In this document: piece by piece, positions 1-64,000 of the stretch
Layout of the letters: every line of letters begins with the position of its first letter
Numbering within the stretch: the first letter of the stretch is position 1
DNA from: Halorientalis sp. IM1011
GTDB taxonomy: Archaea > Halobacteriota > Halobacteria > Halobacteriales > Haloarculaceae
Assembly (NCBI RefSeq): GCF_001989615.1
Contig: NZ_CP019067.1
Span: 1,674,001-1,738,000, forward strand
Reading direction: 5' to 3'
Length of the DNA stretch: 64,000 nt
Program-made: the position numbers and the translations under genes
Notes under the pieces: model-generated
Seen by the model: only the letters and a program-made list of their open reading frames with translations
Databases searched by the model: none
Told to the model about the DNA's origin: nothing

Positions 1-175
1 AGTCACAGAACCAGCACCGGAGGTTACAGCCGCTGGTACGGACGAACACGGACGGGACGCCCGCGAGCCGTCCCTCGCCCTGCAACGAGTGGAACAGTTC
101 GTTGATCGGGAGCGCTGTCTCGGTGTCGGGTGGCGATTCGGCCGCGTCGCCATCGGGATCAGCGTCGACTGGCAT
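1..175 (-). CDS. queE: 7-carboxy-7-deazaguanine synthase QueE, N-terminal part (runs off the window)
   Basis: The radical-SAM enzyme QueE turns 6-carboxy-tetrahydropterin into 7-carboxy-7-deazaguanine on the route to preQ0, the precursor of archaeosine in archaeal tRNA. Only about 58 N-terminal residues are inside the window. They include [10 protein letters not shown], typical of QueE, and the cluster-binding motif CNLRCWFC (CX3CX2C). The start ATG overlaps the last base of the queD stop codon (TGATG), so the two genes are translationally coupled. The remaining, larger part lies beyond base 1. Identification is firm because both the motif and the neighbour fit. Confidence 0.9.
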
Positions 176-636
176 CAGTAACTGGCACAGAGTTCGCCGG
201 TCTCGGCCACCTCGACGGCCACCTCCGAGACCGTCTCGGGGAGGCGGTCTTCGAGGCGTCGTTCGAGGACGAGGCTCATCACCTCTGCCGTGGGCGGGTG
301 ATCGAGGACGACGAGCGCGTCGCCGTCGCCGCTGTCCTCGAAGGCCTCGACCAGCGGATCGTCCCGCTCGACGAGGAACCGATGATCCCACTCGTCGATT
401 ACCTGGGTAATATCACCTTTGTCGACGACCCATCCCTCCTCGGTCAGTTCACCCGTGACAGTGACGCTGATCTCGTAGTTGTGGCCGTGTGGTCGCGAAC
501 ACTTCCCGTCGTGATGACGGATACGGTGGCCCGTGCTGATGCGAATGGGACGATCCCGGCCGACGTGGAGTGTCCGCTCGCCCGCGTCGGCGAGAGCATC
601 AGCGTCCCGTCGCTCTCCGACAGCAGTCTCGGTCAT
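175..636 (-). CDS. queD: 6-carboxy-5,6,7,8-tetrahydropterin synthase QueD
   Basis: QueD (PTPS family) makes 6-carboxytetrahydropterin from dihydroneopterin triphosphate, the step before QueE in 7-deazaguanine synthesis. The 153-residue protein has the zinc-binding pattern of the family: a histidine in STGHRI, then [11 protein letters not shown] with two more histidines, and a later DHRFL. A short family-atypical N-terminal stretch of about 25 residues precedes the core. It forms an operon with queE, overlapping by one base. A TATA-like box at 656-667 sits about 26 bases before the ATG, so the message is probably leaderless. Confidence 0.92.
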
Positions 637-655
637 ATCTCGGTATTATCCGAGG

Positions 656-667
656 AATACAAAAAGC
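656..667 (-). promoter_or_regulatory. TATA box of the queD-queE operon
   Basis: On the minus strand this reads GCTTTTTGTATT, an AT-rich block centred about 26 bases before the queD ATG. That is the usual spacing for a leaderless haloarchaeal transcript. Confidence 0.5.
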
Positions 668-772
668 TACTCACTGTCCGAGCGGTGTCGCGTCCGGCAG
701 GCCCCGGTACACCGGTATCAGACGTGGTAATGGCGGCCAACGCTGATATACGCCAGACCCCATGTACGGACA

Positions 773-3709
773 ATGACCGTCCCCGAGTCGGTATCACGCG
801 AGAGACGCCCCGACGCAACGGTCTACTGCGACGAGGGGTATCCGGCGGGGATGGAGGAGTTGCGGGCGGGACTGGAAGCGGTGTCGTCGCTATCGGTGTC
901 AGAGGTACAGCGGCTGGCGGAGGGCCCCGTGGAGCCGGCCGACAGCCGCGTGACGCTCGTGTTCACCGATAGCGTCCCCGACGAACGGACCGTGGAGCGG
1001 GTGACGAGGCCGCCCTCGATCTGGATCACGACGGCGGCGGACGTGGTGACCGCCGGGACCGAACGCGGCGTCACGGACGTGTTCAACTGGGAGCCAGCCG
1101 ACGGCTGGGCGATGCTGGCGGCGAAACTTTACCACCGACTGGACGAGCGGACGGAAGCAGCCGCGGACGAGCGGGCGATCCCCGAGCAGGCACTCCAGCG
1201 GATCAGCGACGGGGTGCTGGCACTGGACGACGAGTTCCGTATCACCTACCTGAACAACGCGATGGCGTCGGTGTTGCGGGACGGTGACGGCGACGTTCGC
1301 GGCGATCGGTTCTGGGACCACCTCTCGCCGGACGTGACCGAGGTGCTCCGGCCGGCGCTCGAACGAGCGATGGCCGATGGCGCGACCGTCACGACCGAGG
1401 TCCAGACCCCGGAGACCGAGCAGTGGTACGAGGTGACCGCCTACCCGTCGGCGGAGGGACTGTCGCTGTACGGCCGGGAGGTGACCCAGCGCAAACAGCG
1501 CGAGGCTCAGCAGGCTCGTTACGAACACCTCGTCGAGACCGTCGGCGACGCCGTCTACATCCTGGACGAGGACGGGCGGTTCACGTTCGTCAACGACGCA
1601 CTCTGTGAGATGACGGGCTACGACCGCGAGGACCTGCTCGGCTCGTCGGTCCACGTCATCAAAGACGACGAGACCGTCGCGGAAGCCGAGGACGCGCTCC
1701 GTGACCTGCTCCGGAGACAGGACGAGCCGGGGATGCCCATCGCCAAACTCGACGTGGAACTGATCACGGGCGACGGCGACCGCGTTCCGGCGACCGACAG
1801 GATGACACTCCGTCCCCTCTCGGAGGACGGCGATTTCACCGGGACCGTCGGGACGCTCCGGGACATCAGCCGCCAGCGCCGCCGGCAGGACATCCTCGGC
1901 GGTATCCTCGCGAGCACACAGGACATGATGGCCGCGACCACGACCGACGAGGTGAGTCAGCTGGTCGTCGACACCATCCGCGAGGTCTTCGAGTTCGATC
2001 TGGCCGTCGTCCGGGAACACGACGACGAATTTGACCAGCTCGTACCCGTCGCCACCTCGGAGGGCGTCGACGACGTGATGACCGACCGGCCGGCCTACGA
2101 CCCCGACGAAGGACCGGTCGGCACCGCCTACACCGAGGAGCGTCTCGTCGTCCGCGAGGACCTGGGCGAGCGGGACGAGTACGACCGCGGCGGCGTCGAG
2201 ATCGGCGGCTACTGTCCGATCGGCGACCGGCGGACGCTCAGTTTCGGCTCCCGCGACGACGCGGGGTTCACCGACGACGAACTCAGACTGGTGGAGTTGC
2301 TGGCCGAGACCGCCGCCGCAGCCTTCGAGATGGTCACCCGCGAGGAGGAACTCAGGCGCTACGAGGCCGTCGTCGAGGCCGCCGATGACAAGCTGTTCAC
2401 GCTCGATTCCGCGGGGACGATCACGCTCGCGACCGACCAGTTCGCGACCGCTGTCGGGTACGACCGCGAGGCACTGACCGGCCACGACATCGCCGAGTTC
2501 GTCCCCGAAGCCATCGCCACGGAGATCGCCGATCCGGCGAGCCCGATCGACGTGGAGACTGACCTCCGGAGCCGGGACGGTGGCCGCCTCCCCAGCCGGA
2601 TCCGGACCGCTCGCTTCTCCAGCCCCTACGGGGACGGCGTCGTCGGTACCGTCAGAGATCTCTCGGAACTGCGCTCGGCCCAGCAGGCCGCCTCGCGCAA
2701 CCGCCGGCGGTTCACCGAACTGTTCGAGACGCTCTCCGATCCGGTCGCCGACGTGGAGTACGACGACGGCGAGGCGGTCGTCAGCCGGGCCAACGCCGCC
2801 TTCGCCGCCCTCTGTGACGAGACCGATCGCTACCTCACCGACCGCCCGCTGGCCGAGGTGCGTGCAGCACTGCCCGCCGGCGTCGCCGCGGCCATGGAAC
2901 CCGTCACGACGCCGGGCGCGAGCATCGAGCGCGAGGTGACGACCCAGACCGGCACCGAACGCAAGCAGTACATCCTGAAGACGGTGCCCTACGAGAGCAC
3001 CGACGGGAAGCGGGCCTTCGTGGTCCTGACCGACGTGACCGATCTGGCCCAGCGCGAGACCCACCTCCAGGTGCTCCACCGGCTGCTCCGGCACAACCTC
3101 CGCAACGAGACCACCGTCATCCAGGGGTACGCCGAGTCGCTGCTCGCGATGGACACCGACGAGCAAATCGACGAGTTCGCCGGCCGGATCTTCGATGCGA
3201 GTTCGTCGCTGGTCGACGCCTCCGACACCGCCCGGACGATCCAGCACGTCCTCCGGATGGACGGCGACGAGGTCGAATCCGTCCCGGTCGCGGAGGTGGC
3301 CGAGCAGATCCGCGTGGAGATCGTCGGCGACTATCCCGCCGCGGACGTGTCCCTCACGACCGCGACCGACGGCACCGTGACCTTCAGCCACCACCTGCTG
3401 GTCGGCATCGAGGAACTCGTCGAGAATTCGGTGGAGCACAGTGACGACGACTCACCCAGCGTCGAGCTCGAACTCGTCGACGGCCCGAGCCCCGACACCG
3501 TCACCATCCGGGTCAGCGACGACGGGCCCGGGCTCCCCGACGGGGAGTGGGACGTGGTGTCCGGCGCACAGGAGATTACCCAGCTCCAGCACACCCAGGG
3601 GCTCGGGCTGTGGCTCGTGCGCTGGGTCGTCGACAAACACAGCGGCGACCTGATCCTCGAAGAGAGCGGTCCGGACGGGACGACGATCGCCATCACACTC
3701 CCGCGGTAA
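773..3709 (+). CDS. multi-PAS/GAF sensor histidine kinase
   Basis: A 978-residue soluble sensor kinase with no membrane segment. In order it shows an N-terminal region of about 130 residues with a receiver-like look but no clear phospho-aspartate, a PAS domain (about 140-225), a second PAS (about 245-355, FTFVNDALCEMTGYDREDLLG), a GAF domain (about 370-525), two further PAS-like domains (about 530-625 and 635-740), a dimerisation helix with the phospho-histidine H774 in RLLRHNLRNE, and an ATPase domain (N-box around N885, G-boxes DDGPGLP and QGLGLWLV). The RHNLRN box is the common haloarchaeal type. Its signal and partner regulator cannot be told from the sequence. A TATA-like GATATA at 745-750 precedes a leaderless ATG. 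Confidence 0.9.
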   Translation: MTVPESVSRERRPDATVYCDEGYPAGMEELRAGLEAVSSLSVSEVQRLAEGPVEPADSRVTLVFTDSVPDERTVERVTRPPSIWITTAADVVTAGTERGVTDVFNWEPADGWAMLAAKLYHRLDERTEAAADERAIPEQALQRISDGVLALDDEFRITYLNNAMASVLRDGDGDVRGDRFWDHLSPDVTEVLRPALERAMADGATVTTEVQTPETEQWYEVTAYPSAEGLSLYGREVTQRKQREAQQARYEHLVETVGDAVYILDEDGRFTFVNDALCEMTGYDREDLLGSSVHVIKDDETVAEAEDALRDLLRRQDEPGMPIAKLDVELITGDGDRVPATDRMTLRPLSEDGDFTGTVGTLRDISRQRRRQDILGGILASTQDMMAATTTDEVSQLVVDTIREVFEFDLAVVREHDDEFDQLVPVATSEGVDDVMTDRPAYDPDEGPVGTAYTEERLVVREDLGERDEYDRGGVEIGGYCPIGDRRTLSFGSRDDAGFTDDELRLVELLAETAAAAFEMVTREEELRRYEAVVEAADDKLFTLDSAGTITLATDQFATAVGYDREALTGHDIAEFVPEAIATEIADPASPIDVETDLRSRDGGRLPSRIRTARFSSPYGDGVVGTVRDLSELRSAQQAASRNRRRFTELFETLSDPVADVEYDDGEAVVSRANAAFAALCDETDRYLTDRPLAEVRAALPAGVAAAMEPVTTPGASIEREVTTQTGTERKQYILKTVPYESTDGKRAFVVLTDVTDLAQRETHLQVLHRLLRHNLRNETTVIQGYAESLLAMDTDEQIDEFAGRIFDASSSLVDASDTARTIQHVLRMDGDEVESVPVAEVAEQIRVEIVGDYPAADVSLTTATDGTVTFSHHLLVGIEELVENSVEHSDDDSPSVELELVDGPSPDTVTIRVSDDGPGLPDGEWDVVSGAQEITQLQHTQGLGLWLVRWVVDKHSGDLILEESGPDGTTIAITLPR

Positions 3710-3720
3710 ACTACCGCGGG
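3700..3720. terminator. perfect hairpin across the stop codon of the kinase gene
   Basis: CCCGCGGTA and TACCGCGGG form a 9-bp perfect stem with a 3-base loop. The TAA stop (3707-3709) lies inside it. The gene on the other strand ends at 3733, so the hairpin sits between two converging genes and may act as a terminator or transcript end for the + gene. Confidence 0.5.
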
Positions 3721-3732
3721 TCGCCCGGTGAG

Positions 3733-4980
3733 CTACCGGAACCGCGTGAGCGGTTCCCGAAGCGCCCACACGTCCGTCTTGGGATCCAGATTCGAGGGCT
3801 CGGTTCCGGACTCCGTGACGATCCCGGCGTGATACAGCATCGTCTTCAGCTGGAACACCGTCGGCGAGTGGTACACCCCGCCCTCGGTGAGCGGGTCTGT
3901 CCGCAGGTCGCCCTCGGCCGACAGCACCCGCTGGCGCACGTCGTCGGTCCCCCGGAGGAACAGTTCGACCGTGAACGTCGGATGGGTCGCGTGGCAGTAC
4001 TCGACCAGTTCGACCAGCGACGGCTCGGGAACGCCGTCGTCGGCCAGCCGCTGGAGTCGTTCGACCAGCAGCTGCGTCGCGGGATACTGATACACCACGC
4101 GCCGGGTCAACTGGCCCCACCGAGGCGCGAGGTCACAGAACCGCTTTCGTAACCGCTTCCACTCCCGGAACTGCTCCAGGGCGGCGTCGACGGTCCCGTA
4201 CTCCCGGAGGCCGAAACGGACGACTTCCTCGCCCAGCGGCGTCAGCCGCTGGCCGTCGTGGCGGTCGTCGATCAGGTCGAGGAAGGCCGCGCCGGCCCGG
4301 GCGGCGTCAGTCGCGCCGACGACCCGCTCTTCCAGCACCGCCTCGGTGTCGGCATCGTGGACCAGCGCCAGCGGATACGCGAGGTAGTTCTTCGGGTGGT
4401 TCAGCCCGAAGTTGCGGTCGACGACGCCCTGCGCGCTGGCCTGGAAGCGGATGGCGTCGGCCTCGCTGCTCGGCCGCGCGCCCACGACCCGGGGCCGGAC
4501 CTCGGGCGTGACCGTGCCGTCCCCGGCGACCGATAGGACGCCGACGTTCAACTCACGGGCCAGCGTCCGCGCCGACTGCGGGATCGAGCCCGCCGGCGCG
4601 GCGACGTACGCGACGTTAGCCTCGTGTAGTCGGTCGTACGCCTGCACGATACCTCGTTCCACGTCGGCGGTCCCCGTTGCCGTCCGTCCTTTGGCCTCGA
4701 CGGCCAGCAGCGGCGGGTGGTCGCCCACGCGGTCGACGGCCAGCAGGTCGTCGTCCGGGACGGGGACCCCCACCAGATCCGGATAGCCCGACCCCACCTG
4801 AACGTGGTTGAACGGGGCGAGCAGGTCCTGCACGTCGGGGTCGATGGGCTGGTCGTCGACCCAGCGGTCCTGGGCGAACTGGGTGTCGACGACGGCGTAG
4901 GTGTCGGTGCCGTCCTCCGGAAACAGACGCGCTTTCGCGCTCGCGAGGACGTGCGGTTCCGTCAGCGCCGCGGTAGCCAT
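3733..4980 (-). CDS. haloarchaeal protein with a PD-(D/E)XK nuclease-like domain
   Basis: A 415-residue soluble protein that I do not recognise as a named family. Residues about 65-100 contain GYPDLVGV followed by LLAVEAKGRT, which fits the PD...(D/E)XK core of restriction-type nucleases (Asp in PDLVG, then E-A-K). The C-terminal two thirds is rich in charged and helical segments and has no recognised motif. It stands alone, convergent with the kinase gene. A TATA-like block at about 5001-5014 precedes the ATG by about 28 bases. It could be a DNA repair or defence nuclease, or an inactive relative; metal binding and the catalytic lysine are inferred from the motif only. Confidence 0.75.
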   Translation of the reverse strand: MATAALTEPHVLASAKARLFPEDGTDTYAVVDTQFAQDRWVDDQPIDPDVQDLLAPFNHVQVGSGYPDLVGVPVPDDDLLAVDRVGDHPPLLAVEAKGRTATGTADVERGIVQAYDRLHEANVAYVAAPAGSIPQSARTLARELNVGVLSVAGDGTVTPEVRPRVVGARPSSEADAIRFQASAQGVVDRNFGLNHPKNYLAYPLALVHDADTEAVLEERVVGATDAARAGAAFLDLIDDRHDGQRLTPLGEEVVRFGLREYGTVDAALEQFREWKRLRKRFCDLAPRWGQLTRRVVYQYPATQLLVERLQRLADDGVPEPSLVELVEYCHATHPTFTVELFLRGTDDVRQRVLSAEGDLRTDPLTEGGVYHSPTVFQLKTMLYHAGIVTESGTEPSNLDPKTDVWALREPLTRFR

Positions 4981-5025
4981 GGCTGGCCTTGGACGAGCGC
5001 CGATATGAAAACTTGGACCGCTACG

Positions 5026-5220
5026 TCAGGAGAGGTCCGGAACGACCGGTGCGTCGAGTTCCGCGAGTACCACTTTGCTGTCCGTTGCACTCTCGGCGCG
5101 TCCGCCGTCGGGCTGGACGCGTCGCGTCGGCATCTCCGGAACCATCGGGGCTGGTCGACCGTCGGCATCTGTCCGCTGTCGATCTCTCATGGTGGTACTC
5201 ACGGACTCACGTCCGTACAC
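5026..5220 (-). CDS. possible small protein of unknown function
   Basis: A 64-residue reading frame in the otherwise gene-free 4981-5338 stretch. It has no recognisable domain. In its favour, a good TATA box (minus strand GTTTAATATC, 5239-5247) lies about 23 bases before its ATG, as expected for a leaderless gene. Against it, the composition is ordinary, and an in-frame ATG at 5190 would also serve as a start. The rest of the 4981-5338 interval holds only the promoters of the flanking genes. Confidence 0.4.
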   Translation of the reverse strand: MYGRESVSTTMRDRQRTDADGRPAPMVPEMPTRRVQPDGGRAESATDSKVVLAELDAPVVPDLS

Positions 5221-5238
5221 TCCCCTGCCACACGCAGG

Positions 5239-5247
5239 ATATTAAAC
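5239..5247 (-). promoter_or_regulatory. TATA box facing the small gene at 5220
   Basis: The minus strand reads TTTAATATC, one of the better TATA matches in the window. It implies a transcript starting near 5217-5220 and running leftward. Confidence 0.5.
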
Positions 5248-5341
5248 CTCATGGTCTTTCATTACGTTAGTGTATCACTAGCACGGTACTGCGCCCGCCG
5301 CGAACACAGTCGTTATCCCCGCCGGCCCCCTCCCGTCGGTG

Positions 5342-6064
5342 ATGACCGGCTGGCCCGACATCGATCCGACGGACGCCGAGGCTGTCGCCGAGCGCCGCGA
5401 CGAAGTTGTTGCGGCGGTGCGGGACCACGCGGGGCAGATCGCCTACGCCCTCGCCCGCCTCCAGGGCGGCGACTACGGCCAGCGGGACTTCGACACCGAC
5501 CGCGGCACGTGGACGGTCAAGTACGAGGCCGGCGACCTGGAGTACCTCCGCTACGATCCGAGGTCGGGGTCGGAGGTGTACGTCGTCTCGACGAAACAGC
5601 CGCCCGAACCCGAACCCCTCGCCACCGCGCTGACCGATTACGACGCCTTCGTCGCCGCGTTCGACGACCACGTCGCGAGTCTGGACGGCGTGCTGGACGA
5701 GGCACCGACCGACTTCCCCGCCCCCGCCAGCGTCGACGGCGTGGTCGCCGAGCGCGACCGCGTCGTCGGCTCGATTCGCGATACCTGCGACGCCATCGCC
5801 CGCGCGCTCGCCCGCTACGAGGGCGGCGACTACGGGACCTTTGCCACCCGCGTCGACGGCACCCGCTGGGAACTGAAATACGACGAAGACGGCACGTCCT
5901 ACCTCCGCGTCGGCGGCGAGGGCGGCGTCTACCTCATCTCCCAGTACGAACCGCCGGCCGCCCCCGACCTCCGGGAGTACGCGCCCCGCTTTTCGGGCTT
6001 CGTCGATGCCTACAACGAGTACGTCGCGGACCTCGAATCCGACCTGGCGACCGTCTCGCTGTAG
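5342..6064 (+). CDS. uncharacterised protein made of two copies of one domain
   Basis: A 240-residue soluble acidic protein of unknown function. It consists of two related halves. The first has RRDEVVAAVRDHAGQIAYAL followed by GGDYG and KYEAGDLEYLRY. The second has ERDRVVGSIRDTCDAIARAL followed by GGDYG and KYDEDGTSYLRV. Each half ends with a strand reading YVVSTKQPP or YLISQYEPP. The gene is therefore an internal duplication of a domain of about 110 residues, helix first and then strands. ATG at 5342 is chosen over the GTG just before it. No signal peptide or membrane segment is seen. Confidence 0.8.
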   Translation: MTGWPDIDPTDAEAVAERRDEVVAAVRDHAGQIAYALARLQGGDYGQRDFDTDRGTWTVKYEAGDLEYLRYDPRSGSEVYVVSTKQPPEPEPLATALTDYDAFVAAFDDHVASLDGVLDEAPTDFPAPASVDGVVAERDRVVGSIRDTCDAIARALARYEGGDYGTFATRVDGTRWELKYDEDGTSYLRVGGEGGVYLISQYEPPAAPDLREYAPRFSGFVDAYNEYVADLESDLATVSL

Positions 6065-6162
6065 CCCACCGCCGCCCACACCACGACCTTCCTTTCGCCT
6101 CCGGTTGTCGGAAACTGGGAACACGCGACTCGTTGATAGCCGTTGGGCCCGACAGTCGAGAT

Positions 6163-6981
6163 ATGCCCCTCGCCTCGCAGTCCGATCCGGCGACGACACT
6201 GACGGTCGCCCGCTCGCTGGGCTTTCTGACCGTCGCGGTCGCCGCCGGCTGTTTGCTCTGGTATCTCAGACAGTACGCCCAGCAGATTCTCGCCGGCCCC
6301 TACCGGAAGCGGTGGCGCTACCTCGCCGTCGGCGTCGGCGCGGCCGCCGTCTACGGCCTCGCCGGCCTCGCCGAGACCGCCGGCGTCACCCCCGCCGCGT
6401 CCTTCCGCCGGGGCGCGACGCTGTTCGTGTTCCTCTTTGCCGCCATCGGCGTTCGCGCAGTCCACCGTTCGGTCGACGGCCACTCGCTGCTCGCCGACGA
6501 GACCCTCCAGTGGGCCGGTCCGACCGTCGTCGCCGGCTTCGTCGCCGCCTGGTGGTTGACCTACCTGTTCGCCACCCCGACGGCCGTCGCCGGCCTCGAA
6601 GTCGTCGGCCTGTTGCTCGCCACCGCCTACACCCTCTATCACGCCGTCGGCACCGTCCGCGCCGAAGAGGGGACCAGCATCGCCGCGTTCACCCGCCAGT
6701 TCACCCCCGCGCTGGTCGCGTTCGCCGTCGTCGCCGTCGCCGACCACGCCGTCGCGCTCTCCGTCCCGGCCGCCGCCGTCGGTGACGGCCTCGCCCTCGT
6801 CGGCACGGTGCTCGCTGGGGCCTTCCTGTTCACCACCGCCGTCGCCATCCGCCAGCAAGGCGGCGAAATACAGCGCCTGTACGACCCCACGACCTGGCGA
6901 CGATCCCGCGACACCGGGTCGGACCCACAGGACCGACGGGCCGAGGACGGGCCAGCAAAGGAACACCCGGCCGACGACTGA
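6163..6981 (+). CDS. multi-pass membrane protein, unknown function
   Basis: A 272-residue integral membrane protein with about seven hydrophobic segments, beginning with SLGFLTVAVAAGCLLWYL. The C-terminal 40 residues are hydrophilic (WRRSRDTGSDP onward) and probably cytoplasmic. The topology resembles the 7TM input modules of haloarchaeal histidine kinases, but no kinase domain follows. It ends directly against the stop of the converging zinc-ribbon gene, with no spacer. No function is assigned. Confidence 0.8.
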   Translation: MPLASQSDPATTLTVARSLGFLTVAVAAGCLLWYLRQYAQQILAGPYRKRWRYLAVGVGAAAVYGLAGLAETAGVTPAASFRRGATLFVFLFAAIGVRAVHRSVDGHSLLADETLQWAGPTVVAGFVAAWWLTYLFATPTAVAGLEVVGLLLATAYTLYHAVGTVRAEEGTSIAAFTRQFTPALVAFAVVAVADHAVALSVPAAAVGDGLALVGTVLAGAFLFTTAVAIRQQGGEIQRLYDPTTWRRSRDTGSDPQDRRAEDGPAKEHPADD

Positions 6982-7233
6982 TCAACACAGCGGCGTCTCA
7001 CACCGCCGGCAGAAGGAAAACTGCCCCTCGTTCGCCGTCCCACACTTCAGACACTCCACCGCGTCGCCGTCCGCACCCAGCGCGAGGTCGAGATGTGACC
7101 CCTCGCGGGATTCGGCACGGGCGATCCCGTACGGACTGGTCTCGGACAGGAGCGGCTGGCCGTGTTTCCACCCGCGATAGAGGTACAGCACAGCACCGAG
7201 CGTCGCCGCGGCAACCCAGACGAACGCGTCCAT
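6982..7233 (-). CDS. small membrane-anchored zinc-ribbon protein
   Basis: An 83-residue protein with an N-terminal hydrophobic helix (residues 4-20, FVWVAAATLGAVLYLY) and a C-terminal zinc ribbon made by CLKCG and CRRC. Such small anchored ribbons are common in haloarchaea and have no assigned role. An AT-rich TATA-like block around 7256-7268 on the minus strand lies about 29 bases upstream, which supports ATG at 7233. Confidence 0.8.
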   Translation of the reverse strand: MDAFVWVAAATLGAVLYLYRGWKHGQPLLSETSPYGIARAESREGSHLDLALGADGDAVECLKCGTANEGQFSFCRRCETPLC

Positions 7234-7357
7234 GTCTGTGCGGAGGCGATTCCCGCTCCAAAATCCGTCGGTTCACGGAAGTATTGGGACGGGGTGACAG
7301 TCCACGGAGCGTGGCGAAGGACGAGGCTATCGCTCGTTCGTCGATCAACGAAGGAAT

Positions 7358-7429
7358 AGTCCCCACAGGATTCGAACCTGTGTCGAAGCCCCCAGAAGGC
7401 TTCAGGATTGGCCACTACCCCAGGGGACT
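7358..7429 (-). tRNA. tRNA-Gln, anticodon CTG
   Basis: The minus strand folds into a complete tRNA of 72 bases. The acceptor stem is AGTCCCC with GGGGACT, and the D-arm contains GGGGTAGTGGCC. The anticodon stem AAGCC/GGCTT encloses loop TTCTGGG, giving anticodon CTG. The T-arm is ACAGG TTCGAAT CCTGT. There is no intron. CCA is not encoded. Bases 12-27 of the tRNA (7403-7418) recur exactly at 7478-7493, upstream of the gene. Confidence 0.95.
7403..7418. repeat. 16-bp direct repeat, copy inside tRNA-Gln
   Basis: CAGGATTGGCCACTAC. It covers the D-arm to anticodon-stem part of the tRNA gene. The second exact copy is at 7478-7493, starting 75 bases away. Confidence 0.9.
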
Positions 7430-7477
7430 GACATGTTCCCCATCAGACACCCACAGTGGGTCTCTCACGAGGTATTA

Positions 7478-7493
7478 CAGGATTGGCCACTAC
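7478..7493. repeat. 16-bp direct repeat, copy upstream of tRNA-Gln
   Basis: An exact copy of tRNA-Gln bases 12-27 outside the tRNA. It is immediately preceded (minus strand sense) by a TATA box. It may be the scar of an integration or a remnant of a former tandem tRNA copy. Confidence 0.85.
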
Positions 7494-7494
7494 G

Positions 7495-7502
7495 ATTTAT
7501 AT
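7495..7502 (-). promoter_or_regulatory. TATA box upstream of tRNA-Gln
   Basis: The minus strand reads ATATAAAT. A transcript starting about 25 bases downstream would carry a leader of about 40 bases before the tRNA 5' end, which is compatible with RNase P processing. Confidence 0.55.
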
Positions 7503-7614
7503 GTGTTGCGGAGTCGGGCGACTGGTCTCCTTGTCAGCAACGCACACCCACGCGAGAACAAGCACATGCTCAAAGGCAGAAACGAAGACAGCAGTTGTCC
7601 TCGATTGTGGAAAT

Positions 7615-8493
7615 TCATTCGGGGACCGGTCCCTCGTAATGTTCGTTTCGATGGCAGTTCGCACACAGTACGATGCACTTCTGTACCTCTCGCAGGAGTT
7701 CCTTCCACGAACAACCGTCGGCGATGAGCTGGCTGACCGAACGGCTCTTTGGTACATCACCCGTATGATGAAGGTCGAGACAGGCGGGATTCTCAACTAC
7801 ACAGTCTCGGCAGCCGTGGCTCCGTTTGTATTCGTAAACCCACGCCTGTTGTCTGTCTCGCAAGTCTACTGGCCGTTCGGTTGCTTCTTTCGAACTCACT
7901 ATCCGTTCGAAAGAGCATGTGGACAGGTTAGCCCACTCGATACCATCCGGTTTCTCGTGGTGTTTTTTCCGGTGACAGTTCGCACACAGAACGGTACACT
8001 TCTCGATCTCCGGTTCCAGTCGATCCTTCCCGTAGCCCCACGTGATCATCGTGGAAACTTCCATCTCCTTCTCCGCTGGCACCGGGTGGTGGAAATCGAG
8101 ACACTCCGGATCGTCTTCACCGCACTCCCGACATCCCCGCTCTTGTTTCTGCTCGTTCACCCACAGCCGCAACCGCCGCCGCCGCTGTAGCGACCGCTCC
8201 GTATTCCACTCCCGATTCCGGTAGTGCCAGCGCTGGTCCTGACTCAGTTCGTCCCACACCAGTCCCTCGGGCAGGTCGACACCGTCGGGTTTCGGTTCGA
8301 CCCGCGATCCCCGCGAGTAGTTCGTCGCCAGTCCGGCCCGTCGCTTGGCCGCGTTCCACCCGCCACACTGACGGAGGATCGTCGATGCCGACGGTGTCAG
8401 CCCGAGGTCCTCGTACTGAGCTTTCGTCGGGGAATCGCCGAGCAACTGGGCAGCCTCCCTGAGTGCGTGGATGCAGTCGTCTTCGGTGACCAT
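7615..8493 (-). CDS. HNH nuclease with homing-associated repeat and two HNH zinc modules
   Basis: A 292-residue protein. Residues about 1-55 resemble the helical repeat found beside HNH homing nucleases (ALREAAQLLGDSPTKAQYED, then GGWNAAKRRAGL). Two HNH modules follow. Each has a CXXC, an LDxHH box and a second CXXCHR: first CRECG, LDFHHP and LCANCHRKKHH; second CRDC, LDLHHT and LCANCHRNEHY. The start at 8493 is preferred over 8553 because TATA-like GAAATACG (8519-8526) lies about 28 bases before it. GC content is below that of the neighbours and the gene lies next to a tRNA with a partial duplicate, which suggests acquisition. Confidence 0.85.
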   Translation of the reverse strand: MVTEDDCIHALREAAQLLGDSPTKAQYEDLGLTPSASTILRQCGGWNAAKRRAGLATNYSRGSRVEPKPDGVDLPEGLVWDELSQDQRWHYRNREWNTERSLQRRRRLRLWVNEQKQERGCRECGEDDPECLDFHHPVPAEKEMEVSTMITWGYGKDRLEPEIEKCTVLCANCHRKKHHEKPDGIEWANLSTCSFERIVSSKEATERPVDLRDRQQAWVYEYKRSHGCRDCVVENPACLDLHHTGDVPKSRSVSQLIADGCSWKELLREVQKCIVLCANCHRNEHYEGPVPE

Positions 8494-8518
8494 CCGTGAC
8501 CCGCTGGTCCCGGCTTCG

Positions 8519-8526
8519 TATTTCAG
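8519..8526 (-). promoter_or_regulatory. TATA-like box of the HNH nuclease gene
   Basis: TGAAATAC on the minus strand, about 28 bases before the ATG at 8493. This decides the start against the longer frame. Confidence 0.4.
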
Positions 8527-8581
8527 TGCGCGGCCGCCACGAACCCAACCCACATATCACAGGGCCACCGAGTAGCCGCCC

Positions 8582-9220
8582 ATGAACCCCGACACGTACC
8601 TCGTGACTGCCGAACCTATCTCCGAGGGCCGCTCGACGACCGAAATCGTCGAGGCGGCCATCGCCGGCGGGATCGACGTGGTGCAGTTACGCGAGAAGGA
8701 GATGCCCGCCCGAGAGCGGTACGACCTCGGGCTGGAGCTCCGCGAGCTGACCCGTGAGGCGGGCGTGCCGCTGATCGTCAACGACCGGATCGACCTCGCG
8801 GCGGCCGTCGACGCCGACGGCGTCCACCTCGGCGACGAGGACCTGCCGATCGCTGTCGCTCGGGAGCAGTTGGGTGCCGGGGCCGTCGTCGGGCGGTCGG
8901 TCTCGACGCCGGAGGCTGCCCGCGAAGCCGAGCGGGCGGGCGCGGACTACCTCGGCGTCGGCGCGGTGTACCCCACGAATTCGAAGGACACGGATCCGGA
9001 GGGAACGGAGATCGGACTCGACCGGATCGAAGCGGTGGCCGAGGCGGTCGGGATTCCCGTCGTCGGGATCGGCGGGGTGAAACCGGACACCGCCGCGGCC
9101 GTGATCGAGGCGGGGGCCGACGGCGTGGCGGTCATCTCGGCGATCACGGCTGCCGAGGATCCGGAAGTGGCGACCCGCGACCTCGGCGCGGCGGTCGAGC
9201 GCGGGCGGTCGAGCACCTGA
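8582..9220 (+). CDS. thiE: thiamine-phosphate synthase ThiE
   Basis: ThiE joins hydroxymethylpyrimidine diphosphate and thiazole phosphate to give thiamine phosphate. The 212-residue TIM-barrel protein shows the family landmarks in order: DVVQLREKEM, LIVNDRIDLA, DGVHLGDEDL, GVGAVYPTNSKDTD, and GIGGVKPD near the C-terminus. Length is normal for the family. No other thiamine gene is adjacent, so it appears to be transcribed alone from a promoter in the gap after the HNH gene (CACATATCAC near 8550). Confidence 0.95.
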   Translation: MNPDTYLVTAEPISEGRSTTEIVEAAIAGGIDVVQLREKEMPARERYDLGLELRELTREAGVPLIVNDRIDLAAAVDADGVHLGDEDLPIAVAREQLGAGAVVGRSVSTPEAAREAERAGADYLGVGAVYPTNSKDTDPEGTEIGLDRIEAVAEAVGIPVVGIGGVKPDTAAAVIEAGADGVAVISAITAAEDPEVATRDLGAAVERGRSST

Positions 9221-9234
9221 TCGAGCGAGCGCGG

Positions 9235-9516
9235 TCAGTCCGCGTCTGCCTCGATCTCGAAATCGTCGAGCGTGTTGCCGTGGCGGACGAGTCGTTCGGC
9301 GACGACCAGTTTCTTCGGGCGGTCGAGTCGGTCCCAGTCCAGGTCGGCCGGCGGGTCGGCCTCGAACCGGTCGAACTGGTCGAGCACGGCGGCGTTGACG
9401 AACCGGCCGAACTCGCCACAGGCGTCACAGGTCCGCGAGAGGTGGGACACGTCGAACTCGCGTGTCACGTCGTCGTCGAGGCAATTCGAACAGCGGTAGG
9501 CCTGCGCATCAGTCAC
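9235..9516 (-). CDS. small zinc-ribbon protein, haloarchaeal
   Basis: A 93-residue acidic protein with GTG start at 9516. Two CXXC knuckles (CSNC near residue 9, CDAC near residue 32) form a probable zinc ribbon. The rest (DLDWDRLDRPKKLVVAERLV) looks helical. The family is unnamed to me. It is tail-to-tail with thiE and head-to-head with the crotonase gene. TACTAG around 9541-9546 could be its TATA element. Confidence 0.7.
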   Translation of the reverse strand: MTDAQAYRCSNCLDDDVTREFDVSHLSRTCDACGEFGRFVNAAVLDQFDRFEADPPADLDWDRLDRPKKLVVAERLVRHGNTLDDFEIEADAD

Positions 9517-9605
9517 GGTCCAGCTAGGGGACCGAGCCGCTAGTACCTGTGGGTCCGGTCGCGGTCGCAGGAAGCGTTTTCCGTCCGCCCCGCGAGGGTC
9601 CGGGT

Positions 9606-10400
9606 GTGACACAGTACGGCACGATCGAGTACGAGGTCGACGGGGTGACCGCCCACGTCCGACTCGACCGCCCCGACGCGATGAACGCGCTGAACGAGCG
9701 ATTGCTCGAGGAGTTCGAGGACGCCCTCGACCGGGCCGACGCCGACGACGAGATACGGGTCGTGGTCGTCGCCGGCAACGGGACGGCCTTCTCGTCGGGG
9801 TACGACATCGGTGCGGACGAGCCGGAGCTGTCGGTCGACGACCGAATGCTCGACCAGCGGACCCACCTGGAAGCGATCTTCTCCGCGCGAGTGCCCGTTA
9901 TCGCCGCCGTCGACGGGGCCGCGCTGGCCGGCGGGTGCAACCTCGCGCTGGCCTGTGACCTGACGTTCGCGACGGAGGGTTCAGAGTTCGGCTACCCCGA
10001 CATGCACTTCGGCGAACCGCCGCCGAAGTTCGTCCTTCCCTTCGTCACCGACTCGCTGAAACACGCCCGCGAGTTGCTCTACACCGGCAAGTCCGTCGAC
10101 GCCGAGGAGGCCCACCGGATGGGGCTGGTCAACCGCGTCGTCCCCGACGGCGACCTGGAGGGTGCGGTCGACGAGGAGATCGACCAGATCACCAAGACCC
10201 CCAGCGCGGCGGTGGCGCTGGTCAAGGACATGATCAACGACGTGCAGGAGACACAGGGGTATCGGCGGTACGGTCGCCTCGACGAGTCGCTCGGGACGCT
10301 GACGATGGAGAGCGAGACGGCGACGGAGTTCCGCGAGATCCGCGACGAGGAGGGCTTACAGGCCGCCCTGGAGTGGGTGCACGGCACCGACAAGTCGTGA
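9606..10400 (+). CDS. enoyl-CoA hydratase/isomerase family protein (crotonase)
   Basis: A 264-residue crotonase-fold protein with GTG start at 9606. The oxyanion-hole regions are visible: FSSGYDIGADE and AALAGGCNLALACDLTFA. The glutamate usually found after GG in true hydratases is replaced (GGCN), and the second conserved region reads FGYPDMHFGE. It may therefore be an isomerase, decarboxylase or hydrolase of a CoA substrate rather than a beta-oxidation hydratase. It has no other fatty-acid genes around it. The start is set by length and by the shared promoter gap with the zinc-ribbon gene. Confidence 0.85.
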   Translation: MTQYGTIEYEVDGVTAHVRLDRPDAMNALNERLLEEFEDALDRADADDEIRVVVVAGNGTAFSSGYDIGADEPELSVDDRMLDQRTHLEAIFSARVPVIAAVDGAALAGGCNLALACDLTFATEGSEFGYPDMHFGEPPPKFVLPFVTDSLKHARELLYTGKSVDAEEAHRMGLVNRVVPDGDLEGAVDEEIDQITKTPSAAVALVKDMINDVQETQGYRRYGRLDESLGTLTMESETATEFREIRDEEGLQAALEWVHGTDKS

Positions 10401-10496
10401 TTCCGGGTGCCGACACGTGGAGGACCCCGACGGCACGGTCCGGCGCGTCGAACTGACCGCCAATCTAATTATGGCGACGAGTGTCACCATACAGGT

Positions 10497-10646
10497 ATGC
10501 ACGATCTCGGAGGCTTCCAGCGGGACGATCCCGTGGCCAGCGGCGGCCGCGACGGCCCGGAGGGGCTGGGAGTCGAACGCGACGGCGACGAGGGGGAGGC
10601 CAAGGGCGGGGACGAGTGGGCACGTGAACGTATCTGGAGCAACTAG
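10497..10646 (+). CDS. small acidic protein, unknown function
   Basis: A 49-residue protein starting MHDLGGFQRDDPV and ending WARERIWSN. It has no known domain. A TATA-like TCTAATTATG at 10464-10473 lies about 28 bases before the ATG, so the gene is probably real and leaderless. Its 3' half lies in the first unit of the 127-bp tandem duplication. The next small gene starts one base after its stop. Confidence 0.6.
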   Translation: MHDLGGFQRDDPVASGGRDGPEGLGVERDGDEGEAKGGDEWARERIWSN

Positions 10647-10846
10647 CATGGAATACGTCCAGTCATCGAGCGGGAAGTGGCACAAGACGGACTGTCAGTA
10701 CTCGCCGGACGACGACGAGGGGGAGGCCAAGGGCGGGGACGAGTGGGCACGTGAACGTATCTGGAGCAACTAGCATGGAATACGTCCAGTCATCGAGCGG
10801 GAAGTGGCACAAGACGGACTGTCAGTACTCGCCGGACGACGACGAG
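10587..10846. repeat. 127-bp perfect tandem duplication (2 copies plus 6 bases)
   Basis: Unit 1 is 10587-10713 and unit 2 is 10714-10840, identical base for base, followed by a 6-base partial third copy (GACGAG). The unit spans the junction of two small genes. Its duplication creates a chimeric reading frame between the intact genes. The 6-base GACGAG at both ends suggests slippage or unequal recombination at short homology. Confidence 0.95.
10648..10773 (+). CDS. chimeric small reading frame made by the tandem duplication
   Basis: A 41-residue frame. Its first part (MEYVQSSSGKWHKTDCQYSP) is identical to the start of the gene at 10775. Its end (EGEAKGGDEWARERIWSN) is identical to the end of the gene at 10497. 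It keeps the start context of the downstream gene but loses that gene's second cysteine pair. It is either a non-functional by-product or a newly made fusion; nothing here shows it is expressed as a working protein. Confidence 0.5.
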   Translation: MEYVQSSSGKWHKTDCQYSPDDDEGEAKGGDEWARERIWSN

Positions 10847-10924
10847 CGGGAGGGCGAGACGGATCACCTCCCGATCGACGCCGACCGGTGTCAGCACTGC
10901 ATCGACTCCTTCGAGTTCGCCTAG
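10775..10924 (+). CDS. small cysteine/histidine protein, probably zinc-binding
   Basis: A 49-residue protein with WHKTDC near residue 12 and CQHC near residue 39, a plausible single zinc site. In the ancestral arrangement it followed the 10497 gene with a one-base gap; the duplication now separates them by 127 bases more. Its stop overlaps by two bases the stop of the converging membrane-protein gene (10921). Function unknown. Confidence 0.6.
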   Translation: MEYVQSSSGKWHKTDCQYSPDDDEREGETDHLPIDADRCQHCIDSFEFA

Positions 10925-11913
10925 CGGAGCGCGGCCAGTTCGGTCAGCCCGATGGTGGTGACACAGGAGACGAACGCGATAGTGCCGAGTTTGCCGCCGG
11001 ATCCGACGAAGGCCGGCGAGACGAACACGAAGACCAGCCCACAGATCACGCCCGCGACCGCGACCAGTCGCTCGTCGGCCAGCCGGTCCGTCGAGGACAT
11101 CCCGACGAAGGAGGCACAGAACGCGACGGTCGCCAGCGTCGTCCCACCGGCGACGAGCGCGGGAAGCGCGATGCCGGCGACCAGTCCGACCGCCGCGGAG
11201 CCGATGACGCCCCCGAGGCCGAGCCGGACGCTCAGGACGACGGTCACGACGGCCCCGACGACCGCCACGGCGACGATTTCGGGGGCCATCGCCCACGGGA
11301 GCGCGGTCCCGCCGGCGTAGTCGAAGCCGGTCAGCGCGACGGTCGTGCCACAGCCAAAGAGCGCGAGCGTGCCGAGTTTGCCCCCGACGCCGCCGAAGGC
11401 GTCCCGCGCCGCGACGAAGGCGAGCCCGGAGATCACTCCGGCGACCGCGACCGGACCGACACCCGGAAACACCGCCGGCGACGCCATTCCCACGAAGGAA
11501 CCGCAGTAGGCCGCCACGTCGCTCTCCGTGGGGGCGAGACCGGCGGCGAGTCCCACGGCGGCCGAACCGACGACCGGCCCGAGCCCGGCGTGGACGCTCA
11601 GGAGGTACGCGAGGACGGCACCGGCGACGACGGCGAGCGCGTCGCGGGCGTCGCTGCGGTCGAACCCGGCCGCTGTCGGCGGTGAGAGTGCTCGCTCCCG
11701 CTCGGTGACGGCGGCCAACCCGCCGACGAGGGCGACCCCGCCGCCCAGCGTGAGCCGCCCGGTCGTGAGCACGGGCGGGGCGACGAACGCGCCGGCGAGC
11801 AGGGCCAGCGGCGTCACCACGAGCGCGAAGTACCCGGCGTACTGGACCGTCCGGTACACACCTCCGCTCACCGATGGGGACGTGAGAACGTTGCGATTTG
11901 CGTGCGGGGTCAC
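10921..11913 (-). CDS. membrane protein with internal duplication, last gene of the bioYMN operon
   Basis: A 330-residue polytopic membrane protein (GTG start at 11913) that overlaps the end of bioN by 4 bases (GTGA), so it is translationally coupled to the biotin transporter. It has about ten hydrophobic segments. Two halves repeat each other: GSAAVGLAAG, YCGSFVGMAS, VAVAGVISGLAFV and GGKLGTLALF in the first; GSAAVGLVAG, FCASFVGMSS, VAVAGVICGLVFV and GGKLGTIAFV in the second. I do not recognise the family. Position suggests a link to biotin or cofactor uptake, but this is inference only. Confidence 0.75.
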   Translation of the reverse strand: MTPHANRNVLTSPSVSGGVYRTVQYAGYFALVVTPLALLAGAFVAPPVLTTGRLTLGGGVALVGGLAAVTERERALSPPTAAGFDRSDARDALAVVAGAVLAYLLSVHAGLGPVVGSAAVGLAAGLAPTESDVAAYCGSFVGMASPAVFPGVGPVAVAGVISGLAFVAARDAFGGVGGKLGTLALFGCGTTVALTGFDYAGGTALPWAMAPEIVAVAVVGAVVTVVLSVRLGLGGVIGSAAVGLVAGIALPALVAGGTTLATVAFCASFVGMSSTDRLADERLVAVAGVICGLVFVFVSPAFVGSGGKLGTIAFVSCVTTIGLTELAALR

Positions 11914-12614
11914 AGCAGCGGCGAGGCCGTCAGCGCCAGCGCCAGAGCGAGGACGGGGACGTCCCGCCGCCCGAGCCCGAGCCGCGGGAGAGTGGGATTC
12001 CACGCGACACAGCGGGCCTGCAACGCGAGCGAGAGCGCGTCGGCGCGGGCGTCGACCCGCCGGAGGCCAGCAGTCGCGACGATGCGGATGCGCTCTGTGG
12101 GCGGGCGCTCGGTCCCGAGTCGGGCCTGCATCGCCGCCCGTGCGCGCTGTAAGTCCGCGACCAGCACCGGCAGGAACCGGAAGACGACGGCGACGCCGAG
12201 TCCGAGAAAGCGGCCGGGACGGCCCGGAACCAGCCACTGGACGGCCGCCCGTGACTCCCGGGCCGGTGTCGTGTAGACGTAAGCGGCGCTGACGAACAAG
12301 AGCAGGAGGACCCGGTAACTCGCCAGTGCCGGGAACCGCGCCTGCGCGAGCGAGAACCACGGCGGCCCCATCGTCAGTCCCTCCAGAAGCGGCGCAGCCA
12401 GCAGGATCGGAAGGGCAAAGCGGAGGTCGTAGGTCACAGCCAGCGGAGAGCGACGGGCCGCGGCCAGCGCCGCGAGGGCGACCACCGACAGCACTGTGAG
12501 ACCGCGTGGCGTCGTGTAGGCGAAGGCGGCGACGGCGAACGCCGCCTGGAAGGCGAGTTTCGCCCGCGGGTCCAGCGCGTGGGCGAAGGTCGTCCCCGGT
12601 TCGTAGCTCAGCAT
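11910..12614 (-). CDS. bioN: ECF transporter transmembrane subunit BioN (EcfT/CbiQ family)
   Basis: A 234-residue membrane protein of the EcfT family, the coupling subunit that joins the biotin-binding BioY to the ATPase. Several hydrophobic segments are followed by two Ala-Arg motifs (AMQARLG and ALQARCVAWNP) that match the family's coupling helices contacting the ATPase. It overlaps bioM by 7 bases upstream and the next membrane gene by 4 bases downstream, in one operon with bioY. Confidence 0.85.
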   Translation of the reverse strand: MLSYEPGTTFAHALDPRAKLAFQAAFAVAAFAYTTPRGLTVLSVVALAALAAARRSPLAVTYDLRFALPILLAAPLLEGLTMGPPWFSLAQARFPALASYRVLLLLFVSAAYVYTTPARESRAAVQWLVPGRPGRFLGLGVAVVFRFLPVLVADLQRARAAMQARLGTERPPTERIRIVATAGLRRVDARADALSLALQARCVAWNPTLPRLGLGRRDVPVLALALALTASPLL

Positions 12615-13306
12615 GGGCGCACGTCGTAGGACTCCAGACGGTCCCGGACGGTGTCGGGGTCGCCGTCCAGCGCGACCCGTCCACCGGAGAGGACGACGAT
12701 CCGGTCGGCGAGGTCAGTCACGTCCCGGAGGTCGTGGGTGACGAGGACGATGCCGGTGCCATTCTCGTGGAGCGACGCGAGCCGGTCACAGACCGCTCGG
12801 CGGGCCGGCAGGTCGAGGCTGGCGAGAGGTTCGTCCAGCACGAGGTGGTCGGGAGCCATCGCGAGCGCGCCGGCGATGGCGACTCGCGCCTGCTCGCCGC
12901 CCGAGAGCCGGTCGACTCGCTCCTCGCCCCGACCGTCCATGCCGACGGTTTCGAGGGCCTCGGTCACCCGTCGGTCGATCTCGTCGTGAGAGAGACCGAG
13001 GTTCTCGGGACCGAAGGCCACGTCCGCGCTGACGGTCGCGGCCACGAACTGGTCGCGTGGATCCTGAAACACCATCCCGACGGCGGTGCGGGCAGCGACC
13101 AGGTCGTCCTGCACTGGTCGGCCGTCGATCAGGACCTCGCCGCTATCGGGTTCTTCGAGGCCGTTGAACTGCCGGACGAGGGTGGTCTTGCCGGCCCCGT
13201 TCGGCCCGACCAGCAGGACGAACTCGCCGTCGTCGATAGTCAGATCCAGGCCGTCCAGCACTCTGGTCCCGCCACGACTGGCGACCAGCTCGCGGACCTC
13301 GATCAT
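12608..13306 (-). CDS. bioM: ECF transporter ATPase BioM
   Basis: A 232-residue ABC ATPase that powers biotin uptake. It shows Walker A GPNGAGKTT, Q-loop VFQDPRDQF, signature LSGGEQARVAI, Walker B HLVLDEPLASLD and the switch histidine in VTHDLRD. It starts 4 bases inside the end of bioY and overlaps bioN by 7 bases, so bioY, bioM and bioN are made as a coupled set. CbiO-type ATPases look alike; the bioY neighbour fixes the substrate. Confidence 0.92.
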   Translation of the reverse strand: MIEVRELVASRGGTRVLDGLDLTIDDGEFVLLVGPNGAGKTTLVRQFNGLEEPDSGEVLIDGRPVQDDLVAARTAVGMVFQDPRDQFVAATVSADVAFGPENLGLSHDEIDRRVTEALETVGMDGRGEERVDRLSGGEQARVAIAGALAMAPDHLVLDEPLASLDLPARRAVCDRLASLHENGTGIVLVTHDLRDVTDLADRIVVLSGGRVALDGDPDTVRDRLESYDVRPC

Positions 13307-13884
13307 TCGGGGACGAAGGCGTCGCTGCGGACGATCCCGACCGCGGCGGCGATCTTGAACGCCTCGGCGGGGATGAACGCGGCCGCGCCCGCGGTGAACG
13401 CCGCGACCGGTCCGAGTCCGAGGACGAGCATCAGGCCCGCGATTCCGAGCGCGTAGACGACGGCCGTGCCGGCGACCATCGACCCGACGAGACGGACGAC
13501 GCCGACCTCGCGGGGGTCACGGACCGAGAGCCCGCCGTGGACGAGCAGACCGACGACCACGGCGGCGACCGGGTACCCCCAGAGGTAGCCCGCGGTCTGG
13601 CCGACCAGCTGGGCGAGTCCGGCGCTGCCGCCGCTGAACACCGGCGCACCGAGCGCGCCGGCGACCAGATACAGCCCGATCGACGCGCCGCCCCAGATCG
13701 GCCCGAGGAAGATGCCGGCGAGGAAGACGCCGAGCACCTGCAGCGTGACCGGTGCCGGCGAGATCGGGTTCGGGAAGCTGACGTAGGCGAACGCGCCCAT
13801 CAGGGCCGCGAACAGGGCGACCCGACCCAGGTTCTCGACGACCGCCGGCTCGACGAGGTCGACGTCCTCCGTGTCGGTGCTCAC
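13303..13884 (-). CDS. bioY: biotin transporter substrate-binding subunit BioY
   Basis: A 193-residue membrane protein, the biotin-binding S component. It shows the BioY features: FPNPISPAPVTLQVLGVFLA near the N-terminus, GPIWGGASIGLYLVAGALG, then FIPAEAFKIAAA close to the C-terminus. GTG at 13884 is chosen; it overlaps by 4 bases the stop of a 12-codon frame beginning at 13919 (MTRDYAGTGGRL), which may be a leader peptide. First gene of an operon with bioM, bioN and a further membrane gene. No BirA operator was recognised. Confidence 0.9.
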   Translation of the reverse strand: MSTDTEDVDLVEPAVVENLGRVALFAALMGAFAYVSFPNPISPAPVTLQVLGVFLAGIFLGPIWGGASIGLYLVAGALGAPVFSGGSAGLAQLVGQTAGYLWGYPVAAVVVGLLVHGGLSVRDPREVGVVRLVGSMVAGTAVVYALGIAGLMLVLGLGPVAAFTAGAAAFIPAEAFKIAAAVGIVRSDAFVPE

Positions 13885-14017
13885 AGCCGTCCCCCCGTGC
13901 CTGCGTAGTCGCGTGTCATTTCCTCCCTCTGTGCCGTCTACCACATTGAACACTTCGGTTGACGGTCCCGGATCGAAGCTGGACTCGAAGGCCCCAGCCT
14001 CGGAAACCACAGCCCCC

Positions 14018-14965
14018 ATGCCCGTCCAGCCCCGACGGCTGGCAGTGACGCTGGACCACGCGAACGCCGGGTATCGGCGGCTGTTCGACGGCGACGGGCT
14101 GACCTTCGGGACCGGCTTCCCGCTCACGGACAACCGGGAGTCCATGCCCCCGGCCGACCGGGAACTCGAACTGGCGGCCCACGCCGAGTCGGTCGGCTTC
14201 GACGCGCTGTGGGCGCGGGACGTACCGCTGTACTGGCCGCGCTTCGGCGACGCGGGCCAGACGTTCGACGTGTGGCCGTGGCTCGCGCAGGTCGCAGCTC
14301 GCACGGACGACATCGCGCTCGGCACCGCGAGCGTCGTCCTCCCGATTCGCCACCCGCTGCACGTCGCAAAGAGCGCCGCCACGCTCGACCGCCTCTCGGA
14401 CGGTCGGCTCGTCCTCGGCGTCGCCACCGGCGACCGCGACCCCGAGTTCGACGCGTTCGGAATCGATCGCGAGGAACGGGGCGCGCTCTTTCGCGAGTCC
14501 GTCGACGTCCTGCGGACCGTCTGGCGCGAGGAGTTCCCCGAGGCCGAAGGGTCGTGGGGCGAACTCGACGGCGACCTCGATATGGTCCCCGAGCCGACCA
14601 CGGAGACGCTCCCCCTCCTCCCGACCGGGCACGCCCGACAGGACGTCGAGTGGATCGCCGAGCACGGCGACGGCTGGTTCTTCTACCACCTGCCCGAGCG
14701 GACGCTGGAGACCTACCTCGACGACTGGCGGGCCGAAGCGGGCGAGAAGCCGTACGCGATGGCGATCCAGACGGAGCTGGCCGACGCCCCCGACGCGGAG
14801 CCCGAACCGATCCACCAGGGGTACCGCGCGGGGACGGCGTGGTTCCGGGAGTACTTCCGGCGGCTGGCGGAGCTGGGCGTCGATCACGTCCTCGTGTCGC
14901 CGGCCGGCGAAAATCCCGAGGCCGATCTGACGCGGTTCGCCGAGGACGTGATCGACCGGTTATGA
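14018..14965 (+). CDS. luciferase-like monooxygenase (flavin- or F420-dependent)
   Basis: A 315-residue TIM-barrel oxidoreductase of the bacterial luciferase superfamily. ESVGFDALWARDVPLY, AARTDDIALGTASVVLPIRHP and SDGRLVLGVATGDRDPEF follow the family pattern. The substrate is unknown. ATG at 14018 gives a normal N-terminus (RRLAVTLDHANAG). The gene diverges from bioY and ends 3 bases past the stop of the converging gene at 14960. Confidence 0.85.
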   Translation: MPVQPRRLAVTLDHANAGYRRLFDGDGLTFGTGFPLTDNRESMPPADRELELAAHAESVGFDALWARDVPLYWPRFGDAGQTFDVWPWLAQVAARTDDIALGTASVVLPIRHPLHVAKSAATLDRLSDGRLVLGVATGDRDPEFDAFGIDREERGALFRESVDVLRTVWREEFPEAEGSWGELDGDLDMVPEPTTETLPLLPTGHARQDVEWIAEHGDGWFFYHLPERTLETYLDDWRAEAGEKPYAMAIQTELADAPDAEPEPIHQGYRAGTAWFREYFRRLAELGVDHVLVSPAGENPEADLTRFAEDVIDRL

Positions 14966-15262
14966 CTCTTCGACCTCGATCTCGAGTACGTCGTAGACGC
15001 CGGCGGTGTCGGTCTCCGCGACGGTGGCGTCGATGATCTCGCCCTCTGCGATGGCGTCGTCGGTGACGAGCGTGACGGGTTCGAGCGTCGAGCGTGCGAG
15101 GATCAGTTTCAGGCGCTGGAAGATGGAGGGCGAGCCCCCTCTCCAGCAGATCAGCAAGTGCCGCGACTCGGCGAGGTCCCGGACGTCGTCGTCGAGGTCG
15201 TACTCGTCGAGTTCGGCGGGGCCGACGACGTGGAGGACCTCCCCCCGGAGGCGTTCGCCCAT
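14960..15262 (-). CDS. small conserved haloarchaeal protein, unknown function
   Basis: A 100-residue acidic protein, MGERLRGEVLHVVGPAELDE onward, with a probable alternating strand and helix pattern (HLLICWRGG, then LEPVTLVTD). There is no metal motif and no signal. It overlaps the end of the luciferase-like gene tail to tail. AT-rich AGAAAACC around 15293 on the minus strand may be its promoter. Confidence 0.65.
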   Translation of the reverse strand: MGERLRGEVLHVVGPAELDEYDLDDDVRDLAESRHLLICWRGGSPSIFQRLKLILARSTLEPVTLVTDDAIAEGEIIDATVAETDTAGVYDVLEIEVEES

Positions 15263-15345
15263 ACCGGGCGGATGGACTCGACGGAAATGGGGTTTTCTCT
15301 CCGGGCGTGGGAAACTGACTTCGCCCGGGAGACGAAACGGACGGT

Positions 15346-15849
15346 ATGGGCGAGGGCGACGCGGAGTTGACGGCCGACGAGTTCGTCGAGTACTGCGAGA
15401 CCCAGGCGCGCCTGCTGTGGGGGCAAGTCGAGACCATGGAGGACGAGATCGACGACCTGCTCTCGGACCTCGACGACGAGATGGCCGACCTCCGGGAACG
15501 CCTCGGCGGCCACACCGATACCGTCGAAGGCACCGTCACGCCCGGCCCGGGTGAGGGAACCGACCTCGACGCCATCGAGGAACTCGAGGCCGACCTCGAG
15601 GAACGCCAGACCGTCGCCGCCGCCAAACAGGCCCGCATGAAGGCCTTCAGGGAACTCGCGGTGGGCTACGCCGAACTGGCGACCGACCTCGCCGATACAG
15701 ACGACGGTCGGGCCGCGCTGAAACGCGTCCTCGAATTCGAGCAGGAGCGGGACGCCCCGGCGTACTTTCCGGACCGACAGACCGTGCTGGAGGCCGCCAG
15801 TGACGATGGCGGCGGTGGAGACGAGGGCACGGCCGACGACTCAGGCTAA
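15346..15849 (+). CDS. coiled-coil protein, unknown function
   Basis: A 167-residue very acidic protein. Heptad-rich helices run from about residue 25 to 55 (METMEDEIDDLLSDLDDEMA region) and 75 to 135. Its C-terminal tail is low-complexity (Gly, Asp). No membrane segment or enzyme motif. It ends tail-to-tail with the transporter gene, overlapping by 9 bases. Confidence 0.75.
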   Translation: MGEGDAELTADEFVEYCETQARLLWGQVETMEDEIDDLLSDLDDEMADLRERLGGHTDTVEGTVTPGPGEGTDLDAIEELEADLEERQTVAAAKQARMKAFRELAVGYAELATDLADTDDGRAALKRVLEFEQERDAPAYFPDRQTVLEAASDDGGGGDEGTADDSG

Positions 15850-16740
15850 CAGCTGCCGGATCGCCGACCGCTTCAGCAGGAAGAACCCGAGGAAGATCAC
15901 CGCGAAGCCGACGAGGGAGGCGAGGGTGATCCGCTCGTTCAACAGGACGACACCGGCGAGCGTCGCGACCACCGGGACGACGTAGCCCACCAGACTCGTC
16001 TCCGTGGCACCGTAGCGGGCCAGCAACCGGAAGTAGAGGAAGAAGGCGAGCGCGGTCGCGAAGACGCCGAGATAGGCGACGGCAGCCAGCGAGATTCCCG
16101 CCGGGACCGTGAGCGGTTCGCCGATGCCGACGCTGGCGAGGTGGAGGACGACGCCGCCGACCGCCATCGACCAGCCCGCCAGCGTGGTCCCGCCGACTGT
16201 CGAGTCCGCTCGCTGGACGAGGACCCCGCCCAGCGCGACGCTCGTGACCTGTACACAGATCAGGAGTTTTCCCACCAGATCGGCAGACAGCAGGTTCGCC
16301 GGGTCCGGGCGGATCACCAGCGCCACACCGAGGAAGCCGATCACGATCCCCACTGCTCCGACGGCCGAGACGCGTTCTTCGGGCAGCAGGACCAGCGCCC
16401 ACAGCACCGTGGCGATGGGAACGAGTCCCTGGATGATCGCCGCGACGCCGCTGGGGACGGTCTGTTGCCCGAGAAAGAGGAAGCCGTTGCCCGCGATCAG
16501 GAACAGGCCGCCGCCGGCGACGGCCTCGTAGTCGCCGCGGGTCGTCGGCAGCCAGGACCACCCCGAGGCCTGGATCGCCACCGCACCGAGGAGGATGACG
16601 GCGGCCACGTCGTAGCGGAAGGCCGCGAACAGCACCGGCGGCAGGGCTTCGAGGCCGACGGAGATGGCGGGGAAGGACAGTCCCCACAGCGTCGCCAGCA
16701 GGAGGAAGGGCGCGACGGAACGAAGGGAAGACACAGCCAT
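15841..16740 (-). CDS. EamA/DMT-family transporter
   Basis: A 299-residue membrane protein with ten hydrophobic segments arranged as two five-helix EamA repeats. Typical pieces are LWGLSFPAISVGLEALPPV in the first repeat, QQTVPSGVAAIIQGLVPI at the end of the first, and TETSLVGYVVPVVATLAGV with LNERITLASLVGFAVIFLG in the second. Such proteins export amino acids, metabolites or sugars; the substrate is not readable. TATA-like ACTCTTTTC centred near 16763 supports ATG at 16740. Confidence 0.88.
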   Translation of the reverse strand: MAVSSLRSVAPFLLLATLWGLSFPAISVGLEALPPVLFAAFRYDVAAVILLGAVAIQASGWSWLPTTRGDYEAVAGGGLFLIAGNGFLFLGQQTVPSGVAAIIQGLVPIATVLWALVLLPEERVSAVGAVGIVIGFLGVALVIRPDPANLLSADLVGKLLICVQVTSVALGGVLVQRADSTVGGTTLAGWSMAVGGVVLHLASVGIGEPLTVPAGISLAAVAYLGVFATALAFFLYFRLLARYGATETSLVGYVVPVVATLAGVVLLNERITLASLVGFAVIFLGFFLLKRSAIRQLLA

Positions 16741-16827
16741 CGTAGCGGTCTGTTCCCGAAAAGAGTACGGATTCGGTCCGACCCCGGGAGAAAGACTTTG
16801 ACTCGGCCGTCCGTGGCTCCGTTCGCG

Positions 16828-17280
16828 ATGGACCACGTATCACTGGAGGATATGGAGAACCACCCGCGGGTCGCGGCCGTGCAGAAACACGCCACCGACC
16901 CGCTGAACCTCGCCGACATGGCGCTCAACTACTACGAACTCGAACCCGGCGACTCCTTCTCCGGCGGCCTGCACACCCACATGAACCAGGAAGAGGTCTT
17001 CCTGGTGATGGAAGGGACAGCGACCTTCCAGACGAAGGAAGACGAGGTCGAGGTCGGCGAAAACGAGATCGTCCGTTTCGCGCCCGGCGAGTACCAGGAG
17101 GGGCGCAACGACGGCGAGGAGCGCGTCCGGGCGGTCGCGATGGGCGCACCGCAGGACGACGGCGAGACCCGCTCGGCACTGCCCTGTCAGGAGTGTGGCG
17201 CGGAGTACCACGTCGTGGAGGTCACCGCCGACAGTGTGGAGTTGACCTGTCCGGAGTGTGGGAACGAAGTCGAGATGTGA
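16828..17280 (+). CDS. cupin-domain protein with C-terminal zinc ribbon
   Basis: A 150-residue protein. The cupin metal-site motif is seen at residues 41-60 (GDSFSGGLHTHMNQEEVFLV, with H49, H51 and E55/E56), followed by GENEIVRFAPGEYQEGRN as the second cupin motif. Residues 120-144 carry a zinc ribbon (CQEC and CPEC). It is probably a metal-dependent sensor or small enzyme. It overlaps the GTG that could start the next gene (GTGA), so the two may be cotranscribed. Confidence 0.85.
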   Translation: MDHVSLEDMENHPRVAAVQKHATDPLNLADMALNYYELEPGDSFSGGLHTHMNQEEVFLVMEGTATFQTKEDEVEVGENEIVRFAPGEYQEGRNDGEERVRAVAMGAPQDDGETRSALPCQECGAEYHVVEVTADSVELTCPECGNEVEM

Positions 17281-17303
17281 CCGCCGACGAGCCATCACCA
17301 CCG

Positions 17304-17834
17304 ATGGACCTGCCGACGCTCGTCGACGAGTATCTGGACTACTACGAGCAGACACAGGGCTTCCTGCCGGAGCGACTGGCAGAGTTCGGCGACACCTACC
17401 GCGCGCAGGGCCATCTCACTCGCGAGCAGTTGTACGACATCGCCTACGAGTCCTCGACCCGCAGCGCCTACCACGTCGAGACGAATCCGGAAGCGCGGTG
17501 TCGAGAGGTGACCGCCAACGTCCTCGCGGTCGAGGGCGATTTCTCGAAGATACAGCTGTTGACCGGGCTGTCTGGCTTCAAGGCGCCGACGGCCTCCTGC
17601 GTGCTGGCCGCGCTGGACCCGGAGCAGCACGCGGTCGTCGACACGCGGGTCTGGGCGACGCTGGATCGGCTGGACTATCTGAACGGCCGCAAGGAGACGT
17701 TCGACGCCGCGGACTACGTAACGATGATCGAGCCGATCCGCGAGATCGCCGCCGAGACCGGCCACAGCGCCGCAGAGGTCGGCTACGCGCTGTTCGCTTA
17801 CGACGACGACGTGCGCGAGGGAACCCTGCACTGA
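17304..17834 (+). CDS. HhH-GPD-like helical protein, possible DNA-glycosylase relative
   Basis: A 176-residue protein. The segment LLTGLSGFKAPTASCVLAAL followed by VVDTRVWATL resembles the helix-hairpin-helix and catalytic-aspartate region of HhH-GPD DNA glycosylases (Asp in VVDTRV). It has no iron-sulphur cysteine cluster, and the protein is shorter than MutY or Nth. A GTG at 17277, overlapping the cupin stop by 4 bases, would add nine residues and is an equally possible start. Glycosylase activity is inferred from a short motif only. Confidence 0.7.
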   Translation: MDLPTLVDEYLDYYEQTQGFLPERLAEFGDTYRAQGHLTREQLYDIAYESSTRSAYHVETNPEARCREVTANVLAVEGDFSKIQLLTGLSGFKAPTASCVLAALDPEQHAVVDTRVWATLDRLDYLNGRKETFDAADYVTMIEPIREIAAETGHSAAEVGYALFAYDDDVREGTLH

Positions 17835-17850
17835 CCGGGCGGAGAGTGGA

Positions 17851-19221
17851 CTACGCCCAGTCGGTAACGGCCATCTCGACGGGTTCGTCGGGCACCATCG
17901 TGACGGCGGAATCGACGGCGGGCGTGTCGTGTCTCGGCGAGCGCAGGGTGAGGCGAACCTCGGAGACCACGCGGGCGAGGATCAACTGGGCCTCCGCGAG
18001 CGCGAACAGCCGGCCGATACAGATGCGCTGGCCGCCGCCGAAGGGGAAGAAGCTGTAGGCCGGCTGGGCCTCGCGCGCCCCTGGCGCGAACCGTTCGGGG
18101 CGGTAGGCCAGCGGGTCTTCCCAGAGGTCGGGGTCCCGGTGGACGACGAACTGGCTGAGGACGACCTCCGCACCGGCGGGAATCTCGTACCCCTCGATCC
18201 GGTCACCATCGATGGCCTCACGGGTGATGACGGGCACCGGCGGGTAGATCCGCATGGCCTCCTGCACGCACCGTTTGAGGAACGATTCGTCGCCGGCCGC
18301 GCCCGCGGAGAAGCCCACCACGTCGGTCGGGTCGGCACCGGCGACGTGTTCGTGGAGGCGTTCGTGGACGCCGGGATTGCAGGCCAGCAGGTACCCGGTC
18401 CAGGTCAGCGCCGCCGCCGTCGTCTCGTGGCCGGCCAAAAGGAAGGTGACGAGTTCGTCCCGGATCTGCTCGTCGTCCATCCGCGTCCCCTCCTCGGTGC
18501 GAGCCGTCAGCAGTTTCGACAGCAGGTCGTCGTACTCGTCGGCCCGGCCGCGGCGGGCGTCGATCAACTCGTGCACGACGGCGTCGATGTCGTCGATGGC
18601 GCCCTGCATCCGCCGGTTGTGCGGCGAAGGAACCCACTCCGGGAAGGTCGGCACGACGCCGACCTCCCGCTGGAAGCCCCGGCGCAGGACCTGCAGGGCC
18701 GCCCGGATGTCCGCGGCGTGGCGCTCCACGTCCGCGCTGAACATCGCCTTCCCGATGATCGACAGCGTGACCCGTTCCATCTCTTCGAGCAGGTCGATCT
18801 CCTCGCGCCCGTCCCACCGGTCGAGCATGGCGTCGGTCTCGTCGACGATGAGATCGGTGAACGACTGGACGCTCCCCGATCCGAACATCGGGCGGATCAG
18901 GCGGTGCTGGCGGTGCCAGAGGTCGCCCTCGCTGGTGAGCAACCCGTCGCCGAACAGCTCCGACAGTTCCTCACGGTACACCGACGCCCGGCGGTAGTTG
19001 CCGGCGTTCCCTTCGAGGACGTGCTGGACCGCCGACGGCTCGGCCAGCAGGACGCCCGGGTCGCCGTTTGGCATCGTCAGGTCGACGACCGGGCCGTACT
19101 GCTCGCGAGCGCGGGTCAACACGCCGGTCACGTCCTCGCTCAGCAGCCGCCGGGCCTGGCCGAGGCGCTCGAGCACGCCCGGGCCGGGCGGGGTCGCGCC
19201 GGAGCCCTGGTTCCGGGCCAT
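17851..19221 (-). CDS. cytochrome P450
   Basis: A 456-residue soluble P450 mono-oxygenase. The proximal helix I motif is LLAGHETTAAALTW, the ExxR pair is in CVQEAMRIYPP, the PERF segment is YRPERFAPG, and the haem-binding Cys401 is in FPFGGGQRICIGR. No membrane anchor. It is the second gene of an operon: its ATG overlaps by one base the stop of an SCP2-domain gene (TGATG). The substrate is unknown; the lipid-binding partner suggests an isoprenoid, carotenoid or other lipid. Confidence 0.95.
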   Translation of the reverse strand: MARNQGSGATPPGPGVLERLGQARRLLSEDVTGVLTRAREQYGPVVDLTMPNGDPGVLLAEPSAVQHVLEGNAGNYRRASVYREELSELFGDGLLTSEGDLWHRQHRLIRPMFGSGSVQSFTDLIVDETDAMLDRWDGREEIDLLEEMERVTLSIIGKAMFSADVERHAADIRAALQVLRRGFQREVGVVPTFPEWVPSPHNRRMQGAIDDIDAVVHELIDARRGRADEYDDLLSKLLTARTEEGTRMDDEQIRDELVTFLLAGHETTAAALTWTGYLLACNPGVHERLHEHVAGADPTDVVGFSAGAAGDESFLKRCVQEAMRIYPPVPVITREAIDGDRIEGYEIPAGAEVVLSQFVVHRDPDLWEDPLAYRPERFAPGAREAQPAYSFFPFGGGQRICIGRLFALAEAQLILARVVSEVRLTLRSPRHDTPAVDSAVTMVPDEPVEMAVTDWA

Positions 19222-19802
19222 CAGACCAGCGCCTCCATCGCCTCGCCGACCGACTCCATCATGTCGTTGAACTCCCGGGAGCGTTCGAGCGGGCCGATGA
19301 CGTCGAACCGGTTCTGGACGAAGGCCAGCTGACCGTTGAACTCGTCGTCGCCGAGCATCCGGAAGAGGACCTCGGTCTGTCCCTCGAAGGTAATTTCGGC
19401 GTCCTCGGCGAGGGTCGGCCCGCCCGCGATCGATCCCGTCTCGGGATCGGTGGTCGCGTGGAAGGCGATGGGTGAGTCGGTCGCCGTCCAGTTCACGGTG
19501 GTGTCGACCGTCACGGCGTCACCGACCGCGGAGATGTTCTCGGCGATCAGGCCCATCCCGCCCCACAGCACCCGGAGGTACTGCTCGACGGTCTCGGGCT
19601 CGTCGGTGGCGAACTCGGTGATCCCCTCGAATGTGGCCATCCGGTCGGTGAGCCGCTCGAACACCGTCGGCCGGGTGACGAGCAACTCCGCGAGCGCGTC
19701 CTCGTCGTCGAGTCCGGCGAGTGCCGGACCGAGGTTCGCCCTGAACTGTTCGTCCGGCTGGTCGACGACCGTTTCGAGGTCCGGTGTGGTAGCGTCTGAC
19801 AT
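19221..19802 (-). CDS. SCP2 sterol-binding-like domain protein
   Basis: A 193-residue protein. Its second half has the SCP2 pattern: strands VDTTVNWTATDSPIAFHAT, then AEITFEGQTEVLFRMLGDDE, and a helix FNGQLAFVQNRFDVIGPLER. SCP2 domains bind lipids or lipid-like substrates. Coupled to the P450 gene by a one-base overlap, it may deliver or hold the P450 substrate. An SD-like GGAG precedes the ATG on the minus strand. An inverted repeat at 19849-19876 lies in its upstream region. Confidence 0.75.
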   Translation of the reverse strand: MSDATTPDLETVVDQPDEQFRANLGPALAGLDDEDALAELLVTRPTVFERLTDRMATFEGITEFATDEPETVEQYLRVLWGGMGLIAENISAVGDAVTVDTTVNWTATDSPIAFHATTDPETGSIAGGPTLAEDAEITFEGQTEVLFRMLGDDEFNGQLAFVQNRFDVIGPLERSREFNDMMESVGEAMEALV

Positions 19803-19848
19803 CTCTGGAGGCTCCCCCTGGGGCGAGTGCGGCGTGCCCCGTGGTAAC

Positions 19849-19876
19849 TGTGTTCATACTGCACTGACCGAACACA
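19849..19876. promoter_or_regulatory. inverted repeat, candidate operator of the P450/SCP2 operon
   Basis: TGTGTTC and GAACACA are 7-base perfect inverted half-sites separated by 14 bases. They lie between the SCP2 gene (leftward) and the luciferase-like gene (rightward). The spacing and position suit a dimeric repressor or activator. Confidence 0.45.
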
Positions 19877-19902
19877 TGAGTGCAGCGCACGGCATCTGAG
19901 GG

Positions 19903-19913
19903 GGCTTAAAAGC
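19903..19913. promoter_or_regulatory. AT-rich TATA-like element between divergent genes
   Basis: GGCTTAAAAGC reads as a TATA-like box in either direction (CTTTTAAG on the minus strand). In either case the transcript would have an untranslated leader of 80-90 bases, unlike most genes here. Confidence 0.35.
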
Positions 19914-20028
19914 GGCCTCGCTACTGACGCGCAACGCTTTGCCCGGTCAGCGGTGAACGTGGACTGCTACCACGACACGCGGAGCGCGGTGGGGCGAGGG
20001 CTTCAGCGGGCTCCCGAGGTTCCAGATC

Positions 20029-21207
20029 ATGAAGTTCGGGATCTTCTACGAACACCAGCTGCCACGACCCTGGCACGACGGCGACGAACAGGCTCTCTAC
20101 GAGGACGCACTCGACCAGATCGAACTGGCCGACGAACTCGGGTACGACTACGTCTGGGAGGTCGAACACCACTTTCTGGAGGAGTACTCCCACTCGGCGG
20201 CCCCGGAGGTGTTCCTCGCGGCCGCCGCCCAGCGGACCGATCAGATCCGGCTTGGCCACGGGATCAAGCTCATGCCGCCGAACTACAACCACCCCGCCCG
20301 CGTCGCCGAGCAGGTGGCGACGCTGGATCTGGTCTCGGACGGCCGCGTCGAGTTCGGGACCGGTGAATCCTCCTCGAACATGGAACTGGACGGCTTCGGC
20401 ATCGACCGAAAAGAGAAAGAGGCGATGTGGCAGGAGACGGTCGCCGAGGTGAGCGACATGATGACCATGGAGCCGTACCCGGGCCACGACGGGGCGTCCT
20501 TCCAGATGCCGCCCCGCAACGTCGTCCCCAAACCAGTTCAGGACCCCCACCCGCCGCTGTGGGTCGCCTGTTCGGGTCGCTCGACGATCGAACAGGCCGC
20601 CCGGCTCGGGCTCGGCGTCCTGAGTTTCGACTTTGCCTCGCCCGAGAAAGCGAGCGAGTGGGTCGACCTGTACTACGAGACCCTCAAGGAGGAGTGTACG
20701 CCAATCGGCCACACCGTCAACCCCAACTTCGCCATCGTCACCGGGTTCTCCTGCCACGAGGACGAGGACACCGCGTGGGACCGCGGCGCGGAGGGGTTCG
20801 CGTTCTTCCAGTACGCGCTGGCCCACTACTACGGTGCCGGCGACCACCGGCCCGGCGAGACGAACATCTGGAAGCAGTTCGAGGAGATCGGCGCGGATGC
20901 CATCCTCGAAGGCAACCAGGGCGACGGCGCGATCGGGACGCCCGACCAGATCCGCGACCACCTCCGGGCCCTCGAAGACGCGGGCGTCGACCAGGTCATC
21001 TTCGTCCAGGAGGGCGGCGACAACCGCCACGAACACATCTGCGACTCGCTGGAACTGTTCGCCGACGAGGTGATGGGCGCGTTCCACGATCGCGACGAAG
21101 CGCACGTCGCCGAGAAAGAGGCGGAACTCGAACCGTACATCGAGGCCGCGTTCGAGCGCCGCGAGGAGCGCGACCCGCTGGACGAACCGCCGGCCGTCGA
21201 GTCCTGA
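20029..21207 (+). CDS. LLM-class flavin-dependent oxidoreductase (LuxA-like)
   Basis: A 392-residue member of the bacterial luciferase family, closer to the alkanal-type enzymes: MKFGIFYEHQLPRPWHDG at the N-terminus, EVEHHFLEEYSHSAAPEVFL, then SDGRVEFGTGESSSNMELDG. The C-terminal 50 residues are strongly charged. It is divergent from the SCP2-P450 operon across a 226-base gap with an inverted repeat, which hints at a shared oxidation pathway. No SD sequence is seen before the ATG. Confidence 0.88.
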   Translation: MKFGIFYEHQLPRPWHDGDEQALYEDALDQIELADELGYDYVWEVEHHFLEEYSHSAAPEVFLAAAAQRTDQIRLGHGIKLMPPNYNHPARVAEQVATLDLVSDGRVEFGTGESSSNMELDGFGIDRKEKEAMWQETVAEVSDMMTMEPYPGHDGASFQMPPRNVVPKPVQDPHPPLWVACSGRSTIEQAARLGLGVLSFDFASPEKASEWVDLYYETLKEECTPIGHTVNPNFAIVTGFSCHEDEDTAWDRGAEGFAFFQYALAHYYGAGDHRPGETNIWKQFEEIGADAILEGNQGDGAIGTPDQIRDHLRALEDAGVDQVIFVQEGGDNRHEHICDSLELFADEVMGAFHDRDEAHVAEKEAELEPYIEAAFERREERDPLDEPPAVES

Positions 21208-21250
21208 GACGGGCGCCGACGGCAGCCGGAGATCGAAGGACCCGCAGCGC

Positions 21251-21520
21251 TCAGCGGGCCGTCGAGTCGCGGTTCCAGCCGGGATCCTGCCCGGTGCGCT
21301 CGATGAGGGCAGACCGACAGGCCGGGCAGTAGTCGGGGGTGTCCGACTCGCCCCGGGGGACGTACACCGCGCCGCCGCACTGCACGCACGCGTCTGCGGC
21401 GATCGTCACGCAGTCCGCACAGACGTTGAAGTCGTCGACCGTGAGGTCTCGCAGGCCGTCGAGTTGTTTGTCGAGAGTGTACTCGTCGATGACCGTCTGG
21501 CAGCGTTGGCACGGTTTCAT
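21251..21520 (-). CDS. small zinc-binding protein with four CXXC pairs
   Basis: An 89-residue protein with CQRC (residues 4-7), CADC, CVQC and CPAC, enough for two zinc ribbons. ATG at 21520 is chosen because TATA-like CTAACGTTTG on the minus strand lies about 25 bases before it; an in-frame ATG at 21538 is less likely. Function unknown. Confidence 0.7.
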   Translation of the reverse strand: MKPCQRCQTVIDEYTLDKQLDGLRDLTVDDFNVCADCVTIAADACVQCGGAVYVPRGESDTPDYCPACRSALIERTGQDPGWNRDSTAR

Positions 21521-21686
21521 AGCGATGCATCGTGACAAACGTTAGCACCCCGTAAATACCTGCCTCTGATATCGACGCGTTCACGTGGCTCCCGACGGCG
21601 CGCCCCGACCCGTCCGACCGACGGCGCGGCGTGCTACCGCGACCCTCGGAAGGGTTATGCCCGGCTCGCCAGTATAGTTGATCGTA

Positions 21687-21893
21687 ATGGCAAACGGTAC
21701 GGTTGATTTCTTCAACGACACAGGCGGTTACGGTTTCATTTCGACTGACGACGACGCTGTCGACGACGACGAGGACGTGTTCTTCCACATGGAAGACGTC
21801 GGCGGCCCCGACCTCGAGGAAGGGCAGGACGTCGAGTTCGACATCGAACAGGCCGACAAGGGCCCCCGCGCGACGAACCTCGTCCGACAGTAA
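21687..21893 (+). CDS. cold shock protein, CspA family
   Basis: A 68-residue cold-shock-domain protein that binds single-stranded nucleic acid. RNP1-like GGYGFIS and RNP2-like DVFFHMEDV are present. The loop between them carries an acidic stretch (DDDAVDDDED), a halophilic adaptation. ATG at 21687 gives the standard MANGTVDFF start. A hairpin with T-runs follows the stop. Confidence 0.93.
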   Translation: MANGTVDFFNDTGGYGFISTDDDAVDDDEDVFFHMEDVGGPDLEEGQDVEFDIEQADKGPRATNLVRQ

Positions 21894-21907
21894 GACGCGG
21901 TTTTCCC

Positions 21908-21946
21908 GTCGCTCATCGCGAGCGACGACCCGGTTTTCACATTTTT
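21908..21946 (+). terminator. terminator after the cold shock gene
   Basis: GTCGCT (21908-21913) and AGCGAC (21921-21926) form a 6-bp stem, followed by runs TTTT and TTTTT up to 21946. It lies 15 bases past the stop codon. Confidence 0.55.
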
Positions 21947-22022
21947 CACGCGTCCGTAGCGACGGCTCGCTGCTCGCTCCAGAGAACGGTCGATCGGCAG
22001 CACAGCGGCCGCACGTCCCGGC

Positions 22023-22364
22023 TCAGGCCGACAGTTTCGCTTCGAGTTCGCCGCGCTCGTGGAGCTGTTCGAGGATGTCGCTCCCGCCGACGAACTCGCC
22101 GTCGACGAACGTCTGGGGGATCGTCTCGCGACCGCTGTGGCGTTCCAATGCCTCGCGGTGTTCGTCCAGCGCGTCCAGCACGTTCACCGTCGCCACGTCC
22201 TCGCGGTGTTGCTGGATCAGACCCAGGGCCTTCCGGGAGTAGCCACACTGGGGCATCAGCTCGGTGCCCTTCATGAACAGCGCGACCTCCTCCTCCTCGA
22301 TGGTCTCGTCGACGCGCTCGCGGACCTCTTCGGGCGACAGGTCGGGTTCGGGATCGAAACTCAT
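22023..22364 (-). CDS. monothiol-type glutaredoxin
   Basis: A 113-residue protein of the monothiol glutaredoxin family that handles iron-sulphur clusters. It has ALFMKGTELMPQCGYSRKA, with CGYS in place of the usual CGFS, then TIPQTFVDGEFVGGSDIL with the cis-proline and glutathione-binding GG. About 20 acidic residues precede the core. The neighbouring BolA gene encodes its usual partner in Fe-S cluster delivery. Confidence 0.92.
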   Translation of the reverse strand: MSFDPEPDLSPEEVRERVDETIEEEEVALFMKGTELMPQCGYSRKALGLIQQHREDVATVNVLDALDEHREALERHSGRETIPQTFVDGEFVGGSDILEQLHERGELEAKLSA

Positions 22365-22437
22365 GGGTCAGGAGAGTGGGCCGACGCCCAAAGGGGTTGT
22401 GCCGCGGACAGTGCCCGCTTCCGATCGCCGGTTCCGC

Positions 22438-22683
22438 TCAGCCCTCGTACTCTTCGGGCGTGTACGTCTCCAGTTCGATGGCGTGGATGTCCCGCGTCAG
22501 GTGGTCCCCGAGCGCGTCGTGAACCAGCTGGTGCTGGTCGACCAGATTCTCGCCCTCGAAGGCAGGCGAGACGACGGTGACGGCGTAGTGTTTGTCGTCG
22601 TCGGGATCGCGGGGCGTCGTGACCTCGGCGGTCGCGTCCGGAAGTTCCGATTCGATGAGGTCGGCGACGGCGGTTTCGTCCAT
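22438..22683 (-). CDS. BolA family protein
   Basis: An 81-residue BolA-domain protein. It has AEVTTPRDPDDDKHYAVTVV and then FEGENLVDQHQLVHDAL, with the conserved histidine near residue 53 that can ligate a cluster shared with glutaredoxin, and ends with HAIELETYTPEEY. It lies on the same strand as, and 73 bases upstream of, the glutaredoxin gene. TATA-like GGTTTTCC on the minus strand lies about 25 bases before the ATG. Confidence 0.9.
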   Translation of the reverse strand: MDETAVADLIESELPDATAEVTTPRDPDDDKHYAVTVVSPAFEGENLVDQHQLVHDALGDHLTRDIHAIELETYTPEEYEG

Positions 22684-22861
22684 ACCCGGGAGTACACCGC
22701 CGCGGGGAAAACCGCTTCGTCACCCGGCGTGGCCTGTTCGCGGCCCTGCCGATCCGGGACGTTGCGCTCACGGACTGGCGTGAGCAGTGCTGTCGAATGC
22801 AGTGTGCACCTGAAACAGGGGGAGCGAAAGGGGTGGGAGCGTAGAAACGGGACGCGGGTAC

Positions 22862-23515
22862 TCAGTACCCGAACTGATCGCGGATCAGCACGACCGTCGT
22901 GCGGCCCTCGTCGAGTTCCTGCCGGAAGATCAACTGCTTGGCGACGGCGCTCTCGACGCCGTAGGCTTCCTTGGCGCGCTCGTTCTCGAGGGGGTAGGCG
23001 ACCGATTCTAACCTTTGGAGCGCGGCGTCCAGATCCTCGACGATCTTGTTGACGCCGCTGACGATGGTGACGTTCGCGGCGGCGAAGGGGTAGGCACCGA
23101 TACGGCTCCCCGAGCGGTCGGCCGCGACGAGCTCGCCGGTCTTCGCGATGGCGTTGATCCCGCCGAGGAAGTGGTCCGCGGTCTGGGCCTCGCGGCGGGC
23201 GGCCTGTCGCTCGGCGTCGTCGTCGATGCTCCAGATCTCGTTGGGCAGGGCCTCCCACTCGTGGTCGCCCTCGGTCAGGTACTCGTCGAAGCCGATCTCC
23301 TCCAGCGTGGTAGAGTGGCCGTTCATCACCGACGCGCCCGCCGGGATGTGGGATTTGAGCGTCGACAGCGCCTCCTCGGCGGAGTCGACCACGACGACCT
23401 CGAACCCGTTGGCTTCGAGGTTCTCGACTGCTTCCTCGACGGTCTCGTCGTCGGGTACCTGATCGAGGGACTCGTCGATCTCTGTCTCGTCGGCGTAGTC
23501 TGCTTTCTGGGACAT
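22862..23515 (-). CDS. LUD-domain protein (LutC-like)
   Basis: A 217-residue protein of the LUD family, related to LutC of lactate utilisation. It has an N-terminal acidic helix, GASVMNGHSTTLEEIGF, FLGGINAIAKTGELVAADRS, and the strand AAANVTIVSGVNKIVEDLD. No LutA or LutB partner is nearby, so it acts alone or with distant genes. A TATA-like TTCTTTATG on the minus strand and a palindrome at 23575-23592 lie upstream. Confidence 0.85.
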   Translation of the reverse strand: MSQKADYADETEIDESLDQVPDDETVEEAVENLEANGFEVVVVDSAEEALSTLKSHIPAGASVMNGHSTTLEEIGFDEYLTEGDHEWEALPNEIWSIDDDAERQAARREAQTADHFLGGINAIAKTGELVAADRSGSRIGAYPFAAANVTIVSGVNKIVEDLDAALQRLESVAYPLENERAKEAYGVESAVAKQLIFRQELDEGRTTVVLIRDQFGY

Positions 23516-23574
23516 TCTCGTCTCTGCCTACCCGCGCCAGACCCATAAAGAATCGCGGACGCCGGTGTTAGCGG

Positions 23575-23592
23575 GTGACACCGGTGTTACCG
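23575..23592. promoter_or_regulatory. palindromic site upstream of the LUD gene
   Basis: GGTGACACCGGTGTTACC is palindromic except for one mismatched pair. It lies about 25 bases upstream of the TATA-like element of the LUD gene, a position suiting an activator or repressor. A related half (CCGGTGTTAGCGGG) precedes it. Confidence 0.35.
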
Positions 23593-23603
23593 GGCGGATC
23601 GGG

Positions 23604-24026
23604 TCAGTCGTTCTGGCGGTGGTTCGAGCCGGTCACGTCCGGCGGCTCGCCGGTGACCCAGTTGTTCTCGTCGAGGACGATCGTCGAGACGACCGCCGCG
23701 ACCTCGCGGGCGCTCTCCTCGCGGCCGAAAAACGAGACGTTGCCCAGCGAGTCACCGACCGTCCGGCTCACCTCCGTCGTCGGGCGGTCGGCGTCGCCGA
23801 CGATCTCCTCGACGGTGCGAGTGAGCCGCTCGTCCAGTTCCCGACGAGCAGGGCCGGCGAGCTGAAAGCCCGTCGGGAGGAGATCGTAGGTGACGGCGTA
23901 TCCCTCCTCGTACTGCTCGACCGCGAAGAACGGTTCGGCACTGTCCTGTGCCCGCTCGTACTGCTCGTCTCGGGTGTCCAGGTCCCGGTAGATCGGGACC
24001 TCCTCCGGCGCGTAACCTGGGGCCAC
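23604..24026 (-). CDS. conserved haloarchaeal protein, unknown function
   Basis: A 140-residue acidic soluble protein with GTG start at 24026. Two segments look conserved: YAVTYDLLPTGFQLAGPARR and NVSFFGREESAREVAAVVST. It has no metal or nucleotide motif that I recognise. AAAGTACATC (24051-24060, minus strand) about 27 bases upstream supports the leaderless GTG start. Confidence 0.65.
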   Translation of the reverse strand: MAPGYAPEEVPIYRDLDTRDEQYERAQDSAEPFFAVEQYEEGYAVTYDLLPTGFQLAGPARRELDERLTRTVEEIVGDADRPTTEVSRTVGDSLGNVSFFGREESAREVAAVVSTIVLDENNWVTGEPPDVTGSNHRQND

Positions 24027-24134
24027 GGGCGACGGTAGGGGACCGAGTGTGATGTACTTTGTCCGGGTAGGATGACGTTACTCGTCCCGGTCCGCGTGTG
24101 CACAGTGGACGCACGTGCGGATGGGGTGCATTAC

Positions 24135-24152
24135 CACAACTACGGAGTTGTG
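24135..24152. promoter_or_regulatory. perfect inverted repeat upstream of the 24196 promoter
   Basis: CACAACT-ACGG-AGTTGTG: 7-base arms, 4-base centre. It ends 16 bases before the TATA-like CTAAAT (24168-24173). This is where a haloarchaeal activator, or a repressor blocking TFB, would bind. Confidence 0.45.
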
Positions 24153-24167
24153 AACGATCGGCGGGGC

Positions 24168-24173
24168 CTAAAT
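24168..24173 (+). promoter_or_regulatory. TATA box of the membrane-protein gene at 24196
   Basis: CTAAAT, centred about 25 bases before the ATG; leaderless transcription is likely. Confidence 0.45.
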
Positions 24174-24195
24174 CGCCAATCGTGGTAGAGTATGT

Positions 24196-24669
24196 ATGGC
24201 ACAGGAAACCGGTTCCACGGTAGAGCGTGGACGCGTGTACAGAGAGCGACGAACGTGGGTGTCGGGGGCGGTCGCCGGGATCGCCGGCGGCGCGGTCATG
24301 GGTGTGTTGCTGTCGGTGCTGCTGACCCCCGTGATCGAAGTGGCGATCCCTGCGCTCGTGGGACTGAGCGGCGGGCTGGCGGGCTGGGTCGTCCACATGT
24401 CGATCAGCGCCGTCTTCGGCGTGCTCTTCGCCGCGCTGGTGACGCTGACGCCGCTGGCCGACTACACCGACCGGCCGCTCGCGCTGGTCGGGGTCGGCCT
24501 CGCGTACGGAGCCGTCCTCTGGATCGTCGCCGCGGGATTCGTCATGCCGATCTGGCTGAGCGCCGTCGGGTTCCCGATGGCACCGCCCGTCCCGAACCTG
24601 AACCCGACGAGTCTACTCGTCCACCTGGTGTTCGGGGCAGTCGTCGGCCTCGTCTATCCCTACAGCTGA
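24196..24669 (+). CDS. four-helix membrane protein, unknown function
   Basis: A 157-residue protein with a basic N-terminus and four hydrophobic segments (starting VSGAVAGIAGGAVMGVLLSV, ending LLVHLVFGAVVGLVYPYS). The repeated GxxxG-like glycine patterns resemble small haloarchaeal membrane proteins of unknown role. A strong inverted repeat upstream suggests specific regulation. Confidence 0.75.
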   Translation: MAQETGSTVERGRVYRERRTWVSGAVAGIAGGAVMGVLLSVLLTPVIEVAIPALVGLSGGLAGWVVHMSISAVFGVLFAALVTLTPLADYTDRPLALVGVGLAYGAVLWIVAAGFVMPIWLSAVGFPMAPPVPNLNPTSLLVHLVFGAVVGLVYPYS

Positions 24670-24742
24670 GCGGGCGGGAGCATCGTGACCGTCCCCGGCG
24701 GGGATCGACACCTACTTTCCGGCGACCCGTAGAGAACGCAGT

Positions 24743-25381
24743 ATGTACGTCGGCAGATTCGTCGTCGTCGCACCCGACCGCGCCGCGTATCGGGTCTCGT
24801 CCCGATCCTTCCCGAACCGCCGGATCGTCGCCCGCGAGGGCGGTGCCACCCTCACCGTCGGCCCCACCGAGGACGCCCCCGAGACCGACAACCCGTACAT
24901 CTCGTACAACTGCGTCCGCGAGGTCGACGGGTCGGTCGTCGTCGGCAACGGCAGCCACGTCGATCCCATCGCCGAGAAGCTGGGTCTCGGCTACCCAGCA
25001 CGGGACGCGCTCGCGGAGTCGCTGCTCGCGCTGGACTACGAGAAAGACGACTACGACACGCCCCGGATCGCCGGGGTCGTCGGGGGTAGCGAGGCGCGAA
25101 GCGCCTCGAATCAGTCGAGCGGGGAGGACAGCGACCCGCGAGACGACGAGAGCTACATCGGCACCGTCCGCAAGGACGCCCTGCTGGTCGAGCAGGTCGA
25201 GGAGCCCACGCTCGTCGCCACCTACGAGGAAGACAGTCCGACCGCCTTCGACCTCGATAGCGAGGACGCCGCCGACATCGCGAGCGAGGTCTACGACCAC
25301 GAGTTCGAACACGCCGTCTGCGCTGCGGGCGTCGTCCGGGACGGGGACGGGATCGAGACGGCCATCGAGAACGGCGAGTAA
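24743..25381 (+). CDS. purO: IMP cyclohydrolase PurO (archaeal type)
   Basis: PurO closes the purine ring, turning FAICAR into IMP in archaea that lack the PurH cyclohydrolase domain. The 212-residue protein has the family start [20 protein letters not shown], then [19 protein letters not shown] and [13 protein letters not shown] near the end. A hydrophilic insertion at about residues 115-138 ([18 protein letters not shown]) contains a DNA palindrome at 25090-25108 and looks like an added, dispensable loop. TATA-like TACTTTCC lies about 27 bases before the ATG. Confidence 0.92.
25090..25108. repeat. palindrome inside purO
   Basis: CGAGGCGC-GAA-GCGCCTCG, 8-bp perfect arms with a 3-base centre, inside the coding sequence. 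It encodes part of the hydrophilic insertion SEARSAS. Confidence 0.8.
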
Positions 25382-25393
25382 GCGAACTACAGG

Positions 25394-26407
25394 TCAGCCA
25401 TCCGCAGTCTCCAGTTCCTCCCAGTGCTCCGAGACCACGGTGAGGGTCGCCTTCAGTCCGCCGAGGACGACCGGGCCGAAGAACAGCCCCATGATGCCGA
25501 AGGCGTACGCGCCGCCGAGGACGCCGACCAGAATGACGGCGGGGTTGAGGCGAGCGTAGCGGTCGACGGCCAGCGGCCGGAGATAGTCGTCGGTGAGGCC
25601 GACCACGACGACGCTGTAGACGAACAGTCCGAGGGCGAACGCGGGTCGCCCGACGAGCAGGAGGTAGACCACGGCGCCGCCCCAGACCGGGATGGCGCCG
25701 ATGAGCGGGACCATCGCGAGCACGATCATCACTGCCGTCCAGAACGCCGTGTTGGGGATGCCGACCGCCAACAGTCCGAGGCCGGCCATCAGCCCCTGGA
25801 CCACCGCGACGAAGACGTGGCCGAACAGGACGGCCCAGATCATGCCCTCGAGTTCCGACGCGAGGTCGTTCCGGATCGACTGGGGAAGGGGGACGGTCCG
25901 GTGGAGCCAGGCCACGAAATCGCCGCCGTCCTTCAGGAGGTAGTAGACCAGAAAGAGGGCGAGCGAGATCCCGATGACGAAGTGAGTGATGGTCCCCAGA
26001 GCTGCCGGCGACCGCTGGAAGAGGGCTTGCGCGATGTCCTGCCCCGAGTTGGCGATCGTACCACCGAGGTCGACCTCGCGCCCGGTCGCGTCGGCGATCC
26101 GGGCCTCCAGTTCCGCGACCGGAACCGCGTTCGCCTCGAAACTCCCGAAGATCCGCCAGGCCTCGTCGGCGATGGTCGCGAAGATGGCGGCAAACGGCGC
26201 GACGAAGCCTACGACGGCCAGAACCAGCAGGACGGCCGCGGCGACCATCGACGAGACGACGGTCTCCAGCCGGCGTTGTAACGGATAGAGCACGAACGCG
26301 ACGAGGACGGCACCGAGGACGTACTGGACGAAGGGCAGTACCAGCATCAGGGAGAGGACGGCCAGCACAGTGACCAGTCCGAGGAGCGAGCCTTTGCTGC
26401 GGTTCAC
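25394..26407 (-). CDS. AI-2E/PerM-family membrane transporter
   Basis: A 337-residue polytopic membrane protein of the AI-2E exporter (YdiK/PerM) family. It has an N-terminal pair of helices (LGLVTVLAVLSLMLVLPFVQ), a soluble helical central region, FVIGISLALFLVYYLLKDGG, VLAMVPLIGAIPVWGGAVVY and the family-typical LNPAVILVGVLGGAYAFGIM with FFGPVVLGGLKA. GTG at 26407 is preferred over ATG at 26416 because the TATA box (26432-26437) then lies 27 bases upstream. The substrate is unknown. Confidence 0.85.
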   Translation of the reverse strand: MNRSKGSLLGLVTVLAVLSLMLVLPFVQYVLGAVLVAFVLYPLQRRLETVVSSMVAAAVLLVLAVVGFVAPFAAIFATIADEAWRIFGSFEANAVPVAELEARIADATGREVDLGGTIANSGQDIAQALFQRSPAALGTITHFVIGISLALFLVYYLLKDGGDFVAWLHRTVPLPQSIRNDLASELEGMIWAVLFGHVFVAVVQGLMAGLGLLAVGIPNTAFWTAVMIVLAMVPLIGAIPVWGGAVVYLLLVGRPAFALGLFVYSVVVVGLTDDYLRPLAVDRYARLNPAVILVGVLGGAYAFGIMGLFFGPVVLGGLKATLTVVSEHWEELETADG

Positions 26408-26431
26408 GCATCCCATTCAACGTTGGGCGGC

Positions 26432-26437
26432 TTAATA
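26432..26437 (-). promoter_or_regulatory. TATA box of the AI-2E-family gene
   Basis: TATTAA on the minus strand. Its distance favours the GTG start at 26407 over the ATG at 26416. Confidence 0.4.
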
Positions 26438-26494
26438 CCCCGACGCGCTCCCGACGCGGCCACACTTAACCCGCTCCGGTGACTCCGATCCCGT

Positions 26495-27154
26495 ATGCGA
26501 CTCGCCGTCATCTCCGACGTGCACGCGAACCGCGTGGCCTTCGAGGCGGTGCTTTCGGATATGCCGCCGGTCGACGGCTACCTCTGTGCCGGCGACGTGG
26601 TCGGTTACGGCCCCTGGCCCGCCGAGTGCGTCGAGCGCGTCCGGGATCTGGGGGCCCCGACGGTTCTGGGCAACCACGACCGCGCGGTCGCCACCGAGAC
26701 CGGCTTCGGCTTCAACAGCATGGCCGACGCCGGCGTCAGGTACGCCAGCGAGCACTGCTCGGCCGACCAGATCGAGTGGCTCCGGAGCCTCCCCGACGAA
26801 CGCCTCGAACACGACGGCCGCGTGAAGATCGTCCACGGCCACCCCGACGACCCCGACCGCTACACCTACCCCGGACTCTACAAGCCCGCGATGCTCGACG
26901 ACGAGGACGTGCTGATCATGGGCCACACCCACGTGCAGGCCCACGAGGTCTACGACGAGGGGATCGTCATGAACCCCGGCAGCGTCGGCCAGCCGCGCGA
27001 CGAGGACCCTCGTGCGGCGTACTCGATCCTCGATCTCGACGCCATGACCGTCGAGGAACACCGTGTCGAGTACGACATCGAGCGCGTGATCGACGCCGTC
27101 GCGGAGGCCGACCTCCCCAAGAAGATCGGCAAGCGACTGCGGAAGGGGCGGTGA
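26495..27154 (+). CDS. metallophosphoesterase (YfcE/MJ0936-like)
   Basis: A 219-residue calcineurin-like phosphoesterase with all five metal-binding motifs: SDVHAN at residues 7-12, GDVVGYG, GNHDRA, a GHP motif in KIVHGHPDD, and IMGHTHVQ. A conserved NPGSVGQPRD follows. It is probably a phosphodiesterase acting on small nucleotides or RNA ends. The C-terminus is basic (KKIGKRLRKGR), unusual in this acidic proteome. TATA-like CTTAACC lies about 28 bases upstream. Confidence 0.9.
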   Translation: MRLAVISDVHANRVAFEAVLSDMPPVDGYLCAGDVVGYGPWPAECVERVRDLGAPTVLGNHDRAVATETGFGFNSMADAGVRYASEHCSADQIEWLRSLPDERLEHDGRVKIVHGHPDDPDRYTYPGLYKPAMLDDEDVLIMGHTHVQAHEVYDEGIVMNPGSVGQPRDEDPRAAYSILDLDAMTVEEHRVEYDIERVIDAVAEADLPKKIGKRLRKGR

Positions 27155-27168
27155 GGACGGGGAGCCAC

Positions 27169-28848
27169 TCAGTCGCGGTTCCGGCCCACCGCGAACGCAC
27201 AGAGTGCCAGCACTGCCAGCACGACGCCCGCGACGCCGAATCCGGGACCGTCGGCGGTCGTCGTCGCGTCGGGTGACTCCGCACCCGGATCATCGGCGGG
27301 CTGTGCCGCGGTTTCGGGCGACGGGGTGTCACCCGTGGTCGGCGACGGAGTGGTCCCCTGCTCCGGTGTCGCGGGCGGTTCCGGGGACGGCGGTGCCGGC
27401 GTAGTGGACTCGTCGTCGCCGGTCGTCGACTCCTCGTCGAACTGCACCGACTGGCTGGCGGTGTCACCGTGGACCGCGAGGCTCGCGTCGAACGACGCGC
27501 CGCTACCGACTGCCGTTCCGTTCTCGACGGCCAGCCGATCGGTCCGCAGGCCGACGTACAGCGTGTCGTTGCCCCGGTCGGGGCGGACGGTCAGCCCGCC
27601 GTTCCGGGACGTGTTCAGGAGTTCGATTCGGGCGTCAGCGGGGCCGTCGATGCCGAAGTCGACCACGTCACCGGGGACCGCCGACTCGTTCCGGGCGGTC
27701 GCGAGGTCGAGAAACGCCTGCACGAAGCGGTCGGGGCCGGTGTGGCCCTGCACCGCCGTCCGGAAGGGTCCGAACAGGCTCGCACCCCCGGCCTCGTAGA
27801 CCAGCGCCGACCCGTTCGAGACGGTCCCGGCGGTTGCTAGCGTGCCGTCAGCGGCGGCCGTCCGGAGGCTATCGCTCGTCGCGTTCGTGAGAGCATCGGC
27901 CGGACCGGTCCGCGCTTCGAGGGCCGGATCCGAGGACTCGGTGACCGTCAGCGTCGAGGTCGCGAGCGTGTCGTCGCGGTCGCGGATCGTGAGATCGTAC
28001 TCCTCGGTGTCCAGCGGATAGTCACCGCCGGGCACTTCCGGGACGCGGATCGACTCGACGCTGTCCTCGGGAGCACGGACGCTCAGTCCCCGCCGTGTCC
28101 AGTAGGGACGAGCGTTGCCGTCGAACGGTGCATTTCGGCCGATCAGATGCGTGTTCAACGAGAGTGTGACGCGGCCGTCGTCGTTCCCGTCCACGACGGT
28201 CGCGGTGATATCCAGGTCGTCCCCGGTTATCTCCAGTTCGGCCTCGTCGGTGTGTTTTAGCCCGACCGGGACGGTGACGACGCCGGACTGGGCCGTGGAG
28301 AACGTCGCACCGTCGCCACCGTCGTCGAGGAAGCCAGCGCCGACACACTCACATCGGACGACCTCGGTCGTCGCTGTCGCCGTCGTGTTCCCCGCCGCGA
28401 ACTCGAAGGTGTACGGGCCGGTCACGGCGGTCGAGAAGTTCGCCGGGATAGTCGCCGTCCGGTCCAGTACGCGCATGCGGAACACGCCACCCTCGGTCTC
28501 GCCGAAGTCCGCGACGTCGGGGTCGTCGGTCTCCAGTTCCTCGTCCAGCACCTCGGCGATCGACGAGGCGTCGAGGCGCTCGCTGCGTACCATCACCGTG
28601 TAGTTACTCCGATTCGCCGTGAGTCGGAGCGGGTTGTGCGTCTCGGGGACCGTCACGTCACTGGAGGGCCACTCCGGGGACGCGAACGAGGCGTTCAGCG
28701 TCAGGTCGTCAGTGACGTTCGTCGCGCCGGTCGTGTTCGATACGCCGTCGGTCTGGGCCGCGGCCGGCCCCGTGGCGACTGCCGCGACGCTCGCGAGCGC
28801 GAGCGCACAGAGGGCCAGGGCGGCTGCGTGCTGTCGTCGTGCACTCAT
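27169..28848 (-). CDS. secreted PGF-CTERM surface glycoprotein
   Basis: A 559-residue exported protein. A Sec signal peptide covers residues 1-31 (ALALCALALASVAAVATGPA, then AAAQT). The mature part has beta-rich Ig-like segments, many N-glycosylation sequons (NTT, NVT, NAS, NRS, NYT, NFS), and a Thr/Pro/Ser-rich spacer of about 60 residues before the C-terminus. The C-terminus is PGF-CTERM: PGFG, a hydrophobic helix GVAGVVLAVLALCAFAVG and RNRD, which archaeosortase A would process to lipid-anchor the protein. It resembles S-layer-associated haloarchaeal surface proteins; no enzyme motif is seen. Confidence 0.88.
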   Translation of the reverse strand: MSARRQHAAALALCALALASVAAVATGPAAAQTDGVSNTTGATNVTDDLTLNASFASPEWPSSDVTVPETHNPLRLTANRSNYTVMVRSERLDASSIAEVLDEELETDDPDVADFGETEGGVFRMRVLDRTATIPANFSTAVTGPYTFEFAAGNTTATATTEVVRCECVGAGFLDDGGDGATFSTAQSGVVTVPVGLKHTDEAELEITGDDLDITATVVDGNDDGRVTLSLNTHLIGRNAPFDGNARPYWTRRGLSVRAPEDSVESIRVPEVPGGDYPLDTEEYDLTIRDRDDTLATSTLTVTESSDPALEARTGPADALTNATSDSLRTAAADGTLATAGTVSNGSALVYEAGGASLFGPFRTAVQGHTGPDRFVQAFLDLATARNESAVPGDVVDFGIDGPADARIELLNTSRNGGLTVRPDRGNDTLYVGLRTDRLAVENGTAVGSGASFDASLAVHGDTASQSVQFDEESTTGDDESTTPAPPSPEPPATPEQGTTPSPTTGDTPSPETAAQPADDPGAESPDATTTADGPGFGVAGVVLAVLALCAFAVGRNRD

Positions 28849-28978
28849 GTCTCTCTCCCACCCGGAGGGTTTCGTTCAGGGCGGATATCCGAGAAACTAT
28901 TCAGCGAGTATGAATGTCTTTTGGTGTCAGTTCGAGTGACAGAATATCGAACAGGAACCGGCGGAATACGGACGGCGA

Positions 28979-30169
28979 TCAGTCGCCGAAGACGGTCTGG
29001 ATGTGACCCAGTGCCTCCTCGCCTTCGTCCCAGTCGACGAAGACGGCGACGGAGGTGGCGCTGGTGATCACGTCGTGGACGTTGATGCGTTCGTCCGCGA
29101 GGGGGGCGACGATGCGGTTGACGATGCCGGGTTCGGTCTGGAGTTCGCCGCCGGTGACCCGGATGACGGCGTAGGGGTCGTCGACGGTGACGGAGGAGAG
29201 GGTGCTCGACTCGACGACCTCGTCGTGGAGCAGCGTCTCGGCCTCCTCGGCGTGGTCCGCGTCGATGTAGAAGGTGATCGAGTCCATCCCGGAGGAGACG
29301 GCGTCGACGTTGATACCGGCCTCGGACAGCGCCGTCGACAGTTTCGAGAGGATGCCCGGCTCGTTCCGGACCGCGCGGCCGGCGACGGTGAGACAGGACA
29401 GCCGGTCCTCCTGCATGTCGATGAGGTTCTCGAACTGCCCCTCGATGGAGGTCCCGCCGGTCATGATGTCGCCGTGCTGGTAGTGGACGACCCGGACGCT
29501 CATGTCCTCGCCCTTGTAGGTGAGTGCACTCGGGGCGACAACCTCGGCCCCGCGGAAGGAGAGATTTCGGAGTTCGTCGACGGTGATCTCGCCGACGTTG
29601 CGCGCGCCCTCGACGACGCGCGGGTCGCCGGTCATGACGCCCTCGACGTCGGTGACGATGACGACCTCGTCGGCGTCCATGTACTTCCCGAGCATCACGG
29701 CGGTCGTGTCCGAGCCACCGCGGCCGAGTGTCGTCACGTTCCCGGCGTGATCCTGTGCGAGGAACCCGGTGATCACGGGCACCACGTCGTCGTTGTGCAT
29801 CTGTTCGGCCAGCACCTTCGCGCGGCGGGTGGTCTCGTCGACGTCGACCTCGCCGTGTTCGTCGGTGATGACCGGCCAGTCGTCGCTGCCCGGTTCGAGG
29901 AAGACGGCGTTGACGCCGCGGGCGGAGAGTGCGCCCTTCAACATTCGGACGGAGGTCCGCTCGCCCATGCTGACGATTTCGGCGCGGTCGGCCTCGTCGG
30001 CCTCGTACTGGATCTCGTCGAGCAGGTGGTCCGTCGTCGACCCCATCGCGCTGGCGACGACGGCGACCTCGTGGCCCGCCTCGACGGCCGCTGCGATCGA
30101 ATCCGCGGCCCGGTTGACCCGGTCACCGTTTCCCAGACTCGTCCCACCGAACTTCGAGACTACGCGCAT
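28979..30169 (-). CDS. aspartate kinase
   Basis: Aspartate kinase makes aspartyl phosphate, the first step to Lys, Thr and Met. The 396-residue protein starts MRVVSKFGGTSLGNGDRV (the KFGGTS motif), has TLGRGGSDTTAV and VTDVEGVMTGDPR in the catalytic part, and two ACT domains at the C-terminus (RLSCLTVAGRAVRNEPGILS; YAVIRVTGGELQTEPGIVNR), which probably bind an amino-acid effector. The gene is monocistronic. TATA-like GGTTAACG near 30215 is about 48 bases upstream. Confidence 0.94.
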   Translation of the reverse strand: MRVVSKFGGTSLGNGDRVNRAADSIAAAVEAGHEVAVVASAMGSTTDHLLDEIQYEADEADRAEIVSMGERTSVRMLKGALSARGVNAVFLEPGSDDWPVITDEHGEVDVDETTRRAKVLAEQMHNDDVVPVITGFLAQDHAGNVTTLGRGGSDTTAVMLGKYMDADEVVIVTDVEGVMTGDPRVVEGARNVGEITVDELRNLSFRGAEVVAPSALTYKGEDMSVRVVHYQHGDIMTGGTSIEGQFENLIDMQEDRLSCLTVAGRAVRNEPGILSKLSTALSEAGINVDAVSSGMDSITFYIDADHAEEAETLLHDEVVESSTLSSVTVDDPYAVIRVTGGELQTEPGIVNRIVAPLADERINVHDVITSATSVAVFVDWDEGEEALGHIQTVFGD

Positions 30170-30322
30170 ACGATCACCGCCGCTGGCGTGTGTGCGTCGC
30201 TCATGTGCTGGCGTTAACCAGCGCCCGGGATAACTGTGTTCATTAGCGATGCCCGTCCGAACGCCCGGTTTCGACGACCGCCCCGGAGCAACTATTTTCC
30301 CCGGAGAGCGCGATGCAGGAAC

Positions 30323-30706
30323 ATGGACGTCCGTGACGCCGTGGAGGCGGATGCCGGCCGACTCGCGGAGTTGACCGGTGCACCGACCGACGTAATGTGC
30401 AACCTCGTCCACGACCGGACGGTCCGGGTCGCCGAGCGCGACGGAGAGATCGTCGGCTTCGTCAGCTACGACGCCCGCGAAGGGACCATCCACGTCACGC
30501 AACTGGAGGGCGAGCCCGCGATCTGTGACCGCCTGCTCGAAGAACCCGTCCGCTTCGCCCGCGGCGAGGACATGGCCGTCGAGTTGCTCGTCCCCGAACC
30601 CGACGACGTGGTGCAGTCCGCCGCCGACGACGCCGGCTTCGACCGCGTCGGCTCCGGCCCGCTGTTCGAGGGCACACCGACCGTGAAGTACCGGCTCGAC
30701 GGCTAA
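30323..30706 (+). CDS. GNAT-like N-acetyltransferase
   Basis: A 127-residue protein with the layout of a short GNAT acetyltransferase: MDVRDAVEADAGRLAELTGA, VRVAERDGEIVGFVSYDARE as the central strands, and a helix with AADDAGFDRVGSGP before the last strand (TVKYRL). The acetyl-CoA loop is not well kept, so activity is uncertain. TATA-like ACTATTTTCC lies about 28 bases before the ATG at 30323. A bidirectional hairpin lies between its stop and that of polB. Confidence 0.7.
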   Translation: MDVRDAVEADAGRLAELTGAPTDVMCNLVHDRTVRVAERDGEIVGFVSYDAREGTIHVTQLEGEPAICDRLLEEPVRFARGEDMAVELLVPEPDDVVQSAADDAGFDRVGSGPLFEGTPTVKYRLDG

Positions 30707-30727
30707 AAGAGCGAGCGAACCGCTCGC
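30707..30727. terminator. bidirectional terminator hairpin between the GNAT gene and polB
   Basis: GCGAGCG-AAC-CGCTCGC (30711-30727) forms a 7-bp stem. On the minus strand it is followed by CTCTTTTAG, a T-run that would end polB transcripts. Confidence 0.55.
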
Positions 30728-30729
30728 GA

Positions 30730-32430
30730 TCAGGCGAACTTCCGAATCGTCAGATCGAGCGTATCGAGGTCGACGATGGGGGCCATCGCGGTGTCGGGAT
30801 CGATGTTGACGCTCTCCTGGAACGCAGTTTGAGCCTGCCAGCAGCCCGAGTTGATCGTGAGAACGTTGTGGTACTTGCCGTAGCCGAACTTGTGGACGTG
30901 GCCGGCGTGGAACACGTCGGGCACCTCGTCGATCACCAGATAGTCCTCCTCCTCGGGAGCCAGCCGCGTGTGCCCGCCGAACTGCGGTGCGACGTGGCGT
31001 TTCTTCAGCAACTGGTACATCGCCCTGTGGGGTTCGTCGTAGTTGGCCTTCTCGTCGGGCAACTCGGCGATCACCTCGTCCAGCGAGACGCCGTGGTACA
31101 TCAGGACGGAGACGCCTTCGACGGTGACCGTCGAGGGATTGGCAGTGATCCGGCAGTCGTGAGCCGACATGATCTCCCGTAACTCCTCGTCGAATCCCGG
31201 CTGGGGCTCCGCGAGGCGCACGGCGTCGTGGTTGCCGGGAATCATGACGATCTCCATGTCTCCGGGGACCTCCTTCAGGTACTCCGAGAACTCCCGGTAC
31301 TGGTCGTAGATGTCCACGATGTCCAGTTCCTCGTCCTGGTCGGGGTAGACACCGACACCCTCGACCATGTCGCCCGCGATCAGCAGGTACTCGACCCGCT
31401 CGGCCTCCTCGGTGTGGAGCCAGTCGGCGAAGCGCGACCACGCGTCGGCCATGAACTCCTGGCTGCCCACGTGCACGTCGCTGACGAGGGCGGCGCTGAC
31501 CTCCCGGTCGGCCGTCGAGGGCTTGTAGGTCCGGGGAATCTCCGGGAAATAGAGGTCGTCGACGAAGAGGATCCCGTCGCCGTCGCTGTTGTCGTCCGAG
31601 AGGGTGCCCTCGACGGCGATGACCTCGTCGTGGAGCAACTCACTGACCTGTTCGGCGGTGTCCCGGTCTTTCATCACGAGACAGGGGTAGACCCCGTTCG
31701 TGTCTTCGAGTTCGATCAGCCAGTGCCCGCTGGCCGTCGACCGGATGTCCGAGACCATCCCGACGATGGCGGCCTCGCTCCCCCCGGCCATCGACGAGAG
31801 CGTGTCCGTCGGACGGTGGTTGATCCGCCCGCGCAACTGCCCGCTGAGTCGCTCGTAGCGGTCGCGGAACACGGCCACGAAGTCGCTGTACTCGCCGGTC
31901 CCCGTCGACTGCCCGGTCATGTCCCCCTCGATCTCTACGTCGTGCAGGGCGGTGTCGATGGACCGCTCGCCGGTCGGCGCGGGGTCGCTCGTCGTTCGCC
32001 GGTCGGTTTCCGCGGTCGCGTCGGACCCGGTGCCAGCCGATTCGGCGGCGGCCGGACCGGTCGCCTCCGACGCTCTCACGGACCCCTCGGACCCCCCCGT
32101 TTCAGGTGGAGCGCCAGCCCCGGATTCGGCCGACGTGGCGGGGTCCGTTCCACTCGAAACAGAGGGGTCGGGAGTCGGTGGCTCGGATGCAGCGTCACCC
32201 GTGGTCGCAGTGGCGGTCGAGCGCTCGCGGGAAGGGTCCGCGTCGGCCAGGGTCGACTCGACGTGGTCGGCCGAGAGCTTGATCGCGTCGTCGGGCGCGG
32301 TTTCGAGTGCGCGCTCGATGGCGCGTGCTGGATCGTCGGCGTTCGCGAGCAAGGTGACGGCCTCGCGGTCGGCGTTGTAGCCGCGCTGGGCGAGGACGCT
32401 GACGATGCGGGCGGGCGTCTCCAGCGGCAC
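30730..32430 (-). CDS. polB: DNA polymerase D small subunit DP1 (exonuclease subunit)
   Basis: DP1 is the 3'-5' proofreading exonuclease subunit of the archaeal replicative polymerase PolD. The 566-residue protein has an N-terminal helical domain, a Ser/Thr/Glu-rich linker at about 60-190, an OB-fold (about 215-300, GGSEAAIVGMVSDIRS) and a phosphoesterase domain. All metal motifs are present: ALVSDVHVGS, LIAGDMVEG, PGNHDAV (GNHD at 399-402), LMYHGVS, FGGHTRLAP and HAGHVHKFGY. GTG at 32430 has TATA-like GCTTTAGC (32454-32461) 28 bases upstream. Two ORB-like sequences lie inside the linker coding region. The large subunit gene is at 51955. Confidence 0.95.
   Translation of the reverse strand: MPLETPARIVSVLAQRGYNADREAVTLLANADDPARAIERALETAPDDAIKLSADHVESTLADADPSRERSTATATTGDAASEPPTPDPSVSSGTDPATSAESGAGAPPETGGSEGSVRASEATGPAAAESAGTGSDATAETDRRTTSDPAPTGERSIDTALHDVEIEGDMTGQSTGTGEYSDFVAVFRDRYERLSGQLRGRINHRPTDTLSSMAGGSEAAIVGMVSDIRSTASGHWLIELEDTNGVYPCLVMKDRDTAEQVSELLHDEVIAVEGTLSDDNSDGDGILFVDDLYFPEIPRTYKPSTADREVSAALVSDVHVGSQEFMADAWSRFADWLHTEEAERVEYLLIAGDMVEGVGVYPDQDEELDIVDIYDQYREFSEYLKEVPGDMEIVMIPGNHDAVRLAEPQPGFDEELREIMSAHDCRITANPSTVTVEGVSVLMYHGVSLDEVIAELPDEKANYDEPHRAMYQLLKKRHVAPQFGGHTRLAPEEEDYLVIDEVPDVFHAGHVHKFGYGKYHNVLTINSGCWQAQTAFQESVNIDPDTAMAPIVDLDTLDLTIRKFA
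32091..32110. other. ORB-like sequence inside polB
   Basis: ACCCCCCCGTTTCAGGTGGA, a C-string (G-string on the other strand) plus GTTTC(A/G)GGTG(G/T)A, as in the origin ORBs at 35166 and 35444. It encodes part of the DP1 linker. Confidence 0.45.
32147..32170. other. ORB-like sequence inside polB, close match to the origin ORB
   Basis: It begins GTTCCACTCGAAACA and ends GAGGGGTCG. It shares about 21 of 24 bases with the origin ORB at 35715. It lies in the coding sequence of the DP1 linker. Confidence 0.55.
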
Positions 32431-32453
32431 GGATCCACAGAACGGGTGGCGAA

Positions 32454-32461
32454 GCTAAAGC
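32454..32461 (-). promoter_or_regulatory. TATA box of polB
   Basis: GCTTTAGC on the minus strand, about 28 bases before the GTG start. Confidence 0.4.
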
Positions 32462-32539
32462 GTATCGGACCCGAAACCGTCGAGCAACAGGGGGGCGGAC
32501 CCAGAAAGTTGAAGCGTCGCTCGGCACAACCCGGTAGCA

Positions 32540-33235
32540 ATGAGCGAACGTAGCGACGAGGGGGAGCGACGGGGGCCGAATCCGCCGGCGGAAGGAAGTT
32601 CTGCCGAGCGGGGTGGGTCGTTCCTCGACGACTTCGCGACGAGCGTGCTGGCCGTCGTCGGTATCGGCATCCTTCTCTTTGCCATCAGCGGCGTCTGGCC
32701 GCCGATGGTCGCCATCGAGAGCGGGAGCATGCAACCGAACATCGGGGTCGGCGACCTCGTGTTCGTGATGGAGGAAGAGCGGTTCCCCAGCGACGATGCC
32801 ATCGAGGACACCGGTGTCGCGACCGTCTACAGCGCGAATCAGAGCGACTACCGGAAGTTCAACCGGCCGGGGGACGTGATCGTCTACGAGCCAAACGGCA
32901 ACGAGCGAGCCACACCGGTGATACACCGGGCCCAGTTCTTCGTCGAAGAGGGCGAGAACTGGTACGAGCGGGCCGACCCGGAACATCTCCCGAACGACGT
33001 CGACTCCTGTGAGGACCTCCAGCACTGTCCCGCGGAGTACGACGGGTTCATCACGCGCGGTGACAACCCGACCTCGAACAAGCGGTACGACCAGGTACAG
33101 GGCGTCTCCAGGCCCGTCAAACCCGACTGGGTGATCGGCACCGCCGAGTTCCGTATGCCCGGACTGGGCTGGCTCCGCCTCAACTTCCAGACGGGGCCGG
33201 TCGGGACCGCCGACGCCGCCGCGGCGGCGACCTGA
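32540..33235 (+). CDS. signal peptidase I (archaeal Sec11-type, S26B)
   Basis: A 231-residue membrane-anchored protease that cuts Sec signal peptides. A hydrophilic N-terminus of about 32 residues precedes one transmembrane helix (SVLAVVGIGILLFAISGVWP). The catalytic serine is S63 in ESGSMQPNIGVGDLV. H129 in TPVIHRAQ replaces the bacterial lysine, as in eukaryotic and archaeal enzymes. D175 lies in ITRGDNPTSN. It diverges from polB. Its neighbour order (polB, signal peptidase, orc1) is, as far as I recall, common in haloarchaea. Confidence 0.93.
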   Translation: MSERSDEGERRGPNPPAEGSSAERGGSFLDDFATSVLAVVGIGILLFAISGVWPPMVAIESGSMQPNIGVGDLVFVMEEERFPSDDAIEDTGVATVYSANQSDYRKFNRPGDVIVYEPNGNERATPVIHRAQFFVEEGENWYERADPEHLPNDVDSCEDLQHCPAEYDGFITRGDNPTSNKRYDQVQGVSRPVKPDWVIGTAEFRMPGLGWLRLNFQTGPVGTADAAAAAT

Positions 33236-33254
33236 AACGAGCCTTTTCGCGTCG

Positions 33255-34901
33255 TCAGTTGTCGAACCGCGCCTGCACGAACGGCTGGACGTCCTCGATG
33301 TCGCCCAGCCGGGAGTCCGACAGGAGAACTGCCTCGGTCTCGTCGATTGGCACCGAGAGGCTGATCTCCTTGGTGCGCCCGTACCGACCTTTCGAGACGA
33401 CGACGGCGTTGACGATGCCCAGCATGTCCAGTTCGGAGATCAGATCCGTCACGCGCCGCTGGGTGAGCGTGTCCGCGTCGATCTCCTCGCAGAGGCGCTT
33501 GTAGATGTTGTACACCTCGCCGGTGTTGATGTTGTGGACGCCGTTTTTCTCCAGCAGGATGATCGCGAACAGGACCAGCTTCGACTGCGTGGGGAGGGTC
33601 CGGACCACTTCGACCACGCGGTCGAGTTCGATCTTCTCCTGGGCGCGCCGGACGTGATCCTCCTCGACGCGTTCGGTCTGACCGCGCTCGGCGAGTTCCC
33701 CTGCGGTCCGCAACAGGTCGAGCGCCCGACGAGCGTCCCCGTGTTCCTGTGCGGCGAAGGCCGCACACAGCGGGATCACGTCGTCGGAGAGGGCCCCCTC
33801 CTCGAAGGCGTCGTTCGCGCGGTGCTGGAGGATGTCCCGGAGCTGGTTGGCGTCGTAGGGCGGGAAGACGATCTCCTCCTCGCCGAGGCTGGACTTGACC
33901 CGCGGGTCGAGGAAGTCGGTGAACTTCAGGTCGTTGGAGATGCCCATGATCGACACCCGTGAGTTGTCGAGTTCGGAGTTCATCCGCGAGAGGTTATAGA
34001 GGGTGTCGTCGCCGGATTTCTCGACGAGCTTGTCGATTTCGTCGAGCATGATGACGACCACGCGCTCGTGGTAGTCGACGGCCTCGAAGAAGCTGTTGTA
34101 CACGCGGTCGGTCGGCCACCCGGTCATGGGGACCTCCTCGAACTCCTCGCGGTCGTCGTCCAGGTCCTCGATCCGGGCGTCCAGTTCGTCGACGGTCTCG
34201 ATCTCGTCGATCCCCGGCCCCGAGCCCACGGACACCCCCGTTTCGAGTGCACTCCCGTCTGCGGAAGCCAGGGCGGAGGGGTCGTCTTCTGCCCGTTCGC
34301 GGAGGTCTTCCAGTTCGGCGATACGGTCGTCGATCACCGACCGGTTCTGCTCGATGAACTTGTTGGCCAGTTGCGCGAGCACGCGGTACTGGGTGTCGGT
34401 GACCTCGCAGTTGATGTACTGGACCTCACAGGGGACCTCGTACTTCTGAGAGGTGGTCTCCAGTTCCTCGCTGACGAACTTCGCGCTCGCGGTCTTGCCC
34501 GTCCCGGTCTTGCCGTAGATGAGGATGTTCGACGGTGTGTCCCCGCGCAACGCCGAGACGAGGATCGTCGCCATGTTGTTGATCTGTTCCTGTCGGTGGG
34601 GAAGCTCCCGGGGCGTGTACGACGGGCGCAGTACCTCCTTGTTCTCGAAGATGGGCGCGCCGCTGAGCAGGTCGTCGAACAGTCCGCGCGACGCCTCGTC
34701 GAGGTCGCCGTCTTCCTCGACGTCGTCGAGTACCACGTCGTCCAGCGACGAGTCGGAGATCGACGTCTCTACGTCGACGCTGGATCGGCTCTCGTCGCCC
34801 GCCGCATCGTCGAGCGGTGACTGGCCGTCGGGCCCGCTCTGCCCGTCTCGCTTCCCCGCTCCCGTGTCCGGTCCGTCGGATTCGTTTCCGCTCCCTGTCA
34901 T
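33255..34901 (-). CDS. orc1: Orc1/Cdc6 replication initiator
   Basis: The protein binds ORB sites, melts the origin and helps load MCM. The 548-residue AAA+ protein has an acidic N-terminus, Walker A GKTGTGKT (130-137), a haloarchaeal insertion with an acidic helix (about 205-260), Walker B MLDEIDKL (from 285), sensor-1 MGISNDLKF, sensor-2 GDARRALDLLR and a C-terminal winged helix (VYNIYKRLCEEIDADTLTQR, RVTDLISELDMLGIV). ATG at 34901 is chosen. An in-frame GTG at 35021, 25 bases after a strong TATA box (AATATTTAATAGC, minus strand), would add 40 residues. The adjacent ORB-bearing region marks it as the origin-linked paralogue. Confidence 0.95.
   Translation of the reverse strand: MTGSGNESDGPDTGAGKRDGQSGPDGQSPLDDAAGDESRSSVDVETSISDSSLDDVVLDDVEEDGDLDEASRGLFDDLLSGAPIFENKEVLRPSYTPRELPHRQEQINNMATILVSALRGDTPSNILIYGKTGTGKTASAKFVSEELETTSQKYEVPCEVQYINCEVTDTQYRVLAQLANKFIEQNRSVIDDRIAELEDLRERAEDDPSALASADGSALETGVSVGSGPGIDEIETVDELDARIEDLDDDREEFEEVPMTGWPTDRVYNSFFEAVDYHERVVVIMLDEIDKLVEKSGDDTLYNLSRMNSELDNSRVSIMGISNDLKFTDFLDPRVKSSLGEEEIVFPPYDANQLRDILQHRANDAFEEGALSDDVIPLCAAFAAQEHGDARRALDLLRTAGELAERGQTERVEEDHVRRAQEKIELDRVVEVVRTLPTQSKLVLFAIILLEKNGVHNINTGEVYNIYKRLCEEIDADTLTQRRVTDLISELDMLGIVNAVVVSKGRYGRTKEISLSVPIDETEAVLLSDSRLGDIEDVQPFVQARFDN
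34233..34251. other. ORB-like sequence inside orc1
   Basis: CACCCCCGTTTCGAGTGCA resembles the origin ORBs (C-string, then GTTTCGAGTG). It is coding, in the insertion of Orc1. Confidence 0.4.
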
Positions 34902-34907
34902 AAACGT

Positions 34908-34934
34908 ACCCCTCTGTTTCGGGTGGAGAGGAAC
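34908..34934 (-). other. ORB element 1, next to orc1
   Basis: The minus strand has CTCCACCCGAAACAGAGGGG. It sits just upstream of the orc1 ATG, so Orc1 could repress its own gene by binding here. Confidence 0.65.
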
Positions 34935-35039
34935 ACCACGCGTCCCAGAAACGGCCCGTGAGTCGTCGAAGATCCGCTGTAGGTGGAAATCGGGCTTTCC
35001 GAGGACGTCCAGTTGAACCACAAGAACCCGTGGTTGACG

Positions 35040-35085
35040 AGCTATTAAATATTTCGATCGTTGAATGATCAATAGTCCACAGTAT
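35040..35085. promoter_or_regulatory. AT-rich block: orc1 promoter and possible unwinding element
   Basis: It contains GAGCTATTAAATATTTCG and GAATGATCAATAG. On the minus strand AATATTTAATAGC is a strong TATA box for orc1. The region could also melt easily. Confidence 0.5.
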
Positions 35086-35165
35086 GGAGCCGTTGCATCC
35101 GATATCAGACCGTAGAGTCGGCGTTCTCGGCGATCGACGAGAGTGGGAAGACTCCGCTGACACCG

Positions 35166-35193
35166 GGGAACACCCCCGTTTCAGGTGTAACGG
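35166..35193 (-). other. ORB element 2
   Basis: The minus strand has TTACACCTGAAACGGGGGTG. It is a variant core (ACACCTGAAAC) with the G-string. Confidence 0.6.
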
Positions 35194-35443
35194 AGAATAG
35201 ATCCGTCTCACCCGGGAAACGATGTGAACGTGACGTGCAATTCGAGCCAGAGAGGAGAGCAGTAGTTCCGGCCAATAGCGTCAACGGAATCGAGAGATCT
35301 AGTTGACGTTTTCGAGTGAGCGGATCGACGAGAGAGCAAAAGACGAGAGAGCAGAACCGGAACACCAGCTGGGATCGTCGTAGGTTGGAGAACGGTTCCG
35401 GTGGGGAGAGCGGTTCGACGGGAAAGGATGGGGTGGGGAGGGA

Positions 35444-35473
35444 CCCCCCCACCCCTTCGTTTCGGGTGGAACG
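35444..35473 (-). other. ORB element 3 (left arm of the core origin)
   Basis: The minus strand has GTTCCACCCGAAACGAAGGG followed by a long G-string (GTGGGGGGG). It mirrors the element at 35715-35742 across the AT-rich stretch. Confidence 0.8.
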
Positions 35474-35496
35474 GTGTGGAGGAGGGGTGGGGGGAC

Positions 35497-35514
35497 CCCC
35501 TCTCTAGAGAGGGG
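35497..35514. repeat. 18-bp perfect palindrome in the origin
   Basis: CCCCTCTCTAGAGAGGGG. It lies between the left core ORB and the AT-rich stretch. Confidence 0.85.
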
Positions 35515-35650
35515 AAGCATTAAGTAACCACTCTAACAATCAAACCCGTAGAACACCCAAACACCCTTTCTTCTAGTGGAGCTAGTATGTTGTGTGGCTA
35601 GAGTCAGCGAAATCAGCTAGACTAGTGGAAAGTATGCCTAGAGGCACGCT
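35515..35650. other. AT-rich stretch, likely duplex unwinding element
   Basis: A markedly AT-richer segment (for example AGCATTAAGTAACCACTCTA) between the two inverted core ORBs. It contains repeated short CTAG and CTAGTGGA words. Confidence 0.6.
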
Positions 35651-35714
35651 CCCGTGGAGTAACCTCCATATCCATCGACGACTCGCTGCTCACCCCCACC
35701 CCGGCATTCCTGCC

Positions 35715-35742
35715 GTTCCACTCGAAACAAGGGGGTGGGGGG
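35715..35742 (+). other. ORB element 4 (right arm of the core origin)
   Basis: GTTCCACTCGAAACAAGGGG followed by GTGGGGGG, the full ORB with G-string, in the opposite orientation to ORB element 3. Confidence 0.8.
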
Positions 35743-35822
35743 CTTCCATCCCGGTCAGTCCAGATCAGGTTTTCACCGCACTGTGGTAACTGGTACCGTG
35801 GCATTCCCATTCGTCATCTACA

Positions 35823-35843
35823 CCCTGCTCCGTTTCGGGTCCA
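35823..35843 (-). other. weak ORB-like element
   Basis: CCGTTTCGGGT with flanking CTGCT and CCAG. It has the core but no G-string. It lies 26 bases before the iteron array. Confidence 0.35.
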
Positions 35844-35868
35844 GCCCGATCATCCGCCAATACTTTCC

Positions 35869-35994
35869 CGTCGACCCTCCCCCGTCAACACTTTCCCGTC
35901 GACACTCTCCCGCCGACCCTCTCCTGTCGACACTCTCCCATCGACCCTCTCCTGTCGACACTCTCCCATCGACACCTTCCCGTCGACTACCTCT
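35869..35994. repeat. array of nine 14-bp iterons
   Basis: Nine consecutive units of consensus CGTCGACACTCTCC, each differing by 0-3 bases, with TGTCGACACTCTCC repeated exactly twice. The 14-base period is not a multiple of three and the reading frames across it have poor composition, so it is not coding. It lies on the oapA side of the origin. Confidence 0.9.
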
Positions 35995-36190
35995 GCCCGG
36001 CTCACGGGACCGTTTCTTCCGTTGGTTGCTTTCCGACACGTCCAGCGGACGTGCCATATCCTGCCCCGTCCATCGTTTCACCCCATCGTTTCCCCACGAA
36101 CCGGCCACTCTCCCACCGAATTAGTATCGGAGTATTTATGTATGTCTGACGTACACTTAAGTCGATTCGGTCGGGAAGTACCCGCAGAAG

Positions 36191-36214
36191 CTCTCTCACG
36201 GAGAGAGCGGGAGG
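36191..36214 (+). promoter_or_regulatory. 5'-UTR hairpin and ribosome binding site of oapA
   Basis: CTCTCTC-ACG-GAGAGAG (36191-36207) forms a perfect 7-bp stem. GGGAGG (36209-36214) is a Shine-Dalgarno sequence 6 bases before the ATG. A leader with SD is unusual here, where most genes are leaderless. The hairpin abuts the SD and could tune translation. Confidence 0.6.
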
Positions 36215-36220
36215 CCCAGG

Positions 36221-36850
36221 ATGGGACTGATCACGGACATCCGAGACAGTATTTCGTCGTTGTTCTCGGCGCAGGACCCGAAGCGAATCGGTATCTACGG
36301 TCCACCAAACGCCGGGAAGACGACGCTGGCGAACCGCATCGCTCGCGACTGGACAGGTGACGCTATCGGCCCGGAGAGTCACATTCCACACGAAACACGG
36401 CGCGCACGCAGAAAGGAGAATGTCGAGATCGAGCGCAACGGCAAGTCGGTCACCATCGACGTGGTCGACACGCCCGGTGTGACGACGAAAGTCGACTACA
36501 CCGAGTTCCTCGAACACGACATGGAGAAAGACGACGCCGTGCGCCGCTCACGCGAGGCTACCGAAGGCGTCGCCGAGGCCATGCACTGGCTGCGCGAGGA
36601 CGTCGACGGCGTCCTCTACGTGCTCGACTCCACCGAGGACCCGTTCACGCAGGTGAACACGATGCTCGTCGGCATCATCGAGAGTCAGGACCTGCCCGTC
36701 CTGATCCTCGCGAACAAGACCGACCTCGAGGACTCGAACATCCGCCGCATCGAGAACGCCTTCCCCCAGCACGAGACGCTGCCCCTGTCGGCGCTGGAAG
36801 GCGACAACATGGACGAGGTCTACGACAAGATCGCGGAGTATTTCGGGTGA
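36221..36850 (+). CDS. oapA: Era-like GTP-binding protein, origin-associated OapA
   Basis: A 209-residue GTPase. G1 is GPPNAGKTT (27-35), G3 is VVDTPGVTT, and G4 is LANKTDLED; G5-like LPLSALEG follows. In haloarchaea this gene (oapA) is linked to the orc1 origin together with oapB and oapC. Its function is not settled, possibly in linking replication to cell state. An SD sequence and a hairpin precede it. oapB starts 4 bases after its stop. Confidence 0.9.
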   Translation: MGLITDIRDSISSLFSAQDPKRIGIYGPPNAGKTTLANRIARDWTGDAIGPESHIPHETRRARRKENVEIERNGKSVTIDVVDTPGVTTKVDYTEFLEHDMEKDDAVRRSREATEGVAEAMHWLREDVDGVLYVLDSTEDPFTQVNTMLVGIIESQDLPVLILANKTDLEDSNIRRIENAFPQHETLPLSALEGDNMDEVYDKIAEYFG

Positions 36851-36854
36851 TCTC

Positions 36855-37247
36855 ATGCCGGAAGTGAAAAAAGCAGACGACGGCGACGACGGCGTGCAGA
36901 TCGACCTCATCAGCGGTGAGCGCATGGAGAACATGACCTCCATGGAGAAGATCCGGATGATACTCGACGGTGTCCACGAGGGGAACATCGTCATCCTCGA
37001 AGAGGGACTGTCACCGGACGAGGAGTCCCGGCTCATCGAGGTCACGATGACCGAGATCAGCCCCGACGAGTTCAACGGGATCGAGATCGAGACGTATCCC
37101 CAGTCCGGGAGCACGGACTCGGGACTGCTCAACCGGCTGATGGGCAACAACGAGACGAAGAAGCTGACGGTGATCGGGCCGGCGAACCAGATCGAGACGC
37201 TACACAAAGACGAGACGCTGATCAGCGCCCTGGTCTCACGGAAATAA
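36855..37247 (+). CDS. oapB: DUF2073-type origin-associated protein OapB
   Basis: A 130-residue acidic protein matching the archaeal DUF2073 family: ISGERMENMTSMEKIRMILD, VHEGNIVILEEGLSPDEESR and KKLTVIGPANQIETLHKDET. It sits between oapA (4-base gap) and oapC (TAATG overlap), the usual haloarchaeal order beside the origin. Its molecular role is unknown. Confidence 0.87.
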   Translation: MPEVKKADDGDDGVQIDLISGERMENMTSMEKIRMILDGVHEGNIVILEEGLSPDEESRLIEVTMTEISPDEFNGIEIETYPQSGSTDSGLLNRLMGNNETKKLTVIGPANQIETLHKDETLISALVSRK

Positions 37248-37975
37248 TGCCCCACCAGTGTACGAGCTGCGGCCAGGTGTTCGACGACGGCTCCAAGGAG
37301 ATGCTGTCGGGCTGTCCCGACTGCGGCGGGAACAAGTTCCAGTTTCACCCCTCCACCGAGGACGTCCCGGACGAACCGGAGCCGTCGGCCGAACCGCCGG
37401 ACCCGCCCGCGCCCGACAGCTCCGTGGCCCGTACCGTCGGGAGCGCGGCCGCAACCGTCCGCGACCTGGTCGGTGGCTCGGGCGGGTCGAAGTCCGCGGG
37501 CGCACCCGACGACGACGCGTCGTCCGCCGCCCCGGAACACACGCCGGCCGACTCGATTCCGTCTGAACCGGCCCCGGCCCCGGAACGCACCCCGGGCGAA
37601 AATCCTCCGTCACGTGAAGACGCCGCACAGGCCGACGCTCGCAGCGAAGTCGTCAGCCCGGACGAGATTCCCACGGATGCCGACGTGGACACCCGGGACG
37701 ACGCACACGCACAATCCGACGCGACCGGCGACGGACCCGTCCCCGATTCGGCGGGCGGTACCGGCGGCCGCGTCGCAAGCGAACCCAGCGAGGACCGCCC
37801 GGACCTGAGTGACCTCCGCGAGGAACTCAACGACCAGTTCGAGAGCATCAAGGTCCTGAGTCCGGGACAGTACGAACTCAACCTGATGGAGCTGTACGAC
37901 CGCGAGGAGTACATCATCGCCCTCCAGGAAGACGGTCGGTACACGATTCAGGTTCCCGAGAACTGGCACGATTGA
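37247..37975 (+). CDS. oapC: zinc-ribbon origin-associated protein OapC
   Basis: A 242-residue protein. The N-terminal zinc ribbon has CTSCG (5-8) and CPDCGG (23-26). A disordered Pro/Ala/Asp/Glu linker runs from about residue 37 to 180. A conserved C-terminal domain (FESIKVLSPGQYELNLMELY, then DREEYIIALQEDGRYTIQVP) ends the protein. The ATG overlaps the oapB stop by one base. It completes the oapABC operon. The middle is poorly conserved in such proteins, but the two ends match the family. Confidence 0.85.
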   Translation: MPHQCTSCGQVFDDGSKEMLSGCPDCGGNKFQFHPSTEDVPDEPEPSAEPPDPPAPDSSVARTVGSAAATVRDLVGGSGGSKSAGAPDDDASSAAPEHTPADSIPSEPAPAPERTPGENPPSREDAAQADARSEVVSPDEIPTDADVDTRDDAHAQSDATGDGPVPDSAGGTGGRVASEPSEDRPDLSDLREELNDQFESIKVLSPGQYELNLMELYDREEYIIALQEDGRYTIQVPENWHD

Positions 37976-38044
37976 TCTCCCGCTCCACTCGTCACGCTCG
38001 ACGGACTCTTCGCTAGGTTACAGGAAACGACCCTGACATAATCG

Positions 38045-38054
38045 TTATACAAAT
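38045..38054 (+). promoter_or_regulatory. TATA box of the small gene at 38082
   Basis: TTATACAAAT, centred about 32 bases before the ATG. Confidence 0.5.
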
Positions 38055-38081
38055 GGCCGAGTATGCACTCGTCTGAGGACC

Positions 38082-38240
38082 ATGCGACACCGCGAACACT
38101 CCCACATCCACGAGTGGGCCGCGCTCGTGGGGGAAGACGTCGGGGACTCGGCGATCGACGCGTCTGTCCGAACGGGCGGTGACGACGAGCGGACGGAGCT
38201 TCGATACCGCGACGACGCGGGCGTCGGGACGGACCACTGA
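38082..38240 (+). CDS. small protein, unknown function
   Basis: A 52-residue frame, MRHREHSHIHEWAALVGEDV onward, ending DDAGVGTDH. It is His-rich at the start and acidic after. A good TATA box upstream and haloarchaeal codon use (mostly G or C in third positions) support it as a real gene. The function is unknown. The rest of the 37976-38336 gap shows nothing else. Confidence 0.6.
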   Translation: MRHREHSHIHEWAALVGEDVGDSAIDASVRTGGDDERTELRYRDDAGVGTDH

Positions 38241-38336
38241 CCGGGCGGGCACTCGTCGTGGTACCGACTGACAATCGGGGTCGAAGAAATCGGGTTCGAG
38301 GGTACCGGGGCCGCTGATTCGTCCGGAGCCGACGGC

Positions 38337-39251
38337 TCAGGCGATCTTCTCGTACTGCTCGGAGAGCTTGTCGGCGGCGTCGTCGAGCAGGTCTTCCTCC
38401 TGGGCGGTCAGGTCCCAGTCGACGACTTCCTCGACGCCGTTCGCGCCGAGTTTGCACGGGAGACCGAAGGCGGTGTCCTCGTAGCCGTACTCACCGTCGA
38501 GTTTGATGGAGGCTGGCAGGACCTCGCCGGTGTCGTTGATGACGGCTTCGACCATGTGGGCCACACCCGTGGCCGGCCCCCACTCGGTCGCGCCCTTGCG
38601 TTCGATGACGTCCATGGCGCTCTCCTGGAGTTCTTCGAGGATCTGCTCCTGTTCGTCTTCGGTGAACTCGGGGTCGGTACCGTTGACGCGGACCTTCGAG
38701 AACACGGGCACCTGCGCGTCGCCGTGCTCGCCGAGGATCGTCGCCTCGACGTTCCCGACGGGTTCGTCGAAGCGCTCCGAGAGGACGTAGCGGAACCGGG
38801 CGGAGTCGAGGCGGCCGCCGAAGCCGATCACCTTGTGCCGGTCACGGTCGCCGACCTCGTACTGGTGACGGTTGAGGAGGTCGACGGGGTTCGAGGTGGT
38901 GATCGAGACGAAGTCGTCGGTGTGGTCTTCGAGCTGGCCGATGATGTCGCCCATGATCGGGGCGTTGTCGTCGGCCAGGTCGATCCGGGTCTGACCCGGC
39001 GACCGCGGCAGTCCCGCCGTGATGACGACGACGTCTGAGCCGGCGGTGTCCTCGTAGGTCCCCTGCCGGATCGTCGTGTTGGAGTCGTACGCGACCCCGT
39101 GGTTCGTGTCCGCCGCCTGGCCGATGGTCACGTCCTCCTGGTCCGGAATGTCGACGTAGACGAGTTCGTCCGCGATGTCACGCAGGGCGATGTTGTACCC
39201 CGCTGCGGCACCGACGGTACCCGCCGCGCCCACTATGCTAACTTTCGTCAT
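38337..39251 (-). CDS. mdh: malate dehydrogenase (halophilic, LDH-like)
   Basis: A 304-residue NAD-dependent malate dehydrogenase of the citrate cycle. The nucleotide fold begins [20 protein letters not shown], the substrate loop is [17 protein letters not shown] (arginine specific for malate), and the catalytic histidine is in [13 protein letters not shown]. The sequence is very close to the well-studied Haloarcula enzyme as remembered. TATA-like GTTTAATTC (39277-39285) lies about 30 bases before the ATG. Confidence 0.97.
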
Positions 39252-39581
39252 ATCGCACGTAACTCCCGTCGCCGGCGAATTAAACTCTTCTTTTTGGTCC
39301 GCCCGGCGACGCCCCCGTCCGACACCGACTCGTCCCACGACCCCGCTGTGGGACACACGTGAGTATCAGCGCAGATATTCCTCCGGAACGAAGGCGGGAC
39401 GTGAACCACTCGTATACGATCTCTGGCCCTCAGAATGGGGATCACATCGTTACTGGATTCACGTATGATAACAGAGAGTCAAGCTTAACCCGTTGCTGAC
39501 GAGAGTGTAACGCACTCAGTCGCACGCAACGCGGGGGCATTTCGGGTCGAACCGTGCGGGCGTGGTCGTCTGGACGATACG
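39252..39581. other. intergenic region between mdh and the membrane kinase
   Basis: It has the mdh promoter (39277-39285) at one end and a segment of lower GC from 39360 to 39490. An ORB-like GGGGGCATTTCGGGTCGAA is at 39533-39551, just before the kinase ATG. No convincing gene is seen. TATA-like CTTAACC near 39485 would give the kinase a leader of about 70 bases. Confidence 0.5.
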
Positions 39582-41312
39582 ATGGCGTGGACGCTCTCAC
39601 TCTATACGATCTGTGGGCTCGTGGCCGCTGCGGTAACGGCCGGGACCGTGTGGTTCGTCTGGGACGCGCGCTCGGATCCGCACGGTCCGGCGTTCCTCGG
39701 TCTCCTGGTCACGGCCTCGGGGTGGGCGTTCAGCTACGCGATCCAGCTCGGCCACACGACCGTGTCCGGACAACTCCCCTGGCAGACGCTCGCCCTGCTG
39801 TTCGCGGGGCCGGTTCCGACGCTGTGGTTCCTGTTCGCTCTCAGGTACGTCGGCGCGGACCACTGGCTCACCCGCTGTCGCGTTGCGATCCTCTCGATCG
39901 AACCCGCCGTGTTCGGACTCTTCGTGCTCACGAACGGGTACCACCACCTCATGTACTCGGCGACGGGGCTCACCCAAACGGCGTGGGGGCCGATCATCGA
40001 CATCACGCTCGGGCCGGGATACATCGTCCTCGTGGGCTATGCCTACCTGATCGTCACGATCGGGCTGGCGATTCTCCTGCGGGATTTCGTCCAGTCGTCG
40101 GCCCTCTACCGTCGGCAGGTCGGTCTGCTCGTCGTCGGCGGGTTCCCGTCGATGCTGACCCACGTCCTGTTTTCGATCCGCGCGGGCCCGGTGCCCGACC
40201 TCGATCTGACGCCGTTTGCCCTGTCGATCACAGCGCTGTTTTTCGGCCTCACCATCTTCCACTGGGATCTGGTCGACCGCTCCCCGGTGGCCCGGGAACA
40301 GGCGTTCCAGCGGATGGGTGACGGTCTGGTAGTCGCCGACAGTTGCGACGAAATCGTCGAGGTCAACGGCGTGGCCAGACGCGTCTTCGACCCGACGCCG
40401 GAGGAAGGCCGCGTTATCGGGTCGGTCTTCCCCGAGACCGATCTGGCGGGGCTGGACGGCGAGACCGTGACCGCGACCATCGACGGCACCGAACGCACCT
40501 ACGACTGCCACGTCGTCCCCTTCTACGATCACCACGAGCAACTCACCGGCCGCGGCGTCGTCCTCCGGGACGTGACCGAGCGCCGGGCCTACGAGCAGCG
40601 ACTGGAGGTCGCCAACCGCGTCCTCCGGCACAACCTCCGCAACGACATGACCGTCATCCTCGGGCGCGCCGACCAGCTGGAGACCGCCGTCGACGGCGAC
40701 ACGACGGCGGTCGACATCATCCGCGAGACCGTCCACGACATCATGGACGTCAGCGAGAAGGCCCGCGAGATGATTCAACACACCAGATTCGACGATCTCG
40801 ACCGCGAACCAGTCGACGTCGTGAGCGTGGTCGAGCGAGCGCTGGCGCGCTTTCGCGACACACACCCCGAAGTGTCCTGGCGGTTCGACGCTCCGGATTC
40901 GGCCACCGCGCTGGTGGCAGGGGAGGAATCGCTCGCGACGGCGGTCGAGAACCTCCTCGACAACGCGGTCGAGCACAACGACGGCGACTGCCCAGTGGTC
41001 GCCGTCGCCGTCGAGGTGGACGACGACCAGGTGCGGCTCACCGTCGCCGACAACGGGTCGGGTATCCCGGAACTCGAACGGGACGTGTTCGTCTCCGGTA
41101 CCGAAACGCAACTCAAACACAGTCAGGGACTGGGTCTCTGGCTGGTCTACTGGCACGTCACCGCCTCCGGCGGGGACGTGTCCATCGACGTCGACGAGGA
41201 CGGCTCCGTCGTCACCATCTCGCTCCCCCGGACCGACGGCCACGGGGACCTGATGGATGCCGAGCCGACCGGAATCGACGTGCCCCCCCGCTCCACGTCG
41301 GCGACCCGGTGA
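39582..41312 (+). CDS. membrane sensor histidine kinase with 7TM input and PAS domain
   Basis: A 576-residue kinase. Residues 1-235 hold seven transmembrane segments of the histidine-kinase 7TM type (first one TICGLVAAAVTAGTVWFVW). A PAS domain follows at about 245-335 (FQRMGDGLVVADSCDEIVEV). H350 in NRVLRHNLRNDMTVI is the phospho-histidine, and the ATPase domain has NLLDNAVEHN, DNGSGIP and SQGLGLWLV. The ligand is unknown. The RHNLRN box matches the kinase at 773. No receiver gene is adjacent. Confidence 0.93.
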   Translation: MAWTLSLYTICGLVAAAVTAGTVWFVWDARSDPHGPAFLGLLVTASGWAFSYAIQLGHTTVSGQLPWQTLALLFAGPVPTLWFLFALRYVGADHWLTRCRVAILSIEPAVFGLFVLTNGYHHLMYSATGLTQTAWGPIIDITLGPGYIVLVGYAYLIVTIGLAILLRDFVQSSALYRRQVGLLVVGGFPSMLTHVLFSIRAGPVPDLDLTPFALSITALFFGLTIFHWDLVDRSPVAREQAFQRMGDGLVVADSCDEIVEVNGVARRVFDPTPEEGRVIGSVFPETDLAGLDGETVTATIDGTERTYDCHVVPFYDHHEQLTGRGVVLRDVTERRAYEQRLEVANRVLRHNLRNDMTVILGRADQLETAVDGDTTAVDIIRETVHDIMDVSEKAREMIQHTRFDDLDREPVDVVSVVERALARFRDTHPEVSWRFDAPDSATALVAGEESLATAVENLLDNAVEHNDGDCPVVAVAVEVDDDQVRLTVADNGSGIPELERDVFVSGTETQLKHSQGLGLWLVYWHVTASGGDVSIDVDEDGSVVTISLPRTDGHGDLMDAEPTGIDVPPRSTSATR

Positions 41313-41381
41313 GCCACTCGACCCGAAACGTTCCCGTCCCGGCCCGCAAGCCATTTTCCGCCCGGCCGTCTCTACTCGTGT

Positions 41382-42155
41382 ATGAGCGACTTCGACAAGG
41401 AAGCCGAACGCGAGAAGTTGCGCGAGAAGTACGGGCGCGACGAGGACGACCGCGAGGCGACCGAGCGCATGAGCGACCTCCTCCTGAAGGGCGCGACGAT
41501 GACCAACGCCCACTGTGGCACCTGTGGCGACCCCATCTTCCGCTACGAGGGTCAGGAATTCTGCCCGACCTGCCAGCAGGTCGTCAGCGAGGCCGACGAG
41601 GGCGGCGAGCAGGCCCCCGAGGAGCCTGCCGGTGCCGAGATGGACGCAGCGGCCGACGCTGAAACGAACACAGTCGCCGACGCTGAAACGAACGCGGCCG
41701 CCGACGCTCCGACGGACACACCTGACGAGCAACCGGATCGAGCCGACACCGGAACGCCCCGACCCGGTGCGAACGGCCGGGCAGACCCCGGTACCGCCGA
41801 CTCCGCGACCGGCACACCGGCCACCGACGACAACGCCCCCGCCGACTGGACCACCAGTATCGATCCGTCGGTCGCCGACGCAGTCGAAACGGAGGGGCAG
41901 TCCGCAGGCAAGTCCCCGTCCACCGCACCGGATCGGGCGGCCGCCGACGCGGGGCCCGGCGCGGCGGGGTCCAGCGGGACAGGATCCAGCGGGGCGGGTG
42001 ACCTCGCGGACGCACGCGCGACACTCACAAATGCGGTCACGCGACTGACCGCACAGGCAAACGCCAGCGACGACCTCGAACGGACGCGGGCCTACCTCGC
42101 GGCCGTCGAGGAGGCCGCCGACGCGCTCGCGGCGGTCAAACGCGCGGATCGGTAG
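41382..42155 (+). CDS. Sjogren's syndrome/scleroderma autoantigen 1 family zinc protein
   Basis: A 257-residue protein. Residues 28-65 carry the family motif: MSDLLLKGATMTNAHCGTCG and FRYEGQEFCPTC, a zinc ribbon. A disordered acidic/Ala/Thr-rich linker follows (about 70-205, with a near-repeat AETNTVADAETNAAADA) and a C-terminal helical region (TLTNAVTRLTAQANA). The function is not known in archaea. TATA-like CCATTTTCC lies about 26 bases upstream. The linker coding sequence contains an ORB-like word at 41881. Confidence 0.88.
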   Translation: MSDFDKEAEREKLREKYGRDEDDREATERMSDLLLKGATMTNAHCGTCGDPIFRYEGQEFCPTCQQVVSEADEGGEQAPEEPAGAEMDAAADAETNTVADAETNAAADAPTDTPDEQPDRADTGTPRPGANGRADPGTADSATGTPATDDNAPADWTTSIDPSVADAVETEGQSAGKSPSTAPDRAAADAGPGAAGSSGTGSSGAGDLADARATLTNAVTRLTAQANASDDLERTRAYLAAVEEAADALAAVKRADR

Positions 42156-42181
42156 TCGACTCCTCGCCCGGTCGGGCCGCC

Positions 42182-44848
42182 TCACCCGGCGTAGTCGTTC
42201 CCGACGACTTCCCGGATGCGTTCGGCAGTCACCGCGCCGACACCCTCGACTTCCTGCAGGTCCTCTTCGTCGGCGGTCATCACGGCCTCGACGCTGCCGA
42301 AGTGGTCGAGCAGCGACCGCGCAGTGACCGGCCCGACCTCCGCGATCGAGGCGACGACGTACTCCTGTTGTTCGGCGAGCGTCTTCGACTGTTTCTCGCC
42401 GTGGACGCTGACCTCACGGTCCTCCTGCTCTTGCTCGCGCGTGGCGATCACTTCCATGAGGTCGGCGGTCTCGTCCTCACCCGCCGTCCGGAGGACGCTC
42501 GCGCCGAAGTCGACCGCGAGCGAGGACAGCGCCCCCCGGATCGCGTTGGGGTGGACGTTGCGCTCGCCGTAGAGGTCCTCACCCTCCAGTATCACGACCG
42601 GGCGGGCGTAGTGGCGGGTGGCGTCGCCGATCTGCTCGAACATCGACCGGTCCCCGCCGGTCAGCGTATCGAGGAAGTCCCCCACGGTTTTCCGCTCGAC
42701 CGCGACTCGATCCGAGAGCACGTAGTCCCCCACGGCCAGCGTCTCCAGTCGCGTCTCGATCCCGTCGCGGGTCGAGAGATCTCGTGCGATCGTCGAATCG
42801 AGTTCCCGCTGGTCGGCAACGATCTCGACCGTCTCGCCGTCCGGTTCGGCCTCGGCGACGACGCCGTCCTCGCTGTCGCCGTCCTCACCCCCCTCGGACC
42901 CCCCGGTTTCGTCTCCACCGACTGACCCGTCGGCCGAACCGCCCCCCGTTTCCTCTCCACGACCCGTCGAACCGTCGCTTGCCCCCCCAGTTTCGTCTCC
43001 ACTCGAAGACCGGTCGGTCCCGTCGACGGCGAACGCGGAGAGGCCCGACTGTCCTGCCGTCCGTGACCCCCCGTCCCCATCCGATCCGCCACTCGCCGAC
43101 CCCTTCGTTTCGTCTCCACTCGCCGATGCATCGCCGTCTTCGGTGCCGTCGCTCGCGGACCCCCCGGTTTCGTCTCCACCGGCGGACGTGTCGGTCTCTC
43201 CGACGCGGTCGCCATCTTCGCCGGTGTCCCCCTCGCCATCATCGCCGGTCCCGTCCTCGTCGGCGTAGTCGTCGAGCGTCCGGCCCTCGACGAGTTCGGA
43301 CTCGATCTCGCCGGCGACGGACTTGAGTTCGCGTAGCTCCCGTTCCATCCGCTTCTCGTCGTTGCGGGACTTCCAGAAGTAGGCCTCGTCGCGGGTGTCC
43401 TCGGCCAGCAGGACGACCACCGCTCCCTCGGTCTGGCGGCCGGTTCGCCCCTTCCGCTGGATCGAGCGGATCGCCGTCGGCACGGGTTCGTAAAATAGGA
43501 CGAGGTCGACCTCGGGCACGTCCAGCCCCTCCTCGGCGACGGAGGTCGAGACCAGCACCTCGAACTCGCCGGCGCGGAAGGCGTCCAGCGTCTCCTGTTG
43601 CTCGGTCTGGGTCATCCCCTCGCTGCCCTCGGTGTCCGATTGCCCGACGAACTTCCGGGTCTCGAAGTGGTCGCCCAGGAACTCGACGAGCGTCTCGGCG
43701 GTGTCCCGGGACTCCGTGAAGACGATGACGCGCTCGCCGCCGTCGAGACCGAGCGTCTGAGCCAGCAGGATGCGGGTCTGCCTGAACTTCGGGTGGAGGT
43801 CGTCGTAATCCTCCGCTCGGCGCATCGCCTCTCGAACCTTGGGGTCGGAGACCAGTCGCTGGTCGGCCTTCGAGGCCCCCGACGCGCGGGCGGCCTGTTT
43901 CAGCCGCTCGAAGTAGCGCCGCAGGGACTCCACGCTCTGGGTCTCGACGTAGTTGACCGCGGTGTTGAGCTTCCGGATCTCGGCGTGGAGGCTCATGCCC
44001 TGGTATCCCTCCGACTGGTCGTTGTCCATCAGCTCCCGGAGTTTCCCCTGGATGCGGACGAGTTCCTTCTCCGAGAGGTCCGGGCTGGTCTTCTTGGTCA
44101 CGCCCAGTTCCTTGAGCTTCCCGAGCCGATCCGAGATCACGTCGTTCAGGGCGTCCCGGATCTCGATGACTTCCTCGGGCAACTCGACGCGCTCCCACGT
44201 GAGGTCGGTGTCGTGGGTGTACTCGGCCACGTCCGCGTCGTCCTCGGTCATCACTTCCACCTCCCGGAGGCCGAGGTTCTCACAGACCTGCAGGATCGCC
44301 TCCTCGTCGCCGCCGGGGGAGGCGCTCATCGCCGTCACCAGCGGGTCGTCGGCGTCGGCGTGGTAGCGCTCGGCGATGTAGTTGTAGGCGTAGTCGCCGC
44401 TGGCGCGGTGGCACTCGTCGAAGGTGAGGTGGGTCACGTCGGCGAGTGAGATGCGGTTCCCCACCAGGTCGTTCTCGACGACCTGCGGGGTGGCGATGAC
44501 GACGCGGGCGTCGTCCCACAGGGCGGCCCGGTCGTCGGGGCTGACTTCGCCGGTGAAGACGACGATCTCGTCGTCCGGGATCTGGAGGGCCTCGCGGTAG
44601 AACTCGGCGTGCTGCGTGACGAGGGGTTTGGTCGGCGCGAGAAAGAGCGCCTTCCCCCCGACCTCGTGGAGGCGGTCGGCGGTCACCAGCAGACTCACGG
44701 TGGTCTTGCCAAGTCCCGTGGGGAGACAGACCAGCGTGTGATCGGAGACGGCGGCGTCGGCCAGTTCGACCTGGTACCGCCGGTCTTCGAGCAACCCCTC
44801 GGTCAGCATGGGGTGGTCGACGTGTCCGACCTCGTCGGTCGCTGCCAT
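42182..44848 (-). CDS. hef: Hef helicase/nuclease (XPF/Mus81 family)
   Basis: Hef acts on stalled forks and branched DNA. The 888-residue protein has an SF2 helicase (Walker A PTGLGKTT at 43-50, DECH at 145-148, and C-terminal helicase motifs with RKGRTGRQ). A long acidic, repetitive linker (about 540-690, with GDETGGS-like units) separates it from an XPF nuclease (GDYVLSDRVAVERKTVGDFL, ERK at 718-720) and two HhH motifs (VGPVTARSLLDHFGS; VEGVGAVTAERI). Both catalytic halves look intact. It is monocistronic and divergent from the thioesterase. Confidence 0.95.
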   Translation of the reverse strand: MAATDEVGHVDHPMLTEGLLEDRRYQVELADAAVSDHTLVCLPTGLGKTTVSLLVTADRLHEVGGKALFLAPTKPLVTQHAEFYREALQIPDDEIVVFTGEVSPDDRAALWDDARVVIATPQVVENDLVGNRISLADVTHLTFDECHRASGDYAYNYIAERYHADADDPLVTAMSASPGGDEEAILQVCENLGLREVEVMTEDDADVAEYTHDTDLTWERVELPEEVIEIRDALNDVISDRLGKLKELGVTKKTSPDLSEKELVRIQGKLRELMDNDQSEGYQGMSLHAEIRKLNTAVNYVETQSVESLRRYFERLKQAARASGASKADQRLVSDPKVREAMRRAEDYDDLHPKFRQTRILLAQTLGLDGGERVIVFTESRDTAETLVEFLGDHFETRKFVGQSDTEGSEGMTQTEQQETLDAFRAGEFEVLVSTSVAEEGLDVPEVDLVLFYEPVPTAIRSIQRKGRTGRQTEGAVVVLLAEDTRDEAYFWKSRNDEKRMERELRELKSVAGEIESELVEGRTLDDYADEDGTGDDGEGDTGEDGDRVGETDTSAGGDETGGSASDGTEDGDASASGDETKGSASGGSDGDGGSRTAGQSGLSAFAVDGTDRSSSGDETGGASDGSTGRGEETGGGSADGSVGGDETGGSEGGEDGDSEDGVVAEAEPDGETVEIVADQRELDSTIARDLSTRDGIETRLETLAVGDYVLSDRVAVERKTVGDFLDTLTGGDRSMFEQIGDATRHYARPVVILEGEDLYGERNVHPNAIRGALSSLAVDFGASVLRTAGEDETADLMEVIATREQEQEDREVSVHGEKQSKTLAEQQEYVVASIAEVGPVTARSLLDHFGSVEAVMTADEEDLQEVEGVGAVTAERIREVVGNDYAG

Positions 44849-44955
44849 TGTCCGGGATACCCGCTACCGCCGGTTAAGCGTTCGCGTACCGGGGCGGAAG
44901 TGAAGCCTACTCGGTCGGTGGCCGTCGCGCCGCCGCGAGCGTCCGCGAACACACA

Positions 44956-44962
44956 GTTTAGC
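44956..44962 (+). promoter_or_regulatory. TATA box of the thioesterase gene
   Basis: GTTTAGC, about 28 bases before the ATG at 44987. Confidence 0.4.
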
Positions 44963-44986
44963 ACCCCCCGGTGTGAACCGGGAGTC

Positions 44987-45586
44987 ATGACAGACGACCA
45001 GCGGGAGACGACGGTTACACTGCCGGACGACGTGTACGAGCGACTGGGCGGCGACGACGAGGCCGTGGCGGAGACCCTGGAGACGCTGGCGGCCGATCAC
45101 GCCGAGTTACAGCGATCCATCGCGCAGTTCACCGACGAGGGCGGCGAGCCGCCGATGGGCGAGGGACAGGCGGCGACGATGGCGGCGCTGGCCGACTTCG
45201 GCCCACCCATTGGGCAGTTGCTGGGGTTCGAACTGGAGGACGCCGAGCCCGGACGGGCGGTGCTGAGCCTCCAGCCCGGGCCGGAACACGCGAACCCGAT
45301 GGGAACGCTCCACGGCGGTGTCCTCTGTGACCTGGGCGACGCCGCGATGGGGTACGCTTACGGCAGCACGCTCGGTCCCGACGAGTCGTTCACGACGCTA
45401 GAACTCGACGTGAAGTTCCTGCGGCCGGTGTGGGACCAGCCCCTGACCGCGGAGGCGACGATCACCCACGACGGGCGGACGGTCGGCCTCGTCGAGTGCG
45501 ACGTGACCGGGCCCGACGGCGAACTGATCGCCAGCCTGGAGAGCGTCTGCATGACGCTGCGCGGTGACGACGCCGACGGTCGGTAG
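44987..45586 (+). CDS. PaaI-type hotdog thioesterase
   Basis: A 199-residue protein. Residues about 70-195 form a hotdog domain with the PaaI signature NPMGTLHGGVLCDLGDAAMG and TLELDVKFLRP. It probably hydrolyses acyl-CoA. An N-terminal extension of about 55 residues (TVTLPDDVYERLGGDDEAVA) looks like a small regulatory or dimerisation segment not usual in PaaI. TATA-like GTTTAGC upstream. Confidence 0.85.
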   Translation: MTDDQRETTVTLPDDVYERLGGDDEAVAETLETLAADHAELQRSIAQFTDEGGEPPMGEGQAATMAALADFGPPIGQLLGFELEDAEPGRAVLSLQPGPEHANPMGTLHGGVLCDLGDAAMGYAYGSTLGPDESFTTLELDVKFLRPVWDQPLTAEATITHDGRTVGLVECDVTGPDGELIASLESVCMTLRGDDADGR

Positions 45587-45668
45587 CTGCCGCGAAGTGA
45601 TCGTGGAAATCGAACTTCGAAACGCGCCGAGATACTAATTACGTCACCGTACTGGTTGTTCGACACGA

Positions 45669-45722
45669 ATGTCCGGAACTCGGGAGCGACGTGCGTCTCC
45701 CCCGGCTGGGGGGTCGGAGTGA
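45669..45722 (+). CDS. possible 17-residue leader peptide
   Basis: MSGTRERRASPPAGGSE and a TGA stop, lying between TATA-like ATACTAATTA (about 45632-45641) and the gene at 45729. The promoter is too far from 45729 for a leaderless start but 33 bases before this ATG. It may be a leader affecting the downstream operon, or chance. Confidence 0.25.
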   Translation: MSGTRERRASPPAGGSE

Positions 45723-45728
45723 TGACCG

Positions 45729-46343
45729 ATGCGTGAGTCCGAGACCCGGGACTGGACACCGCAGGAGGCGGCCCGGCACATGGCCGACCGGATCTGTCGC
45801 GGGTTCCGAGCCCACGACCGGAAAGAACGGGACGCGGCCATCGAGGCCTTCGGCACGGTCGACGCGCTCCAGTTCCAGCACGTCGACGCGGAGGCCGCGA
45901 GGCACGCTGCGACGGCGTACGTCGATGCGCTGTGGGCCAAAGACGCCGTCGAGGTCGACAACATGGCCGACGGCGAGATCGACGACGAGGCCCTCGCGGC
46001 CGCCGACTGGGACCCGGTCCGCGAGAAGTTCCGCGAGCGCGCTTCGATCGTCGGCATGGACCCCAGATACGCTCAGCTGTCGACGACCGCCTGGCGCAAC
46101 CACAAGACGGGCCGGGACTACTGGACGCCGATCCAGCACGCGCAGGTGATCGAACTCCGCACCGCGATGGGCGACGAGGAGTACCCGCACAAGCCCCGCT
46201 ACGGACAGGCCGGGTTCGGTCCCGAGGCGGCCCGGTACGCACTGGCCGTCGAACTGCACGACATGCACACCGATCGCCACTGGCAGCAAGCGATCGACGT
46301 GATGGAGCCGTACTTCGAGCGGATTCTGGAGGCGCATGACTGA
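45729..46343 (+). CDS. conserved protein of unknown function, operon with a response-regulator kinase
   Basis: A 204-residue soluble protein. Recognisable stretches include WTPQEAARHMADRICRGFRA and YGQAGFGPEAARYALAVELH, mostly helical. There is no known catalytic motif. Its end overlaps the next gene by 8 bases, so it is probably made together with the two-component kinase. The promoter is near 45636, leaving a leader of about 70 bases. Confidence 0.7.
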   Translation: MRESETRDWTPQEAARHMADRICRGFRAHDRKERDAAIEAFGTVDALQFQHVDAEAARHAATAYVDALWAKDAVEVDNMADGEIDDEALAAADWDPVREKFRERASIVGMDPRYAQLSTTAWRNHKTGRDYWTPIQHAQVIELRTAMGDEEYPHKPRYGQAGFGPEAARYALAVELHDMHTDRHWQQAIDVMEPYFERILEAHD

Positions 46344-47889
46344 GGATCACGGGCCCGGACTCTCCCCCGGGCCACTGGCCGACGCCGCGATCACCAGCGA
46401 CGGGAGCGACGGCGAGGACGGCGACGACCGGGTGTCCATCCTCCACGTCGACGACGACCCGGACATGCTGTCGCTGTCGAAGACGATGCTCGAACGCCGG
46501 GACATCGACGTGACCACCCGGACCAGCGCCGAGGCGGGACTGGAGTACCTCGATGAGGCCGACGTTGGCTGTATCGTCAGCGACTACGAGATGCCACGGA
46601 CCGACGGGCTGGAGTTTCTGGAGGCCGTCCGCGAGGAGTACCCCGACCTCCCCTTCATCCTCTTCACCGGCAAGGGCGGTGAGGAGATCGCGAGCGAGGC
46701 CATCTCCGCGGGCGTCACCGACTACCTCCAGAAGGAACCGGACGAGGGCCAGTACACGGTGCTGGCCAACCGCATCGTCAACCTGGTCGACCAGTATCGC
46801 GCGAAGCAGGCCGTCGAGCGGACCCAGAAGCGGTTCAGCAAGCTCATCGAGCACTCGACGGACGCCATCTCGATCATCAGCCCGGACGCGCGGTTCGAGT
46901 ACCTCTCGCCCTCCGCGGAACACATCCTCGGCTACGAACCGGCCGAGATGATCGGCGAGTACATCTTCGACTACGCCCACCCCGAGGACCGCGAGGAGGC
47001 CATGGAGAAGTTCTTCGAGGCGGTCCAGGACCCCGACCGCCAGCCCGTCGTGGAGTTCCGGTACAAACACCCCGACGGCTCCTGGCCCGTGCTGGAATCC
47101 CGGGGTCGGAACCTGCTCGACGACCCCGACGTACAGGGCTTTGTCGTCAACTCGCGGGATATCACCGAACTCCGCGAACACGAACAGGAGCTGGCCCACC
47201 AGAACGAACAGCTCGAACGCATTCGCAGCGTCGTCTCACACGACCTGCAAAATCCCCTGAACGTCGCCAAGACGACGCTCGATCTGGCCGCAGAGGACTT
47301 CGACGACCCCGACCGCCGTGGGGGCGTCCCCGACCACCTCGACCGGCTCGGTCGCGCCCTCGACCGGATGGACGCCATCATAAGCGACATGCTGACGATG
47401 GCCGAGCAGGGCCAGCGCGTGGCCGAGACGGAACCGGTCGACCTGGAGCTCGTCGCCCGCGCCGCCTGGGAGATGGCCGGAGACGATCACGCGACCCTCC
47501 GGATCGAGGACGCGCCGACGATCCGGGCCGACGAGAGCCGCCTCCAGCAACTGCTGGAGAACCTCTTTCACAACTCGGTTCTGCACGGCGACACCGACGT
47601 GACGGTCGCCGTCGGCACCACAGCGGCCGAGTCCGACGACGGCTCCGTCGTCGACCTCTACGTCGAGGACGACGGCCCCGGCATCCCCGACGAGGAGTAC
47701 GAGAAGGTGTTCGAGTCGGGCTACTCCACTGCCGAGGAGGGGAGCGGTTTCGGGCTGGCCATCGTCGACGGGATCGCCCGGGCGCACGGCTGGGAGGTCG
47801 AGATCACCGATCCCGATGGAACGCGGTCGAACGGCGACACCCCGGACACCGGCACGCGAGTCCTGATCAGCGGGATCCCGACCGAGTGA
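46336..47889 (+). CDS. hybrid response regulator-PAS-histidine kinase
   Basis: A 517-residue signalling protein. The receiver domain (about 34-150) has the phospho-aspartate D83 in CIVSDYEMPRTDGLEFL. A PAS domain follows (about 165-275, RFEYLSPSAEHILGYEPAEM), then H302 in RSVVSHDLQNPLNV and an ATPase domain (NLFHNSVLHG, DDGPGIP, GSGFGLAIV). The receiver precedes the kinase, a common haloarchaeal arrangement. It starts 8 bases inside the end of the upstream gene. Confidence 0.92.
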   Translation: MTEDHGPGLSPGPLADAAITSDGSDGEDGDDRVSILHVDDDPDMLSLSKTMLERRDIDVTTRTSAEAGLEYLDEADVGCIVSDYEMPRTDGLEFLEAVREEYPDLPFILFTGKGGEEIASEAISAGVTDYLQKEPDEGQYTVLANRIVNLVDQYRAKQAVERTQKRFSKLIEHSTDAISIISPDARFEYLSPSAEHILGYEPAEMIGEYIFDYAHPEDREEAMEKFFEAVQDPDRQPVVEFRYKHPDGSWPVLESRGRNLLDDPDVQGFVVNSRDITELREHEQELAHQNEQLERIRSVVSHDLQNPLNVAKTTLDLAAEDFDDPDRRGGVPDHLDRLGRALDRMDAIISDMLTMAEQGQRVAETEPVDLELVARAAWEMAGDDHATLRIEDAPTIRADESRLQQLLENLFHNSVLHGDTDVTVAVGTTAAESDDGSVVDLYVEDDGPGIPDEEYEKVFESGYSTAEEGSGFGLAIVDGIARAHGWEVEITDPDGTRSNGDTPDTGTRVLISGIPTE

Positions 47890-47892
47890 GGA

Positions 47893-48465
47893 TCAAAACA
47901 CCGGCGCGAGCGTCGTCCCGACGGTCATCGCGCCCGCGGCGACCAGCGGGATAGTCAGATTGTCGTCGATCACGTGCCCCCGAACGATCGGTTTGGCACC
48001 GTCGGCCAACATTGCCGCCAGCCCGCCCAGCACCGCCGCCACCGGCGGCACGAAGGGAAGCGCCAGCCCCGTACAGACGAGAAACATCGCGATCAGCACG
48101 CGCGGCCGCTTGATCGTCCGGAGCTCGTCCGAGCCGAGCAGGCCGGAGATCGGATCCCCGAGGGTGAGCATCAAGATCGCGGGGACGGCGATGGTAGGGC
48201 CGAACAGCAGGCCCGTTACAGAGCCGCTGAACACGTACAGGGCGTATCCCGCGAGGTTGTCCTGCTCGTACTCCCGGGTCAGCACGTCGTAGACGACCCA
48301 CTCGAACCCGAAGCCGAGACGGGCCACCTCCAGCACGACCGTGACGGCCAGTCCGGCGACCAGCAGGTAACGGACCTGTGGCCAGGAAAACAGGTCGAGC
48401 AAGTAGAGCCCGGGTACCCCCGCGCCGCTCGCGTGGACGAGGCGGCGTGCGACCTCGTTGGCCAT
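47893..48465 (-). CDS. dolichol/polyprenol kinase-like membrane protein
   Basis: A 190-residue membrane protein with about five to six hydrophobic segments. It has the CTP-dependent lipid kinase pattern: EVARRLVHASGAGVPGLYLL at the N-terminus, REYEQDNLAGYALYVFSGSV and ILMLTLGDPISGLLG. It may phosphorylate dolichol or another isoprenoid for glycan or lipid synthesis. The ATG overlaps the glyS stop by one base (TGATG). Last gene of the CBS-glyS operon. Confidence 0.85.
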   Translation of the reverse strand: MANEVARRLVHASGAGVPGLYLLDLFSWPQVRYLLVAGLAVTVVLEVARLGFGFEWVVYDVLTREYEQDNLAGYALYVFSGSVTGLLFGPTIAVPAILMLTLGDPISGLLGSDELRTIKRPRVLIAMFLVCTGLALPFVPPVAAVLGGLAAMLADGAKPIVRGHVIDDNLTIPLVAAGAMTVGTTLAPVF

Positions 48466-50231
48466 CAGAGATCGCCGACGGTCGTCCCGCCGGCCCGCAG
48501 GTCCGCCACGACGCCCGGCAGATCGTCGACCGCGACGCGGGCCTGGGCCGTCGTGTCCCGGTCCCGGATCGTCACCGTCTCTTCCTCCAGCGTGTCGTAG
48601 TCGACGGTCACGCAGTAGGGCGTCCCGACCTCGTCCTGCCGGCGGTAGCGTCGCCCGATGGACCCGGAGTCGTCCTCGGCGACCTCGAACCCGGCCCGGC
48701 GGAGCCGTTCGGCGATCTCGCTGGCCCGTTCGCCCAGGCCGTCCTTGTCCATCAGCGGGAAGACTGCTACTGTGGTGGGCGCGAGCTCCGGCGGCAGCGT
48801 CAGGACGGTCCGCGCCTCGTCGTCCTCGCTCTCCTCGGCCGCCGCTCCAGCGTCGTCCCGCGTCAGGTTGTGCGCCAGCACCGTGTAGACGAGCCGGTCG
48901 ACACCGAACGAGGGCTCGACGACGTGGGGCGTGACGTGTTCGCCGGACTCGGTGACCTCCTCCACGGAAAAGCCAGTGTGTTCGACTGGAACCGTCTTCG
49001 CGTCACCGTCGACCTCGACCGTCACGGTGTCGTCCTCGAAGGTACTCCGATCCCGCTCGGCGAGGTCCTCGAGGGCCTCACTGACTGCGGCGGCGTCGCC
49101 GCCGAACTCTGGGCCGAGGTAGCTCATGTCGGGGTCGACCGTGGCGCGCTCGACGGTGATCGGATCGTCGTACTGTTTGAAGATCGTGAAGTCGTCGTCG
49201 GCGTACTCGCCGTGCTTGCTGAGGTCGTAGTCGCCCCGGTAGGCGAACCCGGTGATCTCGATCCAGTCACCGCCGATCTCGGCTTCGGCGTCCCAGCAGT
49301 CTGCGGCGTAGTGGGCGAGTTCGCCCGAGCGGTGCTGGCGGAAACGGAACCGATCCATGTCGACGCCGATCCGCTCGTACCAGTCCTGGGCGACGCCCAG
49401 ATAGTAGGCCACCCAGTCGCTGCCGACGACGCCCTCCTCGACGGCCTCGCCGACGGTCATCGTCACGGGCTCGCCGTCCTCGTCGTCCTGCCGGGCTTCC
49501 GAGTAGAGGGTGACTTCCACGTCGGCGACCGATTCCAGGTCGGGTTCGTCGGTCTCGGGGTCGACGAAGTGTTCGAGCTCGGCCTGTGCGAACTCACGGA
49601 GCCGAACCAGCCCTTTGCGGGGGCTGATCTCGTTGCGGTAGGCCGCGCCGATCTGGGCGACGCCGAACGGCAACTGGCCGCGGGCGTACTCCTTCAGCCG
49701 CGGGAACTCCACGAAGATGCCCTGAGCGGTCTCGGGCCGCAGATACCCCGGCGAGGAACTACCGGGGCCGATGTTCGTCTCGAACATGAGGTTGAAGTCC
49801 TCGACGGGTTCACCGGCGAGTTCCGTGCCACACGAGGGACAGACCAGATCGTTCTCTGCGATGATCTCCTCGATGTCAGCGATGGCGATGGACTCGGCCT
49901 CCTCGATGTCGGTGTTGTCCTCGACGATGTGGTCGGCGCGGTGGGACGCGCCGCACTCGGGGCACTCGACGATCATGTCGTCGAAGCCGTCCAGATGGCC
50001 CGAGGCCTCGAAGACGGGTTCGGGCATCACGTTGGGGGCTTCGATCTCCATGTGGCCCTCGCGGCGGACGAAGCGGTCGCGCCAGGCGTCTTCGAGGTTC
50101 TCCTTCAGCGTCGCCCCTTCGGGACCGTAGACGTAGAAACCGGAGACACCGCCGTAGGCCTCGCTGGACTGGAAGAAAAAGCCCCGTCGCTTGGCCAGTT
50201 CCGTGAGCTGGGTTGCGGTGTCGTCGGTCAT
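48465..50231 (-). CDS. glyS: glycyl-tRNA synthetase (alpha2 type)
   Basis: GlyRS charges tRNA-Gly. The 588-residue class II enzyme has LAKRRGFFFQSSEAYGGVSG at the N-terminus, a CPECGASHRAD zinc-like insert and a second CPSCG, the motif-2 type YRNEISPRKGLVRLREFAQA and GVDRLVYTVLAH. The C-terminal anticodon-binding domain begins ELAPTTVAVFPL. It overlaps the upstream CBS gene by 4 bases (ATGA) and the downstream lipid kinase by one. Length is normal for the family. Confidence 0.97.
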   Translation of the reverse strand: MTDDTATQLTELAKRRGFFFQSSEAYGGVSGFYVYGPEGATLKENLEDAWRDRFVRREGHMEIEAPNVMPEPVFEASGHLDGFDDMIVECPECGASHRADHIVEDNTDIEEAESIAIADIEEIIAENDLVCPSCGTELAGEPVEDFNLMFETNIGPGSSSPGYLRPETAQGIFVEFPRLKEYARGQLPFGVAQIGAAYRNEISPRKGLVRLREFAQAELEHFVDPETDEPDLESVADVEVTLYSEARQDDEDGEPVTMTVGEAVEEGVVGSDWVAYYLGVAQDWYERIGVDMDRFRFRQHRSGELAHYAADCWDAEAEIGGDWIEITGFAYRGDYDLSKHGEYADDDFTIFKQYDDPITVERATVDPDMSYLGPEFGGDAAAVSEALEDLAERDRSTFEDDTVTVEVDGDAKTVPVEHTGFSVEEVTESGEHVTPHVVEPSFGVDRLVYTVLAHNLTRDDAGAAAEESEDDEARTVLTLPPELAPTTVAVFPLMDKDGLGERASEIAERLRRAGFEVAEDDSGSIGRRYRRQDEVGTPYCVTVDYDTLEEETVTIRDRDTTAQARVAVDDLPGVVADLRAGGTTVGDL

Positions 50232-51079
50232 CGGTAGAGTGCACGCAGGAGGTCCACGTCCTCGACGATGCCGGTCAGGGTGTCGCCGGAGACGAGCGGG
50301 AGCTGCTCGATGTCGTTGTCGATCATGAGCTGTGCGGCGTCACGGGCCGTCTTGCGCTTCGAGAGGGTGATCACGCCGTCGCTCATGAACTCCCGGACGG
50401 GTTTGGCGGGGATCTCGACGTTGCGAGTGGGCATGTAGCTGTTGCCGACGGCCTTGACCGACTCCCACTTCCAGTCGTCGTCGTCGTCGGCGATGGATTC
50501 GCCGGTGTCGGCCTCGCCTTCGACGACACGGGCCACGTCGAGGATGTCGACCTCGGTGATGATGCCGTCCATGTTGCCCTCCTCGTCGAGGACGACCGCG
50601 TAGGGCACGTCCGCGTGGGAGAGTTCCCGCTCAGCCACGGGGAGGGGCGTCTCGACGTAGACGCAGTTGATCTCGCGGGTCGCGAGGTCGCCGACCTCGG
50701 TATCGCCGTCGACCTCGTCCTCGGCGATGGCGCGAATCACGTCGGTGATGGTGACGATCCCTTCGAGCCGCCCGTCGACGACCGGGACACGGCGCGCGTT
50801 CTCGGTGACCATCAGCTCCGCGACCTCGGTGAGGTCGGCCTCGGCCGTGGTGGTGGGGACTTCTTCGACCAGGAGCGCGAGCTGGTCCTCGTCGGGCCGT
50901 TCGATCAGTGCGTCTCGGGAGACCAGCCCCCGGAACTCCTCGCCCGCTTCGGTCTCTTTGATGACGGGGACCGACGAGAACGCCCGCTCCTGGAGGTACT
51001 CGAGGACGTCGTCACGCGTCCCTGGCAACTCGACCGTGACGACCTCCGAACGGGGCGTCATGGCGTCTGCGACCTTCAT
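50228..51079 (-). CDS. four-CBS-domain protein
   Basis: A 283-residue protein of four CBS motifs in tandem (KVADAMTPRSEVVTVELPGT; LTEVAELMVTENARRVPVVD; VPYAVVLDEEGNMDGIITEV; KTARDAAQLMIDNDIEQLPL). CBS pairs bind adenine nucleotides and act as sensors. It is first in an operon with glyS and the lipid kinase. TATA-like CCTTAGTAGG centred near 51105 lies about 26 bases before the ATG. Confidence 0.9.
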   Translation of the reverse strand: MKVADAMTPRSEVVTVELPGTRDDVLEYLQERAFSSVPVIKETEAGEEFRGLVSRDALIERPDEDQLALLVEEVPTTTAEADLTEVAELMVTENARRVPVVDGRLEGIVTITDVIRAIAEDEVDGDTEVGDLATREINCVYVETPLPVAERELSHADVPYAVVLDEEGNMDGIITEVDILDVARVVEGEADTGESIADDDDDWKWESVKAVGNSYMPTRNVEIPAKPVREFMSDGVITLSKRKTARDAAQLMIDNDIEQLPLVSGDTLTGIVEDVDLLRALYR

Positions 51080-51241
51080 ATTGGGTGCATCTCCTGTCCG
51101 CTCCTACTAAGGCCTTCACATTGGGCCCGCCCGCGCCCGCGACTGCTCGCGAACCACGCCCGGACGTCGGCGGGAGTGTACCGGCCCCACGGGCCCGACT
51201 CGCCGCCCCTTTGAAAAAGGAGACCGCAATAATCCGGCACA

Positions 51242-51249
51242 TTTTTATA
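51242..51249 (+). promoter_or_regulatory. TATA box of the small gene at 51272
   Basis: TTTTTATA, centred about 26 bases before the ATG. One of the strongest TATA elements in the window. Confidence 0.6.
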
Positions 51250-51271
51250 GGCGTGTGTAAGACTCACATGC

Positions 51272-51436
51272 ATGGCACAGGATGGCGCTGCCAGGGAATC
51301 GATCGCAGATTGCGAAGCGATGGGCTCGGTCGACAGCGGCGAAGTCGACCAGTTCATTATCGCGTACCCGTGTCAGGACGACGCCTGGGCGTCCATCCCG
51401 CTTACAGAGGCCGCGTCGCTCGACGAGTGGTGTTGA
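51272..51436 (+). CDS. small conserved haloarchaeal protein
   Basis: A 54-residue acidic protein, MAQDGAARESIADCEAMGSV onward, ending SLDEWC. FIIAYPCQDDAWASIPLTEA is the central part. It has three cysteines, without a CXXC pair. A strong TATA box 26 bases upstream makes it a confident leaderless gene. The function is unknown. Confidence 0.7.
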   Translation: MAQDGAARESIADCEAMGSVDSGEVDQFIIAYPCQDDAWASIPLTEAASLDEWC

Positions 51437-51532
51437 GGTCGCCGCTCGTTCTCGTCTGATTTTCACCCCGGCAGCATCGGGTCCCTCGGACTGAACGGTG
51501 AATTTTTGACCCGTCCCGTCATGTGAGCCTAC

Positions 51533-51955
51533 ATGGATTATCGCGAAGTCGAGGGCGCCCGGGAGTACGTTGCCCGGCTCGACCACGGCGTGGGCTGGCG
51601 CAGCCAGATCGAGGAGTTCGCCGCCGACGAGGAGATCGACGCGGCCTTCTTCTTCGGGCTGGGTGCGGTGCAGGACGCGACGCTTCTGTTCTACGACCAG
51701 GACGAGCAGGAGTACTACGACGTCGAGTTCGACGAACCGTTCGAGGTCGTCCCCGCGGTCGGCAACGTCTCGTGGCTGGAGGGCGAGCGCTTCGCGCACA
51801 CCCACATGACGCTCTCGCGTGAGGACGGCTCGGTCGTCGCCGGCCACCTGGACGAAGCCACGACGTTCGCGGGCGAACTCTACGTGCGCGAGTTCGACAC
51901 GAAACTGGATCGGGAGCACGACGAGACGACCGACCTCGATCTCTGGCCGCTGTAA
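51533..51955 (+). CDS. PPC/DUF296-domain protein
   Basis: A 140-residue protein forming one PPC domain: YVARLDHGVGWRSQIEEFAA, AAFFFGLGAVQDATLLFYDQ, and HTHMTLSREDGSVVAGHLDE with the conserved histidines. In plants this domain sits beside AT-hooks; alone in archaea its role is unknown. The stop overlaps by one base the ATG of polC (TAATG), so the two are cotranslated. TATA-like AATTTTTGAC (51501-51510) lies 27 bases upstream and is probably also the polC promoter. Confidence 0.9.
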   Translation: MDYREVEGAREYVARLDHGVGWRSQIEEFAADEEIDAAFFFGLGAVQDATLLFYDQDEQEYYDVEFDEPFEVVPAVGNVSWLEGERFAHTHMTLSREDGSVVAGHLDEATTFAGELYVREFDTKLDREHDETTDLDLWPL

Positions 51956-54900
51956 TGCGGGAGGCAGACGAGCGGTACTTCGACCGGCTGGAAGCCGACC
52001 TCGACGACGCCTTCGAGGTGGCCACCGCGGCCCGCGAGCGTGGCGGCGACCCCACGAAAGACGTCGAGATCCCGACCGCGCGGGACATGGCCGACCGCGT
52101 CGAGAACATCCTCGGGATCGACGGCGTCGCAGAGCGCGTCCGCGATCTCGAAGGCGAGATGAGCAGGGAAGAAGCCGCGCTCGAACTCGTCGAGGACTTC
52201 GTCGACGGGTCGGTCGGGGACTACGACACCGACGCCGGCAAGATCGAGGGCGCGGTCCGGACCGCCGTCGCCCTCCTGACCGAGGGTGTCGTCGCGGCCC
52301 CTATCGAGGGGATCGACCGCGTCGAGGTTCTCCAAAACGACGACGGGACGGAGTTCGTCAACGTCTACTACGCCGGCCCGATCCGCTCGGCGGGCGGGAC
52401 CGCGCAAGCACTCTCCGTGCTGGTCGCCGACTACGCCCGCTCGCTACTGGGCATGGACGAGTTCAAGGCCCGCAAAGACGAGATCGGCCGGTACGCCGAG
52501 GAGGTCGACCTCTACGACCAGGAGACGGGCCTGCAGTACTCCCCCAAGGAGAAAGAGAGCAAGTTCATCGCCGAGCACATGCCGATCATGCTGGACGGGG
52601 AGGCCACCGGCGACGACGAGGTGTCGGGCTACCGGGACCTCGAACGGATCGACACCAACTCCGCCCGTGGCGGGATGTGTCTGGTCTTCGCCGAGGGGAT
52701 CGCCCTGAAGGCCCCGAAGATCCAGCGGTACACCCGGAACCTCGACGAAGTCGAGTGGCCCTGGCTCCAGGACCTCATCGACGGCACCATCGGCAAAGAC
52801 GACGGCGACGAGGGAGAAGGTGAGGACGGCGAGGCGGCCGAGGAAGCGGAGGGCGACGACGAGGCCGAGGACGACGGTGAGGGCGACGAACCGGACGGCC
52901 CACCACGCGTCGACCCCTCGGAGAAGTTCCTGCGGGACCTGATCGCCGGCCGACCAGTCTTTACGCACCCGAGCGAACCCGGCGGCTTCCGGTTGCGCTA
53001 CGGTCGCGCGCGCAACCACGGGTTCGCGACCGCGGGCGTCCACCCCGCCACGATGCATCTCGTCGACGACTTCCTCGCGACCGGGACCCAGATCAAGACC
53101 GAACGCCCCGGCAAGGCCGCGGGCGTCGTCCCCGTCGACACCATCGAGGGGCCGACGGTCAAACTCGCCAACGGCGACGTGCGCCGGATCGACGACCCCG
53201 AGGAGGCGCTGGAGGTCCGCAACGGCGTCGAGGCCATCCTCGACCTCGGGGAGTACCTCGTGAACTACGGCGAGTTCGTCGAGAACAACCACCCGCTGGC
53301 TCCGGCCAGCTACACCGTCGAGTGGTGGGAACAGGATTTCGCCGCCTCCGAGGCCGACGTGCAGGCGATGCGCGACTCGGTGCGGGTCGACCTCGACGAT
53401 CCCAGCGCCGACGAGGCAATCGAGTGGGCGACCGAGTACGACGCCCCGATACATCCCAAATACACCTACTGCTGGCACGATATCTCGGTCGCGGAGTTCG
53501 AGCGGCTGGCGGGAGCGGTGACCGAGGGACGGGTCGCCGAGGCCGATGGCGCAGTTATGTCAGGGGATCGTAACGACGACCCCGCCGAGGGCGACCTGAT
53601 CGTCCCTCGGCCCGAAGCCGAGGACGAAGACGTGTCCGGCGTCCTCGAAAGCCTCCTCGTGGAACACCACCAGTACGAGGACCGGCTGGTCGTCCCCGAC
53701 TGGAGGCCGCTCGTCCGCTCGCTGGGTCTCACCGAACGTCTCGAACGGGAGTGGGGGCCCGACGACATCCCGACCGCGGCCCGCGAGTACGCCGACGGCG
53801 AGAACGCCATCCGCGCGGTCAACGCCGTCGCGCCCTTCGAGATTCGGGAACGCGCGCCGACCCGCATCGGCAACCGGATGGGTCGCCCCGAGAAGTCCGA
53901 ATCCCGCGAACTCTCGCCGGCGGTCCACACGCTCTTCCCCATCGGGGAAGCCGGCGGGAGCCAGCGCGACGTGTCCAAGGCCGCCGACGCCGGCGACGCC
54001 GTCGAGGGCACGCAGGGCGACGTCGAGGTGCAGGTCGGCCGCCGGGAGTGTACCGACTGTGGCACCCGCACCTTCGAGGCCCGGTGTCCCGACTGCAACG
54101 GCGTCACCGACGCCGTCTACGTCTGCCGGGACTGCGACATCGAGGTCGAACCCGACCCCTCCGGTCGCGCGGAGTGTCACCGCTGTGAGAGCCTCGCCTC
54201 GCCCGTCCAGACCAAGACGATCAGCGTCCGCGAGCAGTTCCGCGACGCGCTCGACGAAGTCGGCCTCCGCGAGAACGCCTTCGACATCGTCAAAGGCGTT
54301 CAGGGGCTCTCCTCGAAGGAGAAAACGCCCGAACCGATCGAGAAGGGGATCCTGAGAGCGAAACACGGCGTCTCGGCGTTCAAGGACGGCACGGTCAGGT
54401 ACGACATGACCGACCTGCCCGTCACCGCCGTCCGCCCCGCCGAACTCGACGTGAGCGCCGACCAGTTCCGGCAGCTCGGGTACGAGGAGGACATGCAGGG
54501 TGAACCCCTGCGCCACGACGATCAACTGGTCGAACTCAAGGTCCAGGACATCGTCCTCTCGAACGGCGCGGCCGAGCACATGCTCAAAACCGCGGACTTC
54601 GTCGACGACCTGCTGGAGAGCTACTACGGACTGGAACCGTTCTACGACGTCGACGACCGGCAGGAACTCGTCGGGGAGTTGGTCTTCGGGATGGCTCCGC
54701 ACACGAGCGCGGCGACAGTTGGGCGAATTATCGGATTTACGTCAGCTGCTGTCGGATATGCGCATCCGTACTTCCACGCCGCGAAGCGTCGGAACTGTTT
54801 CCATCCCGAGACCGAAATCCGCTACGAGGACGGGAGTGGGCGACTTCGAGACGTATCCATAGAAGCGTTCGTCGAACGCCGACTCGACGACCCCGAAACC

Positions 54901-57633
54901 GACGGCTTCGGAGTCGAGTTCCAGGAGCTCGACGAGCGGGTTCCAGTTCAGTCGCTCGACGACGACGGCAACTGGGTTCGAAAGCGTGTCGAGGCGGTCT
55001 CGAAACACCCCGCACCCGACCACCTCGTCGAGATCGAAACCGAGGCCGGGCGGTCGATCACCGTCACGCCGGACCACGAGATGGTCCGATGGACGGGCGG
55101 TATCGAGTCCGTTCGCGCGCACGAACTCGAACCCGGCGACGCGATTCCGGTCGATGGAGGCGATCACGCGACACCTGCCACCACGACGCCCGAAGCGGTC
55201 GGTGACGGTGGCACGAACGTTGAAGTAGTAGACCGGGTCCAGTTCCGCCCGTCCGATGTCGAACACACGTACTGTCTCACGGTCGCTGATACGAACCGGG
55301 TCGTCGCGAACGGCATCCTCACCGGCCAGTGTGACGGCGACGAGGACTGTGTGATGCTCCTGCTCGATGGTCTCCTGAACTTCAGCAAGAAGTACCTGCC
55401 CGACAAGCGAGGCGGGAGTGTTGCAGAGGACTCCAGACTCGTCGCCGTCGATCCGGACGACAACGTTCGATTCCTGACCTTCGACGAGTTCTGGAACGAA
55501 CTCGAATCGCCGCTGGAGGTCGACGGGAAGTTCCGAAAGCGGACCTGCTACGCCGAGGGCTGGGAAACGTACGCCTACGACGAAAATCACGAGGCGGCGC
55601 TGCAACCAATCGAGAAGGCGATCCGGTACCGGGCGGACGAGAACGAGTCGCTGGTCGAGATCGAGACACAGTTCGGGCGGTCACTCGAGATCACCGATCA
55701 CCACAGCCTGTTCCGGTACGACGACGGAATTGAGGAAGTAGCCGGTGCTGACCTCGAAGAGGGTGATCTCGTCGTCGCGCCCCGCGAACTCGACGTCGAG
55801 GAAGAGCGGACGACCATCGACGTAGCCGAATGCGTTTCTGATCCGTACGTCGTCATCGACGATCACGTAGAGGACCTGCTGACGACGGCGTGGGAGACGA
55901 CCGAGCGTGGGAGTCCGACCCATCAGGCGTTCAAATCGGGCCTCTCGTACCGCCTGAACAAAGGCAAGATTCCCTACGACCTGTTCGAAGAAATCCTCGA
56001 CCGTGCTGGCTTCGAGGTCCCACGCGACGTACAGATCGGACTCGAAGGGTCGTCGGATGGCGTCTCCCGTCTCGTCGACGTCGACGAGGATTTCGCGTGG
56101 TTGCTCGGCCTGTTCGTCGCCGAGGGTACGACTTCGAGCGTCTGCCCGGCGATCCACAACGCCGACGAGGAACTCGTCGACCGAGCTGCGGAGATCATCG
56201 AGAATACACTCGGCCACGAACCCGGTCGTCGGTGGTCGAACCGAACTTACGAACTCCGGTTCCCGGCCGTCTTCCGTGATGTGCTGTACGAACTCGGGTT
56301 CGAGGATGCTGACTCGTACGATTCGAGTGAGAAGGTCGTTCCCGACTGTATCCTCGATGCGCCGCGGGAAGTCATCCTCCCGTTCCTCCAAGGATTCGTC
56401 GCCGGCGACGGGAGTGACAAAACCGACGACAACGTCACGACGGTCGCGTTTTACACCACGAGCGACGACGTGAAGGACGGCATCGTGTTCCTCTTGCACC
56501 GCCTCGGACTCGTCGCAAATATCTCCGAACAGACCGACCGCGAGGGGAACCGGCAGGACATCCACACGATCACGGTTTCAGGCGGTGCAACGGACAATCC
56601 ACTCCATCGCATCCTCGACGGCGAGGAACCCTACCACCCCAAGAGTCTCGTCGTCTCGATTCCGGACGCGCTGATGGAGGTCCGGGAGATGGACATCGAG
56701 GGGATCAAACAACTGATTCCGAAGTATTTGAAACGCCGGGACAACATCTCTCTGGAGAAACTCCGCGAGGTCGTCCGCGAACTCGAATCGCGGGACCTGC
56801 CCGACGCCGCCGTGGCGCGACTCGACGATATCCGTCCGCTCGTCGACGGCGATCTCTCGTATCTGCGGGTCGAGAACGTCGACCGCATCGATTACGACGG
56901 TTATCTCTACGATCTGCAGGTCGGCGGCGACCCGATCTTTACGGCCAACTGGCTGTACGCCCACAACTCGATGGACGCGCCCCTGGTCATGTCCTCCCGG
57001 ATCGACCCCACCGAGATCGACGACGAGGCCCACAACATGGACGTGATGGACCAGTACCCCCGGGAGTTCTACGAGGCCACGCGGGAGATGGCCGACCCCG
57101 AGGACGTCGAGGACATCATGACCATCGCCGAGGAGAACCTCGGCACCGACCGGGAGTACACCGACTTCCGGCACAGTCACGACACCAGCAACATCGCGCT
57201 CGGCCCGGATCTGTCGGCGTACAAGACGCTGGACGACATGATGAAGAAGATGAACGCCCAGCTTGAGCTCTCCCGGAAACTGCGGGCCGTCGACGAGACC
57301 GACGTGGCCGAGCGGGTCATCGAGTACCACTTCCTGCCCGACATCATCGGCAACCTGCGGGCGTTCTCCCAGCAGGAGACCCGCTGTCTGGACTGCGGCG
57401 AGAAGTACCGGCGCGTCCCCCTGACCGGTGACTGCCGAAAGTGTGGCGGCGACATGACCCTCACCGTGCATCACGGCTCGGTCAACAAGTACATCGACAC
57501 CGCCCTCGAGGTCGCCGAGGAGTACGGCGCACGCGAGTACACCAAACAGCGCCTGGAAATTCTCGACAAGTCCATCCAGCGTATCTTCGAGAACGACAAC
57601 AACAAACAGAGTGGGATTGGAGACTTTATGTAA
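51955..57633 (+). CDS. polC: DNA polymerase D large subunit DP2 with two inteins
   Basis: DP2 is the polymerase subunit of PolD. The 1,892-residue precursor would give a 1,197-residue DP2 after splicing, normal for the family. An acidic linker lies at about 282-320. Zinc modules are at 699-744 (CTDCGTRTFEARCPDC, then CRDC and CHRC) and near the C-terminus (CLDCGEKYRRV; CRKCGG). The catalytic motif CDGDEDCVMLLLDGLLNFSK begins at residue 1126. Intein A (948-1125) sits directly before it; intein B (1155-1671) interrupts KRGG/SMDAPLV. The ATG overlaps the PPC gene stop. A strong hairpin follows the stop. Confidence 0.97.
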   Translation: MREADERYFDRLEADLDDAFEVATAARERGGDPTKDVEIPTARDMADRVENILGIDGVAERVRDLEGEMSREEAALELVEDFVDGSVGDYDTDAGKIEGAVRTAVALLTEGVVAAPIEGIDRVEVLQNDDGTEFVNVYYAGPIRSAGGTAQALSVLVADYARSLLGMDEFKARKDEIGRYAEEVDLYDQETGLQYSPKEKESKFIAEHMPIMLDGEATGDDEVSGYRDLERIDTNSARGGMCLVFAEGIALKAPKIQRYTRNLDEVEWPWLQDLIDGTIGKDDGDEGEGEDGEAAEEAEGDDEAEDDGEGDEPDGPPRVDPSEKFLRDLIAGRPVFTHPSEPGGFRLRYGRARNHGFATAGVHPATMHLVDDFLATGTQIKTERPGKAAGVVPVDTIEGPTVKLANGDVRRIDDPEEALEVRNGVEAILDLGEYLVNYGEFVENNHPLAPASYTVEWWEQDFAASEADVQAMRDSVRVDLDDPSADEAIEWATEYDAPIHPKYTYCWHDISVAEFERLAGAVTEGRVAEADGAVMSGDRNDDPAEGDLIVPRPEAEDEDVSGVLESLLVEHHQYEDRLVVPDWRPLVRSLGLTERLEREWGPDDIPTAAREYADGENAIRAVNAVAPFEIRERAPTRIGNRMGRPEKSESRELSPAVHTLFPIGEAGGSQRDVSKAADAGDAVEGTQGDVEVQVGRRECTDCGTRTFEARCPDCNGVTDAVYVCRDCDIEVEPDPSGRAECHRCESLASPVQTKTISVREQFRDALDEVGLRENAFDIVKGVQGLSSKEKTPEPIEKGILRAKHGVSAFKDGTVRYDMTDLPVTAVRPAELDVSADQFRQLGYEEDMQGEPLRHDDQLVELKVQDIVLSNGAAEHMLKTADFVDDLLESYYGLEPFYDVDDRQELVGELVFGMAPHTSAATVGRIIGFTSAAVGYAHPYFHAAKRRNCFHPETEIRYEDGSGRLRDVSIEAFVERRLDDPETDGFGVEFQELDERVPVQSLDDDGNWVRKRVEAVSKHPAPDHLVEIETEAGRSITVTPDHEMVRWTGGIESVRAHELEPGDAIPVDGGDHATPATTTPEAVGDGGTNVEVVDRVQFRPSDVEHTYCLTVADTNRVVANGILTGQCDGDEDCVMLLLDGLLNFSKKYLPDKRGGSVAEDSRLVAVDPDDNVRFLTFDEFWNELESPLEVDGKFRKRTCYAEGWETYAYDENHEAALQPIEKAIRYRADENESLVEIETQFGRSLEITDHHSLFRYDDGIEEVAGADLEEGDLVVAPRELDVEEERTTIDVAECVSDPYVVIDDHVEDLLTTAWETTERGSPTHQAFKSGLSYRLNKGKIPYDLFEEILDRAGFEVPRDVQIGLEGSSDGVSRLVDVDEDFAWLLGLFVAEGTTSSVCPAIHNADEELVDRAAEIIENTLGHEPGRRWSNRTYELRFPAVFRDVLYELGFEDADSYDSSEKVVPDCILDAPREVILPFLQGFVAGDGSDKTDDNVTTVAFYTTSDDVKDGIVFLLHRLGLVANISEQTDREGNRQDIHTITVSGGATDNPLHRILDGEEPYHPKSLVVSIPDALMEVREMDIEGIKQLIPKYLKRRDNISLEKLREVVRELESRDLPDAAVARLDDIRPLVDGDLSYLRVENVDRIDYDGYLYDLQVGGDPIFTANWLYAHNSMDAPLVMSSRIDPTEIDDEAHNMDVMDQYPREFYEATREMADPEDVEDIMTIAEENLGTDREYTDFRHSHDTSNIALGPDLSAYKTLDDMMKKMNAQLELSRKLRAVDETDVAERVIEYHFLPDIIGNLRAFSQQETRCLDCGEKYRRVPLTGDCRKCGGDMTLTVHHGSVNKYIDTALEVAEEYGAREYTKQRLEILDKSIQRIFENDNNKQSGIGDFM
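54796..55329 (+). mobile_element. mini-intein A in PolD large subunit
   Basis: A 178-residue intein, residues 948-1125 of the precursor. It begins with Cys (CFHPETEIRYEDGSGRLRDV), has the block-B-like TVTPDHEMVRW, and ends TVADTNRVVANGILTGQ before Cys+1 of the DGDED motif. The last residue is Gln, not the usual Asn, as in the known Pyrococcus PolII intein. No homing nuclease domain is present. Insertion directly before the catalytic DGD means the polymerase is inactive until spliced. Confidence 0.9.
55417..56967 (+). mobile_element. full-length intein B with LAGLIDADG homing nuclease in PolD large subunit
   Basis: A 517-residue intein, residues 1155-1671. It begins with Ser (SVAEDSRLVAVDPDD), has block B as EITDHHSLFRYDDG, and ends FTANWLYAHN before Ser+1 (SMDAPLV). 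Two LAGLIDADG motifs are seen, FAWLLGLFVAEG and ILPFLQGFVAGDG, the acidic residues being intact. GC content is a little lower than in the exteins. The endonuclease is probably active or recently so. Confidence 0.92.
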
Positions 57634-57634
57634 A

Positions 57635-57704
57635 CCCACCTTTTTTCGCCGGGGGAATCGCGCTCGCCTCCGGCGAGCGCTCAACCCCCGGCAAAAAACG
57701 TGGG
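57635..57704. terminator. 70-base near-perfect hairpin after polC
   Basis: Nested stems: CCCAC with GTGGG, TTTTTT with AAAAAA, GCCGGGGG with CCCCCGGC, and GCGCTCGCC-TCC-GGCGAGCGC at the tip. It starts 2 bases after the polC stop. A second GAAAAAAGG (57706-57714) can also pair with CCTTTTTTC, giving an alternative fold. Confidence 0.75.
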
Positions 57705-57714
57705 TGAAAAAAGG

Positions 57715-57742
57715 CGGATCGCGCGCCGTGGCGCGCGATCCG
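57715..57742. repeat. 28-base GC-rich palindrome
   Basis: CGGATCGCGCGCC-GT-GGCGCGCGATCCG, 13-bp perfect arms. It follows directly after the polC hairpin. Confidence 0.8.
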
Positions 57743-57762
57743 TTGCTGTGCTGGCGGCCTCC

Positions 57763-57820
57763 GCGACCGCCCCGCACCGCGACCGCCCCGCACCGCGACC
57801 GCACCGCGACCGCCCCGCCC
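57763..57820. repeat. 16-bp GC-rich tandem repeat
   Basis: GCGACCGCCCCGCACC occurs twice exactly, then an 11-base and a 15-base variant. Simple slippage-type repeat. Confidence 0.8.
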
Positions 57821-57955
57821 ACTAATTCGACGTGTCCGCCTGCGTCGGGGCTGACGCTATCCCGTCGGTACGTCCGGCATCGAGAGCATCTGGCAGTAAC
57901 CCGGGTGCCGATCTGGCCGTAGTTTTAACCGCGAGGGCGACCAATTTGGGCGGGC

Positions 57956-58255
57956 ATGAGCGACTCGGCACAAGGCACGACGCCGTCGTTCGGGCAGACA
58001 GTTTACGACGACGAGGGGAACGAACTCGGGCGGATTCGCGGGTTCGACGAGCGCGGCTTCTACGTCACCCTCGACGAGGGAATCGAGGGCTTCTCGGAGG
58101 AACACGTCAAGTCCGGCCAGGAGTTCGGCGAGGCCGAGTTGATGTGGCGCTGCTGGGAGTGTGGCGAGATGGGTGACATCGACGAGGACATCCCGGAGGC
58201 CTGTCCCAACTGCGGCGCGCCCAAAGAGGACATCTATTACTGGACCGAGGACTGA
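57956..58255 (+). CDS. rubredoxin-like zinc-ribbon protein
   Basis: A 99-residue acidic protein. The N-terminal half (TVYDDEGNELGRIRGFDERG) looks like a small beta domain (PRC-barrel-like). The C-terminus is rubredoxin-like: WRCWECGEMG and CPNCGAPKEDIYYW, a four-cysteine metal site. The TATA-like TTTTAA is about 30 bases upstream. Its stop is 9 bases before the next gene, so it may be cotranscribed with the ketopantoate reductase-like gene. Confidence 0.8.
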   Translation: MSDSAQGTTPSFGQTVYDDEGNELGRIRGFDERGFYVTLDEGIEGFSEEHVKSGQEFGEAELMWRCWECGEMGDIDEDIPEACPNCGAPKEDIYYWTED

Positions 58256-58264
58256 CCGTCGAGC

Positions 58265-59152
58265 GTGGAGGTCCTCGTCTTCGGCGCTGGCAGCCTCGGG
58301 TCGCTCGTCGGCGGCCTGCTCGCCCGACAGCACCGCGTGACGCTCGTCGGCCGCGACCCCCACGCCGCGACCGTCGACGCCGACGGGTTAACCGTCGACG
58401 GCGAGATCGAGTGCCACGTCGACCCGGCGGCAACCACCGAGATACCGGCCGACGCCGCGCCCGATCTGGCCATCGTGACGGTCAAGGCCTACGACACGGC
58501 TGCAGCGGCCGACGCGCTTTCCGACTGTGACCCCGAGATCGCCCTCTCGCTCCAGAACGGCCTCGGCAACGAGGCGCTGCTCGCCGAACGACTGGACTGT
58601 CCGGTGCTCGCCGGCACCTGTACCTACGGCGCGATGCTGCCCGACCCGGGTCGGGTCACCTGTACCGGCGTCGGCGAGATCGTGCTGGGACCACGGGAGG
58701 GTGGCGAGTCCGAACCCGCCGACCGGGTGGGGATGGCCTTCGACGAGGCGGGGATCGAGACTACCGTCGCGGCGGACATGCCCCGCCGAGCCTGGGAGAA
58801 ACTGGCGGTCAACGCCGGCATCAACGGCGTGACGGCGCTCGCACGGATCGAGAACGGGGGGGTATTGTCCGAGCCAGCGAGCGAGGTGGCCGAGGCGGCC
58901 GCTCGCGAGACCGCCCGGGCCGCACGCGAGGCGGGCGTCGATCTGACCGACGAGGCGGCCGTGGCGGCGGTTCGCCGGGTGGCCGAGGCGACCGCGAAGA
59001 ACACGTCCTCGATGTCCCAGGACGTGCTGGCCGAGCGTCGAACGGAGGTCGACGCGATCAACGGGACCGTCGCCGAACGGATCGACGCGCCGGTCAATCG
59101 GACGCTCGCGGCGCTGATCCGGGCCTGGGAACGGGACCGCGGCCTTCGATAA
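58265..59152 (+). CDS. 2-dehydropantoate 2-reductase (PanE-like)
   Basis: A 295-residue NADPH-binding protein of the ketopantoate reductase family. The start is GTG, MEVLVFGAGSLGSLVGGLLA (GxGxxG fold). VTVKAYDT, LSLQNGLGNEALLAE and AWEKLAVNAGINGVTALARI, with the conserved lysine and asparagine, follow. It would give pantoate for coenzyme A. Substrate relatives exist, so the exact reaction is likely but unproved. Confidence 0.88.
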   Translation: MEVLVFGAGSLGSLVGGLLARQHRVTLVGRDPHAATVDADGLTVDGEIECHVDPAATTEIPADAAPDLAIVTVKAYDTAAAADALSDCDPEIALSLQNGLGNEALLAERLDCPVLAGTCTYGAMLPDPGRVTCTGVGEIVLGPREGGESEPADRVGMAFDEAGIETTVAADMPRRAWEKLAVNAGINGVTALARIENGGVLSEPASEVAEAAARETARAAREAGVDLTDEAAVAAVRRVAEATAKNTSSMSQDVLAERRTEVDAINGTVAERIDAPVNRTLAALIRAWERDRGLR

Positions 59153-59193
59153 GTTGCAAAGGTTTAGTGGCTCGCCGTTCGGAGCCACTGGTG

Positions 59194-60558
59194 ATGGAAA
59201 TCTTCGGGTCCAGCGGCGTGCGAGGGGTGGCAAACGAGTACCTCAACCCCGAGTTCGTCGGCCACATCGCACAGGCGGCCGGTTCCGTCTGGGGTGTGGA
59301 GACCGTCGCGCTGGCCCGAGACACGCGGACGACCGGCGAGATGCTGGGCAACGCCGCCGCGAGCGGACTGGCCAGCGTCGGGTCGGACGTCCACCGCCTC
59401 GGTGTCATTCCGACGCCGGGCCTGCAGGCCTACTGCGAGCGGGTCAGCGTGCCGGGCGTGATGATCACCGCCTCGCACAACCCGCCCCAGTACAACGGCG
59501 TGAAACTCGTCGGGGCCGACGGGATCGAACTCTCGCGGGGGACCCTCGAACGCGTCGAGGAACGCCTGCTCGCCGGGGACTTCGCCGCGGTGCCGTGGGA
59601 CGAGACGGGCCGCGAGGAACGCATCGACGACGCCCAGGACCGCTACGTCGAGCAACTGCTGGCCGCCGTCGACCGCAACCGCATCGCCGACGCCGGCCTG
59701 ACGGTGGCCCTGGATCCGGGCCACGGCGCGGGGTCGATCACCAGCCCCCGGATCTTCCGGGAACTCGGCTGTGACGTGGTCACCGTCAACGCCCAGCCGG
59801 ACGGCCACTTTCCCGGGCGGGACCCCGAACCCGTCGCGGAGAACCTGGCCGACCTCGGACGGCTGGTCCGGGCGGCCGACGCAGACGTCGGCATCGCCCA
59901 CGACGGCGACGCCGACCGCGCCATCTTCTTCGACGAACACGGGGAGTTTATCGAGGGCGACGCTGCACTGGCGGCGCTCGCGGCCGCGGAACTGGACGCT
60001 GGCGACTCGGCCGTCTCCGCCGTCAACGTCTCCCAGCGGCTGGTCGACGTGGCCGCCGACGCGGGCGCGCACCTGTCGCTGACGGCTATCGGGAGCACGA
60101 ACATCATCACGCGCATCCGTGACCGCCAGGCCGACGGCGAGTCGGTCCCCATCGCGGGCGAGGGCAACGGCGGGATCCTCTTCCCAGAGTACCGGATCAC
60201 CCGCGACGGGGCCTACACGGCCGCGCGCTTCCTCGAACTGCTCACAGACCGGCCCGCCAGTGACGTGATCGCACCCTACGACGACTACCAGCTGCTCCGG
60301 ACCGACGTGCCCTACGAGACCGACGACGAGCGCCGCCGCCTGCTCGACGCCGTCGAGGCCGTCGCCCGGGACGCCGACGCCACCCTCGATACGACCGACG
60401 GCTACCGGCTGGACTACGGCGACAGCTGGGTGCTGGCCCGCCCCAGCGGGACCGAACCGGTCGTCCGGGTCTACGCCGAATCGAGAGACCCCGAGCGAGC
60501 GGCCGACCTCGTCGAACGGATGCACGAAGCGATGGTCGACGCCCGCGACGTGAGTTAA
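59194..60558 (+). CDS. glmM: phosphoglucosamine mutase GlmM-like phosphohexomutase
   Basis: A 454-residue enzyme of the alpha-D-phosphohexomutase family. The phospho-serine is S94 in ITASHNPPQYNG; the metal loop is HDGDADRAIFF; the sugar loop is GEGNGGILF; the phosphate loop is RPSGTEPVVR. In archaea such enzymes act on glucosamine phosphate or other hexose phosphates; specificity is not certain. ATG at 59194 is chosen because TATA-like GGTTTAGTGG lies 29 bases upstream. It is convergent with the next gene. Confidence 0.92.
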   Translation: MEIFGSSGVRGVANEYLNPEFVGHIAQAAGSVWGVETVALARDTRTTGEMLGNAAASGLASVGSDVHRLGVIPTPGLQAYCERVSVPGVMITASHNPPQYNGVKLVGADGIELSRGTLERVEERLLAGDFAAVPWDETGREERIDDAQDRYVEQLLAAVDRNRIADAGLTVALDPGHGAGSITSPRIFRELGCDVVTVNAQPDGHFPGRDPEPVAENLADLGRLVRAADADVGIAHDGDADRAIFFDEHGEFIEGDAALAALAAAELDAGDSAVSAVNVSQRLVDVAADAGAHLSLTAIGSTNIITRIRDRQADGESVPIAGEGNGGILFPEYRITRDGAYTAARFLELLTDRPASDVIAPYDDYQLLRTDVPYETDDERRRLLDAVEAVARDADATLDTTDGYRLDYGDSWVLARPSGTEPVVRVYAESRDPERAADLVERMHEAMVDARDVS

Positions 60559-61691
60559 CCGGGCAGTTCGTCGAGCGTCGCCGCCAGTTCCTCCCGAGCC
60601 GCCCGTGTGGCCTCCAGATCCGCCTGCACCGCGCCCGACTGGAGCCGCTCCCGTTCCTCGTCGTCGAGTTGCTCGCGGGCCTGTGCGCTCGTCCGGAGTC
60701 GGTCGTAGTCCTCACGGTCGGCGAGCGACCGGACGGTCCGGGCCTTCGCCACCACGTCATCGGGAGCGAACCGTCCCGTGACCTGGATCAGCTCCCGGGC
60801 TAAAAAGTGCAGTTCCCCGGCGGTCGGCGGCGGCCAGGAGACGGTCAGGGGGCCGCCGTCGAGTCGCCGGAGGTACGTCTGGCTCGCTCCGATGGCCGTC
60901 TTCAGCGCCGCCCCGTCGTCGACGTAGTGGTCGAGCTTCGAGTTCGAGTAGTCGGCGTACTCTAGCAGGGAGGGGATCGGCTCGGTCCCCGTCGGGTGGG
61001 TCTCGACGTACTCCGTGAGTTTGGCGGGTGGCTGGCGGAACTCGACCAGTGGGAACGCCGCCGTCGCTTCGACGAACTCCAGCACGTCGCGGGCGCTCGC
61101 CTCGCCTTTGAACGCGCGGAAGGCGTCCGTGACGGCGTCGTCGTACGCCTCGATCGGTTCGCGGAGTCGCTCGACCGGCGCGTCGAGGTCGGCCTCGCCC
61201 ATCGCGACGAGTGCTTCGAGGTCTGCGATCCGTTCGTCCAGTTCCCGGACGCGTCGCTCGGCGCGGGTGCGGAGCTTTTCGTACCGACTCCGGGTCGCGT
61301 CCCGCTCTTCGAGCAGCGCGGCGTCGTCGGCGGCCGGCGAGAGGGCCGCCCGGGCCTCGGCGAAGTCCGATTCTGTGAGCCGTCGCTGCTGCATGACGTC
61401 GTCGACCTCCTCGAAACACTCGCGGTGGGGCAGGTCGTCGGCCAACCCGTCGACGAACTTCTCCATCTCCTCTTGAAACTCGATGAAGATCTTGAAGTCG
61501 CCGTCCCCGGTGGCCTCCTCCTCGTAGGTGTCGAACAGTTCCTGCAGCCGGTCGTACTGCTCGGCGACGGCCGTGAGGTCGCCTTCGCCGCGCTCCTCGA
61601 CCCGGGCCTGTGCGTCCTCGGCCGCCCGGTGGCCCGATTCGAGATCCGCGATCAGATCCGCCACGTCGTCCGGTCCGGGGCCGTCACTCAT
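60555..61691 (-). CDS. large coiled-coil protein, unknown function
   Basis: A 378-residue acidic protein. Long helices and heptads occupy about residues 1-180 ([20 protein letters not shown] onward) and 310-375 ([20 protein letters not shown]). The middle ([40 protein letters not shown]) looks globular and conserved. Its start lies 8 bases inside the end of hisI. It resembles haloarchaeal proteins annotated only by domain number. No catalytic motif is seen. Confidence 0.75.
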
Positions 61692-62058
61692 CGTATACGT
61701 CGTCGGGGTCGAACACCTGCTCACCGACGACCTCGCCGTCGATGGTGCGGTAGAAACACGACCGGTAGCCGGTGTGGCAGGCGCCGCCCTCCTGCTCGAC
61801 CAGGTACAGGAGCGAGTCGCCGTCGCAGTCGACGCGGATCTCCTCCACAGATTGGGTGTGGCCGCTGCTGGCCCCCTTCTCCCAGAGCTCGTCGCGGCTG
61901 CGCGAGTAGTAGTGGGCCCGCCCGGTCTCGCGGGTCCGCTCGACGGCCTCCTCGGTGACGAACGCGAGCATCAACACCTCTCCCGACTCGGCGTCCTGGG
62001 CGACCGCCGGGAGGAGCTCCTGCTCGTCGAAGGCTAACTCGACGTCGGCGTTGTCCAT
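61684..62058 (-). CDS. hisI: phosphoribosyl-AMP cyclohydrolase HisI
   Basis: HisI opens the purine ring of PR-AMP in histidine synthesis. The 124-residue protein has [40 protein letters not shown], the metal motif [12 protein letters not shown] and the cysteine motif [12 protein letters not shown]. HisE is not fused. It is upstream of the coiled-coil gene, overlapping it by 8 bases. Confidence 0.95.
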
Positions 62059-62254
62059 ACCACTCCTCCGACCGTCGCCCCGATATGCTTTGTGTCACCG
62101 CCGCCCGCACGCGATATCAACCGTGAATCCGACGCCCGGTCGATTTCAGAACTGATTACAGCGTCGGAAATCGCCGTCTTACTTGCTCTCTGTGTTCTCA
62201 GAAACTGTAATCGGGTGTGAGGATTGAAGCCGCTGTGGGGCCGAGCCTGTTTCG

Positions 62255-62770
62255 ATGGAGCGCCGGAAGTTTCTGCAGCGTGCGGTGACCGGAGCGGCGG
62301 TCGGGACCGTCGGCTGTCTCGGGAGCGGCGGCGAGGTCGTCGTGACGGTCAGTCGGGACGTGTCGGTCGAACCCGGCACGGGCTGGATCCGGGAGATCCC
62401 CGACGTGTCCGACCCCGGGGGTTCGATCTCGTATATCTCCCGATCGAAGGCGCCCTTCGACGTGTACTTTTTCACGAGCAGGAAACAGATGCGGCGGTAC
62501 GACGTCTACACGAGCGGTGAGGTCCCCGAGAAACTGCCGAGTGGCGACCAGGACATCGGCCGCACGGCCACCGAGACCGCAAGCGGGGACTTCAAGGCGA
62601 GTTCGAAAAACGACGGGGGTCGGCAGTCGATCGACGAGAGCGGGCCCTACTACTTCGTCCTCGATCACTCCGACTACCCGGCTGCCGGCGGCGCTCGCCC
62701 GTCCGAGATGCCGGACCGGCGGTCGATCTACCTCGATCTGACCGTCACGAAACAGCGGTTCGGGCTCTAG
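62255..62770 (+). CDS. Tat-exported lipoprotein, unknown function
   Basis: A 171-residue protein. The N-terminus is MERRKFLQRAVTGAAVGTVG, then CLG: a twin-arginine motif (ERRKFLQ) and a lipobox with Cys21, typical of haloarchaeal lipoproteins anchored outside the cell. The mature part is a small beta-rich domain (DVYFFTSRKQMRRYDVYTSG, then GPYYFVLDHSDY). No known family. The upstream 62059-62254 gap has a segment of lower GC but no clear TATA box. It overlaps by 4 bases the stop of the converging peptidase. Confidence 0.8.
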   Translation: MERRKFLQRAVTGAAVGTVGCLGSGGEVVVTVSRDVSVEPGTGWIREIPDVSDPGGSISYISRSKAPFDVYFFTSRKQMRRYDVYTSGEVPEKLPSGDQDIGRTATETASGDFKASSKNDGGRQSIDESGPYYFVLDHSDYPAAGGARPSEMPDRRSIYLDLTVTKQRFGL

Positions 62771-63807
62771 AAGACGCCCAGTCCCTCGATCACCGCGTAC
62801 AGCACGTCACCGTAGGTCAGCCCCAGCAGGAGACCCAGGAACATCGGGACGAGGAAGGGGATGCCGGGCGTGATCCACACCTCGTCGTCGCTCGAAAGCA
62901 CCGTGAGCCCCTCCCGCAACTGCTCGGGCGTGGTCCCGTACGCGCTGCCCTCGATCTCCTCGAAGAACCGCTCCGCGCCCCAGGGGTCGGCGATCCCCTC
63001 TTCGTCAGGTGTGCCCGCCTCGTCGCTATCACGTGACTCCACCACGGACTCGTCGGTCGGCGTCCCCCCGTCGGTCACCGCGATCGCGCCGTCACCGGGC
63101 GGGTTCGTCGCCGCCGGGATGCTCGACGGGTCGCGGTACTCGTCTGGGGCGGCCCGCAGTTCGTCGAGGCTCGCACCCCGCCAGGCGAGGTACATCCGGA
63201 GGGCGTCCAGGTCGAGGCCGCGCCGGGTGAACCCGTCGGGCGTCTGGAGCAGGCGGCCGTACTCCTCGTCGAGTCGGTCGGTCTGGACCGGTCGTCCGAT
63301 GACCATCGCCTTGGCGACGTGGCCCCCCGCTGCGTTGCGCAGGGTCAGCGCCACGGGGTAGAACAGGCCGACGACGACCGTGTTCGAGAGGATCGTCATC
63401 GCGAACACGCCCAGTGTCGGGACGACGACCGGCAGGGCGAAGTCGGGAAACAGGTACGTCGGGAACGTGGGAAAGAGGACCGCGAGCGTGATCAGCGCCT
63501 TGGCGTCGGCCCCGCCGAAGCCGCCGATCCACCAGAAGCCGTAGGCGAGCGGGATCACGAACCCGAGGCTGATCGTCACCCGCAGGAAGTAGGCCCGCTG
63601 GTTCACGTAGCCCACCGTCGTCCCGGTCCAGACCTGCCAGGCCTCGACGGCGAGCGCGAGCACTGCGACCCCGAGCAGGGGGAGCCACGTCCGGTTGGGG
63701 ACGCGGCGGGTCTCGATGTCCCGCCAGGCGGCCCAGCCAAGCGCCGGCACGGCCACCAGGCGCAGCAGGTCCGGGATCGACGCCGTCACGATATCGGTCG
63801 CTACCAC
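62767..63807 (-). CDS. archaeal prepilin/preflagellin peptidase (A24 family, PibD-like)
   Basis: A 346-residue membrane aspartyl protease that cuts class III signal peptides of pilins and archaellins. The two active-site aspartates are in AAWRDIETRRVPN and GGFGGADAKALIT (GxGD-type). Hydrophobic segments lie at both ends. A soluble, acidic region of about 130 residues (190-320) lies before the last helix, longer than in minimal PibD. GTG start at 63807 with TATA-like AAACGCTTTG 28 bases upstream. Confidence 0.88.
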   Translation of the reverse strand: MVATDIVTASIPDLLRLVAVPALGWAAWRDIETRRVPNRTWLPLLGVAVLALAVEAWQVWTGTTVGYVNQRAYFLRVTISLGFVIPLAYGFWWIGGFGGADAKALITLAVLFPTFPTYLFPDFALPVVVPTLGVFAMTILSNTVVVGLFYPVALTLRNAAGGHVAKAMVIGRPVQTDRLDEEYGRLLQTPDGFTRRGLDLDALRMYLAWRGASLDELRAAPDEYRDPSSIPAATNPPGDGAIAVTDGGTPTDESVVESRDSDEAGTPDEEGIADPWGAERFFEEIEGSAYGTTPEQLREGLTVLSSDDEVWITPGIPFLVPMFLGLLLGLTYGDVLYAVIEGLGVF

Positions 63808-63872
63808 ACCCGGCCCCAGCGACGGCTAGGGCAAAGCGTTTGCGCACGACTCGAAACGGAGAAGGGCCGCGT

Positions 63873-64000
63873 TTAGATGACGCGGTTCTGCAGGTAGTCG
63901 AGGTGTTTCGCGTTGTAAACGATGCGGACCTCGTCGGCGTCGGGGCTGCCGATGCAGGTCAGTCGGACGTTCTTGTCTTCGACCTCCTCGTCGGAGAGGA
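63873..64000 (-). CDS. [2Fe-2S] ferredoxin, C-terminal part (runs off the window)
   Basis: The last 42 residues of the halophilic plant-type ferredoxin: [20 protein letters not shown], then [20 protein letters not shown] and a final isoleucine. The cysteine in LTCIGSP is the fourth cluster ligand. The sequence is nearly that of the Halobacterium ferredoxin as remembered. The 5' part is beyond base 64000. It lies 65 bases upstream of the peptidase gene on the same strand. Confidence 0.93.

Follow-up and report, generated by a model that had tools for sequence, protein, structure and literature searches.

The oriC1 locus

The window, the whole stretch of 64 000 nucleotides analysed here, belongs to a Halorientalis chromosome and spans the orc1–oapA–oapB–oapC neighbourhood of oriC1; the OapA protein that it encodes is 100 % identical to OapA of H. 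pallida and H. persicus. The initiator gene orc1/cdc6 (33255–34901, minus strand) is of the oriC1 type (NCBIfam NF001625, 659 bits; Pfam Cdc6_C and Cdc6_lid). On the other side of the origin the gene for the origin-associated GTPase, oapA (36221–36850, plus strand; Pfam MMR_HSR1), is followed by oapB (36855–37247; Pfam OapB) and oapC (37247–37975; Pfam OapC), and relatives were found in every searched genome of at least 90 % completeness. Several more orc1/cdc6-like genes are carried on the genome's two smaller contigs (C2 and C3), which makes it probable that each of these replicons has its own Orc-type origin.

The oriC1 core is bounded by two inverted ORBs with G-strings, the left at 35446–35472 (minus strand, 26 of 27 consensus matches) and the right at 35715–35741 (plus strand, 23 of 27), both of which are conserved in congeners. 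The region between them (35473–35714, no strand assigned) has G-rich inverted repeats at its edges, next to the ORBs, and is AT-rich at about 35515–35640, as in the layout of the experimentally dissected oriC1m (PMC3936714). The minimal oriC1 of Haloarcula hispanica consists of nothing more than an AT-rich region flanked by two inverted ORBs, and a G-rich inverted repeat enhancer has been reported at oriC1 of most haloarchaea (PMC3936714). The core in the window has the canonical haloarchaeal layout and is otherwise complete and conserved.

Between the right ORB and oapA lies a spacer in which a 12 bp ORB-like core, CGTTTCGGGTCC (35831–35842, minus strand), faces the right ORB and adjoins the array described below. 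This is the 'weak ORB' that an earlier note on this DNA had placed on the oapA side; it is marginal as an ORB, and the exact 12-mer is found in three congeners (loci L009, L010 and L107), at a corresponding place within spacers that are otherwise unalignable; L011 has it there too, with a single mismatch. We regard it as a candidate auxiliary Orc1 site. Alignability to relatives resumes at 36120–36200 (plus strand), a conserved block proximal to oapA that contains the TATTTATG box and CTTAAGT and that would act as the oapA promoter.

A tandem array of 14 bp units beside oriC1

The orc1–oapA intergenic region also contains, outside the conserved oriC1 core, nine head-to-tail copies of a 14 bp unit with the consensus ACTCTCCCGTCGAC (35862–35987, no strand assigned), delimited by Tandem Repeats Finder (TRF), repeat families and comparison of the units. 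With 77 % matches, no indels and a TRF score of 154, this is the top short-period array of the window (the runner-up with a period of up to 30 bp scores 96), and the same 14 bp spacing was recovered by a separate repeat-family search. Matches to the unit at three or fewer mismatches number 10 in the spacer of the window, against a mean of 0.72 and a maximum of 3 in shuffles. The earlier note had described nine 14 bp repeats at 35869–35994, next to the chromosomal Orc1 origin; the array is real and its location correct, the two intervals differing by a register offset of 7 bases. A distance of 121 bp separates its start from the right ORB, with the 12 bp ORB-like core in between, and about 130 bp lie between its end and the conserved oapA promoter block.

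Several of the units are identical (unit 1 to unit 3, unit 5 to unit 7 and unit 6 to unit 8), and units 5–6 and 7–8 form an exact 28 bp duplication, 35918–35945 being repeated as 35946–35973, which together point to recent tandem duplication in 28 bp steps. Like the surrounding spacer, the array is C-rich. A GTCGAC palindrome is present in five units, and the plus strand of the array, as single-stranded DNA, folds more strongly than shuffles (z = −3.05), an excess that the repeated palindromes alone could explain. The unit length corresponds to 1.33 helical turns, which places adjacent units on different faces of the helix. Neither the unit in arrays elsewhere in the genome nor an array of this kind near the other orc1-like genes was found.

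As the earlier note had held, the array is not recognizably coding: the 14 bp period crosses all reading frames, and the two ORFs that run across it (35735–36124, plus strand; 35818–36108, minus strand) match no Pfam family and sit in unalignable spacer. A structured RNA was likewise rejected, as no Rfam family reached its gathering score and the weak matches fell mostly on the G-rich inverted repeat.

Other Halorientalis origins

The spacer was compared, with one genome per species, with eight other Halorientalis origins (L009, L010, L011 and L012, together with L106, L110, L112 and L107 from genomes G001, G002, G003 and G005, respectively); no paper on Halorientalis origins was found in the available literature. 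The earlier note had pointed to related genomes as the place to judge the array, and all eight proved to have no array or an unrelated one: the unit occurs 0–1 times at three or fewer mismatches, which is the level of shuffles. All eight congeners can be aligned with the window over the ORB core and the oapA promoter block, while the intervening spacer hardly aligns apart from the 12 bp ORB-like core. Degenerate iterons in the congeners were also considered and rejected, the 14-mer and its rotations not being enriched in the other Halorientalis spacers.

Since the nearest relatives, which are about 84–89 % identical across the flanking genes, lack the array, it would postdate those splits or, less simply, have been lost repeatedly. 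At 479 bp the spacer of the window is the longest of the nine (congeners, 306–426 bp), and without the 126 bp array it would measure 353 bp, as in the relatives; the array is therefore best read as added DNA. One congener (L112) carries an unrelated array of 3.6 copies of a 23 bp unit elsewhere in the same spacer.

Arrays and strand composition at haloarchaeal oriC1 loci

We surveyed 130 non-redundant haloarchaeal oriC1 loci for tandem arrays of at least 2.8 copies. Arrays were present in the right spacer, from ORB to oapA, of 24 of the 130 loci (0.57 per kb; TRF thresholds miss strongly decayed arrays), in the left flank of 20 (0.39 per kb, over 400 bp that may include the start of orc1) and in the ORB-to-ORB core of just 2 (0.055 per kb); no array appeared when the right spacers were shuffled. 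Other intergenic DNA of the same loci served as control and had 0.25 arrays per kb, a figure that includes some miscalled coding repeats, as the regions were delimited with a simple home-made gene caller. Against this control the right spacer shows a modest excess, being about 2.2 times denser in arrays (P=0.007), the left flank does not differ significantly (P=0.16) and the core is depleted (P=0.02).

The arrays of the right spacers have periods of 10–23 bp and unrelated unit sequences. No array had a close counterpart in the spacer of another species, there being only four weak cross-matches of 66–72 % identity, and within each of Halorussus, Halorarius and Haladaptatus the species differ in both unit and period. 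Among the 24 right-spacer arrays, none exceeds the nine copies of the array in the window. The left flank of locus L215 (genome G056), on the orc1 side of another haloarchaeal oriC1, carries a purine-rich array of 8.7 copies of a 15 bp unit, ACAGAGTAGAGACGA, which with a score of 262 is stronger than the array of the window. Helical phasing was entertained as an explanation, since the periods in the first 76 loci were often near 10.5 or 21 bp (10, 11, 20 and 22 bp), but the loci added later had mostly periods of 13–17 bp and no consistent phasing was found among the origin-flank arrays.

In the window (34900–36220) and across the 130 loci, pyrimidines predominate in the outward strand to the right and to the left of oriC1, with fractions of 0.56–0.57 on the right and 0.55 on the left compared with 0.51 in control upstream regions (P=2×10⁻⁹ and P=3×10⁻⁴, respectively). 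The right spacer has a pyrimidine fraction of 0.62–0.70 in every Halorientalis, the strongest group. The excess is mainly one of C over G. An inverted GC skew is known for haloarchaeal chromosomes (PMC2841640), and the pyrimidine-rich outward strand is probably this same skew in intergenic DNA; because it fits the known skew, a mutational explanation of the C excess is allowed.

Interpretation of the array

The analysis establishes that the array is present, that its relatives have no homologous array, that arrays of unrelated sequence recur at this position in other origins and that such arrays are nearly absent from the oriC1 core. We consider it very probable that the array is a lineage-specific minisatellite that arose by slippage or unequal recombination in unconstrained C-rich spacer; most likely, it is not a working part of the origin but an ordinary, fast-changing duplication array. 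Slippage had been one of the options listed in the earlier note, and it is the one that best fits the data. Imperfect head-to-tail copies with recent internal duplication are what is expected of a minisatellite, as is an occurrence that is sporadic and unrelated in sequence, the array being absent from the eight congeners and unrelated arrays lying in 23 other oriC1 spacers. What counts against this reading is the record copy number of nine and the folding of the plus strand, and the roughly 2.2-fold density of arrays could reflect something besides relaxed constraint.

Our working model is that head-to-tail duplication, partly as 28 bp dimers, acted on a small piece of the fast-evolving, C-rich spacer that separates the right flank of oriC1 from the oapA promoter, and that the copies then drifted. 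Either replication slippage or unequal recombination, which are indistinguishable here, would be the source, and the array would be neutral for origin use. Unique sequences that developed spontaneously make up about 40 % of archaeal satellites (PMC6749651). Like the spontaneous prokaryotic satellites and minisatellites described in that work, the array consists of short, imperfect, head-to-tail units of unique sequence, occurs sporadically in related species and bears signs of recent tandem duplication. Unlike the short-repeat satellites of Halobacteria, which mostly belong to genes (PMC6749651), it is noncoding and its unit length is not divisible by three; it also differs in lying in the flank of a replication origin.

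An alternative is that the array is one form of a selected feature that does not depend on sequence, the flanks of oriC1 needing pyrimidine-rich outward strands or a certain spacer length. Such needs may concern primer sites, the exclusion of chromatin proteins or the exit of the helicase, and tandem duplication may be one route to meeting them. The pyrimidine-rich outward strand on both sides of oriC1, and in the right spacer of every Halorientalis, would be expected under this explanation. However, the excess is mainly of C over G and fits the inverted GC skew (PMC2841640), spacer length ranges from about 140 to 800 bp and several arrays are not pyrimidine-rich (e.g. L013, L037 and L044), and we regard selection of this kind as improbable.

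The earlier note had raised the possibility of iterons that bind a second initiator. Under this reading each 14 bp unit would be the site of such an initiator, or of a regulator, and the bound protein would promote initiation at oriC1 or, through titration, hold it back. An iteron typically spans about two helical turns (roughly 18–22 bp), is conserved with its Rep protein and is essential. The array shares with the iterons of plasmid origins its direct, evenly spaced short repeats near a replication origin, and the GTCGAC palindrome in five units could be added in favour of a binding site; clustered initiator sites can, moreover, regulate a haloarchaeal origin, as at oriC2D of H. hispanica (PMC3936714). 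Yet the unit, its number and its position are conserved in none of the eight congeners, even though the ORB core and neighbouring genes are, and in other haloarchaea this spacer holds either an unrelated array or no array. In addition, the unit is shorter than a plasmid iteron, presents neighbouring copies on different sides of the helix, forms no other array in the genome and, among the species compared, is found in one only, outside an Orc1–ORB origin that is otherwise complete. The proposal of a second initiator is thus unsupported, and we consider iterons very unlikely.

Nor is the array a cluster of ORBs. Repeated elements beside an orc1/cdc6 origin are shared with ORB and mini-ORB elements and with the ORB-rich oriC2D of H. 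hispanica (PMC3936714), but the unit ACTCTCCCGTCGAC lacks both the ORB core (GAAAC) and the G-string, and the real ORBs of this origin lie elsewhere, intact. The G-rich inverted repeat enhancer of haloarchaeal oriC1 (PMC3936714) belongs to the same class of origin, and its counterpart here is found inside the ORBs; that element is inverted and within the core, whereas the array is direct, not conserved and outside it.

It is tempting to speculate that oriC1 flanks tolerate, or even make use of, short arrays whose units are quickly replaced, in a repeat zone outside the ORBs; the sequence would be free, and its repetitiveness or richness in C would influence unwinding, the exit of the helicase or initiation that depends on recombination. 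We give this idea very little credence. The position of the array, some 130 bp before the conserved promoter block at 36120–36200, would fit a regulatory element acting on oapA or on transcription that enters the origin, but such a role is extremely unlikely, as that block is conserved in congeners that have no array and the unit forms no array elsewhere in the genome.

The array indicates that even a conspicuous repeat next to an Orc1 origin of a chromosome is not necessarily part of that origin, and such arrays should not count as iterons in origin prediction. The comparison shows haloarchaeal oriC1 to be a well-conserved core between fast-changing spacers in which unrelated minisatellites appear and vanish. 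A longer tandem duplication is present in the window at 10581–10853, where a 127 bp unit is repeated in 2.1 nearly perfect copies (98 %); the unit contains a stop codon followed by ATG and may span the end of one gene and the start of the next.
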